From: Lachnospiraceae bacterium
Lineage (GTDB): Bacteria > Bacillota > Clostridia > Lachnospirales > Lachnospiraceae
DNA length: 64,000 nucleotides
Assembly (NCBI GenBank): GCA_023663945.1
Contig: JAMPGL010000010.1
Span: forward strand, 21,897-85,896
Direction: 5' to 3'
Below, in pieces: positions 1 to 64,000 of this stretch. The notes beneath the pieces were generated by a model. The model was given only the letters and a program-made list of their open reading frames with translations, did not search any database and was not told the DNA's origin. The number at the start of each line of letters is the position of its first letter. Position 1 is the first letter of the stretch. Made by a program: the position numbers and the translations under genes.

Positions 1-1
1 T

Positions 2-1084
2 GACAGATACAAATATCCGGTGCTGACCAGAGACCATATTCCGCCTACATGGGAATATGACTTAAATCCGGAGACCAATCCATATTTTATGAAGAGATTG
101 GGAATCAATGCAGTTTTAAATTCCGGTGCAATTGAACTGGACGGCAAGTTTTACTTGGTTGCAAGAATTGAGGGAGATGACCGGAAATCCTTCTTTGGAG
201 TTGCGGAGAGCGACAACGGGGTGGACGGATTCCGCTTTTGGGATTATCCCATCTTACTTCCGGATACCTGCCCGGAGGAGACGAACGTCTACGACATGCG
301 TCTGACCAAGCACGAGGACGGCTATATTTACGGCGTGTTCTGCTCAGAAAGCAAAGATACATCAGTCAATGACCTTTCCGCGGCGGTTGCGGCGGCAGGA
401 ATTGTGAGGACGAAGGATTTAAAGACTTGGGAGAGACTGGATAATCTTACCACGTTAAAGTCCCCTCAGCAGAGAAACGTAGTGCTTCATCCGGAATTTG
501 TGAATGGAAAGTATGCATTTTATACCAGGCCTATGGATGATTTTATTGAGACGGGGTCGGGCGGCGGTATCGGTTTTGGTCTCTGCGACGATATTGAACA
601 CGCCGTTATCGATGAGGAAAAGATGACCAGCATCCGCCGGTATCATACTATCACGGAGTCCAAAAACGGTGCGGGGGCGGTTCCCATCAAGACCGAAAAG
701 GGCTGGATCCATATCGCCCACGGCGTGCGCAACACAGCGGCAGGTCTGCGCTATGTGATTTATGCGTTTGCAACGGACTTAAATGACCCTTCTAAGGTGA
801 TTGCAGAACCTTCGGGACTGCTGATCGGACCCAGAAGCGGAGAGCGTGTAGGCGATGTCTCCAATGTGGTATTTACCAACGGAGCTATTGCGAGAGACAA
901 CGGTGAAGTATACATTTATTACGCTTCCAGCGATACCAGAATGCATGTTGCAGTGACGAATGTTGACAAGCTGATCGACTATGTATTTAACACGCCGAAG
1001 GATCCTTACCGTTCCGTGGAATGTGTGGCACAGAGATGTGACCTGATTAAAAAGAACTTGGAATTTTTAAACACAAATAAATAG
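2..1084 (+). CDS. 4-O-beta-D-mannosyl-D-glucose phosphorylase (GH130_1), 5' end cut by window
   Basis: Family GH130 subfamily 1 enzyme. Known members phosphorolyse mannosyl-glucose to mannose-1-phosphate and glucose in the cytoplasm. The reading frame is open back to base 2, and the residues before the GTG at 20 ([14 protein letters not shown]) match the family, so the GTG is not the start and roughly 30-40 N-terminal residues lie outside the window. The motif [14 protein letters not shown] carries the conserved catalytic Asp of the family; the stretches [30 protein letters not shown] and [12 protein letters not shown] are also typical of mannosylglucose phosphorylases. A second GH130 gene follows 21 bp later, so the two are probably co-transcribed and work in sequence on mannan breakdown products. 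Substrate is assigned by family resemblance only. Confidence 0.88.
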
Positions 1085-1105
1085 AAAGATTATGAGGGAA
1101 AAAGA

Positions 1106-2128
1106 ATGAGCGAATTAAAAATGATTGCTCCTCCGGTGAAGAACGTACCCTGGCAGGAGAGACCCGCTGACCTGAAAGGAGCGCCGATTTGGAGATACAC
1201 CGAAAATCCCATTATCGGAAGAAATCCGGTGGAAGGCGTGGCAAGAATCTTTAACAGTGCCGTAATGCCTTACGGGGATGAGTTTATCGGCGTATTCCGC
1301 GGTGAGCAGACCAACGGGATTCCCTATATTTACATGGGAAGAAGCAAGGATGCGATTCACTGGGACATTGAAAAGGACAAAATTCCTTTTGTTGACGAGG
1401 AAGGGAAGCCTTTTATGCCCAAATATGCCTATGACCCTAGATTAGTTAAGGTGGAAGATACCTATTATATTATCTGGTGTCAGGACTTTTACGGAGCGTC
1501 TATCGGAATGGCTAAGACCACGGATTTTAAGACCTTTACGAGGCTGGAAAATCCGTTTATTCCTTATAACAGAAACGCCGTGCTCTTTCCCAGAAAGATT
1601 AACGGAAACTTCTGCATGCTGAGCCGTCCTTCGGACAGCGGACATACGCCTTTTGGAGACATTTTTGTCAGTGAGAGCCCGGATATGGTTTATTGGGGCA
1701 AGCACAGGCATGTGATGGGCAAAGGAAGCGAATGGTGGGAGTCCGTTAAGATTGGCGGAGGCGCAGCCCCCATTGAGACAAGCGAAGGCTGGCTTCTGTT
1801 CTATCACGGCGTAAGCGGAACCTGCAACGGTTTTGTTTATTCCATCGGCGGAGCAATTTTGGATCTTGACAATCCTTCCATCGTGAAATACAGATGTGAA
1901 ACCTTCCTGCTGACTCCTGAGGAGTGGTATGAGGAGAGAGGGTTTGTTCCCAATGTATGCTTCCCCTGCGCAACCATTCACGATCCGGAAAGCGGAAGGA
2001 TTGCGGTTTATTATGGATGCGCCGACAGCTATGTAGGGCTTGCGTTCACACAGTTTGAGGATATTATGGCGTATATCAAGGAGCATAGTGTAGTGACAGA
2101 ATCCGATTCTGAAATTGGAATAAGATAA
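1106..2128 (+). CDS. beta-1,4-mannooligosaccharide phosphorylase (GH130_2)
   Basis: A 340-aa cytoplasmic enzyme of GH130 subfamily 2, which shortens beta-1,4-mannooligosaccharides by phosphorolysis and yields mannose-1-phosphate. The motif YAYDPRLVKVEDTYY holds the expected catalytic Asp, and YNRNAVLFPRKINGNFCMLSRPSD, KIGGGAAPIETSEGWL and FYHGVSGTCNG are family blocks. The start follows GAGGG with good spacing. The paired GH130_1 plus GH130_2 arrangement is known from Ruminococcus albus and Roseburia beta-mannan loci, where the first enzyme handles mannosyl-glucose and the second the longer chains. A strong intrinsic terminator follows, so the downstream esterase may be expressed separately or by read-through. 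Confidence 0.9.
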   Translation: MSELKMIAPPVKNVPWQERPADLKGAPIWRYTENPIIGRNPVEGVARIFNSAVMPYGDEFIGVFRGEQTNGIPYIYMGRSKDAIHWDIEKDKIPFVDEEGKPFMPKYAYDPRLVKVEDTYYIIWCQDFYGASIGMAKTTDFKTFTRLENPFIPYNRNAVLFPRKINGNFCMLSRPSDSGHTPFGDIFVSESPDMVYWGKHRHVMGKGSEWWESVKIGGGAAPIETSEGWLLFYHGVSGTCNGFVYSIGGAILDLDNPSIVKYRCETFLLTPEEWYEERGFVPNVCFPCATIHDPESGRIAVYYGCADSYVGLAFTQFEDIMAYIKEHSVVTESDSEIGIR

Positions 2129-2175
2129 TTTTATGAATCGTAAGGATTCTGCAGAGTGAAAACGATTTTATTTGA

Positions 2176-2203
2176 AAAGGGTCTGCAGGGAGCAGACCTT
2201 TTT
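2176..2203 (+). terminator. intrinsic terminator after the GH130 pair
   Basis: Arms GGTCTGC (2180-2186) and GCAGACC (2192-2198) with a 5-nt loop, followed by five T. It sits between the GH130_2 stop and the ribosome site of the esterase, so it separates or attenuates the two parts of the mannan block. Confidence 0.85.
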
Positions 2204-2220
2204 CTACGGGAGGAGAAATA

Positions 2221-3342
2221 ATGAGATATCAGGTTCACACGCAAAACGGTATGATAAACAGAGGAAACTGGAATAAGATTAAAAACTGTATGAGAAGGGC
2301 AAAAAGGGGAGAGGCAGTAATGACAGCGTTTCTCGGCGGGTCAATTACGCAGGGAAGTCTTTCCTCCGCGCCGGAAACATGTTATGCTTATCTGGTGTAC
2401 AGCTGGTGGAAGGAGAAATTTCCGGAGGCGGATATTTCCTTTTTGAATGCTGGAATCGGAGGAACCAGCTCACAGTTCGGCGTTTCCAGAGTAAACGACC
2501 ATGTTCTTAAATACAAGCCGGATTTTGTTCTGGTGGAATTTGCGGTGAACGATGAGAATACGGAGTTTTTTCAGGAGACTTATGAAGGGCTGATCCGAAA
2601 GATTTGTAAGGATGAATGTAATCCGGCAGTTCTGTTAATGAATAATGTTCAGTACGACGACGGCAAAAACGCGGAAGAGATGCATCTGACGGTGGCAAAG
2701 GCGTATGACCTTCCCATGGTCAGCATGAAGAGCACCATATGGCCGGAAGTGGAAGCAGGGAACATTGTACGAAGTGAGATTACGCCGGATAATCTGCATC
2801 CCAATGACGCCGGACACGAGCTGGTAGCACGGGTCATTACAGATTTTCTGGAACAAATTTATAACGAGATGGACGAGGATGAGCCGGTTCCCTTTGCGAA
2901 AGGCTTTCCTGCTCCGATCACAGCCAACGCTTACGAGGAATCCGTGAGGTATCAAAATTACAATTCGAATCCGGAGACTGTCGGGTTTACTGCGGATCCG
3001 GAGCCTCAGAACGACATCCGGGAGATTTTCCGCTGCGGATGGACGGCCGGCAGAGCAGGCGATCGAATCTGTTTTCAGATCGAGGCAACAGGGATAGCGG
3101 TTCAGTACCGCAAATCCGTCCGGAAGCCGGCGCCGATTGCAAAGGTTGTGGTGGATGACAGAGAGGATCAGGCGGTGATTCTCGATGCAAATTTTCAGGA
3201 AGATTGGGGAGACTGCCTGTACATTGACACCATAACCAGACATATGGAAGCAGGAACGCATAAAGTGGAGATCAGCATTGTCGAGGCTCACGCGGATGAC
3301 GCGGTTCCCTTCTATCTTGTTTCCGTGATTGGATCGAACTAA
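2221..3342 (+). CDS. CE17-like mannan O-acetylesterase (SGNH hydrolase plus C-terminal carbohydrate-binding domain)
   Basis: A 373-aa protein without signal peptide. The N-terminal half is an SGNH/GDSL hydrolase: block I FLGGSITQGS with nucleophile Ser41, the block II glycine in LNAGIGG, the block III Asn in FAVND, and block V DNLHPND with Asp190 and His193. The C-terminal part (about residues 240-373) is a beta-rich domain like the CBM35 found in carbohydrate esterase family 17 of Roseburia, an intracellular enzyme that removes acetyl groups from imported mannooligosaccharides. Position between the GH130 phosphorylases and the GH1-ManA gene supports this role, since acetylated mannosides are poor phosphorylase substrates. 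The start has GGAGGAG seven bases upstream. CE17 assignment rests on architecture and context. Confidence 0.78.
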   Translation: MRYQVHTQNGMINRGNWNKIKNCMRRAKRGEAVMTAFLGGSITQGSLSSAPETCYAYLVYSWWKEKFPEADISFLNAGIGGTSSQFGVSRVNDHVLKYKPDFVLVEFAVNDENTEFFQETYEGLIRKICKDECNPAVLLMNNVQYDDGKNAEEMHLTVAKAYDLPMVSMKSTIWPEVEAGNIVRSEITPDNLHPNDAGHELVARVITDFLEQIYNEMDEDEPVPFAKGFPAPITANAYEESVRYQNYNSNPETVGFTADPEPQNDIREIFRCGWTAGRAGDRICFQIEATGIAVQYRKSVRKPAPIAKVVVDDREDQAVILDANFQEDWGDCLYIDTITRHMEAGTHKVEISIVEAHADDAVPFYLVSVIGSN

Positions 3343-3359
3343 AGAAATGGGGGAATGGA

Positions 3360-5519
3360 ATGGAGAGAGAAAACAAAATTTCCGAAAATGAATTTTCTGA
3401 AAACGAAGCTATAAAAAAACAAAGTGAAAAGGAAAGACTAAAAGCGGAAAAGAAGGCCGTTGTGAAGGAAGTGCGGGGGAACAGCAAGCGAAGCATTATG
3501 CAGACTCTGCTTTTGGGATTTTTGGTGCCGGTAGCTATGATGATCGTGTTAGGAGTGGTATGCTACAATACGGCGGCTTCCGGCATGATTTCCAAATATC
3601 AGGAATCGGCGGAATCAACGGTTTCCGCAGTGGGAAATTACTGCAATCTGATCTGCACCTCCATATCCAGCAAGGCACTGGAGCTTATCGGCAAGGGTGA
3701 TGTGGCGGATTATTTTGAGAGGTATTACAAAAAGCAGGATGCGGAGGCGATTGAAACCTTAAGAAATGCCAAAACCGTTTTAGGCAATGTAAAGGCGACC
3801 AACAGCTACATATTCAGTTACAGCGTGATTCCGGAAGGAGGAGCTTATCTCACCTCCCTGACCGGTTCCATGACGGAGAATCCGCATGATGATTTTGCGG
3901 CATCAGCGGAAGGAAAATATCTGGCAGAAAATAAAAAACTGCGGAACGCATGGCTTGGATATCATAGTTATATTGACAACTGTTTAAGCAGTAAGGAGGA
4001 GAATTATGCAATTTCTTTTTATCAGAGATTTGCTAAGGGCGATTCTTATTTAGTGCTTGACATTGACATGAAGGTGATAGCGGAAATGTTGTCTCAGATG
4101 GATTTTGGGGACGGAACCATCCGCGCGGTGGTATCGGGGGACGGCAGAGAGATTGTTTCCATTCAGGGAAGAGAAGAGGAAGAAATCACAGAGACCTATT
4201 TTGCGGGGCAGAGTTTTTTTGAAAATTCCAAGGAACTGGAAGAGACCTCAAGCATGGATGTGAAGGTAGACGGAAAGAGGTATGTGTATCTGTCCACTCC
4301 GGTAGGTAAGACCGGAATTATAATCTGCGCATTGATTCCCAGAAGCAATCTGATGGGGCAGGCGAATGCCATCCGTACCATTACGATCATTATGGTAATT
4401 TTGGCGGCAGCGGCGGCACTGCTCACAGGCGGATTTATTTCCATCGGCATCAGCCGCGAAGTAAAGAGCATGACTCTGGGAATCTCCCGGGTAGCGGAGG
4501 GAGATTTAAGCGACAACTTTGTCACAAAGAGACAGGACGAGTTTGGAATCTTATCTGTAAGCCTGAATAAGATGCTGGAAAGTATGCGTACGCTGATGCG
4601 GGATATGCAGATGTTCGGCGTGAAAGTGCGTGAGATGGCGGCGGATGTTTCGGAACGCACGGAGAATATTGACGATTCCGTTAGAGATACGTCGCGCACC
4701 ATGGACGAGGTGGCAAAGGGCGTTCAATCTCAGGCGCACGAGACGGAAAACAGCAACGAGAAGATGATGGTCTTTTCTGAAAATATCAACATGGTAAGCG
4801 GACAGACAAGCCGCATGGGTCAGACGGCGGACCGTGCCATTGAAGCGGTAGGAGAAGGAAAGGATATTGTACAAGAGCTAAATGCAAAGAGCGATTCCAC
4901 GGTGGAGCTTACCCGAATGCTGGTGGAAAACATTAACGAGGTGGAGCAGAACTCAGAGGAGATCAAGGGCTTTGTGGAAGTCATCAACAGCATTGCAGGG
5001 CAGACCAATCTGCTTTCCTTAAACGCTTCCATCGAAGCGGCAAGAGCGGGAGAAGCGGGACGGGGATTTGCAGTGGTTGCGGAAGAAATCCGCAAGCTGG
5101 CGGATCAGTCCAAGGAATCCGGAAACAGGATACAGGATATTGTTGTCGGCATCGGAAACACTACGCAGAAGACTACCGACTCCGCAAAGAAAGCGGAAAC
5201 CATGGTATTGGAGCAGGCAAAGGCGCTCAGGCAGACCGTGGAAGTCTTTGGACGGATACAGGAGTGCGTGGGAGAGCTTGTGGAAGGGATTCATCTCACC
5301 TTAGAGCGGTTAGAGCAGATTACCGCTGAAAAGGATCAGGTTCAGGATTCTATCCGGAATATCTCTTCGGTTTCCGAGGAAGTGGCGGCGTCTACCGAAG
5401 AGGTTACGGCAACGCTCAGTGGGCAGACGGAAGTGATTGGACAGCTTGCTGCTAAGGCGGAAGCGCTCAGCAGGGAAGCGGAAGAATTAGACCAATCCAT
5501 AGCGAAATTTAAGCTTTAA
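3360..5519 (+). CDS. methyl-accepting chemotaxis protein
   Basis: A 719-aa chemoreceptor. A charged cytoplasmic N-terminus of about 45 residues precedes TM1 (about 46-70); an extracytoplasmic sensor of Cache type lies at about 71-335; TM2 at about 339-362 (TITIIMVILAAAAALLTGGF) leads into a HAMP domain and a long signalling coiled coil. The hairpin tip that contacts CheA/CheW is clear near residue 550 (LNASIEAARAGEAGRGFAVVAEEIRKLAD). It lies 17 bp after the mannan esterase and 22 bp before the GH1-ManA gene, so it is embedded in the mannan block and may steer swimming towards mannan-derived sugars. The ligand is inference from context. The gene implies a motile host or recent ancestor. Confidence 0.93.
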   Translation: MERENKISENEFSENEAIKKQSEKERLKAEKKAVVKEVRGNSKRSIMQTLLLGFLVPVAMMIVLGVVCYNTAASGMISKYQESAESTVSAVGNYCNLICTSISSKALELIGKGDVADYFERYYKKQDAEAIETLRNAKTVLGNVKATNSYIFSYSVIPEGGAYLTSLTGSMTENPHDDFAASAEGKYLAENKKLRNAWLGYHSYIDNCLSSKEENYAISFYQRFAKGDSYLVLDIDMKVIAEMLSQMDFGDGTIRAVVSGDGREIVSIQGREEEEITETYFAGQSFFENSKELEETSSMDVKVDGKRYVYLSTPVGKTGIIICALIPRSNLMGQANAIRTITIIMVILAAAAALLTGGFISIGISREVKSMTLGISRVAEGDLSDNFVTKRQDEFGILSVSLNKMLESMRTLMRDMQMFGVKVREMAADVSERTENIDDSVRDTSRTMDEVAKGVQSQAHETENSNEKMMVFSENINMVSGQTSRMGQTADRAIEAVGEGKDIVQELNAKSDSTVELTRMLVENINEVEQNSEEIKGFVEVINSIAGQTNLLSLNASIEAARAGEAGRGFAVVAEEIRKLADQSKESGNRIQDIVVGIGNTTQKTTDSAKKAETMVLEQAKALRQTVEVFGRIQECVGELVEGIHLTLERLEQITAEKDQVQDSIRNISSVSEEVAASTEEVTATLSGQTEVIGQLAAKAEALSREAEELDQSIAKFKL

Positions 5520-5541
5520 AGAAAAATTGGAGGTTTTGAAC

Positions 5542-7866
5542 ATGTTTCGTGATGATTTTGTCTGGGGCGTGGCAAGCAGCGCTTATCAGATCGAGGGAAG
5601 AGAAGAAGGCGACGGATGCGGAAAGGGCATCTGGGATACTTTTACGGAAGAAGGACGTATTTTAGATGGACATACATCTTATACGGCGTGCGATCATATG
5701 CATCGTTATAAGGAAGATTATGCGCTTATGCGGATGCTGGGGATTAAGGCGTACCGGTTTTCGGTAAGCTGGGCAAGGCTGATTCCAAACGGAACCGGAG
5801 AGGTGAACAAAAAGGCGGTAACCCTTTACCGCGATATGATTACAGAGATGAAAAGGAACGGGATAGAACCTTATCTGACGATGTATCATTGGGAGTTCCC
5901 CCAGGCGCTTCAGAACCGGGGAGGCTGGCTGAATGAGGAAGTGATTCAGTGGTTCGGTGAATATGCCAAAGCTGTGGCGGAGAACTTTTCGGATCTTTGT
6001 GAGAATTTTATCACCCTAAACGAGCCGGAATGCTTTGTGGGATTAGGGCATCTTTCCGGTGTTCATGCGCCGGGGCTTAAGCTGCCGCAGAAGGATGTGT
6101 TCCAGATTGCCCATAACGCCCTCCGCGCCCATGGTCAGGCGGTGATCAATTTGCGGAAATATGCGTGCCGTCCGATTAAGGTGGGTTATGCGCCTACCTG
6201 CGGAATGGCGTATCCGGCAAGTGAGCGGGAGGAGGATATTGAAGCGGCAAGGGAGGTTCTCTTTGGGTTTTATCAGCCTATGGAGAACTGGACGTGGAAT
6301 GTGGCATGGTTTAATGACCCGGTATTTTTAGGGAAATATCCGGAGGAGGGGCTTAAAAAGTTTGCAGAATATCTTCCTAAAATTACGAAGGAGGACATGG
6401 AATTAATTTCTCAGCCTCTTGACTTTATGGGACAGAATATTTATAACGGATATATGGTCAGAAGAGGCGGCGGCGGAGAGATTGAATTTGTTGACAGACC
6501 GGAGGGCTTTCCCAAGACGGCGGCAAACTGGCCGGTGACGCCGGAATGCTTTTACTGGGGCGTGAGGTTTTTGTATGAAAGATACAAGCTGCCCCTGTAT
6601 ATTACGGAAAACGGCATGTCCTGTCATGATGATGTGTCTCTGGACGGAAAGGTTCATGACCCCAACAGGCAGAATTTTCTTGACCTGTATCTTTCAGCCC
6701 TTCAAAAGGCGAACGATGACGGGGCGGATGTAAGGGGATATTTCCTCTGGACGTTTTTGGACAATTTTGAATGGGATAAGGGATATACGGAGCGGTTTGG
6801 AATCGTCTATGTGGATTTTGCCACTCAAAAGAGAATCGTCAAGGATTCGGCTTACTGGTATCAGAGGATTATTGAATCCAATGGAAGAGAGCTGACGATT
6901 AACGTGAAGGAAAGACCAATCTTATTTTTACAGCCCGTGTTTAAGCAGATGCTTTGGGGCGGAAATAAGCTGAATACGGAATTTGGCTATCCGATTCCCG
7001 GCGACGATACCGGAGAGTGCTGGGCAATCAGCGCGCACCCTAACGGGGACTGTGTGGTGAAAGAGGGAATTTATGCTGGAAAGAAGCTTTCGGAGCTTTG
7101 GAAGGAGCATGGAGAGCTTTTTGAAAATCTGGATTTGGATCGGTTTCCGCTTTTGATCAAGATTATTGATGCGAAGGATGATTTGAGCATTCAGGTTCAC
7201 CCGGACGACGCCTATGCAGGCGAACACGAGAACGGCTCCCTTGGGAAGACGGAGTGCTGGTATGTTCTGGACTGCCCGGAGGATGCGGCGCTGGTGGTAG
7301 GACACAATGCGTCCGACAGAGAAGAGCTGAAGGATATGGTGGAGCAGGGAAGATGGGGAGAACTGATTCGGGAGATTCCCGTGAAAAAGGGCGATTTCAT
7401 TCAGATTAATCCCGGCACGGTTCACGCTATCAAAGGAGGGCTTCTGATTTTGGAGACCCAGCAGAACAGCGATATTACCTACCGCGTCTATGATTATGAC
7501 AGACTGACGAACGGAAAGCCCCGCCAGCTTCATGTAAAGCAGAGCATTGACGTGATTACGGTTCCTGCGCCCTCTATAGGGGACAGCGTGCGCTTTGTGG
7601 GAGACCTGCCGGAGAACGTGATGAACGAGCTGATTTCCTGCGACTATTACACGGTATGGAAGCTGGATGTGACAAAACCTGTCAGGGTAGAGCAGAAGTA
7701 TCCTTTCTTAAATATGAGCGTGATAGAAGGGGAAGGTCTGGTGAACGGACAGATGATCAAAAAGGGTGACCATTTTATTCTCCCGGCAGGAATCGGAGAG
7801 GTTTCCCTGCAGGGGAATATGAAGTTAATTGCGTCCACGGTTCCAAATGAGGAGAAGGATGCATAG
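5542..7866 (+). CDS. GH1 glycosidase fused to class I mannose-6-phosphate isomerase
   Basis: A single 774-aa frame with two complete enzymes. Residues 1 to about 450 are a GH1 beta-glycosidase: acid/base Glu161 in TLNEPE, nucleophile Glu356 in ITENG, and the C-terminal signature WTFLDNFEW. Residues from about 457 to 774 are a type I phosphomannose isomerase (ManA): zinc ligands Gln551 and His553 in IQVHPDD, Glu571 in GKTECW and His628 in NPGTVHAI. The joining segment is only about ten residues. Each half has the normal length of its family, so this is a true fusion. The start chosen is ATG 5542, eight bases after TTGGAGG; the upstream TTG at 5527 is part of that ribosome site. ManA converts mannose-6-phosphate to fructose-6-phosphate; the GH1 half probably releases glucose or mannose from short mannan oligosaccharides. 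Confidence 0.92.
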   Translation: MFRDDFVWGVASSAYQIEGREEGDGCGKGIWDTFTEEGRILDGHTSYTACDHMHRYKEDYALMRMLGIKAYRFSVSWARLIPNGTGEVNKKAVTLYRDMITEMKRNGIEPYLTMYHWEFPQALQNRGGWLNEEVIQWFGEYAKAVAENFSDLCENFITLNEPECFVGLGHLSGVHAPGLKLPQKDVFQIAHNALRAHGQAVINLRKYACRPIKVGYAPTCGMAYPASEREEDIEAAREVLFGFYQPMENWTWNVAWFNDPVFLGKYPEEGLKKFAEYLPKITKEDMELISQPLDFMGQNIYNGYMVRRGGGGEIEFVDRPEGFPKTAANWPVTPECFYWGVRFLYERYKLPLYITENGMSCHDDVSLDGKVHDPNRQNFLDLYLSALQKANDDGADVRGYFLWTFLDNFEWDKGYTERFGIVYVDFATQKRIVKDSAYWYQRIIESNGRELTINVKERPILFLQPVFKQMLWGGNKLNTEFGYPIPGDDTGECWAISAHPNGDCVVKEGIYAGKKLSELWKEHGELFENLDLDRFPLLIKIIDAKDDLSIQVHPDDAYAGEHENGSLGKTECWYVLDCPEDAALVVGHNASDREELKDMVEQGRWGELIREIPVKKGDFIQINPGTVHAIKGGLLILETQQNSDITYRVYDYDRLTNGKPRQLHVKQSIDVITVPAPSIGDSVRFVGDLPENVMNELISCDYYTVWKLDVTKPVRVEQKYPFLNMSVIEGEGLVNGQMIKKGDHFILPAGIGEVSLQGNMKLIASTVPNEEKDA

Positions 7867-7925
7867 ACCGGAGAAATTTGAAAAGGAAATATTTTTAAGT
7901 ATCTAGGAAAAGGAAGTACACAGAG

Positions 7926-9110
7926 ATGATCAATGAGCAATATAAGAAAATGCTGGAAGGAAAATCCGTAATTCGTGAGCTGTCAGAATTTGCCACGGCA
8001 AGGGGAAAGGAAATCGGCTATGAAAACGTATTTGATTACAGCCTTGGCAACCCTTCCGTGCCGGTTCCGGAACAGTTTACGGAGACGATGATTAACCTGT
8101 TAAAGACCAAGAGCTCCATAGAGCTTCACGGCTACAGCCCAAGCCTTGGGATTGCTTCCGTTAAGGAGGCAATTGCAGAGTCTTTAAATAAAAGATTCGG
8201 CATGGATTACACGGGGAATCATATTTTTCCCACTACCGGAGCGGCGGGCGCCGTGGCGCATGCGGTGCGGTGCGTTACCTGCCCGGGGGATGAGGTGCTG
8301 ACCTTTGCCCCCTACTTTCCGGAGTATAATCTGTACATTAATATGTCCGGCGCAGTGCTTAAGGTGGTGCCTGCGGACACGGAAAACTTTCAGATTAATT
8401 TTGAGAAGCTGGAGGAGATGCTGAATGCCAAAACGGCGGCGCTTCTGCTCAACACGCCCAATAACCCTTCCGGCGCCGTGTACAGCGCACAGACCCTCAC
8501 AAAGCTTTCGGAGCTTCTTACAAGGAAGCAGAAGGAATATGGGCATGACATTTTTATTATCTCCGATGAGCCTTACCGGGAGATTGTGTTTGACGGGGTG
8601 GATGCTCCTTACGTGTCTAAGTTTTATGATAATACGTTATCCTGCTATTCTTACTCCAAATCCCTTTCCCTTCCGGGAGAGAGAATCGGATATGTGGCGG
8701 CGAATCCCCGCTGTACCGACGCGGAATTAATCAGCGCTATGTGCGGACAGATTTCAAGGGGAATCGGACATAACTGCCCGCCCTCCATCATCCAGCTTGC
8801 GGTAGCGGAGGTGCTGGATCTGACTTCGGATATGAGCGTTTACGAGCGGAATATGAATCTTTTATACAAAGAGCTTACAGAGCTGGGATTTGACTGTGTA
8901 AAGCCCGGAGGAACCTTTTATATTTTCCCGAAAGCGCTGGAAGAAGATGCATCCGCCTTTTGCAAAAAGGCGCTTAAATACGATCTGGTGCTGGTTCCCT
9001 CCGACAGCTTCGGCGTGTCCGGCTATTTTCGTATGGCGTACTGCATTGACACAGAAAAGGTGGAGCGTTCCTTAGAACCGCTTCGGAGATTTGTGAAAGA
9101 AAATTACTAA
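7926..9110 (+). CDS. pyridoxal-phosphate aminotransferase, class I/II
   Basis: A 394-aa fold-type I aminotransferase. Visible markers are NTPNNPSGAVYS, the PLP-phosphate region IISDEPYREIVFDG, the Schiff-base lysine in SYSKSLSLPGERIGY, and the late arginine in GYFRMAYC that binds the substrate carboxylate. It resembles the aspartate/aromatic aminotransferase group, but the amino-acid substrate cannot be read from the sequence. It lies 59 bp after the GH1-ManA gene with no obvious terminator, so it may be read from the mannan block, although no metabolic link is evident. Confidence 0.88.
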   Translation: MINEQYKKMLEGKSVIRELSEFATARGKEIGYENVFDYSLGNPSVPVPEQFTETMINLLKTKSSIELHGYSPSLGIASVKEAIAESLNKRFGMDYTGNHIFPTTGAAGAVAHAVRCVTCPGDEVLTFAPYFPEYNLYINMSGAVLKVVPADTENFQINFEKLEEMLNAKTAALLLNTPNNPSGAVYSAQTLTKLSELLTRKQKEYGHDIFIISDEPYREIVFDGVDAPYVSKFYDNTLSCYSYSKSLSLPGERIGYVAANPRCTDAELISAMCGQISRGIGHNCPPSIIQLAVAEVLDLTSDMSVYERNMNLLYKELTELGFDCVKPGGTFYIFPKALEEDASAFCKKALKYDLVLVPSDSFGVSGYFRMAYCIDTEKVERSLEPLRRFVKENY

Positions 9111-9149
9111 AGCAGGTTATGAAAGCAAATGGAAAGGATCGGTAACGGG

Positions 9150-9998
9150 ATGATTGAGTTTTTGAAGGCGGTGCTGTTCGGAATCGTGGAGGGAATCACG
9201 GAATGGCTTCCCATAAGCAGTACCGGACATATGATACTTCTGGATGAATTTGTGAAGCTTGATGTGTCGCCGGAATTTTGGGAAATGTTTTTGGTTGTGA
9301 TTCAGCTTGGAGCAATTCTTGCGGTGGTGCTTTTGTTCTGGAACCGGATATGGCCCTTCGGCAAAAAGAATAATCCGCATCCGGCGGGCAGAAGCGGAGC
9401 GCTGGCATGGTGCAAGAAGGATGTCTGGATTTTGTGGTTTAAAATTATAGCCGCCTGTCTTCCGGCGGCTGTGGTGGGGCTTTTGTTTGACGAGTATTTT
9501 GAGAGTCTTTTTTACAACGGAGTCTGCGTGGCGGTTGCCCTGATTGTGTTCGGCGTCGGGTTTTTGGTTATTGAAAACAGAAATAGTAACAGAAAGCCTA
9601 AGATTCATTCTTTGAACCAGATTACCTATAAGACGGCGCTGATCATAGGAATGTTTCAGTTAATTGCGGCAATCTTCCCGGGAACCTCCCGCTCAGGGGC
9701 TACCATTTTAGGTGCGCTTCTTATCGGTGTTTCCAGAACCGTTGCGGCGGAGTTTACGTTTTTCCTTGCCATCCCTGTTATGTTAGGGGCAAGCCTGTTG
9801 AAGATTTTGAAATTTGGATTTGCTTTTAGCGGGAATGAGATGATGATTTTGGTTACCGGAATGGTGACTGCCTTTGTGGTTTCTGTGATAGTGATCAGGT
9901 TTTTGATGGGCTACATTAAGAAGCATAATTTTAAGATTTTTGGGTGGTATCGGATTGTTTTGGGGATTTTGGTGCTGTTTTATTTTGGGATGGCGTAA
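9150..9998 (+). CDS. uppP: undecaprenyl-diphosphatase UppP (BacA)
   Basis: A polytopic membrane phosphatase of about 282 aa that recycles undecaprenyl diphosphate to the monophosphate carrier used in peptidoglycan synthesis; overexpression is known to give bacitracin resistance. Signature blocks are GIVEGITEWLPISSTGH near the N-terminus and PGTSRSGATI in the middle, with about eight hydrophobic segments. Two starts are possible, ATG 9129 and ATG 9150; the second fits the family N-terminus (MIEFLKAVLFGIVEGI), and both have a weak ribosome site about 12 bases upstream. A separate unit ends at the terminator at 10088-10125. Confidence 0.95.
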   Translation: MIEFLKAVLFGIVEGITEWLPISSTGHMILLDEFVKLDVSPEFWEMFLVVIQLGAILAVVLLFWNRIWPFGKKNNPHPAGRSGALAWCKKDVWILWFKIIAACLPAAVVGLLFDEYFESLFYNGVCVAVALIVFGVGFLVIENRNSNRKPKIHSLNQITYKTALIIGMFQLIAAIFPGTSRSGATILGALLIGVSRTVAAEFTFFLAIPVMLGASLLKILKFGFAFSGNEMMILVTGMVTAFVVSVIVIRFLMGYIKKHNFKIFGWYRIVLGILVLFYFGMA

Positions 9999-10087
9999 AT
10001 TGTTTTCTTGGAAAAGTGACCCCTGCCTTTTGTACGCGAAACAATTTACTAATAAGTTAATGGTGCATAAATTTAATATTAAAGCAG

Positions 10088-10125
10088 AAACGCATGGGAT
10101 AGTATTGCAAGCCATGCGTTTTTTT
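10088..10125 (+). terminator. intrinsic terminator after uppP
   Basis: Arms AACGCATGG (10089-10097) and CCATGCGTT (10112-10120) with a 14-nt loop and a run of T to 10125. Confidence 0.88.
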
Positions 10126-10185
10126 GTGCATATAGAGCTGTCTGCATAAATGCTATATAGATAGAGAATTTAAAGGAGCGAATTA

Positions 10186-10214
10186 TTGACATAAGAGCGT
10201 AATAATGCTAAAAT
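10186..10214 (+). promoter_or_regulatory. sigma-A promoter for the solute-binding protein gene
   Basis: TTGACA at 10186-10191, a 17-bp spacer, and TAAAAT at 10209-10214. Transcription would start near 10221 and give a leader of about 135 nt that contains two dyads. Confidence 0.75.
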
Positions 10215-10250
10215 TAAAAAAGATTTGAAATAATTATAAAATATTTTAAA

Positions 10251-10273
10251 TATATTCCAAGGGGTGGAATATA
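10251..10273. promoter_or_regulatory. dyad 1 in the solute-binding protein leader
   Basis: Perfect 9-bp inverted repeat TATATTCCA and TGGAATATA around AGGGG. It lies about 35 bp past the -10 box, so it may be an operator or a leader hairpin. No matching regulator gene is adjacent. Confidence 0.5.
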
Positions 10274-10304
10274 AATGGGAGTTTTATATATTAACTAAGG
10301 TTTC

Positions 10305-10330
10305 AATTCAGCACAATAGTGTGCTGAATT
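10305..10330. promoter_or_regulatory. dyad 2 in the solute-binding protein leader
   Basis: Perfect 11-bp inverted repeat AATTCAGCACA and TGTGCTGAATT with a 4-nt loop ATAG, ending 11 bases before the AAGGAGG ribosome site of the gene at 10356. There is no T-run, so it is not a terminator; a DNA operator or an mRNA-stabilising 5' hairpin are both possible. Confidence 0.55.
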
Positions 10331-10355
10331 AGAAATAAAATAAGGAGGATATAGT

Positions 10356-11933
10356 ATGAAGATCAAAAAAGTTTTAGCCATAGTTCTGGCAACAGCTATG
10401 GCAGCAACTATGTTGACCGGTTGTGGCGGGGGGAATGAAACTGCACCGGCGGTCAGCGACAGTCAGCCGGAAGCCCCGGCAGAAGATGCATCTCCTGCCG
10501 AAGATACATCGGAAGACAACGCAGAATCTGCTGAAAATGCAGGCGGAGAAAAGGTTCATATTAACATTTACAAGTCCAGCTTTAATGTACCGGCGCCTGA
10601 CAGTGCACAGGTTGCAAAGATTCAGGACGCTATTAATGAGTATATTGCTGATAAGATTAATGTAGAAGTCAGTATCACGGATGCTTCTTCCGGAGAATAT
10701 CCGGAAAAGGCAAACTTAGCATTGGCAAATGGTGAGATTAACCTTTTGTGGACAGCTTCCTGGGAACCTACCGTGGGAACAAATGAGCTCTGGAAGTCTA
10801 ATGCGGTATATGACATTACAGATTTGCTTCCGGGAACCACGTTATATGATTCCATGCCGGAGTCAATTTGGGAAGCTTCCCGTTATGACGGCAGAGATTT
10901 ATATGTTCCTGTATATAAGGAAGCTTACGAAGGTTATGATTTGAAATTCCCGGAAGGCTATGTGAATGAGTTTGGTCTAGACCTTTCTTCTATTAAAGAG
11001 TTGAAGGATTTGGAGCCTTATCTCGAATGGTGCAAGACAGAGAAAAATATGCGGTACCCTTACTTATTAGGTAAGACAGCAATGTTTTTCCGTTATTACA
11101 TTGATAAGTACGATTTCTTTACAGGCACTTATTCCTTTATTGCCGTTGACAGAGAGACCAATGAAGTAGTAAACACTATTTTAACTCAGGACTATCTCGA
11201 CTTCTGTACTTTGATGTGCGAATGGGGAGAAAAGGGTTACATTTCGGAAGATGAAGCAGCTAAGGTCACATTGGACAACGCGGCACAGGGAGATTCCTGG
11301 GGCGTTAACTGGTGGACATGCGTACCGGGTGATGAGGCAAACTCTGAATCACGTGACCTTCAGGAAGAAGTATTTATAGAAGGATTTACCGGCAAGTATG
11401 CTCATTCGACAACAACACTTGGCTCCTGCTATGCAATTACGTCAATCAGTACGGAAGAAGAGGCAAAGGCTTGTATTGATTTCTTAGGACTGTTATATAC
11501 AGACACTACACTGGCTGACCTTTATACCTATGGCATTGAAGGTGAAGATTATACGCGTGATGCTGAGGGCAAGGTTACTGCTAACAATGAAAAATATGGC
11601 CATTCAGCCTGGGAGTCAACTTCTATTGTTCCGCTCAGTCTTGTAGCGGGCGATGCTGATGACAAGGTTCAGAACTATATTGATAATAACAATGCGGCAA
11701 TTTCCTCTTGTGCATCCGGATTCCGTTTTGATGCAAGCCCGGTAGAAGCGCAGTATGCGGCATGCGGTAATATGTATGATCAGTATGGTTATGTGCTTGA
11801 GGTCGGCGGTTATCCTGCGGCTGATGTTGAGGCAGTGATTCAGGAATACAGTGCGGCTCTTGACGAAGCCGGCTATCAGGATGTTTTGAAAGAGTTCCAG
11901 TCACAGTATGATGCATGGAAGGCTTCCAAATAA
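10356..11933 (+). CDS. extracellular solute-binding lipoprotein (orphan, ABC-sugar type)
   Basis: A 525-aa lipoprotein: positive N-terminus, hydrophobic core and lipobox LTGC with the lipidated Cys23, then an acidic Ala/Glu/Pro-rich linker to about residue 65 and a solute-binding fold. Its size and motifs resemble the extracellular solute-binding proteins of carbohydrate importers (family 1, possibly the DUF3502-like branch). No permease or ATPase gene is near it, so it either feeds transporters encoded elsewhere or is a sensor. It stands alone between two terminators under a good promoter with a structured leader. The ribosome site AAGGAGG is strong. Confidence 0.82.
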   Translation: MKIKKVLAIVLATAMAATMLTGCGGGNETAPAVSDSQPEAPAEDASPAEDTSEDNAESAENAGGEKVHINIYKSSFNVPAPDSAQVAKIQDAINEYIADKINVEVSITDASSGEYPEKANLALANGEINLLWTASWEPTVGTNELWKSNAVYDITDLLPGTTLYDSMPESIWEASRYDGRDLYVPVYKEAYEGYDLKFPEGYVNEFGLDLSSIKELKDLEPYLEWCKTEKNMRYPYLLGKTAMFFRYYIDKYDFFTGTYSFIAVDRETNEVVNTILTQDYLDFCTLMCEWGEKGYISEDEAAKVTLDNAAQGDSWGVNWWTCVPGDEANSESRDLQEEVFIEGFTGKYAHSTTTLGSCYAITSISTEEEAKACIDFLGLLYTDTTLADLYTYGIEGEDYTRDAEGKVTANNEKYGHSAWESTSIVPLSLVAGDADDKVQNYIDNNNAAISSCASGFRFDASPVEAQYAACGNMYDQYGYVLEVGGYPAADVEAVIQEYSAALDEAGYQDVLKEFQSQYDAWKASK

Positions 11934-11990
11934 TCAGAGTTAAAATAAAATGTAATAAGGAGCTGTTGTAAAAGCAGAGAATTATCTGCC

Positions 11991-12010
11991 GGAGCAAGGG
12001 CTCCTTTTTT
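11991..12010 (+). terminator. intrinsic terminator after the solute-binding protein gene
   Basis: Arms GGAGC (11991-11995) and GCTCC (12000-12004) with a 4-nt loop and six T; a further A-run follows and could extend the fold. Confidence 0.78.
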
Positions 12011-12082
12011 CAAAAAAGGGCTTTCAAACAATATCAAAAATTAACAAATTGAGCTTTTTAAGCTGTAAAATCATCAATTTAG

Positions 12083-12111
12083 TTGACAGTTGAGAGATTA
12101 TGGGTTACACT
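12083..12111 (+). promoter_or_regulatory. sigma-A promoter for the DUF6465 gene
   Basis: TTGACA at 12083-12088, a 17-bp spacer, TACACT at 12106-12111. The leader to the ATG at 12218 is about 100 nt. Confidence 0.7.
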
Positions 12112-12217
12112 GATTTGCAGAAATGTACTGTCAGTGTGTACACCGGACAGGATTTCGGGGGAGAAATAAGTACGTAACCGTTATTATGGGAGAGATTGAT
12201 CGAAAGGAGTCATTATC

Positions 12218-12652
12218 ATGGCAGAAGTAAAAAAAGCAACTGCTAAGGCGGTTGCTAAGGCAGAGCCGGTAAAAGAAGCGGCAGCTGAGGCAAAAAAAGA
12301 GGTAAAAGAGGCACCTGAGGTTAAGGCGGAGGTAAAGAAAGCTCCTGCAAAGAGGGCAGCAGCGAAGAAGCCTGCCGCAAAGAAAGCGCCCGTAAAGAAG
12401 GCTGCTGCTAAGAAGGAAACAGCGCCCAAGGAAGCTGTAAAGCAGGAAGAAGTAAAAGAAACTGTTAATTTCCAGTTCAGCGGAAAGTCCTATACGCCGG
12501 ATGCGCTCTTAAGCATCTGCCGGGACGTATGGAAATACGACCTGAATGGAAAAGAAGAAGATTTCAAGAGTGTAGAGCTTTATGTGAAACCGGAAGAGAA
12601 CACTACATATTATGTGATCAACGGAGATATTACCGGAAGCTTCTTTATCTAA
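12218..12652 (+). CDS. Lys/Ala-rich histone H1-like tail with C-terminal DUF6465 domain
   Basis: A 144-aa protein in two parts. Residues 1 to about 80 are almost only Ala, Lys, Glu, Val and Pro, with repeated KKAPAKR / AAAKKPAAKK / KKAAAKK units like those of histone H1 tails and bacterial nucleoid proteins. Residues from about 84 to 144 form a small folded domain (VNFQFSGKSYTPDALLSICRD...) that I recognise as DUF6465, common in Lachnospiraceae and of unknown function. No signal peptide is present. A basic tail suggests nucleic-acid or polyanion binding, which is inference. The gene has its own promoter, an AAAGGAG ribosome site and a terminator, so it is a single-gene unit just upstream of the heat-shock operon. 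Confidence 0.8.
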   Translation: MAEVKKATAKAVAKAEPVKEAAAEAKKEVKEAPEVKAEVKKAPAKRAAAKKPAAKKAPVKKAAAKKETAPKEAVKQEEVKETVNFQFSGKSYTPDALLSICRDVWKYDLNGKEEDFKSVELYVKPEENTTYYVINGDITGSFFI

Positions 12653-12679
12653 TGAAATAAAGATTGACAGAAATCTTTT

Positions 12680-12708
12680 GAGCTGGCTGAATCGCCAGCT
12701 CTCTTTTT
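12680..12708 (+). terminator. intrinsic terminator after the DUF6465 gene
   Basis: Arms GAGCTGGC (12680-12687) and GCCAGCTC (12694-12701), loop TGAATC, then a T-rich run to 12708. Confidence 0.88.
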
Positions 12709-12765
12709 GCGTAAGGAGCAGCTTCTATTTTAGACTTTTTTAATAATTATTTTTTGATATATCTG

Positions 12766-12794
12766 TTGACAATGAATAGGGTAAGTGATATTTT
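12766..12794 (+). promoter_or_regulatory. sigma-A promoter of the hrcA-grpE-dnaK-dnaJ operon
   Basis: TTGACA at 12766-12771, a 17-bp spacer and TATTTT at 12789-12794, placing the start of transcription just ahead of the CIRCE element. Confidence 0.8.
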
Positions 12795-12808
12795 ATGGTA
12801 AGAAGATG

Positions 12809-12835
12809 TTAGCACTCTATTAGATTGAGTGCTAA
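12809..12835. promoter_or_regulatory. CIRCE operator
   Basis: Exact consensus TTAGCACTC (12809-12817), nine bases, GAGTGCTAA (12827-12835). This is the HrcA binding site; it overlaps the expected transcription start, so HrcA represses its own operon until heat shock. Confidence 0.98.
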
Positions 12836-12891
12836 CAACATGAGGATCAGGAGCTTATGGAAGAGGTTTTGCATAGAAAGGGGTGAAGGCG

Positions 12892-13923
12892 GTGCAGTTA
12901 AGTGAAAGAAAAGTAAGAATCCTGCAGGCAATCATCCGAAATTATCTGGAAACCGGTGAGCCGGTGGGAAGCAGGACCATTTCCAAGTACACGGATTTGA
13001 ATTTAAGCTCCGCGACTATCCGAAACGAGATGTCGGATTTGGAGGAGATGGGTTATATCCTTCAGCCCCACACTTCCGCAGGGCGCATTCCTTCGGATAA
13101 GGGATACCGGCTTTATGTGGATACCATGATGGAGGAGAAGGAAAAGGAGTTAGAAGAGCTGAAAGAGATGATGCTGGAAAAGGAAGATAAGATGGATCAT
13201 CTTCTTAAGCAGGTGGCAAAGCTTCTGGCGGTTAACACTAATTACGCCACCATGATTTCGGCGCCGACCATCCATACCAATAAGATTAAGTTTTTACAGC
13301 TTTCCCGCGTGGACAGCAACCAGCTGCTTGCGGTGGTGGTAGTAGAAGGAAATGTGATTAAGAACAACATCATTCCGGTAAGCGAGGAGATGAGCGACGA
13401 GACGCTCCTAAAGCTGAATATTCTGCTGAACACCCATTTAAACGGGCTGGCGCTTGAAGAGATTAATCTTGGCATGATTTCCGCAATGAAACAGCAGGCG
13501 GGCATTCACAGCACCGTAGTAGGGGATGTGGTTGACGCCATTGCAGAGTCCATTAAAGCGGATGAAGATTTGGAAATTTATACCAGCGGCGCAAACAATA
13601 TTTTTAAATATCCGGAGCTGGCGGATCAGCAGAAGGCAAGCCAGATTATCAATACCTTTGAAGAAAAGCAGATGCTTACGGAGCTGGTGCAGGATACGCT
13701 GGCGGACGAGAACAATACGGGCATTCAGGTGTACATTGGAAACGAGACGCCTATTCAGACCATGAAGGACTGCAGCGTGGTCACCGCAACCTATGAATTA
13801 GGGGAAGGAATGCGAGGAACAATAGGAATTATCGGACCGAAGAGAATGGATTACGACAAGGTAGTAGGCACGCTTAAGACAATTACTCATCAACTGGATG
13901 AACTATATAAAAAGAAAACATAG
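12892..13923 (+). CDS. hrcA: heat-inducible transcription repressor HrcA
   Basis: Repressor of class I heat-shock genes that binds CIRCE and needs GroEL for activity. The N-terminal winged-helix region (LSERKVRILQAIIRNYLETGEPVGSRTISKY) and the TSAGRIPSDKGYRLYVD block are diagnostic; a GAF-like dimerisation and insertion domain follows. Start: GTG 12892 gives the family N-terminus (343 aa) and lies eight bases after AAGGGG, whereas the GTG at 12883 overlaps that ribosome site. It is the first gene of the operon. Confidence 0.97.
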   Translation: MQLSERKVRILQAIIRNYLETGEPVGSRTISKYTDLNLSSATIRNEMSDLEEMGYILQPHTSAGRIPSDKGYRLYVDTMMEEKEKELEELKEMMLEKEDKMDHLLKQVAKLLAVNTNYATMISAPTIHTNKIKFLQLSRVDSNQLLAVVVVEGNVIKNNIIPVSEEMSDETLLKLNILLNTHLNGLALEEINLGMISAMKQQAGIHSTVVGDVVDAIAESIKADEDLEIYTSGANNIFKYPELADQQKASQIINTFEEKQMLTELVQDTLADENNTGIQVYIGNETPIQTMKDCSVVTATYELGEGMRGTIGIIGPKRMDYDKVVGTLKTITHQLDELYKKKT

Positions 13924-13945
13924 CAAATGAAAGGGCTGAGGACGA

Positions 13946-14596
13946 ATGAGTGAAGAAGTAAAGAAAGATATGCCTGACGAGGAGACGGAAGACATGCCGG
14001 AAGAGGCTTTGGAAGAGGAAACAGATACAGAAGCGGAGGCAGAAGCGGAAACAGAGGCGGAAGCGGAAGACGAGAGCGCCGGAGAACCGGAGCCGGAGGC
14101 TGTATCGAGAGCGGAAAAGAAAGCGGCAAAAAAGAAATTCAAAGCGGATAAAAAACAGGATGCATTAAAAGAAAAAATCGAAGAGCTTGAAGACCGTGTG
14201 AAACGTCAGATGGCGGAATTTGAAAATTTCCGCAAGCGCACGGAAAGAGAAAAGACAGCCATGTTTGAAACCGGCGCAAAGAGCGTAATCGAAAAGATTC
14301 TGCCGGTGGTAGACAACTTTGAAAGGGGTCTGGCTGCGGTTCCCGAAGCGGAGAAGGGCGGCGCCTTTGAAGAAGGGATGGAAATGATTTACAAGCAGCT
14401 TATGGCAGAATTGGAAAAGATGGATGTGAAGCCTATCCCGGCAGTGGGAGAAGAGTTCAATCCGGAATTTCATAACGCGGTGATGCAGGTGGAGAGTGAG
14501 GAATACGAATCCGGCATCATTGCCCAGGAGCTTCAAAAGGGATACACCTATCGGGACTCCGTGGTAAGACACAGCATGGTCGGCGTTGTAAGCTGA
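13946..14596 (+). CDS. grpE: nucleotide exchange factor GrpE
   Basis: 216-aa co-chaperone that releases ADP from DnaK. The first 75 residues are a very acidic low-complexity tail rich in Glu and Ala (many TEAEAE units), longer than in most GrpE proteins. A long coiled coil follows ([23 protein letters not shown]) and then the beta domain that contacts DnaK ([44 protein letters not shown]). It starts 22 bp after hrcA and is followed by dnaK in the same operon. Confidence 0.97.
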
Positions 14597-14663
14597 CTTC
14601 AAAAGGCAGTTAACATCAATATTGCATAAATCAAACAATTATAATTTTAAGGAGGAAATCGTT

Positions 14664-16535
14664 ATGAGCAAAATAATTGGTATTGACTTAGGTACAACAA
14701 ACAGCTGCGTGGCAGTTATGGAGGGCGGCAAGCCCACTGTTATCGCAAATGCGGAAGGTGCAAGAACCACACCCTCTGTGGTTGCATTTACAAAGACGGG
14801 AGAGAGACTGATTGGCGAGCCTGCAAAGCGTCAGGCGGTGACCAATGCGGAGAAGACTATTTCTTCCATTAAGAGGGATATGGGTACGGACAGAGGACGC
14901 ACCATCGACAGCAAGAAATATTCACCTCAGCAGATTTCGGCTATGATTCTTCAAAAGCTGAAAGCGGATGCGGAGAGCTATCTTGGCGAAAAGGTAACGG
15001 AAGCGGTTATCACGGTTCCCGCATACTTTAACGATGCACAGCGTCAGGCGACCAAGGATGCAGGCAAGATTGCAGGCCTTGATGTAAAGCGTATCATCAA
15101 CGAGCCTACGGCAGCGGCTCTTGCGTATGGTCTTGACAACGAAAAAGAGCAGAAGATTATGGTATACGACTTGGGCGGCGGTACTTTCGATGTTTCCATT
15201 ATTGAAATCGGTGACGGCGTTATCGAGGTTCTTGCGACCAACGGCGATACCCATCTTGGCGGCGATGATTTTGACAATAAGCTGACCCAGTGGATGATTG
15301 ATGAATTTAAGAAGGCGGAGGGCGTAGACCTGTCCAATGATAAGATGGCGCTTCAGAGATTAAAGGAAGCGGCAGAAAAGGCAAAGAAAGAGCTTTCTTC
15401 CGCTACCACCACCAACATCAACCTTCCTTTCATCACGGCAACCGCAGAAGGACCGAAGCACTTTGACATGAACCTTACCAGAGCAAAATTTGATGAGCTG
15501 ACGCATGACTTGGTTGAAAAGACGGCTCTGCCGGTACAGAATGCAATGAAGGACGCAGGACTTACCAATTCCGACCTTGGCCAGGTGCTTTTAGTAGGCG
15601 GTTCCACACGTATTCCTGCGGTACAGGATAAAGTAAAACAGTTGACGGGACATGAACCCAGCAAGAGCCTGAATCCGGATGAGTGCGTAGCGCTGGGCGC
15701 TTCCATTCAGGGCGGTAAGCTTGCAGGCGATGCAGGCGCAGGGGAAATCCTTCTTCTGGACGTTACGCCCCTCTCTCTTTCCATTGAGACCATGGGCGGT
15801 ATTGCAACCAGACTGATCGAGAGAAATACAACCATCCCCACCAAGAAGAGCCAGATCTTCTCCACGGCGGCGGATAATCAGACAGCGGTTGACATCAATG
15901 TATTACAGGGTGAGAGACAGTTTGCAAGAGATAACAAGTCCTTAGGGCAGTTCCGGTTAGACGGAATCCCTCCGGCAATGCGCGGTGTTCCGCAGATTGA
16001 GGTTACTTTTGATATTGATGCAAACGGTATTGTAAACGTATCTGCGAAGGATCTTGGAACTGGCAAAGAACAGCATATTACCATCACGGCAAGCTCAAAT
16101 ATGTCCGATGACGAGATTGATAAGGCTGTCAAGGAAGCGGCTGAGTTCGAGGCACAGGATAAGAAGAGAAAAGAAGCGGTTGACACTAGAAATGAAGCGG
16201 ACTCCTTCGTATTCCAGACAGAGAAGGCTCTGAATGAAGTGGGCGATAAGATTGATGCTTCCGAAAAGGCATCCGTTGAGGCTGATGTTCAGGCGGTTAA
16301 GGATATTTTGGAGAGAACCAAAGATCAGGAGATGTCCGATTCCGATATTGACGAGCTGAAAGCGGCAAGAGAAAAGCTTACTACAAGCGCACAGGCTTTG
16401 TTCACCAAGATGTATGAGAACATGCAGCAGGCAGGCGGAGCCGGCCCGGATATGGGCGCGGGAGCCGGTCCTGACATGGGAGCAGGCAGCGACGGAGCTG
16501 ACGATGTAGTTGACGGAGACTACAGAGAGGTATAA
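14664..16535 (+). CDS. dnaK: chaperone DnaK (Hsp70)
   Basis: 623-aa ATP-dependent chaperone. The nucleotide-binding domain begins [15 protein letters not shown] and has [13 protein letters not shown] and [12 protein letters not shown]; the substrate-binding domain carries [17 protein letters not shown] and [19 protein letters not shown]; a Gly/Ala-rich tail ends in DGDYREV. The ATG at 14664 sits nine bases after AAGGAGG and gives the family N-terminus; the in-frame ATG at 14622 lies upstream of that ribosome site and is not the start. Regulated from the CIRCE promoter upstream of hrcA. Confidence 0.98.
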
Positions 16536-16560
16536 AATATCATAGTAATTATGACATAGC

Positions 16561-16594
16561 TGGCGGGGCATATGGCAAACCATATGTCTCGCTA
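16561..16594 (+). promoter_or_regulatory. dnaK-dnaJ intergenic hairpin
   Basis: A long stem: CATATGG (16569-16575) and CCATATG (16580-16586) with loop CAAA, extended outwards by GC and GU pairs to about 16561 and 16594. No T-run follows, so it is more likely an mRNA-processing or stability element that sets the DnaK:DnaJ ratio than a terminator. Confidence 0.6.
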
Positions 16595-16616
16595 AAGATA
16601 TGCAGGAGGAACAAAG

Positions 16617-17774
16617 ATGGCAGAACAAAAACGTGACTATTATGAGGTTCTTGGAATTGATAAAAGTGCCGATGAAGCCACAATTAAAAAAGCATACAGA
16701 GCTCTTGCCAAGAAATATCATCCTGACATGAACCCGGGGGATGCGGAGGCTGAGAAAAAGTTTAAAGAGGCATCGGAAGCCTATGCAATCTTAAGCGACC
16801 CGGAAAAGAAGAAACAGTATGATCAGTTTGGGCACGCGGCATTTGAGGGCGGCGGCGGATTTGGCGGATTTGACTTTAACAGTGCAGATTTCAGTGACAT
16901 TTTCGGCGACATTTTTGGAGATTTCTTTGGAGGCGGACGCAGAAGCCGGGGCAATAATGGTCCCATGAAAGGCTCGAACATAAGAACCAGTGTGAGAATC
17001 ACCTTCGAGGAGGCTGTATTCGGCGTTGAGAAGGAAATAGAGCTCACCTTAAAGGATGAATGTAAAACATGCCATGGAAGCGGAGCAAAGCCCGGAACCA
17101 GCCCCGAAACCTGTCAGAAGTGTGGCGGCAAGGGACAGGTGGTGTTTACCCAGCAGTCTTTCTTCGGCACGGTCCGGAATGTGCAGACTTGTCCGGAGTG
17201 CAGCGGAACCGGTAAGGTAATTAAAGAAAAATGTGAGGACTGTCACGGCTCAGGATATATTGCAAACCGCAAAAAGATCCAAGTTTCCATCCCGGCGGGC
17301 ATTGACAATGGTCAGAGCGTGCGCATCAGGGATAAGGGCGAACCGGGAGTGAACGGAGGTCCAAGAGGAGACCTGCTGGTAGAGGTAATCGTAGGACGCC
17401 ATCCCATTTTTCAGAGACAGGATTACAATATTTATTCCACAGTACCCGTATCCTTTGCGGTTGCCGCTTTAGGCGGAGAGGTGGTAGTGGATACGGTTGA
17501 CGGCAAGGTGATTTATGAGGTAAAAGCAGGAACGCAGACAGACACCAAGATCCGGCTGAAAGGAAAAGGCGTTCCCACCCTTCGGAATAAGGATGTCCGC
17601 GGCGACCATTATGTGACGCTGGTGGTACAGACGCCGGATAAGCTTTCCCATGAGGCAAAGGAGCTTTTGCGACAGTTTGACGCTTTATGCGGGGACAGTC
17701 TGAATGCAGCGAAGAAGGTACAGACAGAGAAAACGGAGACCAAAGACGCAAAGAAAAAGAAGTTCTGGAAATAA
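16617..17774 (+). CDS. dnaJ: chaperone DnaJ (Hsp40)
   Basis: 385-aa co-chaperone that loads substrates on DnaK and stimulates its ATPase. J-domain with the HPD motif in [11 protein letters not shown] (about residue 33), a Gly/Phe-rich region ([23 protein letters not shown]), four CxxCxGxG zinc-binding repeats ([36 protein letters not shown]), then the two C-terminal beta domains. The start follows GGAGGA. It is the last gene of the operon; a strong terminator follows. Confidence 0.98.
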
Positions 17775-17786
17775 GATTTTAATTTG

Positions 17787-17836
17787 GAAAGTTCCCTGTG
17801 GCAGAAATATGGAAATACTGTCGTAGGGAACTTTTC
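17787..17836 (+). terminator. terminator of the heat-shock operon (possibly bidirectional)
   Basis: Arms AAAGTTCCCT (17788-17797) and AGGGAACTTT (17825-17834) with flanking A and T runs. It lies between convergent dnaJ and the minus-strand gene at 17870 and could serve both. Confidence 0.82.
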
Positions 17837-17869
17837 AGTCATAAATATCAAAACAGCGCATAAACTGGA

Positions 17870-18478
17870 TTATTGACAGAGGCTTTTTAAAAATTCCACA
17901 ATATGGCTTTTCATAGGGGAATTTAAGCTCTCGGCAACAGGAATCAGCTCCCGGATTTTGTCCGGCTGTCCCTTCTGCTGATAAATCTTTGCAAGAAGCT
18001 TGTAGGATGCGCTGATGTCGGTGCGCGTCTTAACGGCAAATTCCAAAACCGTCACGGCATCATCCGGACAGCCCTCCTTATGCAGTGCTTCTGCCCAGGT
18101 CTGGAGGGTGCGCGCGAGGAGCGTGTACCGCTGGTCATATTGGGATAGCAGTTCAATATTGGGAGCGCCGTATTGAAGCTTTAAGTCGGTATTTGTGATT
18201 CCGGTCAGGTTGACCACCGGCTCAGAGGAAATCTCCCGCAGAGTCTCTTGGCAGTCCTTGACTGTGGGGTGCTCCGGAAGGGTATCCATAGGGAGAGCCT
18301 CAAAGGGAATGTGAATATAATCAAGGTTCTCTAAGGATTTTCTACGGGTATTGTTGGCGGCGGCTTCCTTTGCCCAAAAATCTTCGGAGGCTTTTGCCTC
18401 CATATTGCGGTGCTTGTGGATTTCGTAACCGAGCCAGATACAGAAGACGATAAAACTTGCAAAAAAAGGGAATCTCAT
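17870..18478 (-). CDS. single-pass membrane protein with tetratricopeptide-like C-terminus, function unknown
   Basis: A 202-aa protein. The ATG at 18478 (MRFPFFASFIVFCIWLGYEI) follows AAAGGAT and opens with a transmembrane helix at about residues 3-20; the remainder would be outside or inside the membrane as a soluble tail. Residues from about 115 to 200 contain helical pairs with spacing like tetratricopeptide repeats (YDQRYTLLARTLQTWAEALHKEGCPDDAVTVLEFAVKTRTDISASYKLLAKIYQQKG). No enzyme motif is visible. It is transcribed towards dnaJ and is divergent from the 35-aa membrane peptide at 18519, with only 40 bp between the two starts. Confidence 0.65.
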   Translation of the reverse strand: MRFPFFASFIVFCIWLGYEIHKHRNMEAKASEDFWAKEAAANNTRRKSLENLDYIHIPFEALPMDTLPEHPTVKDCQETLREISSEPVVNLTGITNTDLKLQYGAPNIELLSQYDQRYTLLARTLQTWAEALHKEGCPDDAVTVLEFAVKTRTDISASYKLLAKIYQQKGQPDKIRELIPVAESLNSPMKSHIVEFLKSLCQ

Positions 18479-18518
18479 ATATAATATCCTTTCAAAGGTG
18501 TACAATCGGAGGAACGAA

Positions 18519-18626
18519 ATGTTTAATTTTTCTAACAAAAAAAGTAAAAAGATCGTATCAGCGATTATAGTGATTTTATTAGTGTTGGCTATGATTATTC
18601 CAACTATAGCATCTTTTTTATATTAA
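18519..18626 (+). CDS. 35-aa single-helix membrane peptide (DUF4044-like)
   Basis: A short gene easily missed by size cut-offs. The ATG at 18519 has CGGAGGAACGAA directly upstream. The product starts MFNFSNKKSKK, a basic cytoplasmic stub, followed by a hydrophobic helix of about 22 residues (IVSAIIVILLVLAMIIPTIA) and ends SFLY. This is the pattern of DUF4044-type tiny membrane proteins of Firmicutes, whose function is unknown. It lies 19 bp ahead of the VanW gene and is probably co-transcribed with it. The family name is a resemblance, not a verified match. Confidence 0.7.
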   Translation: MFNFSNKKSKKIVSAIIVILLVLAMIIPTIASFLY

Positions 18627-18645
18627 AGCAATCTAAGGAGCGGTT

Positions 18646-20178
18646 ATGAATAAATTTGTAAAAGGAATGTTTGGCACAGGGCTGTGCTTTCTGGCGTGTA
18701 TCCTGCCCGTATCTCAGGCGGACGCACAGGTAAAGGTGGAGAAAGAAAACAGAATATTACCGGGAATTTACGCGGATGATATATCCTTGGAAGGAAAAAC
18801 GGCAAAGGAAGCCAGAGATATGATAGAGGATTATGTGGAGGAGCTTTCCGGGAAAGAAATCGTGCTGACGGCGGTAGATGGAAACGAGATTCTGCTCACG
18901 CCTGCTGACCTTGGCTTTTGCTGGACGAATCAGGAGATTGTGGACGAGGCTGCCTCGATTGGGCAGAAGGGAAATATTGTACAGCGGTACAAGGCGGCTA
19001 AGGATTTGGAGCATGAGAATTTGATCTACAATCTTCAATTTACCATCGACCGGGAGCTTGCCGGGCAGGTGCTCACAGAGCAGTGTGCGGCGTTTAACGT
19101 GCAGGCGGTGGATGCCACGCTCTTTCGGGACGAGGGAGGATTTCTGGTACAGCCCGGTCAAGTGGGAAAGGTGGTAGACGAGGAGGCTTCCAAGGATCTT
19201 CTCTGTGAGTTTTTTAATGATACATGGAACAGGGATAATGACTCCCTGCAGTTGGTGATCAGAGAGGATGAGCCGAGAGGCACGCAGGAGGAGCTCTCCA
19301 AGGTAAAGGATGTGCTGGGAACCTTTTCTACCAGCTTTCGGACTTCCGGGACTTCCAGAAGTGCCAATGTGCGGAACGGATGCGAACTGATCAACGGGAC
19401 AACGCTGTATCCGGGCGACGAGTTTTCCACTTATCAGATGGTGTCGCCCTTTTCGGAGGCAAACGGTTATTATATGGCAGGCTCCTATTTGAACGGACAG
19501 GTAGTGGACAGCTTGGGCGGCGGAATCTGTCAGGTATCCACCACCTTATACAATGCTGTGCTTTTGGCGGAGCTTGAGGTCACGGAAAGACATAATCATT
19601 CCATGATTGTAACTTATGTGGATCCTTCGGCGGATGCGGCGATTGCAGAGTCATCCGGAAAGGACTTCCGGTTTGTCAATAATACGGGGGCGCCGATTTA
19701 TATTGAAGGATATACTACGGATGATAAACAGATCTGTTTTACCATATACGGCATGGAAACAAGGGACAGTGCGCATCAGGTGCGCTATGAAAGCGAAGTC
19801 ATCAGCACGACCTATCCGGAGTCGGAGGTTATCTACGTGAATGAATCCCTCCCGGTGGGTTCTGTTTCCGTACAGTCGGCGCATATCGGATATAAGGCAA
19901 ATCTCTGGAAGGTTGTCACGGAGAACGGGGTGGAAGTCAGCCGTGAAATGATTAATTCCAGCAGTTATCAGGTGGCTCCCAGAACGGCGACGGTGGGCGT
20001 TGCAACGGGGGATCCCAATGCATACAATGAGATTATGGCCGCCATTGCGACCAACAATATCGACCATGTGAAGAACGTAGCGGCGGCGCTGGCGGCAGCT
20101 GCGGCACCGCCTCCGGCAGATGCGCCTGCGGAGGCATCGCCCGCGGAAGCGCCGGCTGCAGAAGTACCAGCGGTATAG
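18646..20178 (+). CDS. secreted VanW family protein with peptidoglycan-binding-type domain
   Basis: A 510-aa exported protein. A signal peptide ends near residue 28 (FLACILPVSQADAQ). Residues about 50-200 resemble the peptidoglycan-binding type 4 repeats that precede VanW domains; the VanW domain itself is at about 230-365 (NVRNGCELINGTTLYPGDEFSTYQ, GGGICQVSTTLYNAVLLAELEVTERHNHS). The last 40 residues are Ala/Pro/Glu low complexity, perhaps a wall-spanning spacer. VanW domains occur beside glycopeptide-resistance genes but are common in clostridia without resistance; no van ligase genes are here. The start has TAAGGAGCGG upstream. Confidence 0.85.
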   Translation: MNKFVKGMFGTGLCFLACILPVSQADAQVKVEKENRILPGIYADDISLEGKTAKEARDMIEDYVEELSGKEIVLTAVDGNEILLTPADLGFCWTNQEIVDEAASIGQKGNIVQRYKAAKDLEHENLIYNLQFTIDRELAGQVLTEQCAAFNVQAVDATLFRDEGGFLVQPGQVGKVVDEEASKDLLCEFFNDTWNRDNDSLQLVIREDEPRGTQEELSKVKDVLGTFSTSFRTSGTSRSANVRNGCELINGTTLYPGDEFSTYQMVSPFSEANGYYMAGSYLNGQVVDSLGGGICQVSTTLYNAVLLAELEVTERHNHSMIVTYVDPSADAAIAESSGKDFRFVNNTGAPIYIEGYTTDDKQICFTIYGMETRDSAHQVRYESEVISTTYPESEVIYVNESLPVGSVSVQSAHIGYKANLWKVVTENGVEVSREMINSSSYQVAPRTATVGVATGDPNAYNEIMAAIATNNIDHVKNVAAALAAAAAPPPADAPAEASPAEAPAAEVPAV

Positions 20179-20217
20179 TCGGAGCATTCAGGACAGCGAT
20201 TACAGAAGGGATACCAG

Positions 20218-21204
20218 ATGAGAACAGGGAAAATATCGGAGAGTATCTTAAAACGTTCGGTATTGCGGCTTATCAAAACTCATAGGGATGAAGTGATAAA
20301 AGGTGCAGAAGTAGGCGGAGACTGCGCCTTTTTGTCTTGGAGGAATCAGGAGCGGGGGACGGCGTGTTCCATGCAGACCGTTACGCTCCCTGTTAAAAAC
20401 GCCGCCTACTTGGCGGTTATTGCCGGCACAAACAATCTGACGGCATCGGGGGCGGAGCCTGCGGCGGTACTGCTGTCACTGACACTGCCGGAGGAGGCGC
20501 CGGAGGAAATATTAAAGGAAATCATGAATCAGGCGCAAAAGGGATGCACGGAACTCAATATTCAGATTGCAGGCGGGCACACGGAGGTAAGCTCCGCGGT
20601 CAGAAGCCCGGTTATCAGCGTGACGGCGGTGGGGACGATAGGCGATACCGCCTGCATGGAACAGGGTGACGCCTCAGAGATGGACATTGTGATGAGCAAG
20701 TGGATTGGGCTGGAAGGGACGGCGGTTTTAGCGCTTGAAAAGGGAGAGGAGCTTGCAGGGCGTTTTCCAGCACGTCTGATTGACAAGGCAAAGAGCTGTG
20801 AGGGATGGCTTTCCACGGCGAATGAGGCCGCAATAGCCCTTAAGTCCGGCGTTTATACAATGCACGATATAAGAAACGGCGGTGTTTTCGGTGCATTGTG
20901 GGAGTTATCCCGGAAAATAGGCGTTGGACTTACGGTTCATTTGAGAGAAATTCCAATCAGGCAGGAGACCGTGGAAATTTGTGAGTTTTTTGATTTAAAT
21001 CCCTACGAACTGTTGTCGGGAGGAGCCCTTCTTATGGTTACGTCAGATGGAAAGAGGCTTGCAGAGGACTTACAGAGAGAAGGGGTTCCGGCGGCGGTAA
21101 TCGGGAGGACGAACAGCGGAAACGACAAGGTTGTGCTCAACCGGGACGAAACCAGATACCTGACCATGCCTGCGGCGGATGAAATATTTAAAGTATCTTT
21201 TTGA
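20218..21204 (+). CDS. AIR synthase/HypE-like protein of unknown substrate
   Basis: A 328-aa protein of the PurM/HypE/SelD/ThiL ATP-binding fold. The N-terminal half shows GAEVGGDCAFLSW and AVIAGTNNLTASGAEPAAVLLSLTLP, corresponding to the phosphate-handling and dimer region, and AGGHTEVSSAVRSPVISVTAVG; the C-terminal half has MHDIRNGGVFGALWELS, the typical glycine-rich region. It is not purM itself and there are no hydrogenase genes near, so HypE function is not supported. It lies directly upstream of an Lrp-type regulator and an aminotransferase, with the regulator ribosome site 14 bases after its stop region. Confidence 0.72.
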   Translation: MRTGKISESILKRSVLRLIKTHRDEVIKGAEVGGDCAFLSWRNQERGTACSMQTVTLPVKNAAYLAVIAGTNNLTASGAEPAAVLLSLTLPEEAPEEILKEIMNQAQKGCTELNIQIAGGHTEVSSAVRSPVISVTAVGTIGDTACMEQGDASEMDIVMSKWIGLEGTAVLALEKGEELAGRFPARLIDKAKSCEGWLSTANEAAIALKSGVYTMHDIRNGGVFGALWELSRKIGVGLTVHLREIPIRQETVEICEFFDLNPYELLSGGALLMVTSDGKRLAEDLQREGVPAAVIGRTNSGNDKVVLNRDETRYLTMPAADEIFKVSF

Positions 21205-21217
21205 AGGAGGAAACGAG

Positions 21218-21700
21218 ATGAGAGAGCAAATTTTAGCAATCATAGAAAAAAACAGCCGGATTGACATAAAGGAGCTGGCAATTATTTTGGGAGTGGAGGA
21301 GATTGACATTGCCAACGAGCTAAAGGCAATGGAAGAGGAGGGAATCATCTGCGGATACCATACCATGATTGATTGGGAAAAGACCTCTATCGAGAAGGTG
21401 ACGGCACTGATTGAGGTGCGGATCACGCCTCAGAGGGGACAGGGATATGACAACATTGCAGAGAGAATCTACAAGTATCCGGAAGTGAACAGTGTCTATT
21501 TGATTTCGGGAGGATACGACCTTTTGGTTACGTTAGATGGCAAGTCTTTAAAAGCGGTTTCCAGCTTTGTGTCCGATAAGCTTTCCACGCTGGACGGGGT
21601 CTTAAGCACCGCAACACATTTTATTTTGAAAAAGTATAAGGATCACGGAACCATCCTTACCAAAAAATATGAAGACACAAGGGAGAAGGTCACGCCATGA
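21218..21700 (+). CDS. Lrp/AsnC family transcriptional regulator
   Basis: A 160-aa regulator: N-terminal helix-turn-helix (about residues 1-60, ILAIIEKNSRIDIKELAIILGVEEIDIANELKAMEEEGII) and C-terminal RAM effector/oligomer domain (about 70-150). The ATG at 21218 follows AAGGAGG; the in-frame ATG at 21179 lies inside the preceding gene. Its stop overlaps the start of the downstream aminotransferase by four bases (ATGA), so the two are translationally coupled and the regulator probably responds to the amino acid handled by that enzyme. Confidence 0.9.
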   Translation: MREQILAIIEKNSRIDIKELAIILGVEEIDIANELKAMEEEGIICGYHTMIDWEKTSIEKVTALIEVRITPQRGQGYDNIAERIYKYPEVNSVYLISGGYDLLVTLDGKSLKAVSSFVSDKLSTLDGVLSTATHFILKKYKDHGTILTKKYEDTREKVTP

Positions 21701-22875
21701 GAAATCCGTTAGCAGATAAAATTATTGGAGTAAAGCCCTCCGGTATCAGAAAGTTTTTTGACATTGTAAGTGAGATGGAGGATGCCATTTCCCTTGGCGT
21801 GGGGGAGCCGGACTTTGACACCCCATGGCATATCCGCGACGAGGGGATTTATTCTCTGGAAAAGGGGAGAACGTTTTATACCTCAAATGCAGGATTAAAG
21901 GAACTTAAGGTAGAGATAACTAAGTACATACAGAGGAGTCAGGGCGTCGCTTATGATGCGGACCATGAGGTGATTGTCACGGTGGGCGGTTCGGAGGCAA
22001 TTGATTTAGCCCTGCGTGCTATGATCAATCCCGGAGACGAGGTTCTAATCCCGCAGCCCAGTTATGTCTCCTATGAGCCCTGTGCGATTATGGCGGATGC
22101 CGTGCCTGTGATTATTGAGCTGAAAGAGGAAAATGAATTTCGGTTAACGGCCAAGGAGCTTCGGGACGCCGTCACGGACAAGACAAAAATCTTGATTCTT
22201 CCATTCCCTAATAATCCCACCGGAGCCATTATGGAAAAAGAGGATTTGGAGGAGATTGCAGAAATCATAAGAGAAAAGGATCTTTTTGTGATTTCTGACG
22301 AAATCTATGCGGAGCTTACCTATAAGGGCAGGCATGTGTCCATTGTAAGCCTTCCCGGTATGCAGGAGAGGACAGTCCTCATCAATGGATTTTCCAAGGC
22401 GTATGCCATGACCGGATGGAGGCTTGGGTATGCCTGTGCGCCCAAGGAAATTATGGAGCAGATGATCAAGATTCATCAGTTTGCCATTATGTGTGCCCCC
22501 ACCACCAGCCAGTATGCGGCAGTGGAGGCGCTTAGAAACGGCGATGATGATGTGGCTTCCATGAGGGAATCCTACAACCAGCGGAGAAGATATTTGATGA
22601 ATGCATTCCGCGAGATGGGACTGGAATGCTTTGAGCCTTACGGAGCTTTTTATGTATTTCCCTGCATCAAAGAGTTTGGCATGAGCAGTGAAGAATTTGC
22701 CGAAAGGCTGCTTAGGGAGGAGAAGGTGGCTGTTGTGCCGGGAACCGCGTTTGGCGACTGCGGTGAGGGCTTCCTCCGCATCTCTTATGCCTATTCTTTG
22801 GAGAACCTGAAAATAGCGCTGGATAAGATTCAAAGCTTTATCACCAGACTCAGGGCGGAAAAGCATGCCGGTTAA
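21697..22875 (+). CDS. pyridoxal-phosphate aminotransferase, coupled to an Lrp regulator
   Basis: A 392-aa fold-type I enzyme. It has the markers FPNNPTGAIM, ISDEIYAELTY, the Schiff-base lysine in NGFSKAYAMTGWRLGY and the carboxylate-binding arginine in GFLRISYA. It resembles the PatA/AspC group of clostridia, often annotated as aspartate or N-acetyl-diaminopimelate aminotransferases; the substrate cannot be fixed here. The ATGA overlap with the upstream Lrp-type gene implies a two-gene regulated unit. Its 3' end overlaps the convergent SIMPL gene by four bases. Confidence 0.9.
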   Translation: MRNPLADKIIGVKPSGIRKFFDIVSEMEDAISLGVGEPDFDTPWHIRDEGIYSLEKGRTFYTSNAGLKELKVEITKYIQRSQGVAYDADHEVIVTVGGSEAIDLALRAMINPGDEVLIPQPSYVSYEPCAIMADAVPVIIELKEENEFRLTAKELRDAVTDKTKILILPFPNNPTGAIMEKEDLEEIAEIIREKDLFVISDEIYAELTYKGRHVSIVSLPGMQERTVLINGFSKAYAMTGWRLGYACAPKEIMEQMIKIHQFAIMCAPTTSQYAAVEALRNGDDDVASMRESYNQRRRYLMNAFREMGLECFEPYGAFYVFPCIKEFGMSSEEFAERLLREEKVAVVPGTAFGDCGEGFLRISYAYSLENLKIALDKIQSFITRLRAEKHAG

Positions 22876-23693
22876 TACATTTGATATTCCACGATAATGC
22901 TTGCTTCCACCTGAATTTCACCGGGCATGATTGCGGCGTAGTCCTCCATTGCCATCTCTTTGGCGGCTCCGGATGCCATCATATTTGAACGGGCGGTATC
23001 GTTATAGCGGGCTTCAGAATAGCCGCTTACTTCCGTGATATTTAAGGCAGTGCCTACGCTGCGTCCGGAAGCCTGCGCCAGTACCTGCGCCTTCTGATAA
23101 GCGGTGTCTACCGCCTTGCGGAGGGCTTCCTGATAGCCTGCATCGTAATTGCTTGCCATGTAAGTAATGGACTGTATGGTGTTGATTCCTCCGTCCACGG
23201 ACTTGGACAGTATTTCATCAAGACCATCAATAGGCAGGTCGGATACGGTCAGGGAAGTAACCGCCTCGTAGCCGGTGACCCGGGCTGTGTTTCCGCTGTA
23301 ATTATAAACGGGATGCATATAGTAGTCGGAGGTCTGAATAGAGGCTTCCGATACCCCCAGCTCTTTTAACTGCGCAATAACAGAAGAGACAGCTTCCCCA
23401 TTGCCCTGCTGGCAGCCGGAGGCTGTCTTTTCTTCTGTCCGCACGGAATAAACAATCTGCGCAATGTCAGGAGTAACGTTGACTGCTTCCGAGCTTTTTA
23501 CGCTGATGCTGTTTCCGGTATAATAAGAAATCTTATCTCCGATATCCAGAACAACGTTTTTATCCTCATCGGGTTCGGCGGAAGACGTTTCCGCCGCCGG
23601 CGGAGCGTCCGCGGTGGAACTATTCCCACAGGCAGTGCACAGAAGAGTGAGGGCAGTGATAAGCAGAACGGGTAACATTAATTTTTTATTCAT
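22872..23693 (-). CDS. SIMPL domain lipoprotein
   Basis: A 273-aa exported lipoprotein: basic start, hydrophobic core and lipobox with Cys22 (LLCTAC), then an Ala/Ser/Asp linker. Residues about 50-270 form the SIMPL/DUF541 domain (SVKSSEAVNVTPDIAQIVYSVRTEEKTA, VTGYEAVTSLTVSDLPIDGLDEILSKSVDGG.TIQSITY). Proteins of this family are oligomeric envelope proteins linked to stress tolerance in some bacteria; the role here is unknown. Ribosome site AAGGAGG precedes the ATG. It converges on the upstream aminotransferase. Confidence 0.88.
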   Translation of the reverse strand: MNKKLMLPVLLITALTLLCTACGNSSTADAPPAAETSSAEPDEDKNVVLDIGDKISYYTGNSISVKSSEAVNVTPDIAQIVYSVRTEEKTASGCQQGNGEAVSSVIAQLKELGVSEASIQTSDYYMHPVYNYSGNTARVTGYEAVTSLTVSDLPIDGLDEILSKSVDGGINTIQSITYMASNYDAGYQEALRKAVDTAYQKAQVLAQASGRSVGTALNITEVSGYSEARYNDTARSNMMASGAAKEMAMEDYAAIMPGEIQVEASIIVEYQMY

Positions 23694-23759
23694 GATAAAT
23701 CCTCCTTTGGTATCTCTTGGTTAAGATACGGATAAGGAGGAGTTTTTTGTGGAAAAATT

Positions 23760-24266
23760 TCAAGAAATATTGTCGGACTTCCAATGGAGCCTGTGAAGCT
23801 CCCCCTCCATCTGCAAGGAGGAGAAATTTTGCTGTCTGAGAGCCTCGTAAAGCACAATGGCAACGGAGTTGGACAGATTTAAGGAGCGAATCTGGGGAAG
23901 CATGGGGATACGGATGCAGGTCTCTTCGTATTCAAGCAGAAGCTCTTCCGGGATTCCGGCGCTTTCTTTGCCAAACATAATGTAATCATCCGGTCCGTAA
24001 GAGACATCTGCATATCCATGCTTTGCCTTGGTGGTCGCCATCCAGATTTTGCTCTCCGGATGCATGCTTTTAAACTCGTCAAAGTTCATATAGCGGGTCA
24101 CGGACAGATGCTCCCAATAGTCCATTCCGGCGCGTTTGATTTCTTTTTCCGTGAGACGGAAGCCTAACGGTTCGATTAAGTGAAGGGATGTACCTGTGGC
24201 AACACAGGTTCTTCCAATATTTCCGGTGTTTGCAGGAATTTCCGGCTGGTGTAATATAATATGCAT
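23760..24266 (-). CDS. trmL: tRNA (cytidine/uridine(34)-2'-O)-methyltransferase TrmL
   Basis: A 168-aa SPOUT methyltransferase that methylates the wobble ribose of tRNA-Leu isoacceptors. Family blocks are MHIILHQPEIPANTGNIGRTC, the knot motif FGKESAGIPEELL and IPMLPQIRSLNLSNSVAIVLYEA, which bind S-adenosylmethionine. Length is normal for the family. It begins 11 bp after the sensor kinase gene and is co-oriented, so it is probably the last gene of that operon, a chance association seen in many genomes. Confidence 0.95.
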   Translation of the reverse strand: MHIILHQPEIPANTGNIGRTCVATGTSLHLIEPLGFRLTEKEIKRAGMDYWEHLSVTRYMNFDEFKSMHPESKIWMATTKAKHGYADVSYGPDDYIMFGKESAGIPEELLLEYEETCIRIPMLPQIRSLNLSNSVAIVLYEALRQQNFSSLQMEGELHRLHWKSDNIS

Positions 24267-24277
24267 AGCAAAATCTC

Positions 24278-25702
24278 CTAATCGTCACTGCCCTCATCCG
24301 CAACAGGGAGCGTAAAGATAAATTCGGAACCGACGCCCTCCGTGCTGATCACATTGATATTCTCTCCGTGTGCCTGAATAATCTCCTTGGTAATTGAGAG
24401 TCCAAGCCCGGTGCCCTTTTTATCCTTTCCGCGGGACAGATCGGATTTATAAAACCGGTCCCAGATCAGCTTCAGCGCATCCTTGGGAATCCCGATGCCG
24501 CTGTCCTTCACCGACACAAAAACCTTGTTGTGCTTTTCGGTGGTTTCAATTTTGATGATGGAATCCGGGTGGCTGAATTTGATCGCGTTGTCCAGAAGGT
24601 TATAAATCACCTGCTGAATCTTGCCCACATCCGCTTCCACAAACAGCTCGTCGCCGGTGAGGATCAGCTCGATAGCGATTGCCTTTTGACGGCAGGTTCC
24701 CTCAAAGGATGCGGCGATATTGCGGATAACGCGGTTAATGTCAAAAAAACTCTTATCTAAGAGCATTCCCTTGGTATTTAAGTTGTTCAGGGTGAGCAGG
24801 CTTCCGGTCAGCTTAGTCAGCCGTTCCGTCTCATTCAGCACGATAGTAAGGTATTTCTCGTGAAGCTCGGGAGGAATCGTGCCATCCAGCATAGCTTCCA
24901 GATAGCCCTTGATGGAGGTTAAGGGTGAGCGGAAGTCGTGGGAGACATTTGCCACGAACTTTTTTTGGTCGTCCTCAGAACGGGCAATCTCACTTGCCAT
25001 ATAGCTTAGGGTGGCGCCCAGATAACCAATCTCATCTTCACTGTCAATCTGAAATTCGTAGTGCATATTTCCCGCCGCATACTGCTCCGTGGCTTCCGTG
25101 ATCCTGCGCAGGGGCAGATAGACCATTTCCGTAAAAAAGATTAAAATGATCATGGACAGGAGAAATAAAATAGTCAGCATCAGGTAGGAAATATTGAGCA
25201 GGCTGTTACAGGACGCGGTGATACTGCTCATGGGATAATGAATGACAACGTATCCGCGCACCTTATAGTCGGAGGTGATAGGCGCAAATACGCTGAGCTG
25301 TTCCTCCTCAAAGCTTTTCCAAAAGTTGCCTACGGTGTAGTAGGAATTTTCGGTGACGGTGGGGTCAAAGCCTTCAATCACCGTCTCATTTTCCACGTCC
25401 AAGGGAGCCTTGGAATCAAGAATCATACGCCCGGATGGGTTGATGATCCATAGATTAGCCGAAAGGTAGGCGTCTAAAGCGTCCAACTGCTTTTTAACGG
25501 TGTCCAGCGAGGTCTCATTGTTGTACAGATCCGATGCGTAGGTATTGGCAATCAGGGTGGCTTCCTTGTAAAGGGCATCCGCCTTATCCCTCTTTAAGTG
25601 TTCTAAGGTCATGCTGCTCACAAAGGTAGCAACCACAACAAAACCAAAAAATCCAAAGATAAAATATGCAAGAAGAAACTTTAAATAGAGCGTTTTTCTC
25701 AT
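24278..25702 (-). CDS. sensor histidine kinase, PhoR/ResE type
   Basis: A 474-aa membrane kinase. TM1 at about residues 9-31 and TM2 at about 167-193 enclose an extracytoplasmic sensor of about 135 residues; HAMP, HisKA with the phospho-acceptor in FVANVSHDFRSPLTSIKGY, and an HATPase domain (NLLDNAIKFSHP, DSGIGIPKDAL, GTGLGLSI) follow. The start overlaps the stop of the response regulator by four bases, so they form a pair. Signal unknown; the sensor region is not a family I recognise. Confidence 0.93.
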   Translation of the reverse strand: MRKTLYLKFLLAYFIFGFFGFVVVATFVSSMTLEHLKRDKADALYKEATLIANTYASDLYNNETSLDTVKKQLDALDAYLSANLWIINPSGRMILDSKAPLDVENETVIEGFDPTVTENSYYTVGNFWKSFEEEQLSVFAPITSDYKVRGYVVIHYPMSSITASCNSLLNISYLMLTILFLLSMIILIFFTEMVYLPLRRITEATEQYAAGNMHYEFQIDSEDEIGYLGATLSYMASEIARSEDDQKKFVANVSHDFRSPLTSIKGYLEAMLDGTIPPELHEKYLTIVLNETERLTKLTGSLLTLNNLNTKGMLLDKSFFDINRVIRNIAASFEGTCRQKAIAIELILTGDELFVEADVGKIQQVIYNLLDNAIKFSHPDSIIKIETTEKHNKVFVSVKDSGIGIPKDALKLIWDRFYKSDLSRGKDKKGTGLGLSITKEIIQAHGENINVISTEGVGSEFIFTLPVADEGSDD

Positions 25703-26400
25703 TGACGCACCTCAAATTTATAGCCGATTCCCCAGATGGTGGCAATCCGCCAGTTGGCGTGATCGCTGATTTTTTCCCGAAGACGCTTGATGTGGACATC
25801 CACGGTCCGGGTGTCGCCTATGTATTCGTAGCCCCAGATTTGGTCAAGGAGCTGTTCTCTGGTAAATACATGGTTGGGCGAAGAGGCAAGAAAATATAAA
25901 AGCTCTAATTCCTTGGGCGGCATATCCACATTCCTGCCCTTGTAGATTACGGAATAGTTGGTCTGATTTACGGTCAGATCCGGGTATTCCACACACTTAA
26001 TGTCTGAATCTCCGGCTGGGGATGCGGCTGGCTTATATCTCCGCAGAACCGCTTTCACCCGCGCCACCAGCTCCTTAGAGTCAAAAGGCTTTTCCATATA
26101 ATCATCGGCTCCCAATTCCAGCCCCAAAACCTTGTCAAAGATCTCGCCCTTGGCGGAGAGCATAATGATAGGGGTGGAGGATTTGGCGCGGATCTCCCGG
26201 CACACTTGATAACCGTCAATCCCCGGAAGCATCAGGTCTAACAGAATCAGGTTAGGCGCAAAGGAGTCCGCCAGCAGAAGGGCGGTTTCGCCGTCGGGGG
26301 CAATTGTAGTCTCAAAGCATTCTTTTGTCAGGTAAAGGGAAATCAGTTCCGCAATGTTGCTGTCATCATCCACGATTAAAATTTTTTGTCTGTTAACCAT
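25699..26400 (-). CDS. OmpR/PhoB-type response regulator
   Basis: A 233-aa regulator. The receiver domain has the acidic pocket IVDDDSN, the phosphorylated Asp in LILLDLMLPGIDGYQVC and the lysine in YMEKPF; the C-terminal winged helix includes PPKELELLYFLASSPNHVFTREQLLDQIWGYEY and TRTVDVHIKRLREK. The chosen ATG at 26400 (MVNRQKILIVDDD) follows GAAAGGAATATT; the in-frame ATG at 26424 adds eight residues not typical of the family. Coupled to the kinase downstream. Targets unknown. Confidence 0.93.
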   Translation of the reverse strand: MVNRQKILIVDDDSNIAELISLYLTKECFETTIAPDGETALLLADSFAPNLILLDLMLPGIDGYQVCREIRAKSSTPIIMLSAKGEIFDKVLGLELGADDYMEKPFDSKELVARVKAVLRRYKPAASPAGDSDIKCVEYPDLTVNQTNYSVIYKGRNVDMPPKELELLYFLASSPNHVFTREQLLDQIWGYEYIGDTRTVDVHIKRLREKISDHANWRIATIWGIGYKFEVRQ

Positions 26401-26465
26401 AATATTCCTTTCTCCTTCTCCCAAATCTTTTCTCTCAAATCATTTCCAAATCAGGATTTCAAAGC

Positions 26466-28853
26466 TTACTCTTTAAAAGTCACAATTGTGACACCTGCGT
26501 CACCTTCTCCGTACTCTCCCAAACGGTAAGACTTAACGTATTTTACGCGCTTTAGGTGGCTCTGCACGGCGCTTCTTAACGCTCCGGTGCCCTTGCCGTG
26601 CACCACGCGGACGGAAGAAAGATGCGCCAGATAGGCATCGTCCAAATATTTGTCCAAAAGAGCAACCGCCTCGTCCACGGTTTTACCTAGGAGATTAATC
26701 TCCGGAGAAATACTGAAAGATTTGGACATCTTGACCTTTCCGGAGCCGGCCGCCTTTGACCGCTGCAGGGAGGAGGCGGAGGAGGGTTCCTGTGCGTAGA
26801 CTAAATCCTTAATGTTTGTCTGGGAACGCATGACGCCGCACTGGACGAACAGGTTACCCTTGTGGTCCGGCAGGGTGCTGACGGTTCCGGAAAGCCCCAT
26901 GGAAAGAATCTTTACGTGATCCCCCACTTTAAGCTGTTCCGGAGAAGGCTTTTGACCGCTTTCCGGTTTTTCGTCATTTTTGAGGGCAAGCTTTTCGTTC
27001 TTTTTGCCGATTTCGCCCCGAAGCCTGTCCCGGGTCTTTTCCAAGTCTTTTAAGGAGGCTCCCGGTCCCGCCTTTTGGTAAATGCGTATGGTCTCGTCCG
27101 CCACGTTTTTGGCATCTTTTAAAATATCTCTTGCCTGCTCGTTTGCCTCCCGCAGAATGCGTTCTCTGGCAAGATCGATTTTATCATTTTTGGCTTGGAG
27201 ACGCTCCCTTAAGGTTTTAATCTCCTCTTTGTAGGAGGCAATTTCCAACCGTTCGTTTTCGATGGTAATCCGGCTCTGCTCCAAGTCGGTGAGCAGATCC
27301 TCAAAGCTCTTTTCTTCGGTGGTAATCTGTTCCTTAGCGGCATTTATAATGTAATCCGGCAGCCCTAACTTGGAGGAGATGGCAAATGCGTTGCTCTTTC
27401 CGGGAATGCCGATCAAAAGACGGTAGGTGGGTGCAAGGGTTTCCACGTTAAATTCACAGCAGGCATTTTCCACAAAGGAAGTGGAAAGGGCGTACACCTT
27501 TAATTCGCTGTAGTGTGTGGTAGCCATGGTGCGGATTCCCCGGGTGTGGAGATGATCCAAAATCGCAATGGCAAGCGCCGCGCCTTCCGTGGGGTCGGTT
27601 CCTGCGCCTAATTCGTCGAACAGGCACAGGGAATTGTCATCCGCCTGCTTCAAAATAGACACAATGCTGGTCATATGAGAAGAAAAAGTACTCAGGCTTT
27701 GTTCAATGCTCTGTTCGTCCCCAATATCCGCAAAAACCTCTGTAAAAACAGACAGCTCCGAGCGGTCTAAGGCGGGGATATGGAGCCCTGCCTGTCCCAT
27801 CAGGGTAAACAGCCCGACGGTCTTTAAGGAAACCGTTTTACCGCCGGTGTTGGGACCGGTCACAACCAGAAGGTCAAAGTCCCTGCCGAGGTGAACGTCA
27901 ATGGGAACCACCTTTTTGGAGGAAAGCAGGGGGTGGCGTCCTTTGCGGATATTAATCCTGCGTTCCGTGTTAAATAGGGGCATTGCGGCATTCTGATCCA
28001 TAGCCAGAGAAGCCTTGGCAAAGGTAAAGTCGAGAAAGGTCATAATCCTTTGGTTTTCGGCTAATTCTAAGGTATGGGAGGCAGCCTGTGCGCTTAAATC
28101 GGCAAGAACCGCTTCGACCTCTTCTTTTTCCTTTATGGAGAGCTCCTTGAGCTGATTGTTCAGATTGACAATGGCGGCAGGCTCAATAAAAAAGGTGGAG
28201 CCGGTGGAGGACTGATCATGAATCATTCCGGAAACCTGACTTTTGTATTCCGCCTTGACAGGGATACAGTAACGGTTATCTCTCATGGTGATTACGGCAT
28301 CCTGAAGATAACTGCGGAAGGAGCCGTTTAGCATGGAGGCAAGCTGTGAGTGTATCCTGTCGTTGGTAAGAGCCATAGAACGGCGCACATGCTTAAGCCC
28401 CGGGCTGGCATCGTCCGCAATCTCATCTTCGGAGAGAATACAGCGGTGAATTTCGTTTGCCAAAGCGGTAAGGGGCTCCAGAGCATGAAAATATTCAGTC
28501 AGGGAGGTTTCCTTCTCATCCTCCTTAGAAGACCTGCCGTAGGATTTTATCCGGCTTACATTGTCAAGAAGACTGGCAATGTGCAAAAGCTCCGGCGCAG
28601 ATAAGGCGCTTCCAATCTCTAAGGAGCGGAGGGAGGCGGAAATGTTTTTATTGCCTCCAAAAGAAGTTGAGCCTTTGGCAAAAAGCATGGAAAGAGCGTC
28701 CGCGGTCTGCGTCTGCGCCAGCGATATGGCATCTAAATCCGTCATGGGAACCAGATCCCTGCACAATTCCCTGCCGGGGTCTGAGGAGGCTCTCTCGGTG
28801 AGCATGTTGATGATTTTGTTATATTCTAAGGTTTTTAAAACTTTTGCATTCAT
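26466..28853 (-). CDS. mutS2: endonuclease MutS2
   Basis: A 795-aa MutS-family protein. The core and clamp region is followed by the ABC-type ATPase: Walker A in VVTGPNTGGKTVSLKTVG, Walker B in LCLFDELGAGTDPTEGAALA and the MATTHYSELK block. A coiled coil and KOW-like region come next, and the C-terminal Smr nuclease domain has INLLGKTVDEA and VVHGKGTGALR. MutS2 proteins act on recombination intermediates or on collided ribosomes, not mismatches. The ATG at 28853 (MNAKVLKTLEYNKI) fits the family and has AAGGAA upstream; the frame extends 14 residues further without a good site. Confidence 0.97.
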   Translation of the reverse strand: MNAKVLKTLEYNKIINMLTERASSDPGRELCRDLVPMTDLDAISLAQTQTADALSMLFAKGSTSFGGNKNISASLRSLEIGSALSAPELLHIASLLDNVSRIKSYGRSSKEDEKETSLTEYFHALEPLTALANEIHRCILSEDEIADDASPGLKHVRRSMALTNDRIHSQLASMLNGSFRSYLQDAVITMRDNRYCIPVKAEYKSQVSGMIHDQSSTGSTFFIEPAAIVNLNNQLKELSIKEKEEVEAVLADLSAQAASHTLELAENQRIMTFLDFTFAKASLAMDQNAAMPLFNTERRINIRKGRHPLLSSKKVVPIDVHLGRDFDLLVVTGPNTGGKTVSLKTVGLFTLMGQAGLHIPALDRSELSVFTEVFADIGDEQSIEQSLSTFSSHMTSIVSILKQADDNSLCLFDELGAGTDPTEGAALAIAILDHLHTRGIRTMATTHYSELKVYALSTSFVENACCEFNVETLAPTYRLLIGIPGKSNAFAISSKLGLPDYIINAAKEQITTEEKSFEDLLTDLEQSRITIENERLEIASYKEEIKTLRERLQAKNDKIDLARERILREANEQARDILKDAKNVADETIRIYQKAGPGASLKDLEKTRDRLRGEIGKKNEKLALKNDEKPESGQKPSPEQLKVGDHVKILSMGLSGTVSTLPDHKGNLFVQCGVMRSQTNIKDLVYAQEPSSASSLQRSKAAGSGKVKMSKSFSISPEINLLGKTVDEAVALLDKYLDDAYLAHLSSVRVVHGKGTGALRSAVQSHLKRVKYVKSYRLGEYGEGDAGVTIVTFKE

Positions 28854-28938
28854 GATACGATTCCTTAAGGCTGTTCGACTGTTTGTTTCCTGCAACGTTT
28901 ATTATAGCATACCGCAGGAGGAAAAACCACAGGAGAAG

Positions 28939-28967
28939 TTGCATTCCTTGTCCGGTTTTGCTAGAAT
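28939..28967 (+). promoter_or_regulatory. sigma-A promoter for the radical SAM-fucosidase operon
   Basis: TTGCAT at 28939-28944, a 17-bp spacer, TAGAAT at 28962-28967. It lies in the gap divergent from mutS2; a TATAAT on the minus strand at 28901-28906 is the likely mutS2 -10 box. Confidence 0.6.
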
Positions 28968-29016
28968 TGAAATCAGGTTACAGGAAAGGAAATGTACAGG
29001 GTGGAGAGCAGGAACA

Positions 29017-29961
29017 ATGACAGCGTGGGAGGAAATCAGCGGCAGCCCTTGCAATTTGTGCCCCAGAGAGTGTATGGCGCAGCGGGAACGGGGACAAATA
29101 GGCTACTGCATGATGGACAATAGGATTTCCATAGCAAGGGCGGCGCTCCATATGTGGGAGGAGCCTTGCATTTCCGGAGAGAACGGTTCGGGAACCGTAT
29201 TTTTTTCGGGTTGCAGTTTAAGGTGTGTATATTGTCAGAATTATGAGATTGCCGCAGGACGGAAAGGAAAAATAATTTCGGAGGCGGAGCTTGCCGGGAT
29301 TTTCCTGAATTTGCAGGAACAGGGAGCGGCAAACATCAATCTGGTGACGCCGGATCATTATATGCCGGCTGTAGCGGAGGCGGTACTTTCCGCTAAGGAA
29401 AGAGGGCTTAGGATTCCCGTTGTCTACAACGGAAGCGGTTACGAAAAGAAGGAAGTCATCCGTCAGCTGTCAGGAATTATTGATATTTTTCTCACGGACT
29501 TTAAGTACATGGATCCAGAATTGGCGGGACGGCTTTCTTCTGCGCCGGACTATCCGGAGATTGCGAAAGAGGCGCTGAAAGAGATGGTAAAAATCACCGG
29601 AGCGCCGGTTTTTGACGAAAAAGGAATGCTGAAACGGGGCGTTATAGTGCGGCACCTGCTTCTGCCCGGACATAAGAAAAATGCAAAAGATGTGATACGA
29701 TACGTTCATGAGACGTACGGAAAACAGGCCATCTTAAGCCTGATGAATCAGTACACCCCTTTTGAAAGGCTGAAAGGGCATCCGGAGTTTCAGGAGCTTT
29801 GCCGGAAGGTTACCAGAAGAGAGTATGAGCAGGTGGTAAATTACGCTCTTGAAATTGGCGTGGAAGATGCTTTTATCCAAGAGGGAGACACGGCAAAAGA
29901 AAGTTATATTCCGGAATTTTGGACAGATGACGGAAATACGGAAACAGAGGATAAATTTTAG
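29017..29961 (+). CDS. radical SAM protein, pyruvate-formate-lyase-activase-like (COG1313/PflX type)
   Basis: A 314-aa protein. The radical SAM cluster motif is in FFSGCSLRCVYCQNYEIA (CxxxCxxC); an extra N-terminal Cys group (CNLCPRECMAQRERGQIGYC) may hold a second metal site. The rest matches the activase-like PflX group rather than true PflA: no glycyl-radical enzyme is encoded nearby, and its substrate is unknown. ATG 29017 has AGCAGGA before it; the open frame extends back to 28561 but that part overlaps mutS2 and has no family similarity. The fucosidase-like gene starts 11 bp after its stop with its own AGGAGGA, so they form one operon. Confidence 0.88.
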   Translation: MTAWEEISGSPCNLCPRECMAQRERGQIGYCMMDNRISIARAALHMWEEPCISGENGSGTVFFSGCSLRCVYCQNYEIAAGRKGKIISEAELAGIFLNLQEQGAANINLVTPDHYMPAVAEAVLSAKERGLRIPVVYNGSGYEKKEVIRQLSGIIDIFLTDFKYMDPELAGRLSSAPDYPEIAKEALKEMVKITGAPVFDEKGMLKRGVIVRHLLLPGHKKNAKDVIRYVHETYGKQAILSLMNQYTPFERLKGHPEFQELCRKVTRREYEQVVNYALEIGVEDAFIQEGDTAKESYIPEFWTDDGNTETEDKF

Positions 29962-29972
29962 GAGGAAAAGAC

Positions 29973-32015
29973 ATGTGGATTGAAGGAAACTACAGAAGAA
30001 ACCTGCTGGACATGCATATTGACGATTGGAATCCGGAGTTTCTTTCCAAGGTGGATGTGCAGGAGTATGTGGACGCGCTGAAGGCAGCAGGGGTGCAGGC
30101 GGCAATGGTGAAGGGAAAGCCCCATACGGGATTATGCTATTATCCCACCAAAATCGGGCGAATGCACCGAGGGCTTAAGGGCTATGATTATTTTGGTGAG
30201 ATGATCAAGAAGTGCCACGAAAACAAGATAGCCGTAATCGCATATTTTTCTCAGATTTTTGACAATTGGGCGTATGAGGAGCATCCGTCCTGGCGGGTTG
30301 TCACGGCGGAAGGGAAAAATATGAGAGAATACCGTCACGGGTCGGACTTTAAGACCGGACGGTACGGGATTGTCTGCCCCAATAATCCGGAATACCGTGA
30401 GTATGTCAAGGCATGCCTGACGGAAATGAACACCATGTATGATTTTGAGGGCATGTTTTTGGATATGACCTTTTTCCCGGAGGTGTGCTATTGTGACAGC
30501 TGCCGGGAGCGGTACAAAAAGGAGACCGGCAAGGAGCTTCCAAGGCGTGTGGACTGGTCTGACCCGGATTGGCTTTCTTTTGTTTATCTGCGGGATGAGT
30601 GGATTGCGGATTATGCGAAATTTGCTACCGGCTGTATAAAGGCGGTGAAGCCTCATGTGACGGTGGAGCATCAGTTTTCCAGAATTACGGGAAGCTGGAT
30701 AGATGGAAGCTCGGAAATGCTGACGGAGGCGGTGGACTATTCCGGCGGTGATTACTACGGCGGATTTTTACAGCAGACCTTTATCAATAAGTATTATAAA
30801 AATGTTTCCCCGAACCTTCCGTTTGTCTATCACACGTCACGGTGCGACCCGGAGCTCTGCTATCACACCACCACCAAGACGGAGGAAGAGCTGCTTTTGC
30901 ATGCAGTGACGGCGCTGATTCACAACGGAGCATTTCTCCTAGTGGATGCGATTAACCCAGATGGAACAATTGTTCCGGATGTGTACCACAACATTATGAA
31001 AAAGGTTTTTGGACAGACGGAGCCTTACGAGAAGTATATCAGCGGAAAGCTTTACCATAATGCGGCAATCTGGTTTGCCTCTCATGCCAAATATGACCCC
31101 TCTGAGAAAAGCTGTGAGATCATGGATAAAAAGTTTTGGCCTGGATATTATATGGAAGCGCCTGTAGCATCGGCATCTATTTTGCGGGAAAACAATATTG
31201 CTTTTGAAGTGATTGGAACCAAAAACATCAAGGATGAAAAGGCGGATGTGATGATTTTGTCTCATGTGGCGGCTATCCGGGATGAGGAGATGGACGAAAT
31301 CGAAGGATACTTGGAGCGCGGAGGAAATCTCTATATAAGCGGACCGGTGGGAAACGAACGGCTTCAGAAGCTTTTGGGCATCAGCATCATCGGAAGGACG
31401 GAACACGAATTTACTTATATGAGCCCTACGGAGGAGGGAAAAGAGATTCTGCAGGGATTTGACCGCCTGACGCCGCTGACGGTTCCTATGGCGCAGATGA
31501 GGGCGGAAATTATCGACGGAAAGGGGCTCACCGTTCTTGCGACCAGAACGCTCCCATATACCCGGACCGATACGGAAGACTTTGCGGCGATTCATTCCAA
31601 TCCGCCCGGAATTTATACAAAGGAGCCCAGCCTGATCTTGAAGGATACCGGAAAAGGAAAATTAATCTGGTCTGCGGCGCCGATTGAAATGTCAAAGCCC
31701 TATATGAGCCGGCAGGTATTTTTCCGAATCATTCAGTCGCTGATAAGAAAGCCGGTGTTTACCTCCAATGCACCGAAGTTTGTGGAGATTCTTTCTTGGG
31801 AAAAAGATGGGAAAGATTATCTGGCGGCGGTCAATGAGCAGGAGGAGTCACCGATTGCGCCCATGTATGATATTACGGTTGACGTGAAGAATCAGGGAAA
31901 ACATGCATATCTGCTTCCTTTAAGGGAGGAGCTTCGGACGGAGCCTGTGGGAGAGGATACCATGCGGATTTATCTGCCTAAGCTGGAGGTTTTCCAGATG
32001 ATAGAGATTTCGTAG
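29973..32015 (+). CDS. GH151-like glycoside hydrolase, putative alpha-L-fucosidase
   Basis: A 680-aa cytoplasmic protein. The N-terminal region (about residues 1-370) is a TIM barrel of the hypothetical glycosyl hydrolase type (WIEGNYRRNLLDMHIDDWNPEFL, HTGLCYYPTKIGRMHRGLKG, YFSQIFDNWAYEEHP, GIVCPNNPEYREYV). FLDMTFFPEVCYC and VEHQFSRITGSWIDG are likely active-site strands, with the Asp and Glu there as catalytic candidates. The middle (about 380-560) resembles a beta-galactosidase trimerisation domain and the end is a small beta domain. Family GH151 contains alpha-L-fucosidases with this layout. L-fucose isomerase lies two genes downstream, which supports fucose release. Family number is from memory, and other GHL-type specificities remain possible. 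Confidence 0.7.
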   Translation: MWIEGNYRRNLLDMHIDDWNPEFLSKVDVQEYVDALKAAGVQAAMVKGKPHTGLCYYPTKIGRMHRGLKGYDYFGEMIKKCHENKIAVIAYFSQIFDNWAYEEHPSWRVVTAEGKNMREYRHGSDFKTGRYGIVCPNNPEYREYVKACLTEMNTMYDFEGMFLDMTFFPEVCYCDSCRERYKKETGKELPRRVDWSDPDWLSFVYLRDEWIADYAKFATGCIKAVKPHVTVEHQFSRITGSWIDGSSEMLTEAVDYSGGDYYGGFLQQTFINKYYKNVSPNLPFVYHTSRCDPELCYHTTTKTEEELLLHAVTALIHNGAFLLVDAINPDGTIVPDVYHNIMKKVFGQTEPYEKYISGKLYHNAAIWFASHAKYDPSEKSCEIMDKKFWPGYYMEAPVASASILRENNIAFEVIGTKNIKDEKADVMILSHVAAIRDEEMDEIEGYLERGGNLYISGPVGNERLQKLLGISIIGRTEHEFTYMSPTEEGKEILQGFDRLTPLTVPMAQMRAEIIDGKGLTVLATRTLPYTRTDTEDFAAIHSNPPGIYTKEPSLILKDTGKGKLIWSAAPIEMSKPYMSRQVFFRIIQSLIRKPVFTSNAPKFVEILSWEKDGKDYLAAVNEQEESPIAPMYDITVDVKNQGKHAYLLPLREELRTEPVGEDTMRIYLPKLEVFQMIEIS

Positions 32016-32107
32016 GGAGTTGTTTTGCGGTAATGGTTAAGCGGACTGGCAGACGGCTTGGGCTAAGGCTGAGCCCATGCCTGTCAAAATAGGAAAGGCG
32101 GGGTTAT

Positions 32108-32977
32108 ATGAAATACGGAATTTATTTTGCATATTGGGAAAAGGAGTGGAACGCAGACCAAAAGGCTTATATTTCCAAGGTGAAGGAGCTTGGCTTTGAT
32201 ATTTTGGAGATTTCCTGTGCGATGCTGAAAAACATCACCGAAGCGGAGCTTGTGGAAATGAAAAAGATGGCGCAGGATGCGGGGGTGGTGCTGACAGCCG
32301 GTTATGGCCCGACGGCAAGAGAAAATCTGGCAAGTGCGGATGAGGGAACCGTGAAAAATGCCATAGGATTTTTTACAGATATTCTGAAAAAGCTGGAAAT
32401 TCTTGATATTCATACTTTGGGCGGAGGGATTTATTCCTATTGGCCTGTGGATTACAGCGTGCCCATTGATAAAGAGGGCGATTGGGAGCGAAGCGTAAGG
32501 AATGTGAGAACCGTGGGGAAGATTGCCGGGGAATGCGGAGTGGATTACTGCCTGGAGGTACTGAACCGGTTTGAGGGGTATCTGCTTAATACATGCAGTG
32601 AATGCAGACAGTTTGTGGAGCAGGTGGATGTCCCTGCGGTGAAGATTATGCTGGATACCTTCCATATGAACATTGAGGAGGACAGCATGACAGAGGCAAT
32701 CCTGCTTGCAGGGGATAAGCTGGGACATTTTCATGTAGGTGAAAATAACCGGCGTCTGCCCGGAAAGGGCAATATGCCCTGGTATGAGATTGGAAGCGCG
32801 CTCCGCGCCATCGGCTACGACAAAAACGTGGTGATGGAGCCCTTTGTGAGAAGCGGAGGAGGCGTTGGAAGCGATATTAAGATTTGGCGCGATTTAAGCA
32901 AAGGGGCATCGGATGAGATGCTTGACCGCGACGCGGCTTGGTCGGTGTCGTATTTGAGAAGTGTTTTTGCAGGCTGA
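32108..32977 (+). CDS. ketose 3-epimerase (D-psicose/D-tagatose 3-epimerase family)
   Basis: A 289-aa sugar phosphate isomerase/epimerase-type TIM barrel that closely resembles the clostridial D-psicose (allulose) 3-epimerases. The metal and catalytic residues fall at exactly the family positions: Glu150 in CLEVLNR, Asp183 in MLDTFHMNIEED, His209 in GHFHVGENNR and Glu244 in VVMEPFV. These enzymes invert C3 of free ketoses using Mn or Co. Sitting between a fucosidase-like gene and L-fucose isomerase, its natural substrate here may be L-fuculose or another ketose formed by FucI; that is inference. Ribosome site GGAAAGGCGGGG precedes the ATG. Confidence 0.9.
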   Translation: MKYGIYFAYWEKEWNADQKAYISKVKELGFDILEISCAMLKNITEAELVEMKKMAQDAGVVLTAGYGPTARENLASADEGTVKNAIGFFTDILKKLEILDIHTLGGGIYSYWPVDYSVPIDKEGDWERSVRNVRTVGKIAGECGVDYCLEVLNRFEGYLLNTCSECRQFVEQVDVPAVKIMLDTFHMNIEEDSMTEAILLAGDKLGHFHVGENNRRLPGKGNMPWYEIGSALRAIGYDKNVVMEPFVRSGGGVGSDIKIWRDLSKGASDEMLDRDAAWSVSYLRSVFAG

Positions 32978-33063
32978 ATCCCACGAGCAATGAGTCAAGT
33001 GTCATGCTTGGCATCGGGGCTGTTGACTGACAAAAGCAGATAGAGAGAGGAGAGATTGATTCT

Positions 33064-34833
33064 ATGAAAAGTTATCCCGCAATCGGTATCAGACCAATTG
33101 TTGATTCCAGAAGAATGGGCATCCGCGATGCTCTTGAGGATAAGGTTGCCCAGATGGCGGAAAGCGCACGGAGGCTGATTGAAGAAAATGTTTTTTATGC
33201 GGATGGGACGCCGGTAAGAGTGGTGGTATTTCCGGGAAGCATTGCAGGGGGAGAGGAAGCGGCAAGATGTGCGGCGTACTTTGAGGAAAGAAATGTAATT
33301 GCGACGCTGAGCGTTACCCCAAGCTGGTGCTATCCTTTAGAAACCATAGACTTAAGCCCATGGACCATGAAGGCAATCTGGGGCTTTAACGGCACGGAAC
33401 GTCCGGGGGCAGTATACCTTGCCTCTGCGCTGGCGGCACATAATCAGATGAACCGTCCCTGTTATTCTATTTACGGGAGAGATGTGCAGGACATGGAGGA
33501 CGAGGAGATTCCTGCGGATGTGCAGGACAAAATCCTCCGCTTTGCCAGATGCGCCGCCGTAGTGGGGCAGATGCGGGGAAAATCCTATGTAGGATTTGGA
33601 GCGGTATCCATGGGAATCATGGGCTCCTTCCTTGACCCGCTGTTTTATATTCAGTATTTGGGAATGCGCCCGGAGTGGGTGGATATGACGGAAATTCTCC
33701 GCAGGATGGATTATGGAATTTATGACGAAGAAGAATTTCAAAAGGCCTTGGCATGGGTGAAAGATAAATGCAGGGAAGGGCATGATCCAAATCCGGATTC
33801 CCGCGCCCATACCAGAGAACAAAAAGATGAAGAATGGGAATTTGTGGTTAAAATGACCATGATAGTCAAAGACATTATGCAGGGAAATCCCAAGCTGGCG
33901 GAAAAGGGATTTGCGGAGGAAGCGCTGGGAAGAAACGCGCTGTTCGGCGGTTTTCAGGGACAGCGCATGTGGACGGATTATAAACCGAACGGAGATTTTA
34001 CGGAAGCCATATTAAATTCTACCTTTGACTGGAACGGAAAGAGACCGCCCTTTGTCTTTGCCACGGAAAACGATAATCTGAATGGGCTTGCAATGCTCTT
34101 TGGCAGTCTGCTGACAGGAAAGGCAAGCGGATTTTCGGATGTCAGGTGTTATTGGAGCCCTGAGGCGGTGGAAAGAGTTACCGGCTGGAAGCCGGAAGGC
34201 TTGGCGGAGAATGGATTTATTCATTTGATCAACTCAGGTTCCACCTGCTTAGATGCCACGGGAAAGAGCAGGGATGAGCATGGAAATCCCGTGATGAAAG
34301 AATGGTGGAAGATGACAGAACAGGACATTGACGCCTGCTTGGAGGCAACGGACTGGTGTCCGGCGGAGCTCTGCCAGTTCCGGGGCGGCGGATATTCCTC
34401 ACACTTTAGGACGGAGGCGCAGATGCCGCTTACCATGGTGCGGATTAATCTGGTGGAAGGCGCAGGACCGGTGATGCAGATTGCAGAGGGAAGCAGTGTT
34501 GTCCTTCCGGAAGATGTCCATAAAAAAATTGACGACAGGACAGATCCTACTTGGCCTACAACTTGGTTTGTGCCCAGGCTTACAGGAGAAGGAGCATTCC
34601 GTGATGTGTACAGTGTGATGGCATCATGGGGTGCAAATCATGGAGCTTTTGTTCATGGGCATGTGGGAGCGGACTTGATTACGCTGGCTTCCATGCTGAG
34701 AATACCGGTAGCCATGCACAATGTGGAAGAACAAAGAATATTCCGCCCTCACGTCTGGGACAGCTTTGGGACTAAGGACAGGGAAGCGGCGGATTACGCG
34801 GCATGCAAGGCGTATGGACCGCTGTACCGGTAG
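33064..34833 (+). CDS. fucI: L-fucose isomerase
   Basis: A 589-aa cytoplasmic isomerase converting L-fucose to L-fuculose (and D-arabinose to D-ribulose) with Mn. Family blocks include IGIRPIVDSRRMGIRDALE, GKSYVGFGAVSMGIMGS and MASWGANHGAFVHGHVGADLITLASMLRIPV. Metal-ligand residues are present: Glu335 in FATENDNLNG and Asp359 in FSDVRCYWSPEAVERVTG, with the same 24-residue spacing as Glu337 and Asp361 of E. coli FucI, and a late His in the NHGAFVHGH region. Length equals the family norm. It is the last gene of the block; no fuculokinase or fuculose-phosphate aldolase gene is in the window. Confidence 0.96.
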   Translation: MKSYPAIGIRPIVDSRRMGIRDALEDKVAQMAESARRLIEENVFYADGTPVRVVVFPGSIAGGEEAARCAAYFEERNVIATLSVTPSWCYPLETIDLSPWTMKAIWGFNGTERPGAVYLASALAAHNQMNRPCYSIYGRDVQDMEDEEIPADVQDKILRFARCAAVVGQMRGKSYVGFGAVSMGIMGSFLDPLFYIQYLGMRPEWVDMTEILRRMDYGIYDEEEFQKALAWVKDKCREGHDPNPDSRAHTREQKDEEWEFVVKMTMIVKDIMQGNPKLAEKGFAEEALGRNALFGGFQGQRMWTDYKPNGDFTEAILNSTFDWNGKRPPFVFATENDNLNGLAMLFGSLLTGKASGFSDVRCYWSPEAVERVTGWKPEGLAENGFIHLINSGSTCLDATGKSRDEHGNPVMKEWWKMTEQDIDACLEATDWCPAELCQFRGGGYSSHFRTEAQMPLTMVRINLVEGAGPVMQIAEGSSVVLPEDVHKKIDDRTDPTWPTTWFVPRLTGEGAFRDVYSVMASWGANHGAFVHGHVGADLITLASMLRIPVAMHNVEEQRIFRPHVWDSFGTKDREAADYAACKAYGPLYR

Positions 34834-34861
34834 GGATTTTTAACAAAAATAAAAAACAAAG

Positions 34862-34890
34862 GTATAAACTGCCTCCATTTACAGATACTA
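34862..34890 (+). promoter_or_regulatory. candidate sigma-G/sigma-F-type promoter for spoVT
   Basis: GTATA at 34862-34866, a 17-bp spacer, and GATACTA at 34884-34890, close to the forespore consensus (GNATR, CATNNTA). SpoVT is a known forespore regulon gene, which makes the match plausible, but the -10 differs in its first base. Confidence 0.45.
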
Positions 34891-34939
34891 GTAGCACGAT
34901 TAAAAAGTGAGATAAAAATACGAGTAGAGTAAATGGAGG
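34872..34939 (+). repeat. inverted repeat whose 3' arm contains the spoVT ribosome-binding site
   Basis: CCTCCATTTAC (34872-34882) is the exact complement of GTAAATGGAGG (34929-34939); TACT (34886-34889) and AGTA (34923-34926) can extend the fold inside. The GGAGG of the 3' arm is the spoVT ribosome site, ten bases before its ATG. In any transcript starting upstream of 34872 the site would be buried in a stem. TTTTTAT follows directly, so the fold also has the look of a terminator. Confidence 0.6.
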
Positions 34940-34949
34940 TTTTTATAAT

Positions 34950-35495
34950 ATGAAAGCAACGGGCATTGTTAGAAGAATAGATGATCTGGGACGCATTGTT
35001 ATTCCAAAAGAAATCAGGAGAACCCTTCGGATTCGGGAAAGCGATCCTTTGGAAATCTATACGGACAGAGAAGGTGAGATTATTCTTAAAAAATATTCCC
35101 CAATTGGCGAGATGACTTCTTTTGCCAGACAGTATGCGGAAAGTCTGGCGCAGGCATCCGGAAGAACTGCGCTGATTGCAGACAGGGACCAGTTTATTGC
35201 GGTGTCAGGGGGATATAAAGGAATCCTGGGTAAGTCAATCAGCAAAGATTTGGAGGATAAGCTGGGAAAAAGAGAAATGGTAATTGCTTCAAAGGGCGAC
35301 AGTAATTTTATTCCAATCACGCAGGATCTGACGGATGAATTTGAGCAGGAAGCGATTTATCCGATTATCTGTGAGGGTGATATGATTGGAGGTGTAGTTC
35401 TAATCGATAACAGCGATAAGGGCAAAATGGGTGAAGTAGAACAGAAGCTGGTGCAGTCGGCAGCAGGTTTTTTGGGAAGACAGATGGAGCAGTAA
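34950..35495 (+). CDS. spoVT: stage V sporulation protein T
   Basis: A 181-aa transcription factor of the forespore. The N-terminal AbrB-like swapped-hairpin DNA-binding domain is plain (MKATGIVRRIDDLGRIVIPKEIRRTLRIRESDPLEIY), followed by a GAF-like C-terminal domain (about residues 55-180). Length and sequence match SpoVT rather than AbrB, which lacks the GAF part. It implies that the host belongs to an endospore-forming lineage. SpoVT is known to modulate sigma-G genes and its own gene. Its leader contains a long inverted repeat that covers the ribosome site. Confidence 0.96.
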   Translation: MKATGIVRRIDDLGRIVIPKEIRRTLRIRESDPLEIYTDREGEIILKKYSPIGEMTSFARQYAESLAQASGRTALIADRDQFIAVSGGYKGILGKSISKDLEDKLGKREMVIASKGDSNFIPITQDLTDEFEQEAIYPIICEGDMIGGVVLIDNSDKGKMGEVEQKLVQSAAGFLGRQMEQ

Positions 35496-35565
35496 GGGTT
35501 TATTCCCGTGGGCAGAGAGAAGAGACCGTGCCCTTGCGGACAGTTGGCGAATACGGTAAGACAGG

Positions 35566-35595
35566 GCGGGCTATGGCAAATTGCAGCCCGCTTTT
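35566..35595 (+). terminator. intrinsic terminator after spoVT
   Basis: Arms GCGGGCT (35566-35572) and AGCCCGC (35585-35591) followed by TTTT. Confidence 0.8.
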
Positions 35596-35642
35596 GAGTG
35601 CTGAATATTTTGCGCTTCATGATAACGGTGTTGCGATTGAAT

Positions 35643-36116
35643 TTAAACCCTTCTCAAATATAAAGTATAGTCGCTTGGATCAAACTCGTCCCCATATCCT
35701 TTATCAATGGCTTCCGTAAATCCGAATTTAAAATAAATATGCTTTGCCCGTTCGTTATTATCTTCAACGCCGATAGTAAATTCGGTATACCCCTGTTCTT
35801 CCAAATCAGACAAGGCAAACCCAATTAACCTTTGTCCAAGCCCTAATCCTTGATAGCTGTTATCTAATCGAAAAGCTTGGAGATAAACTCTTTGACCGGG
35901 GATTGCCTCAGAAGCTAAATCATGACTGATATAATTAATTGACAATTCCCCTATAAAGGAATCATTTAGTTCAATTACATAAACATCAATTTCTTTCTTA
36001 TCAAATTCCTGTAGTCTCATGTTCCGGTATTTCAGCCACATTTGCTCATCATCCGGGAAAAGGTCATGCAATTTATCAAATTCATCTTTCGCAATTTTTC
36101 TGATAATATAATTCAT
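35643..36116 (-). CDS. GNAT family N-acetyltransferase
   Basis: A 157-aa acetyltransferase. The acetyl-CoA binding motif A is visible in RLDNSYQGLGLGQRLIGFALSDLEEQGYTEFTIGVEDNNERAKHIYFKFGFTEA (Q-x-x-G-x-G/A pattern, then the N-x-x-A motif). The acceptor is unknown. Its ATG overlaps the stop of the upstream C39-like gene by four bases (ATGA), so the two proteins are made together and may act on the same target. It ends 147 bp from spoVT in convergent orientation. The local base composition is more AT-rich than the housekeeping genes. Confidence 0.88.
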   Translation of the reverse strand: MNYIIRKIAKDEFDKLHDLFPDDEQMWLKYRNMRLQEFDKKEIDVYVIELNDSFIGELSINYISHDLASEAIPGQRVYLQAFRLDNSYQGLGLGQRLIGFALSDLEEQGYTEFTIGVEDNNERAKHIYFKFGFTEAIDKGYGDEFDPSDYTLYLRRV

Positions 36117-36736
36117 TTTGTTTCCTGTCTAATTTGGGCGGTATTGTACATGATTAATGCTTCACGGCAAGAATAGTCCCCCATTTCATAGTAGTCCATG
36201 GTAGTGCGGTTCATCCGCTCGATGCTGACGGAACGGTTGGCTTTTTTGGGAGTGTCAAGGAGAAATTCAATCTCGTCGGTGGAGTATTCCTCGTCCAGCT
36301 CCGGATCATCGATTTCCTCGTAAAAGGGGTCAAACAACAGAACCCTGTCATCTTTGATTCCGGTTAAAAGGACGTAATGCGGGACTTCAAGGAAAACGTG
36401 CACCACAACCACGCCGCCCTTTTTAAGCGCGTGAGTAATCCGGCTTTCAGGAGTAATGACAACCTCTTTCCCGGTAAAAAATTCACAGGCAAGGGGAAAT
36501 TTCTTTACCTCTCCGAAATGATTCATCCAGCTTGCCATATAATTCATGGCGGCGGCGGAGGTGCCGTGTTTGCACAGCTCGCCCGCTTCATTATAGCTGT
36601 CCATGCAGTAGAGCATGATAAATTTAACCAGATCGGGGGCAATCTCTTCCCGCTCAAACAGATAGCGGATGCCGTTTAACAGGCTGACAGGACCACAGTC
36701 ATATTCAGATGTTTGATAATTTAATAGGTTCTTCAT
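36113..36736 (-). CDS. C39-peptidase-like protein coupled to a GNAT acetyltransferase
   Basis: A 207-aa protein with the hallmarks of a papain-fold C39 peptidase: a Gln in NYQTSEYDCGPVSLLNG followed by the candidate nucleophile Cys, a His in VPHYVLLTGI and an Asp in LLFDPFYEE, giving a Q-C-H-D set. There is no signal peptide or transporter domain, so it is a stand-alone cytoplasmic version and not a bacteriocin exporter. Its substrate is unknown. ATG 36736 is taken as start because TTG 36748 sits too close to AAGGAA, but either is possible. Together with the overlapping GNAT gene it resembles the C39/GNAT (sometimes with RimK) pairs of unknown role. Confidence 0.75.
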   Translation of the reverse strand: MKNLLNYQTSEYDCGPVSLLNGIRYLFEREEIAPDLVKFIMLYCMDSYNEAGELCKHGTSAAAMNYMASWMNHFGEVKKFPLACEFFTGKEVVITPESRITHALKKGGVVVVHVFLEVPHYVLLTGIKDDRVLLFDPFYEEIDDPELDEEYSTDEIEFLLDTPKKANRSVSIERMNRTTMDYYEMGDYSCREALIMYNTAQIRQETK

Positions 36737-36855
36737 GGTATTTTGCAATATTCCTTAGTGTTTGATAGGTTTTGTTATAATTTATGTTGTGTCAAAAATA
36801 ATGGTGCAAAGTGATTGTAATATACCGCGGTTTTCTCTGTTTGTCAATATATAAG

Positions 36856-36884
36856 TTGACATTGAAGAACGTATGTTCTATAAT
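36856..36884 (+). promoter_or_regulatory. consensus sigma-A promoter for the restriction-modification gene
   Basis: TTGACA at 36856-36861, 17-bp spacer, TATAAT at 36879-36884; both hexamers are perfect. Transcription would start near 36891, giving a leader of about 174 nt. Confidence 0.85.
36867..36878. promoter_or_regulatory. LexA/SOS-type box inside the promoter spacer
   Basis: GAACGTATGTTC matches the Gram-positive LexA (DinR) consensus GAAC-RNRY-GTTC at every position and fills the spacer immediately upstream of the -10 box, a classic repression position. Confidence 0.72.
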
Positions 36885-36920
36885 AATATATGAAATGTAA
36901 AGCAGTGCACGCTATTGTAC

Positions 36921-36950
36921 AATTAATTCTATAATGTTATAGAATTAATT
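36921..36950. repeat. perfect 14-bp inverted repeat in the restriction gene leader
   Basis: AATTAATTCTATAA (36921-36934), TG, then its exact complement (36937-36950). It is about 30 bases after the predicted transcription start and 115 before the start codon. It could be an operator or an mRNA hairpin; the AT-only arms make a stable terminator unlikely. The rest of 36737-37064 is AT-rich and holds no gene beyond a possible 13-codon frame at 37036. Confidence 0.6.
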
Positions 36951-37064
36951 ATCTAATTATAGTATCATTATTTATATGTGAGAAAGTATAATAGTGAGTA
37001 TTTTTATAATTGCAGTTATCAAAGGCGGAAAGACCATGGAGAACAAAATATATAGGAGGCAATT

Positions 37065-39638
37065 ATGGAAAAAATAATATATACATTAGAAGCAGATGTA
37101 GATGATTTTGTAAAGAGGAAGTTTGATAGTTTAAAACTCAGGAAAGGAATAGACTATAATGAAAAATCGGTTATGTCAAGTTATATGAAGGAAGCGTTAA
37201 AAGGTGCGGCTAAAACAAGAAATAAAAAAAGTTTTGGACAGCCAGATTTCCATATAGAGAAATATCAAATTCCGGTTGTAATTGAAAATAAACTTTATCA
37301 TAAATTTCACATTGCAGTTGCCAAAGAAGAAATTAAGGCGGATGATAAATCAGTTAGCAATTATGCAGTTAATGGCGCTGTTTATTATGCTAGAAGCATG
37401 ATTGAAAGCAAGCGATATGATGAAGTAATTGCAATAGGTATTTCGGGAGAAAGCGATGATAGCATTAAAATATCTACTTATTATGTTTTTTCATCTAATA
37501 TTAAACCTAAATTTATGAAAGATTATAATTCACTTGATTTTTTAGAAAGTGAAGAAAGTTTTAATGCATTTTATGATAATGCAGTAGTTACAGAGGATGA
37601 GAAACATAAAATTTTAATTAAAACACGAGAAGAACTTATTAAACATGCAAAAGTTCTCAATAAGATGATGAATAACCAAAATATAGGCGTTGAGCAAAGA
37701 GTAGTTTATGTATCTGGGATGCTGCTGTCAATGCAGGATGTATTAGATGACGATTTTTCAGTACTTGACGGCGGACTTGTGCCAGATGATTTGCAAGGTA
37801 TAAAAACGGAGCAAAAGAGAGATGGAATAATAATAATTAACCATTTAAGAGATTACCTTGATAGAAAAAATCTTCCTGAGGATAAGAAAAATATTATGCT
37901 CGATTCTTTTAAAATGTCGATATCTTTGGATGCGGCAAGAGATGTCCCGATAAATCTCGATAAAGCGGTAGATGGTATGATAAATGGTCAGGCATCAATT
38001 ACGAAACAGATATTTACATATTTATACTTTAATGTGTATACTGCAATTAATTTGACAGGTGGAGCATTAGATATTATGGCAGAGATGTATTCTACCTTTT
38101 TGAAGTATGCATTAAGTGATGGAGCATCATTAGGTAAAGTTTTAACACCTCCATATATTACAACATTGATGGCTAAATTATTAGATGTAAATAAAAAATC
38201 CAAAGTTATGGATATTGCAACTGGATCGGCGGCATTTCTTGTTGCAGCAATGGAACAGATGATAAGTGATGTAAATAAAACATATGGAAAAAACACCAGT
38301 GCTGCACGGAAAGCGATAACTTCAATAAAAGAAGAACAATTATTGGGGATAGAAATTGATGCTAAAATGTACACACTTGCCGCTTCAAATATGATTTTAC
38401 GCGGAGATGGAAGTACTCAAATAAAGAAGATGGATACATTTACAACACCAGAATCTGTGTTTGACGATTTTAATGCAGACGTACTTTTATTAAATCCTCC
38501 TTTTTCATATGCAGGAAATGGACTACCTTTTTTTAAATTTGGTCTTGATCATATGAAAAAAGGCGGGTATGGAGCTGTTATTATTCAAGATTCAGTAGGC
38601 GCTGGAAAGACTATTGAAATCACGACAGCAATTTTGGAGAAACACAGAATGATTGCAAGTATTAAAATGCCCATGGATTTGTTTGAACCGAATGCAACAG
38701 TGCAAACAAGTATATATATTTTCAAAGCAGGTACACCGCATAATTTTGATTATGATATTGTAAAGTTTATTGATTTTAGAAATGATGGATATAAACGTAC
38801 GGAAAGATGTATAAAAGAGATTGATTATCCAACAGAAAGATATCAAGATATATATTTAGTTTACAAATTAGGATTTAATGCGGTAAAAAATTCAGAATTT
38901 CATTCAGAATTATGGGATTTAAAGAAAGTCTATTGTGAAGATACTATAAGTAAAAAGGGTGATGACTGGAATTTTGAGAAACATATTGAAATTAGCAATA
39001 AGCCGGAAGAAAAGTCTTATTTGAGTTCAATTGATCATCATCTATCATGGGATATTGAGAACTGGATATTGACACAAATTAATGCGCCCTTTTCAGAGGA
39101 AGCAATAGAATATTTAATTCAAAAAGAAATGAAAGAATTTGAGGTTTCAAAAGTATTCAATATTACTAAAACATCATGTAGTTACAACAAGGAAGACTTA
39201 AAAAAACCAACAGACGACATAGATGTATATGACTATATAACAAGAACAGTAACGAATAGAGGAATTTGTGATATTACAGGATTCATTGACTCTAATGGAT
39301 TAAATGAGGAAGGTACTTATAGTTTAGGATTGCTTCAGATGGCATTTTTCTATCGTGAACGTGCATGGTATGGCGGTCAATTTATGAGAGTGGTATCTTG
39401 TAAATATAAGATAGACAAATACGCGGGGTTATATTTAGAAACAATTTTAAATGGGTTGTCTGAGAAGCTTTTGTCGGGATTAGTTAGAGATGTTGATAAA
39501 ACTTTCTTGAAAATGAAAGTATTGCTTCCGGTAAATAATGATGGAGAAATTGATTTTGAATGGATGTCTCATTTTGCAAGGGAGAGGGAAAAAAATATAA
39601 TTCGTAGATTTTTTAGTGAATATCATAAGGAGGATTAA
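37065..39638 (+). CDS. single-chain restriction-modification enzyme (type IIG-like: nuclease, N6-adenine methylase and specificity regions)
   Basis: An 857-aa protein. Residues 1-180 carry a PD-(D/E)xK nuclease motif, Pro60-Asp61 in GQPDFHIEKY and Glu74-x-Lys76 in VVIENKL. Residues about 200-330 are helical. The methylase core begins with VLTPPYITTLM (motif X), then motif I DIATGSAAFL (383-392) and catalytic motif IV NPPF (477-480), the pattern of HsdM-like N6-adenine methylases. The region after about 640 resembles a half specificity subunit of type I systems (last blocks LGLLQMAFFYRERAWYGGQFM and DVDKTFLKMKVLLPV). All functions on one chain fits type IIG. The gene is far richer in A and T than its surroundings, which points to recent transfer. 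Ribosome site AGGAGG; promoter with an SOS-type box. Confidence 0.85.
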   Translation: MEKIIYTLEADVDDFVKRKFDSLKLRKGIDYNEKSVMSSYMKEALKGAAKTRNKKSFGQPDFHIEKYQIPVVIENKLYHKFHIAVAKEEIKADDKSVSNYAVNGAVYYARSMIESKRYDEVIAIGISGESDDSIKISTYYVFSSNIKPKFMKDYNSLDFLESEESFNAFYDNAVVTEDEKHKILIKTREELIKHAKVLNKMMNNQNIGVEQRVVYVSGMLLSMQDVLDDDFSVLDGGLVPDDLQGIKTEQKRDGIIIINHLRDYLDRKNLPEDKKNIMLDSFKMSISLDAARDVPINLDKAVDGMINGQASITKQIFTYLYFNVYTAINLTGGALDIMAEMYSTFLKYALSDGASLGKVLTPPYITTLMAKLLDVNKKSKVMDIATGSAAFLVAAMEQMISDVNKTYGKNTSAARKAITSIKEEQLLGIEIDAKMYTLAASNMILRGDGSTQIKKMDTFTTPESVFDDFNADVLLLNPPFSYAGNGLPFFKFGLDHMKKGGYGAVIIQDSVGAGKTIEITTAILEKHRMIASIKMPMDLFEPNATVQTSIYIFKAGTPHNFDYDIVKFIDFRNDGYKRTERCIKEIDYPTERYQDIYLVYKLGFNAVKNSEFHSELWDLKKVYCEDTISKKGDDWNFEKHIEISNKPEEKSYLSSIDHHLSWDIENWILTQINAPFSEEAIEYLIQKEMKEFEVSKVFNITKTSCSYNKEDLKKPTDDIDVYDYITRTVTNRGICDITGFIDSNGLNEEGTYSLGLLQMAFFYRERAWYGGQFMRVVSCKYKIDKYAGLYLETILNGLSEKLLSGLVRDVDKTFLKMKVLLPVNNDGEIDFEWMSHFAREREKNIIRRFFSEYHKED

Positions 39639-39646
39639 TTAGGAAA

Positions 39647-39850
39647 ATGGAGAAATTACATATAGAATTTGATTCACCATTAAATGAGCAGGACACAGAG
39701 CAACAAACATATGGGTGCAGGGCTAATAATCCGGATATATGTTCTAATAATTCGATACCTAATATTTGTGCGTTTACATCTGCGGATAATATATGTAGAA
39801 GACCATCTAGAGCATGGAAGAAACAATATGAAAAATTAAAAGCAAAATAA
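39647..39850 (+). CDS. small four-cysteine protein downstream of the restriction enzyme
   Basis: A 67-aa protein beginning eight bases after the restriction gene stop. The first 20 residues are acidic; the middle has four evenly spaced cysteines, C-x7-C-x8-C-x8-C (GCRANNPDIC, SNNSIPNIC, AFTSADNIC), and the end is basic (RRPSRAWKKQYEKLKAK). The ordered cysteines could hold a zinc ion or form disulfides; the basic tail could bind DNA. It shares the AT-rich composition and terminator of the restriction gene, so it is probably a partner. I do not recognise a named family. A ribosome-site candidate AGGAAA precedes the ATG. Confidence 0.65.
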   Translation: MEKLHIEFDSPLNEQDTEQQTYGCRANNPDICSNNSIPNICAFTSADNICRRPSRAWKKQYEKLKAK

Positions 39851-39877
39851 TTTAACTACTTATAGGGAACGCCTATT

Positions 39878-39920
39878 ATCAGCGGAAATTTATTTGTATT
39901 AACAGATTTCCGCTGATTTT
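39878..39920 (+). terminator. terminator of the restriction-modification operon
   Basis: Twelve-base arms ATCAGCGGAAAT (39878-39889) and ATTTCCGCTGAT (39906-39917) followed by T-rich sequence. The promoter of the next gene overlaps its 3' arm. Confidence 0.82.
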
Positions 39921-39928
39921 GCTATACT
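39899..39928 (+). promoter_or_regulatory. candidate promoter for the Cys/Met PLP-lyase gene
   Basis: TTAACA at 39899-39904, an 18-bp spacer, TATACT at 39923-39928, interlaced with the preceding terminator hairpin. Confidence 0.5.
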
Positions 39929-39973
39929 CAGATTTGACAGCAGGAAAACAGAAATGGAAAGTGAGGAAGCTTT

Positions 39974-41128
39974 ATGGAATATCAAAATGCTACAAAATGT
40001 ATTCATTTAGAGGAAAATGAGAATATTGAAAAGGCATTTGGAGCGGTCAGTTTTCCGATTTATCAGACCGCAACATTTGCGCATAAAGGAGTGGGAGAAA
40101 GCACCGGATACGACTATTCAAGGATGCAGAATCCGACCAGAGAACAGCTTGAAAAGACGGTAGCGGCGTTAGAGAAAGGGATTGATGCCATAGGATTTTC
40201 AAGCGGAATGGCGGCGGTCACGGCAGTGATGGAATTGTTTGTACCCGGAGATCATGTGATCATAGATGCAGATTTGTATGGGGGAAGCGTCAGGCTGTTT
40301 CAAAATATTTCGGCAAAAAACGGCATTGTGTTTTCCAGAGTCGATTTAAGCAGGGAAGAGGTAAGCGGTTATATTACCGAGCGGACAAAAGCGGTATTTT
40401 TGGAGACTCCTACCAATCCCATGATGCATGTGATTGATTTAAAAAAGCTCAGTGAAATTACCAGACAAAAGGAAATTCTGCTGATTGTGGACAACACCTT
40501 TTTGTCGCCTTATTTTCAAAATCCGCTGGACATGGGGGCTGATATTGTAATTCACAGCGGGACAAAATATCTGAATGGTCACAATGACGCCATTGCCGGT
40601 TTTGCGGTAGTGAAGGATGAGAAATTGAAGGAAAAGCTCCGTTACATTTATAAGACCGTAGGCTCCTGCTTATCGCCCTTTGACAGCTGGCTGATTCTCC
40701 GTGGGATTAAAACCTTGGCTGTGCGCATGGAAAAGGCGCAGGAAAATGCATTTTTGATTGCGGGCTGGTTAAAAGAGCAGAGGCAGGTCAAGAAGGTTTT
40801 TTATCCCGGTTTGCCGGAGCATCCCGGATATGATATTATGAAAAAGCAAAGCAGAGGATATGGCGCGATGATCAGCTTTGAGGTAGAAGACCGGGAGCTT
40901 GCAAGGCGCATTTTAAACAAAGTGCATCTTATTCAGTTTGCAGAAAGTCTCGGAGGAGTGGAAACATTGATTACATATCCCATTATGCAGACCCATGCAG
41001 ATGTGCCGAAGGAAGAGCTTGCAGAAAATGGAATTACTGACGCGCTGCTGCGGATTTCCGTGGGGATTGAGGACGGCAGGGACTTATTAGCCGACTTAGA
41101 GCAGGCTTTTCGTTTTGGCGGGCAATGA
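39974..41128 (+). CDS. Cys/Met metabolism PLP-dependent enzyme (cystathionine gamma-lyase/synthase-like)
   Basis: A 384-aa trans-sulfuration family enzyme. Visible are YSRMQNPTREQLEK, the SSGMAAVTAV phosphate loop, ETPTNPMMHVIDL, DNTFLSPYFQNPLDMGADIVIHSGTKYLNGHND with the Schiff-base lysine, and the C-terminal FAESLGGVETLITYP...RISVGIED. The family includes cystathionine gamma-synthase, beta- and gamma-lyases and O-acylhomoserine sulfhydrylases; the sequence alone does not separate them. It is followed by a PatB-type lyase and cysK, so it most likely breaks down or makes cystathionine/homocysteine as part of a sulfur amino-acid block. Confidence 0.9.
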   Translation: MEYQNATKCIHLEENENIEKAFGAVSFPIYQTATFAHKGVGESTGYDYSRMQNPTREQLEKTVAALEKGIDAIGFSSGMAAVTAVMELFVPGDHVIIDADLYGGSVRLFQNISAKNGIVFSRVDLSREEVSGYITERTKAVFLETPTNPMMHVIDLKKLSEITRQKEILLIVDNTFLSPYFQNPLDMGADIVIHSGTKYLNGHNDAIAGFAVVKDEKLKEKLRYIYKTVGSCLSPFDSWLILRGIKTLAVRMEKAQENAFLIAGWLKEQRQVKKVFYPGLPEHPGYDIMKKQSRGYGAMISFEVEDRELARRILNKVHLIQFAESLGGVETLITYPIMQTHADVPKEELAENGITDALLRISVGIEDGRDLLADLEQAFRFGGQ

Positions 41129-41205
41129 GTCAGGCGTGCATGCAGTAAGCCGGGCGTGCGTGCCTGCAGCAGGTATTAACGGAAACAGATTATGAAAGAG
41201 GGAAG

Positions 41206-42396
41206 ATGAAAATGGCGGAGAGAAATCTTGATTTTGACAGGGTGATTGACCGGAAAAACACAAATTCTTTAAAGTATGACTTTGCGGAGCAAAGAGGGAG
41301 ACGTAAGGATATTCTTCCTTTATGGGTGGCGGATATGGACTTTCCGGTTTCCTCTTATATTCAGGATGCCCTGCTTGGGCAGATTCAGCATGGGATTTAC
41401 GGCTACAGTGAGCCTGGGGAGGAATACTTTGAGGCGGTGAGCGGATGGATGCAGAGGCGTCATGGCTGGGAGGTAAAACCGGAGTGGATGATTAAGACTC
41501 CCGGCGTAGTTTATGCGCTTGCGATGGCAGTGCGCGCTTTTACCAACGTAGGGGAGGGCGTTCTGATCCAACAGCCGGTATATTATCCATTCAGCGGGGT
41601 GATTCTGGATAATAAAAGAAGAGTGGTCAACAACGCGCTTATCCTTAACGATGATGGAAAATATGAGATGAATTATAAGGACTTTGAGGAAAAGGTTGTA
41701 AAGGAAAATGTGCGGTTGTTTTTCCTGTGTAATCCTCATAACCCTGTGGGAAGGGTGTGGAGCCGTCAGGAGCTGGAAACCATTGGAGACATTTGTCTTA
41801 AGCATCATGTAACAGTGGTCAGTGATGAGATTCATTCCGACTTTATTTGGCAGGGGAAGCATCAGGTATTTGCAGATATTAAAGAAGAATACCGGGATAT
41901 AACGGTTACCTGTACGGCACCCAGCAAGACCTTTAACATTGCAGGGCTTCAGGCATCTAATATCTTTATTTCCAATGCCAGACTGCGCCATTTATTTAAA
42001 AAGCAGATAGACGCATCCGGCTACAGCCAGCTTAATTCGGCGGGCATTGCAGCCTGTGAAGCAGCTTACCAGCATGGGGAGGAATGGTATCAGGCGGTTT
42101 CAAAGTACATAAGAAATAATATTCATTTTGTTAAGGAGTACTTGAAAGAAAAACTTCCGGAAGTCAAGATGACAGCCCCGGAGGGGACTTATCTGATATG
42201 GCTTGACTTCCGCGGACTAGGGCTTTCCGAAAATGAGCTTGAGCTGTTGATTGCTCAAAAGGCGGGGCTGTGGCTGGATGCAGGGACTATGTTTGGAGAC
42301 GATGGAAGGGGATTTCAGAGAGTCAATGCGGCATGTCCCAGAAGCATATTGGAAACGGCGCTTTGCCAGCTTGCGAAAGCGGTACATGATGAATAG
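41206..42396 (+). CDS. MalY/PatB family PLP-dependent C-S lyase (cystathionine beta-lyase type)
   Basis: A 396-aa fold-type I enzyme. The N-terminal block FDRVIDRKNTNSLKYDF...LPLWVADMDFPVSSYIQDAL is diagnostic of MalY/PatB; CNPHNPVGRVWS, VVSDEIHSDFIW, the Schiff-base lysine in TAPSKTFNIAGLQASNIFI and NLNA-type FQRVNAACPR arginine follow. Members split cystathionine, cysteine or related thioethers to pyruvate, ammonia and a thiol. It lies 77 bp after the PLP-lyase gene. Starts ATG 41206 and 41212 are both compatible with the AGAGGGAAG site. Its stop codon touches the tandem-repeat array. Confidence 0.9.
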   Translation: MKMAERNLDFDRVIDRKNTNSLKYDFAEQRGRRKDILPLWVADMDFPVSSYIQDALLGQIQHGIYGYSEPGEEYFEAVSGWMQRRHGWEVKPEWMIKTPGVVYALAMAVRAFTNVGEGVLIQQPVYYPFSGVILDNKRRVVNNALILNDDGKYEMNYKDFEEKVVKENVRLFFLCNPHNPVGRVWSRQELETIGDICLKHHVTVVSDEIHSDFIWQGKHQVFADIKEEYRDITVTCTAPSKTFNIAGLQASNIFISNARLRHLFKKQIDASGYSQLNSAGIAACEAAYQHGEEWYQAVSKYIRNNIHFVKEYLKEKLPEVKMTAPEGTYLIWLDFRGLGLSENELELLIAQKAGLWLDAGTMFGDDGRGFQRVNAACPRSILETALCQLAKAVHDE

Positions 42397-42535
42397 ATAC
42401 AGCGACAATTAAAAAGATACAGTGACAGTTAAAAAGATACAATGACAGTTAAAAAGATACGGTGACAGTTAAAAAGATACAGTGACAGTTAAAAAGATAC
42501 AATGACAGTTAAAAAGATACAGTGACAGTTAAAAA
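42396..42535 (+). repeat. seven tandem 20-bp repeats abutting the cysK promoter
   Basis: Consensus unit GATACAGTGACAGTTAAAAA, seven head-to-tail copies starting at 42396, 42416, 42436, 42456, 42476, 42496 and 42516, with single-base variants (AA, GG or AG after GATAC; the first copy most diverged). There are no spacers, so this is not CRISPR. Each copy has an A5 run every 20 bp, and each TGACA lies nearly in phase with the -35 TTGACA of the cysK promoter that begins six bases after the last copy. Confidence 0.97.
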
Positions 42536-42540
42536 AGTAT

Positions 42541-42569
42541 TTGACAAGGAGACAGGAGAGGTCTATAAT
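42541..42569 (+). promoter_or_regulatory. consensus sigma-A promoter for cysK
   Basis: TTGACA at 42541-42546, a 17-bp spacer and TATAAT at 42564-42569, a perfect match. Start of transcription expected near 42576. Confidence 0.9.
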
Positions 42570-42583
42570 ACAATTCATACTAA

Positions 42584-42602
42584 TCCTACTTAAATAGTAG
42601 GA
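42584..42602. promoter_or_regulatory. CymR/Rrf2-type operator candidate before cysK
   Basis: TCCTACT (42584-42590), five bases, AGTAGGA (42596-42602), just after the expected transcription start. Rrf2-family cysteine regulators such as CymR bind TCCTA...TAGGA-like dyads, so this is a likely repressor site for cysteine synthesis. No rrf2 gene is in the window. Confidence 0.6.
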
Positions 42603-42632
42603 AATATAAAAATAACGAGGAGAAAGAGAATT

Positions 42633-43571
42633 ATGAGCAAGATTAAAGAAAGTTCATTAGAATTAATTGGAGGAACACCCATATTAAAATTAAACCGTTA
42701 TATGGCAAAAGCGGATGTGCAGGATGCTGTTATTCTGGCAAAGCTGGAGTATTTAAATCCCGCCGGTTCCGTTAAGGACCGCATTGCCCTTGCCATGGTG
42801 GAGGATGCGGAAGAAAAGGGTATTTTGAAGCCGGGAGCAACCATTATTGAGCCTACATCGGGAAATACCGGCATCGGGCTGGCGGCAGTGGCGGCGGCAA
42901 AAGGCTACAAGGCAATTCTGACTCTGCCGGATACGATGAGCGTTGAGCGGAGAAACCTGCTTGGAGCATATGGCGCAGAACTGGTGCTCACAGAGGGAGC
43001 TAAGGGAATGAAGGGTGCGATTGCCAAAGCGGAGAAGCTTAAGGAGTCCATTCCCGGGGCGGTTATTTTGGGTCAGTTTACGAACCCTGCAAATCCTGCG
43101 GTACATAGGAGCACAACGGGTCCTGAGATTTGGGAACAGACGGACGGCGCGGTAGATATTTTCGTGGCAGGCGTAGGTACCGGCGGAACCATTACCGGAG
43201 TGGGAGAATATTTGAAATCCAAGAATCCGGATGTAAAGGTTGTAGCAGTAGAACCGGCTGGAAGCCCGGTACTCTCTGCGGGAACCTCCGGCAAGCACGG
43301 CATACAGGGCATTGGAGCGGGCTTTGTGCCGGATACTTTAAACACAGAGATTTATGATGAGATTATCACAATTGAAAATGAGGAAGCCTTTGCGGAAGGG
43401 AAAGCCTTTGCGGTTTCAGAGGGCATTTTGGTAGGAATTTCGTCCGGTGCGGCGCTTAAGGCGGTGGCTGTCTTAGCGAAACGTCCGGAGAATGCAGGAA
43501 AGACAATAGTGGTTCTTTTGCCGGATTCAGGGGACAGATATTTGTCAACGGCTTTATTTGCAAAGAATTGA
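42633..43571 (+). CDS. cysK: cysteine synthase A (O-acetylserine sulfhydrylase)
   Basis: A 312-aa PLP enzyme of fold type II that makes cysteine from O-acetylserine and sulfide. The PLP lysine is in [15 protein letters not shown]; the substrate loop [35 protein letters not shown], the phosphate-binding [16 protein letters not shown] and GISSGAAL blocks are all present. Length is normal. It stands under its own consensus promoter with a dyad operator and the upstream repeat array, which together suggest tight control by cysteine supply. Ribosome site GAGGAGAAAG. Confidence 0.96.
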
Positions 43572-43608
43572 ACGGTTACGATATTTTTAAAAATTTGCCC
43601 GGGAAATA

Positions 43609-43637
43609 TTGACATTTTGGGGTGGTAACAGTACAAT
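43609..43637 (+). promoter_or_regulatory. sigma-A promoter of the peptide importer operon
   Basis: TTGACA at 43609-43614, a 17-bp spacer and TACAAT at 43632-43637. Confidence 0.78.
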
Positions 43638-43677
43638 GAACTGACTATTTGTTTTTGGTATCAGAACGGAGGAAAAA

Positions 43678-45267
43678 ATGAAAAAAGTTATCAGAAGTTT
43701 GTCCGCTGTTTTCTTGGTGGCAGCTCTTCTATTTGCTGTATCCGGATGCTCTGCGGGCGGGAGTGAAAATGTTGTCAACATCGGCGTGACGGATTCGTTA
43801 GGGGGAGTAAATCCCTTTGTCATTGACCAGACGGAAATCAATAAGTATGCGGTGGGATTAATGTTTCTGCCTCTGATGGAGCTTGATAAGGACTTGAATT
43901 TTCAGGGAATGCTTGCGGATTCCATTACAACGGAAGACAATATCCATTTTCTGGTGCATATTGACGACAAAGCGGCATGGTCGGACGGCACTCCTGTTAC
44001 GGCGGCGGATGTGGAGTACACCGTGCGCAGGCTCGCAAGCCCGGTAGTGAATAATACCACGCTGATGCTTTACGCCTTTGAGGGCGTGGGAGACGACGGC
44101 TTTGTGGAGAAGGGCGCGGAAAGCGTGGACGGAATACAGATCGTGGATGATAAGACGGTTCAGTTCACCTCGAAGTATCCTATGGCACTTACCACCTTTC
44201 AAAATACTTATGCAAGATACCTTCACACAATGCCTAAGCATGTGATTGAAAAATTCAGTGAGGAAGAGCTTCTTACAACGGAGTGGTTCAACAAGCCGGA
44301 CGTGATCAGCGGTCCATACTTTTTGACGGACTTTGATAATGATCATTATGTGTCTTACACGGCAAATACGAATTATTGGAAGGGTGCGCCCAAGATTGAA
44401 AAGCTGAATCTGCGGATTGTGGATTCCAGCCAGATTCTTTCCGGTCTGCAGTCGGGAGAAATTGACATTACCCACCACACCATGACTGCAATCCCTCAGG
44501 AGGATTATGACAGCATCGAGGCGTTAAAGAACGTCAAAACCGTCTACGGTGCGCCGGTGACGAATCAGTCCGCGTTTGTGCAGACGGCGAACATACCCGA
44601 TGCCAGAGTGCGTCAGGCGCTTGTCTATGCTATTGACAGGCAAAAGCTGGTAGATGAACTGCTGAAAGGACACGGAGAAGTAGTGGATGGATTCCTTTCC
44701 TCCGCAAGCCCTTTCTTTGACAGCAATATTGAAGTTACCCCTTACGACCCGGAAAAGGCAAAAGCGCTTTTGGCTGAGGCAGGCTGGGACGGCTCTCAGA
44801 CCCTTCGTTTTTATATTAATTCTGGAGACAGCACTTTTGTAAACGGCGCGCAGGTTCTTGCGGCGCAGTGGGCGGATGTTGGCATCAAAGTAGAGATCCA
44901 GACGGTAGACCTTGCTACGCTGATGACAATTGCGGGAAGCACGGATTATGATATTATGGCAGTGCAGTATACTTATGCGCCGGTAGATCCTTATCCGGAT
45001 GTTGACTGGCTGCTCAGCGGCGAGGGAAGCTGGACCGGATATGCAGACGGGGAGATCAGCGAGGCTCTTGCAGGAACTCAGCAGACCAGTGATATTGGAG
45101 CAATCAGAGATCTTTATTCGGTGGTGGATCAGAAGGTGCAGGAGGATGTTCCCATGTTCTCTATCTACATCATCAGTGCGCAGGGAGCAGTAAATACCCG
45201 GCTTTCCGGCGCAGAACCCAGTGTGTACGGATTCTTTAACAATGTGCAGAACTGGGAGTTGAAGTAA
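43678..45267 (+). CDS. dipeptide/oligopeptide-type ABC substrate-binding lipoprotein
   Basis: A 529-aa lipoprotein with lipobox VSGC (Cys24) and the family 5 solute-binding fold: FHVHLDDKAAWSDGTPVTAADVEYTVRRL-like region, WKGAPKIEKLNLRIV, and DARVRQALVYAIDRQKLVDELL. It binds peptides or related solutes outside the membrane and delivers them to the permease encoded downstream. A 194-nt gap with a strong hairpin separates it from the ATPase gene, a common way to make more binding protein than transporter. Context with cysK and C-S lyases suggests a sulfur-containing peptide or acyl-amino acid as ligand. Confidence 0.92.
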   Translation: MKKVIRSLSAVFLVAALLFAVSGCSAGGSENVVNIGVTDSLGGVNPFVIDQTEINKYAVGLMFLPLMELDKDLNFQGMLADSITTEDNIHFLVHIDDKAAWSDGTPVTAADVEYTVRRLASPVVNNTTLMLYAFEGVGDDGFVEKGAESVDGIQIVDDKTVQFTSKYPMALTTFQNTYARYLHTMPKHVIEKFSEEELLTTEWFNKPDVISGPYFLTDFDNDHYVSYTANTNYWKGAPKIEKLNLRIVDSSQILSGLQSGEIDITHHTMTAIPQEDYDSIEALKNVKTVYGAPVTNQSAFVQTANIPDARVRQALVYAIDRQKLVDELLKGHGEVVDGFLSSASPFFDSNIEVTPYDPEKAKALLAEAGWDGSQTLRFYINSGDSTFVNGAQVLAAQWADVGIKVEIQTVDLATLMTIAGSTDYDIMAVQYTYAPVDPYPDVDWLLSGEGSWTGYADGEISEALAGTQQTSDIGAIRDLYSVVDQKVQEDVPMFSIYIISAQGAVNTRLSGAEPSVYGFFNNVQNWELK

Positions 45268-45391
45268 ATACATAACAAATTGCACTTTCCGGCTTTTGCA
45301 AAAGTCATATATGTAAGCTTTTGTAAGACCGAAATGGCAGTTTTAATGTCATCAACTAATAAATAGTGAAACAGATTCATCGTTGAAACAG

Positions 45392-45427
45392 ATACCGCAG
45401 GCATCCTGTACGGATGTGCTGTGGTAT
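45392..45427 (+). promoter_or_regulatory. hairpin between the binding-protein and ATPase genes
   Basis: ATACCGCAG (45392-45400) pairs CTGTGGTAT (45419-45427, one GU), and CATCC (45402-45406) pairs GGATG (45412-45416) round a 5-nt loop. No T-run follows. Probably an mRNA-stability or processing element that favours the upstream binding-protein message. Confidence 0.6.
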
Positions 45428-45461
45428 TTGTATAAAGATGTTATTGAGGAAAGAGAAAATA

Positions 45462-46442
45462 ATGGCGCATTTATTGGAGGTAAAGGGGCTTACCACCGCC
45501 TTTACGGGAGATTACGGCAAAAATATCAGCGTGGATCATATTGATTTTTATGTGGATGAGGGGGAAGTGGTCTGCATTGTGGGGGAATCCGGATGCGGTA
45601 AAAGCGTGACTTCCCTGTCGATCATGGGGCTTCTTAGGCGTGACGGAAAAGTGTCGGAGGGAGAGGTTCTTTTTGACGGAAAGAATCTTCTTTCCATGAC
45701 GGAGAAGGAGCTTGACCAGATTAGGGGAAATCAAATGACCATGATTTTTCAGGATCCGCTCACATCCTTAAATCCGGTTTTTACCGTAGGAAATCAGCTT
45801 ACGGAAAGCATTGTGACACACATGCATCTGCCAAAGGCACAGGCGCGTGAGCGGGCGCATGCTTTGCTCGAAAAGGTGGGAATGCCGGATTCTAAAGGAA
45901 TGATGAAAAAGTATCCTCATACGCTTTCGGGGGGAATGCGCCAGAGAATCATGATCGCGATGGCTCTTTCTTGCAATCCAAGGCTTCTTATTGCAGACGA
46001 GCCCACTACGGCCCTGGATGTGACCATACAGGCGCAGATTATGAAGCTGCTTAAGGAATTGCAAAAGGAGAGCGGAATGTCCATGATTTTAATTACCCAT
46101 GACATTGGAGTGGTTGCCAATATGGCGGACCGTGTGCTTGTCATGTATGCAGGGCAGATTGTTGAGGAGGCGCCGGTATCCGAGCTTTTTGCAAATCCAA
46201 AGCATCCTTATACGCAGGCGCTTTTGGACACCGTTCCTACCATCAGGGACAGTGCGGAGCGGAGGCTTACGGCGATTCCGGGAATGGTGCCCGAAAACTA
46301 TGATGATATTGCAGGGTGCCGGTTTGCACAGCGCTGTCCTTACCGGAGAGAGGAGTGTGGGCTTCCTCAGGCGGATTATGAGTTTGGAGAGGGGCATTCT
46401 GCTAAGTGCATTGTGATGAAGGAAGGGGGAATATCCGCATGA
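45462..46442 (+). CDS. peptide ABC transporter ATP-binding protein (DppD/OppD type)
   Basis: A 326-aa ATPase. Walker A GESGCGKSVTSLS, signature LSGGMRQRIMIAMAL, Walker B LLIADEPTTALDVT and the switch His in ITHDIGVV; the C-terminal oligopeptide-transporter extension has the four-cysteine-like block GCRFAQRCPYRREEC, which in some relatives binds an iron-sulfur cluster. ATG 45462 (MAHLLEVKGL) with GAGGAAAGAG upstream is the chosen start; the open frame begins earlier at 45414. Overlaps the next ATPase gene by four bases. Confidence 0.94.
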   Translation: MAHLLEVKGLTTAFTGDYGKNISVDHIDFYVDEGEVVCIVGESGCGKSVTSLSIMGLLRRDGKVSEGEVLFDGKNLLSMTEKELDQIRGNQMTMIFQDPLTSLNPVFTVGNQLTESIVTHMHLPKAQARERAHALLEKVGMPDSKGMMKKYPHTLSGGMRQRIMIAMALSCNPRLLIADEPTTALDVTIQAQIMKLLKELQKESGMSMILITHDIGVVANMADRVLVMYAGQIVEEAPVSELFANPKHPYTQALLDTVPTIRDSAERRLTAIPGMVPENYDDIAGCRFAQRCPYRREECGLPQADYEFGEGHSAKCIVMKEGGISA

Positions 46443-47467
46443 GTTATCCCCATGCAGGGCAGCAGGAGAAAATTCCGCTGATTGAAGTGGAAAATCTCAA
46501 AAAATATTATCCGGTCAAGGGCGGAATCATTACCCATACCACGGCTCATGTAAAGGCGGTGGATGGGATTGATTTTTCAATTTTTGAGGGAGAAACGCTG
46601 GGGCTGGTAGGAGAATCCGGATGCGGTAAGTCAACTATCGGAAGAGCACTTGTAGGATTGGAAAAGCCCACCGAAGGAAAAATCCGTTACGAGGGACGGG
46701 AGCTTGCCGGGCTTTCCAAGGAGGAAATGAGCAAAATAAGGACGGATTTGCAGATGGTATTTCAGGATCCGTACTCCTCCTTAAATCCCAGAAAGCATAT
46801 TTTTGAGATTTTGTCAAAACCCATGCTGTACCACAAGGTTTCCACTCCTAAGACGGTGGAAAAGGATATGGTTAAGATACTGGATATGGTGGGACTGCCC
46901 CGGAACGTGCTTGGGAGATACCCCCATGAGTTTTCCGGCGGCCAGCGCCAGAGAATCGGAATTGCCAAGGCGCTTTCTTTAAAGCCCCGGTTTATCGTGT
47001 GTGATGAGCCGGTCAGTGCTCTGGACGTGTCCATACAGGCGCAGATTTTAAATTTGTTAAAGGAATTGCAGAAGGAGCTTAAGCTTACCCTCTTGTTTGT
47101 GGGGCACGGTCTGGGTGCAGTGAACTATGTGAGCGACAGGATTGCCGTGATGTATTTGGGAAAGATTGTGGAGATTGGAGAGGCAAAAGAGATTTTTGCC
47201 AATCCGGTTCATCCGTATACGCAGGCGCTGTTAGAGGCGGTGCCTATTCCGGATCCTGCCGAAAAGAAGAAGGAACATCAGCTTCTTCAGGGTGAGATTG
47301 GCAGCAGTACCAATCCGCCTTCCGGATGCCGGTTTCATCCCAGATGCCCGTATGCCGCGGAGATTTGCAGTCAGAAGGAGCCTGCTCTTTTGGAAACAGG
47401 ATTGGAAAGCGGACATTATGCGGCATGTCCGATTGTTATGACAAGTGAGGAGGCGGGAAATGAGTAA
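46439..47467 (+). CDS. peptide ABC transporter ATP-binding protein (DppF/OppF type)
   Basis: A 342-aa ATPase: Walker A GESGCGKSTIGRALVGL, Q-loop VFQDPYSSLNPRKHI, signature FSGGQRQRIGIAKAL, Walker B FIVCDEPVSALDVS, and the C-terminal GCRFHPRCPYAAEIC block. One oddity is that the switch position reads VGHGLGAV where most relatives have a THD-type motif; the His is kept but the following Asp is Gly. ATG 46439 overlaps the preceding stop (ATGA), so translation is coupled. It forms the asymmetric ATPase dimer with the gene before it. Confidence 0.93.
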   Translation: MSYPHAGQQEKIPLIEVENLKKYYPVKGGIITHTTAHVKAVDGIDFSIFEGETLGLVGESGCGKSTIGRALVGLEKPTEGKIRYEGRELAGLSKEEMSKIRTDLQMVFQDPYSSLNPRKHIFEILSKPMLYHKVSTPKTVEKDMVKILDMVGLPRNVLGRYPHEFSGGQRQRIGIAKALSLKPRFIVCDEPVSALDVSIQAQILNLLKELQKELKLTLLFVGHGLGAVNYVSDRIAVMYLGKIVEIGEAKEIFANPVHPYTQALLEAVPIPDPAEKKKEHQLLQGEIGSSTNPPSGCRFHPRCPYAAEICSQKEPALLETGLESGHYAACPIVMTSEEAGNE

Positions 47468-48407
47468 ATATATTTTAAAGCGTATTTTGATTGCCATCCC
47501 GGTGCTTTTTGGCATTACAATTATCGACTATGCCATTATGTGTCTGGCGGGAAGCCCGCTGGAAATGCTGCAGGGTCCGAGAGTTTCGGAGGCGGCTGTG
47601 GAGGCAAAAGCGATTGCGCTTGGTTTGGACAAGCCTTTTTATATTCAGTATTTTGTCTGGCTGGGACAGCTCCTGCGGGGAAATATGGGATATTCCATTA
47701 AGTCCTATCAGTCTGTCAGCGGAATGATTGGAAGTCATATAGGACCGACTCTGCTTCTAATGGGAGTTTCCCTTTTAATAGGGCTTTTGGCGGCGGTGCC
47801 TGCGGGAATTTACAGCGCAGTGCATCAGTATTCCGCGGGGGATTATACGGCAGTGACACTTTCCTTTCTGGGAAGCAGTATCCCCAGCTTCTTTCTTGCA
47901 CTTTTGCTGATTTTCGTATTTACGGTAAAATTGGGGTGGCTTCCCTCAAGCGGCATGAGCACGCTTGGGACTGCGGGAAGCTTTTCCGATGTGGCGCGCC
48001 ATATGGTGATGCCGGTGATCGTGCTTGCAACTTCCATAGCAGGCAGGAATATCCGGTATATCCGGAGCGCGGTTTTGGAAATTTTACAGCAGGATTATCT
48101 GCGGACGGCAAGGGCAAAAGGAATTGGACACTTTTTGGTGATTAACAAACATGCGCTCCGCAATGCGCTGATTCCCATCGTCACGGTAATTGGGATGGAA
48201 ATCCCGGTTCTGTTCGGCGGTGCAGTGATTGTGGAACAGGTATTTTCCTGGCCCGGTCTTGGGCTTATGACTATGAGCGCCATTATAGGCAGGGATTATC
48301 CGGTTATCATGGGCGTCTGCCTGTTGTCGGCGGTTGTGGTGCTTGCCGCAAATTTGGTCACGGATATTTTGTATGCGCTGGTTGACCCTACGATTCAACT
48401 GAATTAG
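47460..48407 (+). CDS. peptide ABC transporter permease (DppB type)
   Basis: A 315-aa inner-membrane permease with about six transmembrane helices. It has the N-terminal signature MSKYILKRILIAIPVLFGITIIDY of DppB/OppB proteins and the coupling-helix EAA loop DYLRTARAKGIGHFLVINKHALRNALIPIVT, followed by PVLFGGAVIVEQVFSWPGLG. ATG 47460 overlaps the preceding gene by eight bases. It pairs with the next permease to form the channel. Confidence 0.94.
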   Translation: MSKYILKRILIAIPVLFGITIIDYAIMCLAGSPLEMLQGPRVSEAAVEAKAIALGLDKPFYIQYFVWLGQLLRGNMGYSIKSYQSVSGMIGSHIGPTLLLMGVSLLIGLLAAVPAGIYSAVHQYSAGDYTAVTLSFLGSSIPSFFLALLLIFVFTVKLGWLPSSGMSTLGTAGSFSDVARHMVMPVIVLATSIAGRNIRYIRSAVLEILQQDYLRTARAKGIGHFLVINKHALRNALIPIVTVIGMEIPVLFGGAVIVEQVFSWPGLGLMTMSAIIGRDYPVIMGVCLLSAVVVLAANLVTDILYALVDPTIQLN

Positions 48408-48415
48408 GAGGGAGT

Positions 48416-49303
48416 ATGGGACAGAGGAATTTCAAAAAAGGGGAAAAGGATCTTATCAGTGAAAGCTACCTGCAGACAGTCTTCCGGCGGTTCCGCCGTC
48501 ATCATCTGGCGGCAGTTAGCCTGATTGTGCTGGTTATTTTGGGCGGAGCCGCACTTTTTGCCCCGGTGATTGCGCCCTACGACCCGGAAGAGATTGCGGG
48601 AGCATTCAGCGGTGCGCCGTGCAGGGAGTTTTGGCTGGGCACGGATCAGATTGGAAGGGACGTGTTCAGCAGGCTTCTGTACGCCATGCGGGTATCGCTT
48701 CTGGTAGGGATTCTGGCGACAGCAATCTCGACGGCGGTGGGAGTGATTTTAGGGCTGACCGCCGGGTATTTTGGAGGCGTTATCGATATGGTAATCATGC
48801 GCTTTACGGATATGGTCATGTCGTTTCCTTATATTTTGCTGGTGCTGGTGGCGGCGTCTATCTTTGAGCCGGGAATGTGGAGCATTATTTTAATCTTGGG
48901 CTTTGTAGATTGGCCGGGAATTGCCAGACTGGTCAGAGGAAATGTGCTGAGCCTTAGGGAGACCAATTTTGTAAAAGGAAGTCTGGTGGCAGGAATGCCT
49001 CTGCGCCATATTTTATTTTCGGAAATACTTCCCAATACGGTAGCGCCGATTTTGGTATATGCAACCTCCGTGCTGGCGTTATCCATGCTGGATGAGGCGG
49101 CTCTCAGTTTTTTGGGCATGGGCGTGCGCCCGCCTATGGCAAGTCTGGGAAATATGTTAAATGGAGCGCAGTCGCTTACGGTGCTGACCAGGCAGCCTTG
49201 GCTTTGGATTCCTCCGGGTCTTTTGATTATCCTGCTGGTTATGGCAATCAATTTTATCGGAGACGCCCTGCGGGATGCACTTGACCCGAACAGCGGAAGA
49301 TAA
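48416..49303 (+). CDS. peptide ABC transporter permease (DppC type)
   Basis: A 295-aa permease with about six membrane segments. The DppC-type features are the N-terminal helix RRHHLAAVSLIVLVILGGAALFAPVIAPYDPEE, FWLGTDQIGRDVFSRLLYAMRVSLLVG, the EAA loop NFVKGSLVAGMPLRHILFSEILPNTVAPILVY and the FLGMGVRPPMASLGNML end. It begins nine bases after dppB with AGGAGGG. With the preceding three genes and the lipoprotein it completes the importer. Confidence 0.94.
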   Translation: MGQRNFKKGEKDLISESYLQTVFRRFRRHHLAAVSLIVLVILGGAALFAPVIAPYDPEEIAGAFSGAPCREFWLGTDQIGRDVFSRLLYAMRVSLLVGILATAISTAVGVILGLTAGYFGGVIDMVIMRFTDMVMSFPYILLVLVAASIFEPGMWSIILILGFVDWPGIARLVRGNVLSLRETNFVKGSLVAGMPLRHILFSEILPNTVAPILVYATSVLALSMLDEAALSFLGMGVRPPMASLGNMLNGAQSLTVLTRQPWLWIPPGLLIILLVMAINFIGDALRDALDPNSGR

Positions 49304-49332
49304 GGGAGATTTGGCTGAGGAAAGGAAATCAT

Positions 49333-50457
49333 ATGAATCTTAAAAATAGATTAGAGGAATATTTTCAGTGGTTTCATCAAAATCCGGAATTGTCCTATGA
49401 GGAATATGCAACCACGGCAAAAATCAGGGAAATCCTTACGGAGGAGGGCATTGAGATTCTGCCCTGCCCGTTAGAAACCGGGCTGGCGGCGGTGATAAGG
49501 GGCGAAAAGGAAGGACCGGTGCAGGCGTTCCGCTGTGATATTGACGCGCTTCCAATCCGTGAGGAGACCGGGCTTTCTTATGCTTCCGCATGTGAGGGTA
49601 AAATGCATGCATGCGGACATGATTTTCACATCGTTACAGGAATTGGATGCGCCATTTTATTGCAGGGACAAAGGGAGAGAATGGCAGGATGTGTCAAAAT
49701 TATATTTCAGCCTGCGGAAGAGTCTTCCCTAGGAGCGTTAAAAATATTGGAAACAGACCTTATGGATGATGTGGAGCTGGTATGGGGGATTCATGCAGAC
49801 CCTACCAATGAGACAGGCGTTATTGGAATCCGGGAGGGTGCGGTGACGGCTGCGGTGGATCGGTTTATAGTCACCGTCAATGGCGAGGGATGCCACGGAG
49901 CGCACCCGGACGATGGACGGGATCCGATTCCCGTGGCTGCATCTATGATACAGGCGTTTCAGACGATTGTGACCAGAAATATCAATGCGTTTCACCCGGC
50001 GCTTCTCAGCGTAACCAAAGTGGAGGCAGGAAACACTTGGAATGTGATTCCCGAGAGCGCTGTGCTGGAAGGAACCGTGCGGACCATGGACAGGGAGGAC
50101 CGCAGGCTTATGGAACAGCGTTTGAAGGAAATAGCAAAGTATACGGCAATGAGTTATGGGATGACGGCGGAAGTGCAGTGGATTTCCGGACCGCCCGCAA
50201 CTTATAATGATGGGAAAATGACAGACATCAGCAGGGAAATAGCAGTAAAGATGGGATTTCAGGTGGTGCCGGAGGAAAGCTCTCTAGGAGGCGATGACTT
50301 TGCATTTTTGGAAGAAAAAATCCCGGGATGTTATCTGAAAATAGGAACCGGGCGCGGACAGTTGATACACCAGCCGGGATTTATGGTTAATCCGGCGGTG
50401 ATCATGCCGACGGTGCAGTATATGACGGAGATTTTTCTGAGTGAAAAAGTCCAATAA
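49333..50457 (+). CDS. M20 family metallo-amidohydrolase
   Basis: A 374-aa cytoplasmic enzyme of the IAA-amino acid/hippurate hydrolase group (peptidase M20D). It has the metal-binding Cys and His in KMHACGHDFH, the catalytic pair in QPAEESSLGA, the second His in GIHADP, the dimerisation-domain His in VNGEGCHGAHPDDGRDPI and the late GGDDFAFLEEKIPG block. Such enzymes deacylate N-acyl amino acids or cleave small peptides. Being last in the importer operon, next to C-S lyases and cysK, it may release cysteine or another amino acid from the imported compound; that is inference from context. Confidence 0.88.
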   Translation: MNLKNRLEEYFQWFHQNPELSYEEYATTAKIREILTEEGIEILPCPLETGLAAVIRGEKEGPVQAFRCDIDALPIREETGLSYASACEGKMHACGHDFHIVTGIGCAILLQGQRERMAGCVKIIFQPAEESSLGALKILETDLMDDVELVWGIHADPTNETGVIGIREGAVTAAVDRFIVTVNGEGCHGAHPDDGRDPIPVAASMIQAFQTIVTRNINAFHPALLSVTKVEAGNTWNVIPESAVLEGTVRTMDREDRRLMEQRLKEIAKYTAMSYGMTAEVQWISGPPATYNDGKMTDISREIAVKMGFQVVPEESSLGGDDFAFLEEKIPGCYLKIGTGRGQLIHQPGFMVNPAVIMPTVQYMTEIFLSEKVQ

Positions 50458-50520
50458 CAGTTCCGTGTTATAGTTTCAGTCAGCTGAACCGCTTGCTGGG
50501 TTTCCAAAATCCCAAAAGAA

Positions 50521-50548
50521 TTGACAAATTCCATAGAAAGAATATAAT
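50521..50548 (+). promoter_or_regulatory. sigma-A promoter for the DUF234 ATPase gene
   Basis: TTGACA at 50521-50526, a 16-bp spacer, TATAAT at 50543-50548. Confidence 0.78.
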
Positions 50549-50585
50549 AGACTTATGATAAACCAACTCATAAGTCTATTTTTTG
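50549..50585. promoter_or_regulatory. palindrome at the transcription start of the DUF234 ATPase gene
   Basis: Perfect 10-bp arms AGACTTATGA (50549-50558) and TCATAAGTCT (50568-50577), then ATTTTTT. The 5' arm begins right after the -10 box and covers the expected start near 50555, so from this promoter it would act as a DNA operator; for transcripts from upstream it would be a terminator for the importer operon. Confidence 0.65.
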
Positions 50586-50598
50586 TAAGGAGAATAGG

Positions 50599-52002
50599 AT
50601 GTTTTATTGCAGGGAAGAAGAGCTTCATATTATGAATCAGCGTTATCATAAGAACCGGTTTGAATGCATTGTCATATATGGAAGACGGCGTGTAGGAAAG
50701 ACGGCACTGATCAACGAATTTTGCAAGGATAAGCCGACAGTTTATTTTTCTGCGCTCAATGCTTCTGCACAGGAAAACTTGGAAGTGTTGTCAAAGTCTA
50801 TTTATGCATACAAAAATCCGGAGGGGAACAATGCGCCGGTCTATCAGAGTTACGCAGATGCTTTGGATGAGATTACGGCTATGGCAAAGGATGAACGGCT
50901 GGTATTTGTCATTGATGAATATCCTTACCTTGCTAAGGCGGAAAAATCCATATCCTCACGTCTTCAACATATGATCGACCGCTTTTGGCAGGAGGGAAAG
51001 CTTTACTTTATTCTGTGCGGTTCGTCCATGAGCTTTATGGAGTATCAGGTGTTGGGATATGAGAGCCCCTTATATGGACGGCGCACAGCACAGTTTAAGA
51101 TCCAAGCGTTGACCTACCGGGAGATGACGGTGTTTCATCCGGATCTTAAGGCGGAAGAGCAGGCGCTTTTGTATGGCGTGACGGGCGGCATTCCGCATTA
51201 TATTAATAAGCTGGATGTAGAAAATGATATCGATGAAGCTGTTTTGGAGCATTTGTTTCAGACATCGAGCTATTTGTTTGAGGAGCCGGAAAATCTTCTA
51301 AAACAGGAATTGCGGGAGCCTGCGGTGTACAACTCTATTATTTCTGCAATTGCCTGCGGTGCCAGCCGTTCCAATGAAATTTCTACAAAGGTTGGGCTGG
51401 AATCCGGCGTGTGCTCTAAATATTTGCGGGTGTTGTTAGAATTGGGGATTTTAAGAAAGGAAACGCCTGTGACGGAAAAGCCCGGCAAAAAAACAATTTA
51501 CGCCATCGAGGACAATTTTTTCCGATTCTGGTATCGCTTTGTGCCAAAGAATATGTCTCTGATCAGCGCAGGGCGTATCCGGCAGGTTTATGACCGGGCG
51601 GTAAAGCGTTTTTATCCTGATTACATGGGACAGGTGTTTGAAAAGATGTGCCGGGAATATCTGCTCCGTTATGCCGGGGATGTGCCGGTCCTGCTCAGTG
51701 AAGTGGGACAATGGTGGGGAACCGATGCAAAAACGCGGAAAGAGATTCAAATAGACCTTGTGGGAACGCCGGTGGAGGGAAACGAATACCTAATTGGCTC
51801 CTGCAAGTACAGAAATGAGAAAGTAGGAGTGAATGAGCTGGAATTGCTTCACAGATATGCTTCCGTATTTAATGAAAAAGGGAAATTTTATTATTACATT
51901 TTTTCAAAAGGAGGGTTTACGGAAGCGCTGCTTGAACTGGAAAAACAGGGTGAGGTCAGACTGATCACATTGGAAGATATTTATAGAATAGAAAATGAAT
52001 AA
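50599..52002 (+). CDS. AAA-type ATPase with C-terminal DUF234 (archaeal ATPase family)
   Basis: A 467-aa protein. Residues about 1-230 form a STAND-like ATPase: Walker A IYGRRRVGKTALINEF, Walker B LVFVIDEYPYL, and the sensor region FILCGSSMSFME. A winged helix follows (about 250-310, SNEISTKVGLESGVCSKYLRVLLELGIL), then DUF234 (about 335-445), a restriction-endonuclease-like fold with remnants of the motif in EIQIDLVG and IGSCKYR, where the usual acidic residue before the Lys pair is a Cys. The role of these proteins is unknown; they are common, mobile, and often solitary in clostridia and archaea. The gene has its own palindromic promoter. Confidence 0.87.
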   Translation: MFYCREEELHIMNQRYHKNRFECIVIYGRRRVGKTALINEFCKDKPTVYFSALNASAQENLEVLSKSIYAYKNPEGNNAPVYQSYADALDEITAMAKDERLVFVIDEYPYLAKAEKSISSRLQHMIDRFWQEGKLYFILCGSSMSFMEYQVLGYESPLYGRRTAQFKIQALTYREMTVFHPDLKAEEQALLYGVTGGIPHYINKLDVENDIDEAVLEHLFQTSSYLFEEPENLLKQELREPAVYNSIISAIACGASRSNEISTKVGLESGVCSKYLRVLLELGILRKETPVTEKPGKKTIYAIEDNFFRFWYRFVPKNMSLISAGRIRQVYDRAVKRFYPDYMGQVFEKMCREYLLRYAGDVPVLLSEVGQWWGTDAKTRKEIQIDLVGTPVEGNEYLIGSCKYRNEKVGVNELELLHRYASVFNEKGKFYYYIFSKGGFTEALLELEKQGEVRLITLEDIYRIENE

Positions 52003-52123
52003 CATGGGTAAAAATAGAGACTGCAGTTTGTAATCAGACGAAAAAACATGGACAGATGAAGAGTGCTTTTTAAAATCTTGTAAACTTAATGAGAATAGCA
52101 TATAATAAAAATACAGAAGATGT

Positions 52124-52154
52124 TGTAATGAAAAAAGCTGATTTTTTCATTACA
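52124..52154. promoter_or_regulatory. operator palindrome of the toxin-antitoxin pair
   Basis: Perfect 13-bp arms, TGTAATGAAAAAA (52124-52136) and its complement (52142-52154), around five bases. It lies seven bases upstream of a TATAAT at 52161-52166 and so covers the -35 region; the antitoxin-toxin complex is the expected ligand. Confidence 0.75.
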
Positions 52155-52191
52155 AACACATATAATGATTTTGGAAAGGAGCGTGGCGGAA

Positions 52192-52458
52192 ATGGCACAG
52201 GCAGTAAATGTAAATTTTCGTATGGATGCAGAACTTAAAAAGAATATGGAACAAGTATGTGAGGATATGGGATTGTCCATGACAACCGCATTTACTATTT
52301 TTGCGAAAAAAGTAAGCCGTGAACATAAGATCCCTTTTGAAATCGTTGCAGATTCATTTTATTCTGAAAGCAATATGGCACATCTGCGGAGGGGAATTGC
52401 AGCGCTCGATTCCGGCAAGGGAGCAGAGCATGAGCCTCTTTTGGAGGATGGCGAATGA
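52192..52458 (+). CDS. RelB/DinJ family antitoxin
   Basis: An 88-aa antitoxin. The N-terminal ribbon-helix-helix is plain (AVNVNFRMDAELKKNMEQVCEDMGLSMTTAFTIFAKKVSREHKIPFEI), followed by a C-terminal tail (residues about 55-88) that would wrap the toxin. The chosen ATG 52192 lies ten bases after GGAAAGGAG; the in-frame ATG 52165 sits in the promoter. The toxin gene overlaps its last 11 bases, the usual coupling of such pairs. It probably represses the operon through the palindrome at 52124. Confidence 0.9.
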   Translation: MAQAVNVNFRMDAELKKNMEQVCEDMGLSMTTAFTIFAKKVSREHKIPFEIVADSFYSESNMAHLRRGIAALDSGKGAEHEPLLEDGE

Positions 52459-52714
52459 AAAAATTTGGTTTGAAGAAGCATGGGAGGATTATTTATATTG
52501 GCAGCGGCAGGATAAAAAAACACTAAAACGAATCAATGCTCTTTTAAAAGATACGGAAAGAAATCCATTTGAGGGGATTGGGAAGCCTGAACCGCTGAAA
52601 GGTGAGTTGAGTGGGTTTTGGAGCAGGCGGATTGACGAAACCAACAGATTTGTCTATCGGGTTAAAAACGGTGTGCTAGAAATTTTGTCCTGTCGTGGAC
52701 ACTATGATGATTAA
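52448..52714 (+). CDS. Txe/YoeB family mRNA-interferase toxin
   Basis: An 88-aa ribosome-dependent endoribonuclease. Match to YoeB is direct: IWFEEAWEDYLYWQRQDKKTLKRINALLKDTERNPFEGIGKPEPLKGELSGFWSRRID, with the catalytic Glu in NPFEG, the Arg in WSRRID and the late His in SCRGHYDD. ATG 52448 (MANEKIWF) overlaps the antitoxin gene and follows TTTTGGAGG; the open frame reaches back to 52319 inside the antitoxin. YoeB usually pairs with a YefM antitoxin, whereas here the partner is of RelB/DinJ type. Confidence 0.93.
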   Translation: MANEKIWFEEAWEDYLYWQRQDKKTLKRINALLKDTERNPFEGIGKPEPLKGELSGFWSRRIDETNRFVYRVKNGVLEILSCRGHYDD

Positions 52715-52824
52715 AAGAGAAGACTGAGTATAACAGGACTTTTCTTTTGAGGGAAAATCAAGATGAGATAAAAAGTCGGATGTAGACGAGGAAAGAACTT
52801 GCGGACGACATACACGGCAGTAAG

Positions 52825-52849
52825 AGAGGGGAGATTTAATCTCCCCTTC
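52825..52849. terminator. hairpin at the convergent end of the YoeB and sugar-importer units
   Basis: Arms AGGGGAGAT (52827-52835) and ATCTCCCCT (52839-52847) with a 3-nt loop. The T-run is poor on both strands, so its strength as a terminator is uncertain, but position between convergent genes supports that role. Confidence 0.55.
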
Positions 52850-52868
52850 TCAATTTATATAAACTAAT

Positions 52869-54062
52869 TTACTTGCCGCTCTTACGATGAGAAACTACAT
52901 CAAAGATAACAGCAATCAGGAGTACGCCGCCCTTTACAACATACTGCCAGGAATCGCCGATTCCCATGATGGACATTCCCATGTTGATAACGCCAAGCAG
53001 GAGAGCGCCGATGATAACGCCGGGAATCGTACCGCTTCCGCCGTAAGCCGAAGCACCGCCGATGAAACAGGAACCGATAGCGTCCATTTCAAAGGATGTA
53101 CCGGTGGAACCGTTTACGGAGCCTACACGTGCCAGGCAGAGCAGACCGCACAGACCTGCAAGCAGACCCATATTTGCATAGGCGATAAAGTAAACCTTGT
53201 TGGTATTGATACCGGACAGCTTGGTTGCCTTCTCGTTGCCTCCCACTGCGTAGAAATAACGTCCAAATGCAGTCTTGGAAGTAATAAAGTGATAGAGCAG
53301 GCAGATTGCAACTACCCATACAAGCATAACGGAGATTCCCTTATACTGGCTGAGCAGATAGCAGTAAAACAGGAGCACAACGGAAATGATTCCGGTACGT
53401 CCAAAATCAACAAGAGCGCTGTTTTGGCGGTAGCCCTTCTTTGCCTTGTTAGCGCGGGAAGAGATTGTGCTGTAGATGATAATAACAACGGCAATCACGC
53501 CGATCACGATGGGGGACCAGATATGCGCATCGTTGTCAAGTCCCGGAATCTTGATATACGCCGTAAAAATATTCAAAAAGGTCTGATCCTGAACGGCTAC
53601 GGTCTTGCTGTCTAAGATGAGACGTCCAAAACCACGGAAGATGAACATGCCGCCTAAGGTAGTGATAAAGGGCGGAATCCGTACATAACCAATCCAGTAA
53701 CCCTGCCAGATGCCTGCTGCAAGACCAACCACGATACAAAGGGGGATGGTCAGGAACACGCTGACGTGAAGGTTGGTGAGCAGAACTGCCGCCATACCGC
53801 CTACCATACAGATCACGGAACCTACCGAAAGATCGATGTTACCGCCGGTCAGGATACAGAGCAGCATACCGCATGCCATAACCAGCACATAGCCGTTTTG
53901 AAGAAGCAGGTTGGACATGTTCTGCGCATACAGGAGCCGTCCGTCTGTCAAAAAGTAAAATAATATAAATACAACTACAAGGGCAATTACCATACTGTTT
54001 TTGGTCAAAAAAGCGCCTAAATTAAACTGGCTGCCGTTTGTGGTTTCATTTTTTGTTGCCAT
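52869..54062 (-). CDS. mmsB: multiple-monosaccharide ABC transporter permease (MmsB/GguB/XylH type)
   Basis: A 397-aa membrane protein of the ribose/xylose permease family with about ten helices (SMVIALVVVFILFYFLTDG at residues 23-41 is the first). It has the cytoplasmic coupling region TKLSGINTNKVYFIAYANMGLLAGLCGLLCLARVGSVNGSTGTSFEMDAIGSCFIGGASAYGGSGTIPGVIIGALLLGVINMGMSIMG typical of these permeases. Length agrees with the GguB/MmsB branch, longer than RbsC. It is the last gene of the ChvE-MmsA-MmsB unit and starts 21 bp after the ATPase stop with GAAAGGAG. Confidence 0.93.
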   Translation of the reverse strand: MATKNETTNGSQFNLGAFLTKNSMVIALVVVFILFYFLTDGRLLYAQNMSNLLLQNGYVLVMACGMLLCILTGGNIDLSVGSVICMVGGMAAVLLTNLHVSVFLTIPLCIVVGLAAGIWQGYWIGYVRIPPFITTLGGMFIFRGFGRLILDSKTVAVQDQTFLNIFTAYIKIPGLDNDAHIWSPIVIGVIAVVIIIYSTISSRANKAKKGYRQNSALVDFGRTGIISVVLLFYCYLLSQYKGISVMLVWVVAICLLYHFITSKTAFGRYFYAVGGNEKATKLSGINTNKVYFIAYANMGLLAGLCGLLCLARVGSVNGSTGTSFEMDAIGSCFIGGASAYGGSGTIPGVIIGALLLGVINMGMSIMGIGDSWQYVVKGGVLLIAVIFDVVSHRKSGK

Positions 54063-54083
54063 GATTACAACACTCCTTTCGTT

Positions 54084-55619
54084 TTAAGCTTCGGCACTGA
54101 TAATGTAGCTCATGATCTTTTCCTGAGTGGCATCCTTTGCATCTAACTCTCCCCGAAGTTCTCCTTCGTTCATAACATAGATGCGGTCGCACATGCCGAT
54201 GAGCTCCGGCATTTCGGAAGAAATCATGATGACGGATTTGCCATCCTCCACCATTTGGTTAATCAGACAGTAAATGTCGTATTTAGCGCCTACATCGATA
54301 CCGCGGGTGGGTTCATCCAGAATCAAAATATCCGGTTCTGCAAACATCCATTTGCCCAGCAGGGCTTTTTGCTGATTACCGCCGGATAAATTACCTACCT
54401 GCTGTTCAACAGAGGGTGTTTTGGTTCCCATAGCCTTAGTCATTTCTTCCGCTACATTTTTTTCGCCTGTGGTATCAATGATTCCCCGTGAGCACACCTT
54501 ATCTAAGCGCGCCAGTGTTGTGTTAAAGCGGATGGACTCGCCGAGAATCAGTCCGTTTACCTTTCGGTCCTCCGTAACATAGGCGATTTTATGCTGAATA
54601 GCCTGTTCCGGATTTTTTAAATCGATCTTTTCTCCATTCAGGTATAACTCACCGCTGATGTTAGAGCCATAGCTTTTGCCGAAGATGGACATTGCAAGTT
54701 CGGTGCGCCCTGCGCCCTGAAGTCCGGAAAATCCAATGACTTCTCCCTTATGTACTTTAAAGGAAATATTGTTATCCACTACCTTTTCGTGGTAAAGGGG
54801 ATGATAGACAGTCCAGTTCTTGACTTCCAGCCGAACCTCCTTTTGAACCTTATGTTCACGGGTCGGATAACGGTCATCCATGGGACGCCCAACCATGCCT
54901 TTGATAATGCGGTCTTCGCTGAATTCATCCACGCCTTTTACCAAGGTTTCAATGGTGGAACCGTCACGGATAATGGTAGCTTTATCCGCGCAGTAGATGA
55001 TTTCGTTTAATTTATGCGTAATGATAATGGAGGTTAATCCATTTTTCTTAAATTCCATCAAAAGATCCAAAAGCATCTTCGCATCTTCGTCATTCAGGGA
55101 CGAGGTAGGCTCATCTAAGATGAGAAGCTTAACATTTTTAGAAAATGCCTTTGCAATTTCCACAAGCTGCTGCTTGCCGGTTCCGATGTCCTTGATCAGA
55201 GTCTGGGCAGATTCGTTTAATCCTACCTGCTTCATGTGCTTTTCGGCATCGTTGTAGGTGAGATCCCAGTCGATATGCCCTAGTTTATTCTTTTTTTCGT
55301 TTCCAAGAAACATGTTTTCGCCAATGGTCAGAAGCGGGATTAAAGCCAGCTCCTGATGAATAATGACGATTCCTTTTGATTCGCTGTCCTTTAAGGTCTT
55401 AAATTGGCAAAGCTCTCCATTATAATAGATTTCGCCTGAATAGCTCCCAACAGGGTAAGTGCCGGACAGGACGTTCATCAGTGTGGATTTGCCTGCTCCA
55501 TTTTCACCGATCAGTGCATGGATTTCTCCCCGCTCCACAGTCAGATTGACATTGTCCAGCGCTTTTACTCCCGGAAATTCCTTGGTAATGGACTTCATTT
55601 CCAATATAATATCACCCAA
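54084..55619 (-). CDS. mmsA: multiple-monosaccharide ABC transporter ATP-binding protein (MmsA/GguA/XylG type)
   Basis: A 511-aa tandem ATPase. The first domain has Walker A GENGAGKSTLMNVLSG, signature IGTGKQQLVEIAKAFSKNVKLLILDEPTSSLND and ITHKLNEI; the second is degenerate at Walker A (SGLQGAGRTELAMSIFG) but keeps LSGGNQQKALLGKWM and ILDEPTRGIDVGAKYDIY. This is the pattern of sugar importers such as RbsA and XylG. The start is TTG 55619 with GGAGG seven bases upstream, which may keep synthesis lower than that of the binding protein. An attenuator hairpin lies in the gap to the upstream gene. Confidence 0.94.
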   Translation of the reverse strand: MGDIILEMKSITKEFPGVKALDNVNLTVERGEIHALIGENGAGKSTLMNVLSGTYPVGSYSGEIYYNGELCQFKTLKDSESKGIVIIHQELALIPLLTIGENMFLGNEKKNKLGHIDWDLTYNDAEKHMKQVGLNESAQTLIKDIGTGKQQLVEIAKAFSKNVKLLILDEPTSSLNDEDAKMLLDLLMEFKKNGLTSIIITHKLNEIIYCADKATIIRDGSTIETLVKGVDEFSEDRIIKGMVGRPMDDRYPTREHKVQKEVRLEVKNWTVYHPLYHEKVVDNNISFKVHKGEVIGFSGLQGAGRTELAMSIFGKSYGSNISGELYLNGEKIDLKNPEQAIQHKIAYVTEDRKVNGLILGESIRFNTTLARLDKVCSRGIIDTTGEKNVAEEMTKAMGTKTPSVEQQVGNLSGGNQQKALLGKWMFAEPDILILDEPTRGIDVGAKYDIYCLINQMVEDGKSVIMISSEMPELIGMCDRIYVMNEGELRGELDAKDATQEKIMSYIISAEA

Positions 55620-55640
55620 AAGATTTCCTCCTCTCTTTAT

Positions 55641-55676
55641 AAAAAAGAAAGGCGGGACAGACGCCCGCCCCCTTTC
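55641..55676 (-). terminator. attenuating terminator between the ChvE-like gene and mmsA
   Basis: Read on the minus strand, a GC-rich stem (GGGCGGG with CCCGCC, flanked by GAAAGG and CCTTTC) is followed by six T. It sits between the binding-protein stop and the ATPase ribosome site, so it should limit read-through and raise the ratio of binding protein to transporter. Confidence 0.75.
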
Positions 55677-55696
55677 AGGTTTATAACATTTTAATT

Positions 55697-56917
55697 TTAG
55701 TTTGCAGATAAGTATCCGTCAGCACCCATGGTGTACAGACCGGTATCAACCAATTCCTGTAAATTGTCCTTGGTGATTACATTGGGTACAAGCAGGAAGG
55801 AAGGGCACTTATTTCCTGCGGAAGTCTCGTAAGACTCTACATCATATGCACACTCAATGCCAAATGACGGGATTAAGGACTCATCGATTGTCTCGCCTGC
55901 AAGTAATGCCTTTGCAAGACCTAAGGTAACGATGGACTCGTTGCTTACGTTCTTATATACGGTCATGGTCTGAATGCCGTCAACGATGTTCTTTAAGTTT
56001 GCTTCGTCACCGTCCTGTCCGGTAATCACTACGCTGTTGGAACCTGCATAGTCAGAGGTGACTGCCTGTGAAACGCCAAGTGCGGTAGAGTCATTGGAGC
56101 AAAGCCATACGTCAAGCTGTGTGCCGTCTGCATAGTAGGAAGAAAGAACGTTCTGTGCTCTCTCAAGAGCGGTGTCGGTATTCCACTGTGCGGTAGCAAC
56201 GGTATCGAAATCAACCTGACCGGATACGATGTTTAAAGTGCCTGCATCAATGTAAGGCTGTAAAGCATCTACAGCGCCATTGTAGAAATAAGGAGCATTG
56301 TTGTCGGCAGGATCGCCTGCTGTGATCTCTAAGTTGTAAACTTTGTCGCCTGCGTTTGCAAGATCCAGCTCGTTTACGATGAACTCACCCTGTAACTTAC
56401 CAACAGTGTAGTTATCGAAAGATACATAGTAGGAAACCGCGTCATTCTTGATCAGACGGTCATAAGCGATAACCGGAACGCCCGCGTCTGCCGCTTCGTT
56501 CATGGCTGTGTTAAGCGCTTCGCCGTCGATTGCCGCAATAATCAGTAAGTTGACACCGTCAGCCAGCATGTTCTGAATATCATTTACCTGTCTTCCGGAG
56601 TCATTATCGGAGAAGGTAAGAATTGTCTCAAAGCCTGCAGCCTTGAACTGTTCATCCAGATATGCGCCGTCACGGTTCCAGCGCTCCAAGGACTGTGTCG
56701 GCATGGAAATACCAATCTTTCCGCCTGCGGAAGCGGTATCTGCCGGAGCCTCAGCCTCAGCATTATCTGCCTCTGTGTTGTCTGCCGGAGCCGGAGCCTC
56801 AGCCTGCGTGCTGCTGTCTGCACTGCCTGCTGTCTCTGCGGAACTGCCTGAGCAGCCGACTAACAATGAAGCAACCATTGCGACGCTCAATAAAGCGCCA
56901 AGTAATTTTCTTTTCAT
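55697..56917 (-). CDS. chvE: multiple-monosaccharide ABC transporter substrate-binding lipoprotein (ChvE-like)
   Basis: A 406-aa lipoprotein with lipobox LVGC (Cys22), an Ala/Glu/Asp/Pro linker to about residue 65, and a type 4 periplasmic-binding fold: GISMPTQSLERWNRDGAYLDEQF, QVNDIQNMLADGVNLLIIAAIDGEALN, VIAYDRLIKNDAVSYYVSFDNYTVG, ITAGDPADNNAPYFYNGAVDAL and VVITGQDGDEANLKNIVDG. ChvE proteins bind xylose, glucose, galactose, arabinose and similar aldoses. First gene of the importer unit with an AAGGGAGG ribosome site. A TATAGT on the minus strand about 40 bases upstream is a possible -10 with no clear -35, as expected for an activator-dependent promoter. Confidence 0.93.
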   Translation of the reverse strand: MKRKLLGALLSVAMVASLLVGCSGSSAETAGSADSSTQAEAPAPADNTEADNAEAEAPADTASAGGKIGISMPTQSLERWNRDGAYLDEQFKAAGFETILTFSDNDSGRQVNDIQNMLADGVNLLIIAAIDGEALNTAMNEAADAGVPVIAYDRLIKNDAVSYYVSFDNYTVGKLQGEFIVNELDLANAGDKVYNLEITAGDPADNNAPYFYNGAVDALQPYIDAGTLNIVSGQVDFDTVATAQWNTDTALERAQNVLSSYYADGTQLDVWLCSNDSTALGVSQAVTSDYAGSNSVVITGQDGDEANLKNIVDGIQTMTVYKNVSNESIVTLGLAKALLAGETIDESLIPSFGIECAYDVESYETSAGNKCPSFLLVPNVITKDNLQELVDTGLYTMGADGYLSAN

Positions 56918-57030
56918 TTAAAAAATCCTCCCTTTCTTTTGATGTTGTTACTATAACACAAAAGAGACTGGATAAACTTGTTTTATTCTGTATATTTTTT
57001 TCTATACAAAGTTTTTGACTGCACGCAAAA

Positions 57031-57062
57031 CAGGACAAAATTGCGATTGCAAATTTGTCCTG
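57031..57062 (-). terminator. terminator after the XylF-like gene
   Basis: On the minus strand AGGACAAA and TTTGTCCT (57032-57039 and 57054-57061) pair, with GCAA and TTGC inside, followed by GTTTTG. It separates the sensor operon from the ChvE importer unit. Confidence 0.65.
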
Positions 57063-57093
57063 TGCAAAAAAATCCTATTGTATTTTGGCATAC

Positions 57094-58149
57094 TTAAGGC
57101 ATTTTATCCGGAACGTTCAGATAAACATCCTCTTTCAGATGAAAACCGCTGTTGATAATGACATCGTTGATATTTTCGCTGGTCACGCTGATAGGTTCCA
57201 GCCCCACGTAGGGCACGGAATAATCTCCGTTGTCCAGCATGGTAACATCTGCGCCGGAAATTTCTTCATCCTGTGCCAGCGCCACCGCGCATTCCGCCGC
57301 CCGCTGTGCAAGCCGCTCTACGGGCTTATAGACGGTCATAAGCTGAGTCCCTTCCACAATCCGCTGGCATGCTTCCAGATCGGCATCCTGCCCCACCACA
57401 AGCACTTTGCCTGCAAGACGCTTTTCGGCAAGTGCAGGGACTACCCGGCTTGCAATATTATCGTTGCCGCACATGACGGCATCCGCCTCGCGCACCACGT
57501 CCATATGAGTATATACATATTCTGCCGCCAGCTCCGCCAGCCAGCCGTCCGCATGAACGGAGTCAAGGACGGTGACATCGTTCTCCTGCATGATCCGTTT
57601 AAACTCATTCTCCACCAAGGGAACGTTATTGTCAGTGGGCGATCCGCCCAGCATCAGAACGGAACCGCCGGAGAGCTCCTCGCCAATCAGGGCATCCGCC
57701 ATCATGGCTCCCACCTTGGCGTTGTCAAAGGAAATATAAAGGTCAATGTCAGAGTCTTTGATCAGCCGGTCATAGGCGATCACTTTGATGCCTTTTTCCT
57801 TTGCCTTAGCCACGGAAGAGCGTAAGCCGTCGGAGTCTACGCAGATGATAACAATGACATCCATGCCCTTTTCGATAAAGTAGTCAATCTGCTTCTGCTG
57901 GGTAGCCGGGTCTCCGTTGGCGTTTTGGACATTGACCTCCGCCCCCAGCTCTTTTGCCGTAGAGACAAAGACATCGCGGTCTCTCAGCCACCGCTCAATG
58001 ACAAAGGAGTCAAAGCTCATGCCAATCTGTATTTTCTCTTCCGTCTGCGGCTGCGCCGGACTGCTTCCGGGAACCGCGTTTGAGCAGGCAGGAAGAAGAA
58101 AACTAAGGCACAGCAGGATAGAAACTAATAAAAAGAATTTTCGCTTCAT
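57094..58149 (-). CDS. D-xylose-binding lipoprotein (XylF-like)
   Basis: A 351-aa lipoprotein, lipobox LPAC (Cys22). The mature part matches D-xylose-binding XylF through its length: GMSFDSFVIERWLRDRDVFVSTAKELGAEVNVQNANGDPATQQKQIDYFIEKGMDVIVI, VIAYDRLIKDSDIDLYISFDNAKVGAMMADAL, GGSPTDNNVPLVENEF, GQDADLEACQRIVEGTQLMTVYKP. It lies 46 bp after the YesN-type regulator and has no transporter of its own, so it may serve MmsA-MmsB downstream or help the sensor kinase complex detect sugar. The ligand is probably xylose or a similar aldose, from family resemblance. Confidence 0.88.
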   Translation of the reverse strand: MKRKFFLLVSILLCLSFLLPACSNAVPGSSPAQPQTEEKIQIGMSFDSFVIERWLRDRDVFVSTAKELGAEVNVQNANGDPATQQKQIDYFIEKGMDVIVIICVDSDGLRSSVAKAKEKGIKVIAYDRLIKDSDIDLYISFDNAKVGAMMADALIGEELSGGSVLMLGGSPTDNNVPLVENEFKRIMQENDVTVLDSVHADGWLAELAAEYVYTHMDVVREADAVMCGNDNIASRVVPALAEKRLAGKVLVVGQDADLEACQRIVEGTQLMTVYKPVERLAQRAAECAVALAQDEEISGADVTMLDNGDYSVPYVGLEPISVTSENINDVIINSGFHLKEDVYLNVPDKMP

Positions 58150-58195
58150 GTTGTTATCCTTTCCGGATTTGCTGTATGCAGGATTTTCAAAGCTA

Positions 58196-59785
58196 TCAGA
58201 TACTTTTGTACTCTGTGGGCGTTACGCCTACGTTTTTCTTGAAGGAACGGCTGAAATAATTGGGGTCGGAATATCCGCACATAGAGCAGATTTCCTTCAT
58301 GGAATAATCGGTGGTGTTCAGGAGCTCCTTTGCCTTATTTATGCGGATGCCTGTCAGGTATTCAATAAAATTCTGTCCGGTTCCTTCCTTAAAAATCTTG
58401 CTGAAATAGTAGGGGCTGATATTTGCAACCCGCGATACCTCGTCTAAGGAAATATCTTTATTAAAATTATTTCTGATATACTCCTTGGACATTTCAATAA
58501 TGCTGTTAGACTTTTCCTCCCGTTTCCGCAGGCTGTTCTGCCCGGCATCCGTGATTTTGTCCAGAAACCATTTTTTGAGGGAGCCAAGGTCTTCCGTGCC
58601 CATCAGTGTGGGAAGGTAATCCTGTCGGGAATGAAATTGATAGGTCATACCGCCCTTTTCGTAAACAATATGTTCCGCCCATAATGCAAATTCCAGAATC
58701 TTAAGGCGTATCTCCATAATGCTGTCCGGGCTGTTGTCCGCCATCCAGTCAAAAAAGCTTCCTGCCGTAGCCCGGGCGTGGCTGGCTTCTCCCTTTTCAA
58801 TTTCTTCAAAAAGACGCTTTTCCAGATGGATGGGATAGTCATCGGTATAGTCGCAGCCGATGGGAAGGTCGTCCGCGTGTGCCACGCTTCCGGTGGTGAT
58901 GATCAGCGCATTAAGAGCTTCGTTGTAGGACTTGGACATTTCCCGCAGTTCTCCGACTCTGCCGATACCGATGCGGAACACAATATTGGTCTTTCGGCGC
59001 ATATGGCGGACAAGCTCTCTGGTCCGCTCGATCAGGTCAATTCTTTCATTGTAATTCATCTGTTCCTTTTCATAGGGAACCAGAACGGCGAGCTTATTTG
59101 CCATGACCGTTCCCACAATGCAGTCAAAATATTCTTTTAGATATTCCCGAACCTCTTGGTAATGCTGCTGCATCTTAACGCCGCCTCCTACAGCGTTGGT
59201 TAAGTGGCTTCCCACCTGTTCGTCTCCGCACACGATGACAATCATATAGGCGTGGCTGGCGCTGATGCCGAGGATGGTCTTATAATTATCAATATCCTCC
59301 ACAAAATTTTCTTGAAGCAGAATATCATAGATCAGACCGTTTTCAATGATGGGGACGACGGTTTCCAGTTTTTCTTTTATCAACAGGTCATTCTTGCGCC
59401 TTTCCCGTTCCCGGTCAACCATCTCCATGCCCTTTTTCAGAACGGTGATGACCTTTGTGCGTTCCATGGGCTTGGTAATGTATTCAATCACGCCTAATTT
59501 GATGGACTCTTTGGCATAGTCGAACTTATCATAGGCGGACATAACGATAAAGAGAACATCGTTATTGTTCCGCCGTATCTCCTTCATGGCTTCAATGCCG
59601 TTGATTCCGGGCATCTGAATATCCATAATGGCAATGTCCGGACGGAACTTCTCCGCCAATTCAATGATGCTTCTGCCGGTTTTGGCATATTCAACCACGC
59701 ATTCGTCCCCAAATTCCTTTTTGATAATAAATTGTAATGCGTCAATGACGATTCCCTCATCGTCCCCCAGCATAATCTTATACAT
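58196..59785 (-). CDS. YesN-type response regulator with AraC DNA-binding domain
   Basis: A 529-aa regulator. The receiver at residues 1-120 has LGDDEGIV, phospho-acceptor Asp55 in IAIMDIQMPGINGIEAM and YITKPME; a long middle region (about 130-415) is of the YesN type; the C-terminal pair of AraC helix-turn-helix motifs (about 430-527) shows NFNKDISLDEVSRVANISPYYFSKIFKEGTGQNFIEYLTGIRINKAKELL and MKEICSMCGYSDPNYFSRSFKKNVGVTPTEYK. ATG 59785 follows GGGAGGAAAG; the earlier in-frame start lies within the kinase gene. Overlaps the kinase gene by eight bases. It most likely activates the nearby sugar importer. Confidence 0.94.
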   Translation of the reverse strand: MYKIMLGDDEGIVIDALQFIIKKEFGDECVVEYAKTGRSIIELAEKFRPDIAIMDIQMPGINGIEAMKEIRRNNNDVLFIVMSAYDKFDYAKESIKLGVIEYITKPMERTKVITVLKKGMEMVDRERERRKNDLLIKEKLETVVPIIENGLIYDILLQENFVEDIDNYKTILGISASHAYMIVIVCGDEQVGSHLTNAVGGGVKMQQHYQEVREYLKEYFDCIVGTVMANKLAVLVPYEKEQMNYNERIDLIERTRELVRHMRRKTNIVFRIGIGRVGELREMSKSYNEALNALIITTGSVAHADDLPIGCDYTDDYPIHLEKRLFEEIEKGEASHARATAGSFFDWMADNSPDSIMEIRLKILEFALWAEHIVYEKGGMTYQFHSRQDYLPTLMGTEDLGSLKKWFLDKITDAGQNSLRKREEKSNSIIEMSKEYIRNNFNKDISLDEVSRVANISPYYFSKIFKEGTGQNFIEYLTGIRINKAKELLNTTDYSMKEICSMCGYSDPNYFSRSFKKNVGVTPTEYKSI

Positions 59786-61280
59786 GACTTTCCTCCCGCT
59801 TTCTGTCCGGTAAATAAATAATAAACTCTGTTCCTTGATTTTTGCCTTCACTGATAATGGACATGACATCTTCGCTTCCGGTAAAAAGCTTCAGCCGGGC
59901 AATCACGTTATCCATGCCGATGCCGTTAGAGCCCGCGGCGTGTTCCTCATCCTTGTAGGCGCCCTTTAAAACCTTTTCAATGACTTCCGGATTCATGCCG
60001 ATGCCGTTATCCCGGATGCTGATCTGCACAGAGTCATCCATATGATAAACCTTCAGCAGGATTCTCCCTCTGCCCGCCATTTCACGGATACCGTGATTGA
60101 CACAGTTTTCCACAACAGGCTGTAGAATCATGCTTGGAATTTCTACCTGCAAAAGTGCCGGATCCACATCTTTTTCGTAATGAATGTCTCCCGAAAAGCG
60201 GACATTTAAAATATAGATGTAGTTGTCCACCAGCTCAATCTCTTCCTGAATTGTGACAGTATTGTCACCTTTTTTGACATTATAGCGGAAAAACTCCGCT
60301 ACATTCTGCACATACTGGTAGGTTCTGTCGGCGCCTTCCAGCATGGCAAGCTGTGCCCCGGCGTTTAAAGTGTTGAACAAAAAATGAGGGTTAATCTGTG
60401 CCTGCAGGTATTTCAACTGGGCATCCTTTAAGTGGGACTCCATCAAAAGCTCCTTTTCCTTCATGGCGCGCTCCGCTTCCATGCCGTGGCGTATCCGCTC
60501 GATATAGTCCCTGATGCTGGCTACCATCTGGTTAAATGCCCGTCCCACAACGCCGATTTCATCCTGCGTCTGCACATCGGACAGCTCCACCTCAAAGTTG
60601 CCCTTTGCCACTTCGTCCGCAGACTTTGCCAGTGCTTTTAAGGGGCTGATAATGGCGCCTACCAATTTGGTAATGATAACCACATTTGTGACGATGACCA
60701 GAAGGATCACGATAAATCCTACTGTCTCAAACAGCCGGAACGCATGGGAGAGTTTGGCATAATTCTCGGAGTTATTTTTAAACTGTTGATTATTCAGGCT
60801 GTAAATATAGGTGTTGATGTAGTCGTACATCTGGGTGGCACTCTCGTAGCGCGCCCGGTATTTCTCAACATTGCGCCCGCGCTTTGCCTCGATGGTCTGG
60901 TCGGCAATTTCCAAGTATTTGCCGGACATATGCTTGATATTCCGCTTCATGCGGTCATAGGATACGCCGTTTACCTCATCGTCCAGAACCTCTACAAGCG
61001 TCATATAATTTTGTGAATTGCGGTAATATTCTTCCAGAGAATCGCTGGTCTTGGCGTTTAAGTAGTCGGTCATACTGCTCTGCACGGCATCCAATGATTC
61101 CGACAGCTCATTTAAATTCAGGTTATCCCGGTAGACCATTTCCATTTCGCCGGACATGCGGTTAATCCCCAGAATCAAAAGAAGATTGACCAGGCACACA
61201 AACAGATTGGTCAAAATGTAAATGCTGCTAATCTTAACCTGTAAGGGCAGATTAGGGAATGTACGCAGTTTTTTATTCAT
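59778..61280 (-). CDS. YesM/LytS-type sensor histidine kinase
   Basis: A 500-aa kinase. TM1 (about residues 17-40) and TM2 (about 185-207) flank an extracytoplasmic region of about 145 residues of four-helix type; HAMP follows (ISPLKALAKSADEVAKGNFEVELSDV), then the His_kinase domain with the acceptor His in LQAQINPHFLFNTLNAGAQLAM and the HATPase part (QPVVENCVNHGIREM, DNGIGMNPEVI, GSNGIGMDNVIARLKL). ATG 61280 follows GGGGGATG; it overlaps the anchored sugar-binding gene by eight bases. Middle member of a three-component sensor. Confidence 0.94.
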   Translation of the reverse strand: MNKKLRTFPNLPLQVKISSIYILTNLFVCLVNLLLILGINRMSGEMEMVYRDNLNLNELSESLDAVQSSMTDYLNAKTSDSLEEYYRNSQNYMTLVEVLDDEVNGVSYDRMKRNIKHMSGKYLEIADQTIEAKRGRNVEKYRARYESATQMYDYINTYIYSLNNQQFKNNSENYAKLSHAFRLFETVGFIVILLVIVTNVVIITKLVGAIISPLKALAKSADEVAKGNFEVELSDVQTQDEIGVVGRAFNQMVASIRDYIERIRHGMEAERAMKEKELLMESHLKDAQLKYLQAQINPHFLFNTLNAGAQLAMLEGADRTYQYVQNVAEFFRYNVKKGDNTVTIQEEIELVDNYIYILNVRFSGDIHYEKDVDPALLQVEIPSMILQPVVENCVNHGIREMAGRGRILLKVYHMDDSVQISIRDNGIGMNPEVIEKVLKGAYKDEEHAAGSNGIGMDNVIARLKLFTGSEDVMSIISEGKNQGTEFIIYLPDRKREESHV

Positions 61281-62391
61281 GTTCTGCATCCCCCCCGTCT
61301 AAATATGCTCTCACATTATCCTTGTCAATCAGCTCAATATCCGTGATAAAATATTGGCTTGTATTGCCGTAGGTATTATATTCCGTCAGAGCTTCCACAC
61401 AGTATCTGCCCATCTGTGCGGCATCGATGGCGGCGGTTGCAAAGATTACGTTTCGGTCAATGGCTTTGAGAATGGTATCGGAGTCATAGTATCCGAGAAT
61501 ATGAATCTGTCCAACCTTATTGTAGTCTACCACCGCCTGATAGACGCAGGTGGTGTTCAGCTCATTGAGACATATAATAATGTCTGGCAGATCCTTTTCC
61601 ATAAAAATATCACGTATAGATTCCTCCACGGAGAAGGCGTTGGTATCATCAATGGAGACTAAGGATAACTCAATATCTAAGTCCGCCTGCTTTTCATTTT
61701 CGATGGTCTCCTGAATGCCGGAGCAGAGGATATTCTGGCGGGAGTCCCGGGCATGGGCGTTAACCAGAACGGTTATTTTGACCGGGCAGGGCACCACGCT
61801 CTCCGTCCACATCAGCCGGATTCCGTTCTCGTCATAAAGAGGAACAACCCGGACTTCCGCTTTGGGAAGCTGTTTCCGCCGTATAATTTCAAGAACCTGT
61901 CTGCCGTACTCTCTGCCTAAGTCATAGTTGCCGCTTCCCACAAAGGTGCACCGGTCACTCTGAGTGTTGTCTCCGTAGAGCGTGACTACAGGAATTTCCT
62001 GTGCGGATGCCTCGTTGATAAGCTGTGTCATCTCATCGCTCTCATCGGCGGCAATGATGATGCCGTCCACCCCTGATGCGATGGCAATCCGCATCATGTC
62101 TTCTTTGGAATAGCTGTTTCCAAAGGTATCGTTTAACAGGTCCACATAGCTGTCCTGCTCCAGCCCGTCCTGATAAGCGCCTTCATAAACAGACTGCCAA
62201 AAGGAGGAGCTGTCATTCTCCGCAATCATCACGTAATACTTGTCATACCGGTTGGGGTCGGATTTTTGCGTAAAATAATCTAAGTACATGGAAAAGGCAG
62301 ACACGCCCGTGATCGTGGTAACAATCAGCAGGAGTATTGTGATTCCCAAATAGGAGATATTCTTTTTCTTTCTAGCGGTGTCTTCACCCAT
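61273..62391 (-). CDS. membrane-anchored sugar-binding sensor (XylFII-like)
   Basis: A 372-aa protein with one N-terminal transmembrane helix (about residues 14-36, LGITILLLIVTTITGVSAFSMYL) that lacks a lipobox, so the binding domain is tethered to the membrane. The rest is a type 1 sugar-binding fold (YVMIAENDSSSFWQSVYEGAYQDG, MMRIAIASGVDGIIIAADESDEM, IPVVTLYGDNTQSDRCTFVGSGNYDLGREYGRQVLEII). In clostridia an anchored xylose-binding XylFII activates a LytS kinase and YesN regulator; the same gene order is seen here. Ligand is inferred, probably a pentose or hexose. It starts 21 bp after the acetyltransferase stop. Confidence 0.82.
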   Translation of the reverse strand: MGEDTARKKKNISYLGITILLLIVTTITGVSAFSMYLDYFTQKSDPNRYDKYYVMIAENDSSSFWQSVYEGAYQDGLEQDSYVDLLNDTFGNSYSKEDMMRIAIASGVDGIIIAADESDEMTQLINEASAQEIPVVTLYGDNTQSDRCTFVGSGNYDLGREYGRQVLEIIRRKQLPKAEVRVVPLYDENGIRLMWTESVVPCPVKITVLVNAHARDSRQNILCSGIQETIENEKQADLDIELSLVSIDDTNAFSVEESIRDIFMEKDLPDIIICLNELNTTCVYQAVVDYNKVGQIHILGYYDSDTILKAIDRNVIFATAAIDAAQMGRYCVEALTEYNTYGNTSQYFITDIELIDKDNVRAYLDGGDAEHE

Positions 62392-62412
62392 AATGGAACG
62401 CCTTTCTGCATC

Positions 62413-63660
62413 TTAGTAGTAATCCGAAAAATACGGCTTTTCCGCTGGTATCAGCCGTTCCAGCCAAGTCAGCATATAGTATTCTGTCTTAATCTTTTCG
62501 TGTTCGTAGAGATAAGAGGGGCGCTTATAGCCCATCAGCATTGCGGTCAGTGTATTCACGTCAAGCTCGACCACATTGATGGACTGGTTGTTCTCCACCT
62601 GCTCACAGAGCGTTTCTCCCTCGTGCCACGACACCATATAGTCTCCCTCGTTCCAAGGCGCCATGCGGTCATGAACCTTAAAGTGAATCTTAAAATCCTC
62701 CGGCTGAATCTGATAGGGATAGTCCTCCAAGAAATCCCGGACATTAATGACCCGCGCCATAATGTAAGGTGAGATAGTTTCGGTAATTTCGCTGTCCTCA
62801 AACAGATACGCCATGGGCTCTCCGGAATAGTTGTCGCCCTGCACCCGGTCAATCATGGAAAAGTGGGCGCTGATGTAATTCCACAAACCGTAGTTTGCTT
62901 CAATATTCAGATAGACCATCTCTTTAATATGAAAAACATCGTTGGCAATGTAGTAGACCACATATCCCAAAGGCTTGTGCTCCTTGCTGTAATAGACTGC
63001 CGCAATCATATCGTCATTGTCCCAGCGCCAGTATTCTTCCCATGCAAGGGCATCCCGGACAAGGCATCCGTGGCGCTGCAGGGCAAAGTAGGAGTGCACG
63101 TTATGGTAATCCTCGGAATCCAGACTGACGCGTTCCACCATCCCGCTTACAGGACGGGGTTTGGGGAGCTGGGTGTCTTTCACGGTAAAGGTAAGCTTAT
63201 CGGAAACAATTTCCCATCCCATTTTGCGGTAAAAAGGAATGGAATAGGGATAAAGAAAGGAAAGAGACATTCGATGCTCATGCATATAATTGATTGCATG
63301 TTTCATAAGGGAGTGGATTAATCCTCTTCCGGTATATTCGGGATAAGTGGCAACGCCGGTAATACCGCCCATGTCCATAATTTCATCGTAGATGTTTACT
63401 TTCATGGAATACACCACGATCATGGATGCCAGCCGTTCCTTGTAAAACCAGCCCAGCACATATGCCTCTTCCAGAATAGGGCGTTTGGCGTATTTGATTT
63501 CGTCCTGCTGCCAGCCGGTCTGAAACAGGTCGTAGCTTGTCACCTGAAATGCGTATTGCAGCAGGGCGTTAAACTGCTCCAAATCGCTTTTATCCAATTC
63601 CCGCATTCGAAATTCGTCATTCACTTCAAGGTAATCAGGGTTTGTGATTTTTTCTTCCAT
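62413..63660 (-). CDS. Eis-like GNAT acetyltransferase with SCP2-type C-terminal domain
   Basis: A 415-aa protein of the Eis architecture: an N-terminal GNAT domain (about residues 10-140, motif A in GITGVATYPEYTGRGLIHSLMKHAINYMHEHRMSLSFLYPYSIPFYRKMGWEIV), a second GNAT-like domain (about 165-290) and a C-terminal sterol-carrier-like domain (about 300-410) that ends with the free carboxylate used by this family (PYFSDYY). Eis relatives acetylate aminoglycosides or protein lysines in mycobacteria; the substrate here is unknown. It is the first gene of the sensor operon, 21 bp upstream of the anchored binding protein. Confidence 0.88.
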   Translation of the reverse strand: MEEKITNPDYLEVNDEFRMRELDKSDLEQFNALLQYAFQVTSYDLFQTGWQQDEIKYAKRPILEEAYVLGWFYKERLASMIVVYSMKVNIYDEIMDMGGITGVATYPEYTGRGLIHSLMKHAINYMHEHRMSLSFLYPYSIPFYRKMGWEIVSDKLTFTVKDTQLPKPRPVSGMVERVSLDSEDYHNVHSYFALQRHGCLVRDALAWEEYWRWDNDDMIAAVYYSKEHKPLGYVVYYIANDVFHIKEMVYLNIEANYGLWNYISAHFSMIDRVQGDNYSGEPMAYLFEDSEITETISPYIMARVINVRDFLEDYPYQIQPEDFKIHFKVHDRMAPWNEGDYMVSWHEGETLCEQVENNQSINVVELDVNTLTAMLMGYKRPSYLYEHEKIKTEYYMLTWLERLIPAEKPYFSDYY

Positions 63661-63716
63661 AATTAAACAGCCTCTTTAGATTGTTTTGGAGCATAGTGAT
63701 CATCTGCGTATTTGAG

Positions 63717-63751
63717 TATGGAAAGCGGCTGCTCCGAAAGGGCTTTCCATA
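63717..63751. repeat. inverted repeat in the leader of the Eis-sensor operon
   Basis: TATGGAAAGC (63717-63726) and GCTTTCCATA (63742-63751) are exact complements. On the minus strand this covers the expected transcription start and leader, so it may be an operator or leader hairpin. Confidence 0.5.
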
Positions 63752-63754
63752 AAT

Positions 63755-63783
63755 ATTTTACACTATGAAAAACGCGCGGTCAA
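63755..63783 (-). promoter_or_regulatory. sigma-A promoter of the Eis-sensor operon
   Basis: On the minus strand TTGACC (63778-63783), a 17-bp spacer, and TAAAAT (63755-63760). Confidence 0.65.
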
Positions 63784-63897
63784 TGAGGAAGAGGGCGGGA
63801 GGGAGTGATTAAGGTTCCGTTTAATGTGGTAAAGGGTGGTTGAAGGACGGACGCTTGTATGGAGATTTATTTCTACGTCGCCACGCTCTCGCTCACT

Positions 63898-63952
63898 AAA
63901 AAGCACAGCAGTACTAGGTTCGAAAATACCTCACCAAGTACTGGTGCTTTTT
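63898..63952. terminator. bidirectional terminator-like hairpin
   Basis: AAAAAGCAC (63898-63906) pairs GTGCTTTTT (63944-63952), with AGTACT and AGGT/ACCT blocks able to pair inside. A and T runs at both ends suit termination on either strand. Confidence 0.65.
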
Positions 63953-64000
63953 AATGGGCTCCTTAAGAAGTTATTCTTGATACGAGTTTGGCTTCCGAAG

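Follow-up and report, generated by a model that had tools for sequence, protein, structure and literature searches.

A horizontally acquired restriction–modification gene predicted to belong to the SOS regulon of its Lachnospiraceae host

Restriction–modification (R-M) genes are usually described as constitutive or as being under their own controller proteins. A locus in a 3.74-Mb draft genome of a Lachnospiraceae bacterium raises the question of whether such a gene can be governed by the SOS response of the cell that carries it. We analysed a 64,000-nucleotide stretch of this genome (the window, on contig C9), in which a consensus promoter holding a predicted LexA operator stands before a gene for a single-chain Type IIG-like enzyme. 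We consider it probable, at roughly 0.78, that this acquired Type IIG/IIB-like gene is a member of the host SOS regulon, repressed by LexA and induced by DNA damage. The features of the locus, in window coordinates, are as follows.

36819–36847, minus strand: promoter-like site TTGACA-17-TATATT of the divergent C39-like gene, clear of the operator
36851–39865, plus strand: acquired cassette comprising SOS promoter, leader, R-M gene and small ORF (alignment to relatives; borders approximate)
36856–36861, plus strand: −35 hexamer TTGACA (direct reading, promoter scan)
36867–36878, plus strand: predicted LexA operator (SOS box) GAACGTATGTTC, which ends the promoter spacer and abuts the −10 hexamer
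36879–36884, plus strand: −10 hexamer TATAAT (direct reading, promoter scan)
36921–36950, no strand: perfect 14-bp inverted repeat with a 2-nt centre, AATTAATTCTATAA-TG-TTATAGAATTAATT, in the untranslated leader
37065–39638, plus strand: single-chain Type IIG-like R-M gene, 857 aa (PADLOC, Pfam)
37242–37292, plus strand: predicted nuclease active site P60-D61 ... E74-x-K76 (alignment)
38070–38510, plus strand: N6-adenine methyltransferase core, residues 336–482, with NPPF at 477–480 (Pfam N6_Mtase, alignment)
39123–39602, plus strand: single target-recognition domain, residues 687–846 (Pfam Methylase_S)
39647–39850, plus strand: 67-aa ORF within the cassette (ORF list)

The operator and the LexA motif of the host

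The preliminary description held that an SOS box fitting GAAC-N4-GTTC fills the spacer of a TTGACA-17-TATAAT promoter, and direct reading of positions 36856–36884 bears this out. The two hexamers match the consensus at 12 of 12 positions and enclose the 17-bp spacer TTGAAGAACGTATGTTC. From the operator it is 186 bp to the 857-aa gene; transcription would start near 36891, giving a leader of ~175 nt. LexA very likely represses this promoter, judging from its sequence. The operator was placed for the rightward gene because the divergent gene (36113–36748), which resembles C39 peptidases below the Pfam cut-off, has a promoter-like site of its own, and that stretch aligns with relatives lacking the cassette. 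Service to the divergent gene was ruled out, as the promoter-like site of that gene (36847–36819) is resident and four cassette-less relatives have no operator.

The canonical SOS genes of the host carry the same motif. The recA gene (contig C21) has both GAACAAATGTTC and TTGACA-AAACC-GAACATTTGTTT-TATAGT, the latter in the register of the window operator; uvrB has GAACAAAAGTTC ~120 bp upstream of the first matched codon, and a Y-family polymerase gene (Pfam IMS) has the identical 12-mer GAACGTATGTTC within TTGAAA-17-TATAAT. Each of these three genes has a perfect GAACN4GTTC operator, and lexA itself (contig C30) has several near-perfect sites. The comparison with lexA, recA and uvrB thus gives the host motif as GAAC-N4-GTTC, and the objection that the host might use another LexA motif failed, being ruled out by the recA, uvrB, polymerase and lexA operators together. 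A recA operator with at most one mismatch was present in all eight further genomes compared, namely six of the same family and the hosts of the two closest relatives of the R-M gene. The same motif is given for the in-silico LexA regulon of Clostridioides difficile (PMC4234289).

The layout of the window promoter is that of recA in this genome and in the family: a −35 hexamer, 5 bp, the LexA core and then at once the −10 hexamer (TTGACAAAACCGAACATTTGTTTTATAGT here). The two differ in that host recA has a second operator downstream and a −10 hexamer further from consensus, whereas the R-M gene has a single operator and a consensus −10. On a 16-bp weight matrix built from 23 recA operators of other genomes (median score 20.0), the window operator scores 19.0, and no other place in the window exceeds 9.4. 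Within the host genome the polymerase operator scores 18.1, the two recA operators 18.3 and 17.0, uvrB 13.7 and lexA also 13.7, the last being the better of two sites scored; a place inside an ABC-transporter-like gene reaches 17.2. When the window was shuffled 40 times, a place of at least 13 turned up in 14 of the shuffles and one of at least 19 in a single shuffle, so the matrix score alone is weak evidence. Taken with the register, these values support a window operator of recA quality.

How far the site exceeds chance depends on how much of it is considered. The 12-mer core GAACN4GTTC is not remarkable by itself, occurring twice in the window against 0.71 expected and 49 times genome-wide against 56 for the reversed pattern; four of those 49 places, the window operator included, lie outside all ORFs of at least 70 aa. 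The full layout, searched as TTGACN6GAACN4GTTYTATNNT, still matches the window only once at a tolerance of two mismatches (0.03 expected) and has just two matches in the host genome, at recA and at the 857-aa R-M gene. Across 397 genomes of the same family it matched 78 times in 71 genomes, and the reversed pattern did not match at all. Since the reversed pattern does not mimic promoters, we also examined the genes led by these matches, at 58 of the 76 places outside the host genome. At 23 of the 58 the gene was recA. Pfam was run on 20 first genes among the 35 remaining places; a RadA-like ATPase, RuvA, an AlkZ-like glycosylase and a radical-SAM protein are among them, and nine had no Pfam match. 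None of the 58 examined places in other genomes led a Type IIG-like enzyme. The layout is a good mark of an SOS promoter, because it has no reversed matches and the places examined often lead recA.

Other genes under recA-type LexA promoters were met in these searches. At seven of the 35 non-recA places, in other genomes of the family (L138, L154, L164, L165, L177, L178 and L181), the promoter leads what reads as a sigma-70-like protein of ~190 aa with a longer protein either encoded next or joined to it in one chain; the Pfam sigma match was below cut-off in L138, L165 and L181. Scans that covered all of these but the second gene of L138 matched the Type IV restriction-like domain GmrSD_N (DUF262) in L154, L164, L165 and L181, with the last two above cut-off, and gave no such match in L177 or L178. 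A protein with the N-terminal core-binding domain of MrpR, a phage-repressor relative, is led by such a promoter in L142 (Pfam), and proteins in L151 and L152 resemble it in sequence. A protein of ~100 aa, alike by reading, recurs in L139, L160, L170 and L186; the L170 copy, which alone was scanned, has no Pfam match. In the host genome, a perfect GAACATATGTTC (L028 2767–2778, G000:C38:25266; matrix score 12.5) lies between divergent ORFs, ahead of a stretch that looks by eye like a long, near-perfect inverted repeat, and possibly marks a further SOS gene.

The restriction–modification gene and its cassette

The R-M ORF is intact. PADLOC assigns residues 5–665 of the protein to REase_MTase_IIG (E 6.4e-186), and Pfam, PADLOC and alignment together support the earlier claim that restriction and methylation parts lie on one chain, which also carries the specificity part. 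P60, D61, E74 and K76 are invariant in 11 of 11 aligned sequences and, by their PD-(D/E)xK pattern, would be catalytic; N477, P478 and F480 of the methylase motif are likewise invariant in the 11-sequence alignment. These alignments exclude one relative with stops in the given frame (L025) and two partial ones (L024 and L027). The protein would thus be expected to cut and to methylate DNA. Because the chain has one recognition domain, a layout of the HaeIV kind is suggested, not that of AloI or CjeI. The 67-aa ORF starts 8 bp past the R-M gene, contains Cys, gave no Pfam or NCBIfam match and, by eye, has no counterpart downstream of the gene of the closest relative.

The gene sits in a piece of ~3 kb that is missing from relatives. 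At E 1e-60 or better it was found in one of 37 genomes of the genus, with a weak relative (E 1.7e-33) in another (G264). The right-hand neighbour gene is present in ten other genomes of the genus, six of which were compared (L206–L211). In four of the six (L207–L210) the slot is empty: the C39-like gene and the homologue of gene 39974–41128 are adjacent, about 210–260 bp apart, and their spacers hold no operator with up to one mismatch. L206 has AraC-like and MATE-like genes, named from sequence reading, in the slot; the compared stretch of L211 has no C39-like gene. Of five relatives, three lose homology on the left flank at 36847–36850 and the other two at 36825; on the right it resumes at about 39830–39880. 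Homology on the left thus ends before the −35 hexamer at 36856, which places the SOS promoter within the acquired piece. Capture of the gene by a resident SOS promoter is ruled out by the same borders, with left homology ending at 36850 or earlier. By these alignments, promoter and gene were acquired together, horizontally. A search of IMG/VR with six peptide patterns gave no close relative of the R-M gene.

The wider neighbourhood may be a recurrent place of insertion for SOS-controlled genes. In L165 (G333:C113, 1–2600) the operon of sigma-like and GmrSD_N genes lies directly upstream of a PatB/MalY-type-like ORF that, by sequence reading, resembles window gene 41206–42396.

Relatives of the gene and the leader repeat

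The closest relative of the R-M gene (L017, 84% identical, in a MAG titled Robinsoniella) also has a perfect operator, GAACACGTGTTC, 164 bp before its start codon and just 3′ of a TATAAT. The L017 leader aligns with that of the window gene no better than shuffled sequence does (score 21; shuffles median 20, maximum 32), but does align with the leader of the next relative, L018 (score 44; shuffle maximum 27). L018 (82% identical, in a MAG titled Blautia) has no site with up to two mismatches in 420 bp, and L019–L027 have none with up to one. As the two operators stand in unalignable leaders, either two gains are suggested or one old gain has been blurred beyond recognition; the alignments suggest that the window gene and L017 gained theirs independently. 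Further afield, GAACGTATGTTT lies within TTGACA-17-TATAAT in a BcgI-like operon that is only distantly related (L079, 30% identical), and perfect cores upstream of L075 and G210 score low (7.2 and 6.7).

We scored 50 distinct upstream regions, drawn from 56 loci after six duplicates were dropped. Here and in the comparison with other methyltransferase genes below, the longest ORF was taken to begin at its first ATG to set the start of the region, a choice that can be wrong for split or cut genes. Three of the 50 scored at least 13 (shuffles: mean 0.23, maximum 2, 60 rounds) and three at least 10, a weaker excess (mean 0.9, maximum 3), the shuffle test using the G210 first-ORF region in place of the original one. 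Perfect GAACN4GTTC cores occur in three of the 50 regions, or four with G210, and control half-sites with two G/C in a mean of 0.24 regions (maximum 2). A score of at least 13 was reached by three of 18 relatives taken as same-family, against none of 29 other N6-methyltransferase genes (30 of 44 matches taken, 29 scored); the 18 exclude L021 (in a MAG titled Acetatifactor), where a search tolerating one mismatch gives no site. With the window gene excluded the comparison is two of 17 against none of 29 (~0.13), which we do not count as significant. LexA control as a general trait of the enzyme family is ruled out by these counts (3 of 50 regions, 3 of 18 relatives). On predicted sites, control is sporadic in these relatives, and was perhaps gained more than once.

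Beside the L018 relative, an 865-aa ORF (5924–8521) reads as a cytosine plus adenine methylase and genes nearby read as phage lysis genes; the neighbourhood is perhaps a mobile defence cluster.

The leader of the window gene contains a further element. The preliminary description saw in its 14-bp inverted repeat a possible second layer of control; the repeat exists, with perfect arms, but the regulatory role was not supported. None of 200 shuffles folds as well as the leader RNA (z = −3.1), which together with the perfect arms would suit either an operator for some other regulator or a hairpin in the RNA that affects translation. Against such a role, the repeat has no other copy in the genome at up to three mismatches, no terminator was found in the leader, the single Rfam match is far below its gathering score, and the unalignable L017 leader offers no comparison. 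The terminator scan and Rfam rule out a terminator or a known RNA, and we regard a second control through the repeat as unlikely.

Predicted regulation, alternatives and known systems

RecA-stimulated cleavage of LexA after damage lifts repression in the SOS pathway. At the window promoter, LexA bound between the −35 and −10 hexamers would block RNA polymerase; DNA damage would activate RecA, LexA would cleave itself and the promoter would fire. Restriction and methylation would rise together because both reside on one chain. Leak from the strong promoter would keep the chromosome of undamaged cells methylated, a leak sufficient for the genome being expected of a consensus promoter. SOS would then supply more enzyme at times when the cell probably faces invading DNA or problems in replication, and the added enzyme would also keep over-replicated DNA marked. 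The sequence shows the operator, its host-specific motif and register, the cassette and the domain layout; that LexA binds, that damage induces the gene, that undamaged cells are methylated, that the enzyme is active and that the cell benefits is what we infer from it. The safety of induction would depend on basal methylation and kinetics, since related enzymes behave differently: BcgI always cuts unmethylated sites, whereas TstI methylates and cuts them at similar rates (PMC4027205).

Other readings of the operator differ in what induction would achieve. Possibly, though we lean against it, SOS serves the methylase, shielding over-replicated or recombining DNA from the enzyme during repair. 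A LexA regulon that includes methylase genes, the ydiO-ydiP pair of Bacillus subtilis, lends this some support. It would be the mirror image of the alleviation by which, according to a review, Type I restriction is lowered after DNA damage (PMC12707154); here, however, the nuclease would rise with the methylase. The kinetics of BcgI and TstI (PMC4027205), the presence of both activities on one chain and a recA-grade operator that could repress hard would each suit a self-inflicted loop or suicide switch. Low enzyme would leave methylation incomplete, and induction would bring self-cutting, more damage and more enzyme, ending in cell death with a BcgI-like enzyme or, with a TstI-like one, in repair of the undermethylation. 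We hold such a loop to be unlikely: a 12-of-12 consensus promoter is probably leaky, and the ORF is intact with invariant catalytic residues. Very unlikely, in our judgement, is a chance or neutral operator in a strong promoter, with LexA control that has no selected role. The chance frequency of the 12-mer alone, the one window shuffle in 40 that reached the operator's matrix score and the absence of the operator from L018 and most relatives would fit it. The full layout speaks against it, with no reversed match in 397 genomes and 0.03 expected in the window at two mismatches, as does the second operator in the unalignable leader of the closest relative; moreover, LexA would probably bind a site of this quality even if it had arisen by chance.

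Should the preferred reading, membership in the host SOS regulon, be true, Type IIG/IIB-like restriction would join the functions turned up by DNA damage, and SOS caused by phage or antibiotics would be linked to DNA uptake. The locus would also offer a simple test of whether induction of a single-chain enzyme spares its host.

In Type II R-M systems controlled by C proteins, a repressor delays or limits restriction. The window case differs in that the host's own LexA would act as controller: the R-M gene's neighbours are the C39-like gene, the 67-aa ORF and a cystathionine gamma-synthase-type gene (the last by sequence reading), with no gene for a controller (a small HTH protein) among neighbouring ORFs of at least 60 aa. 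It is conceivable, if improbable, that LexA replaces the usual controller outright, the gene being repressed by resident LexA immediately on entry and its own cuts at unmethylated host sites raising the dose. The damage sensing and repair of the host would thereby be joined with a mobile defence gene in a single closed feedback loop; whether that loop ended in remethylation or in death would be set by what the enzyme does first at unmethylated sites, methylate or cut.

Among characterized enzymes, HaeIV, AloI, CjeI and TstI likewise carry nuclease, gamma-class adenine methylase and specificity on one polypeptide, and the available parts of the sources describe no LexA control of them (PMC3874165, PMC4027205). 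AloI and CjeI differ in having two recognition domains in ~1250 aa (PMC3874165), whereas the window enzyme has one in 857 aa. BcgI-like two-subunit systems are 27–50% identical to it over the nuclease–methylase part and differ in having a separate S subunit. Relatives of this BcgI-like kind occur in 14 plasmid and 11 phage records, including Staphylococcus phage phi-42 (X94423), whose BcgI-like genes go by the name Sau42I. The operator scan covered eight of these 25 records, phi-42 with only 49 bp upstream; of the seven with 400 bp upstream, six lack the core at up to one mismatch and one (L131) has it with one mismatch. In the E. coli symE gene, too, a LexA site overlaps the promoter of a potentially harmful gene, although symE, a Type I toxin under antisense control, is not an R-M enzyme (PMC3874152, a review). 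Among the literature matches listed, which covered few subscription papers, there was none on a Type IIG/IIB system controlled by LexA. The nearest precedent for the window gene would be the ydiO-ydiP methylase genes, which in Bacillus subtilis belong to the LexA regulon.
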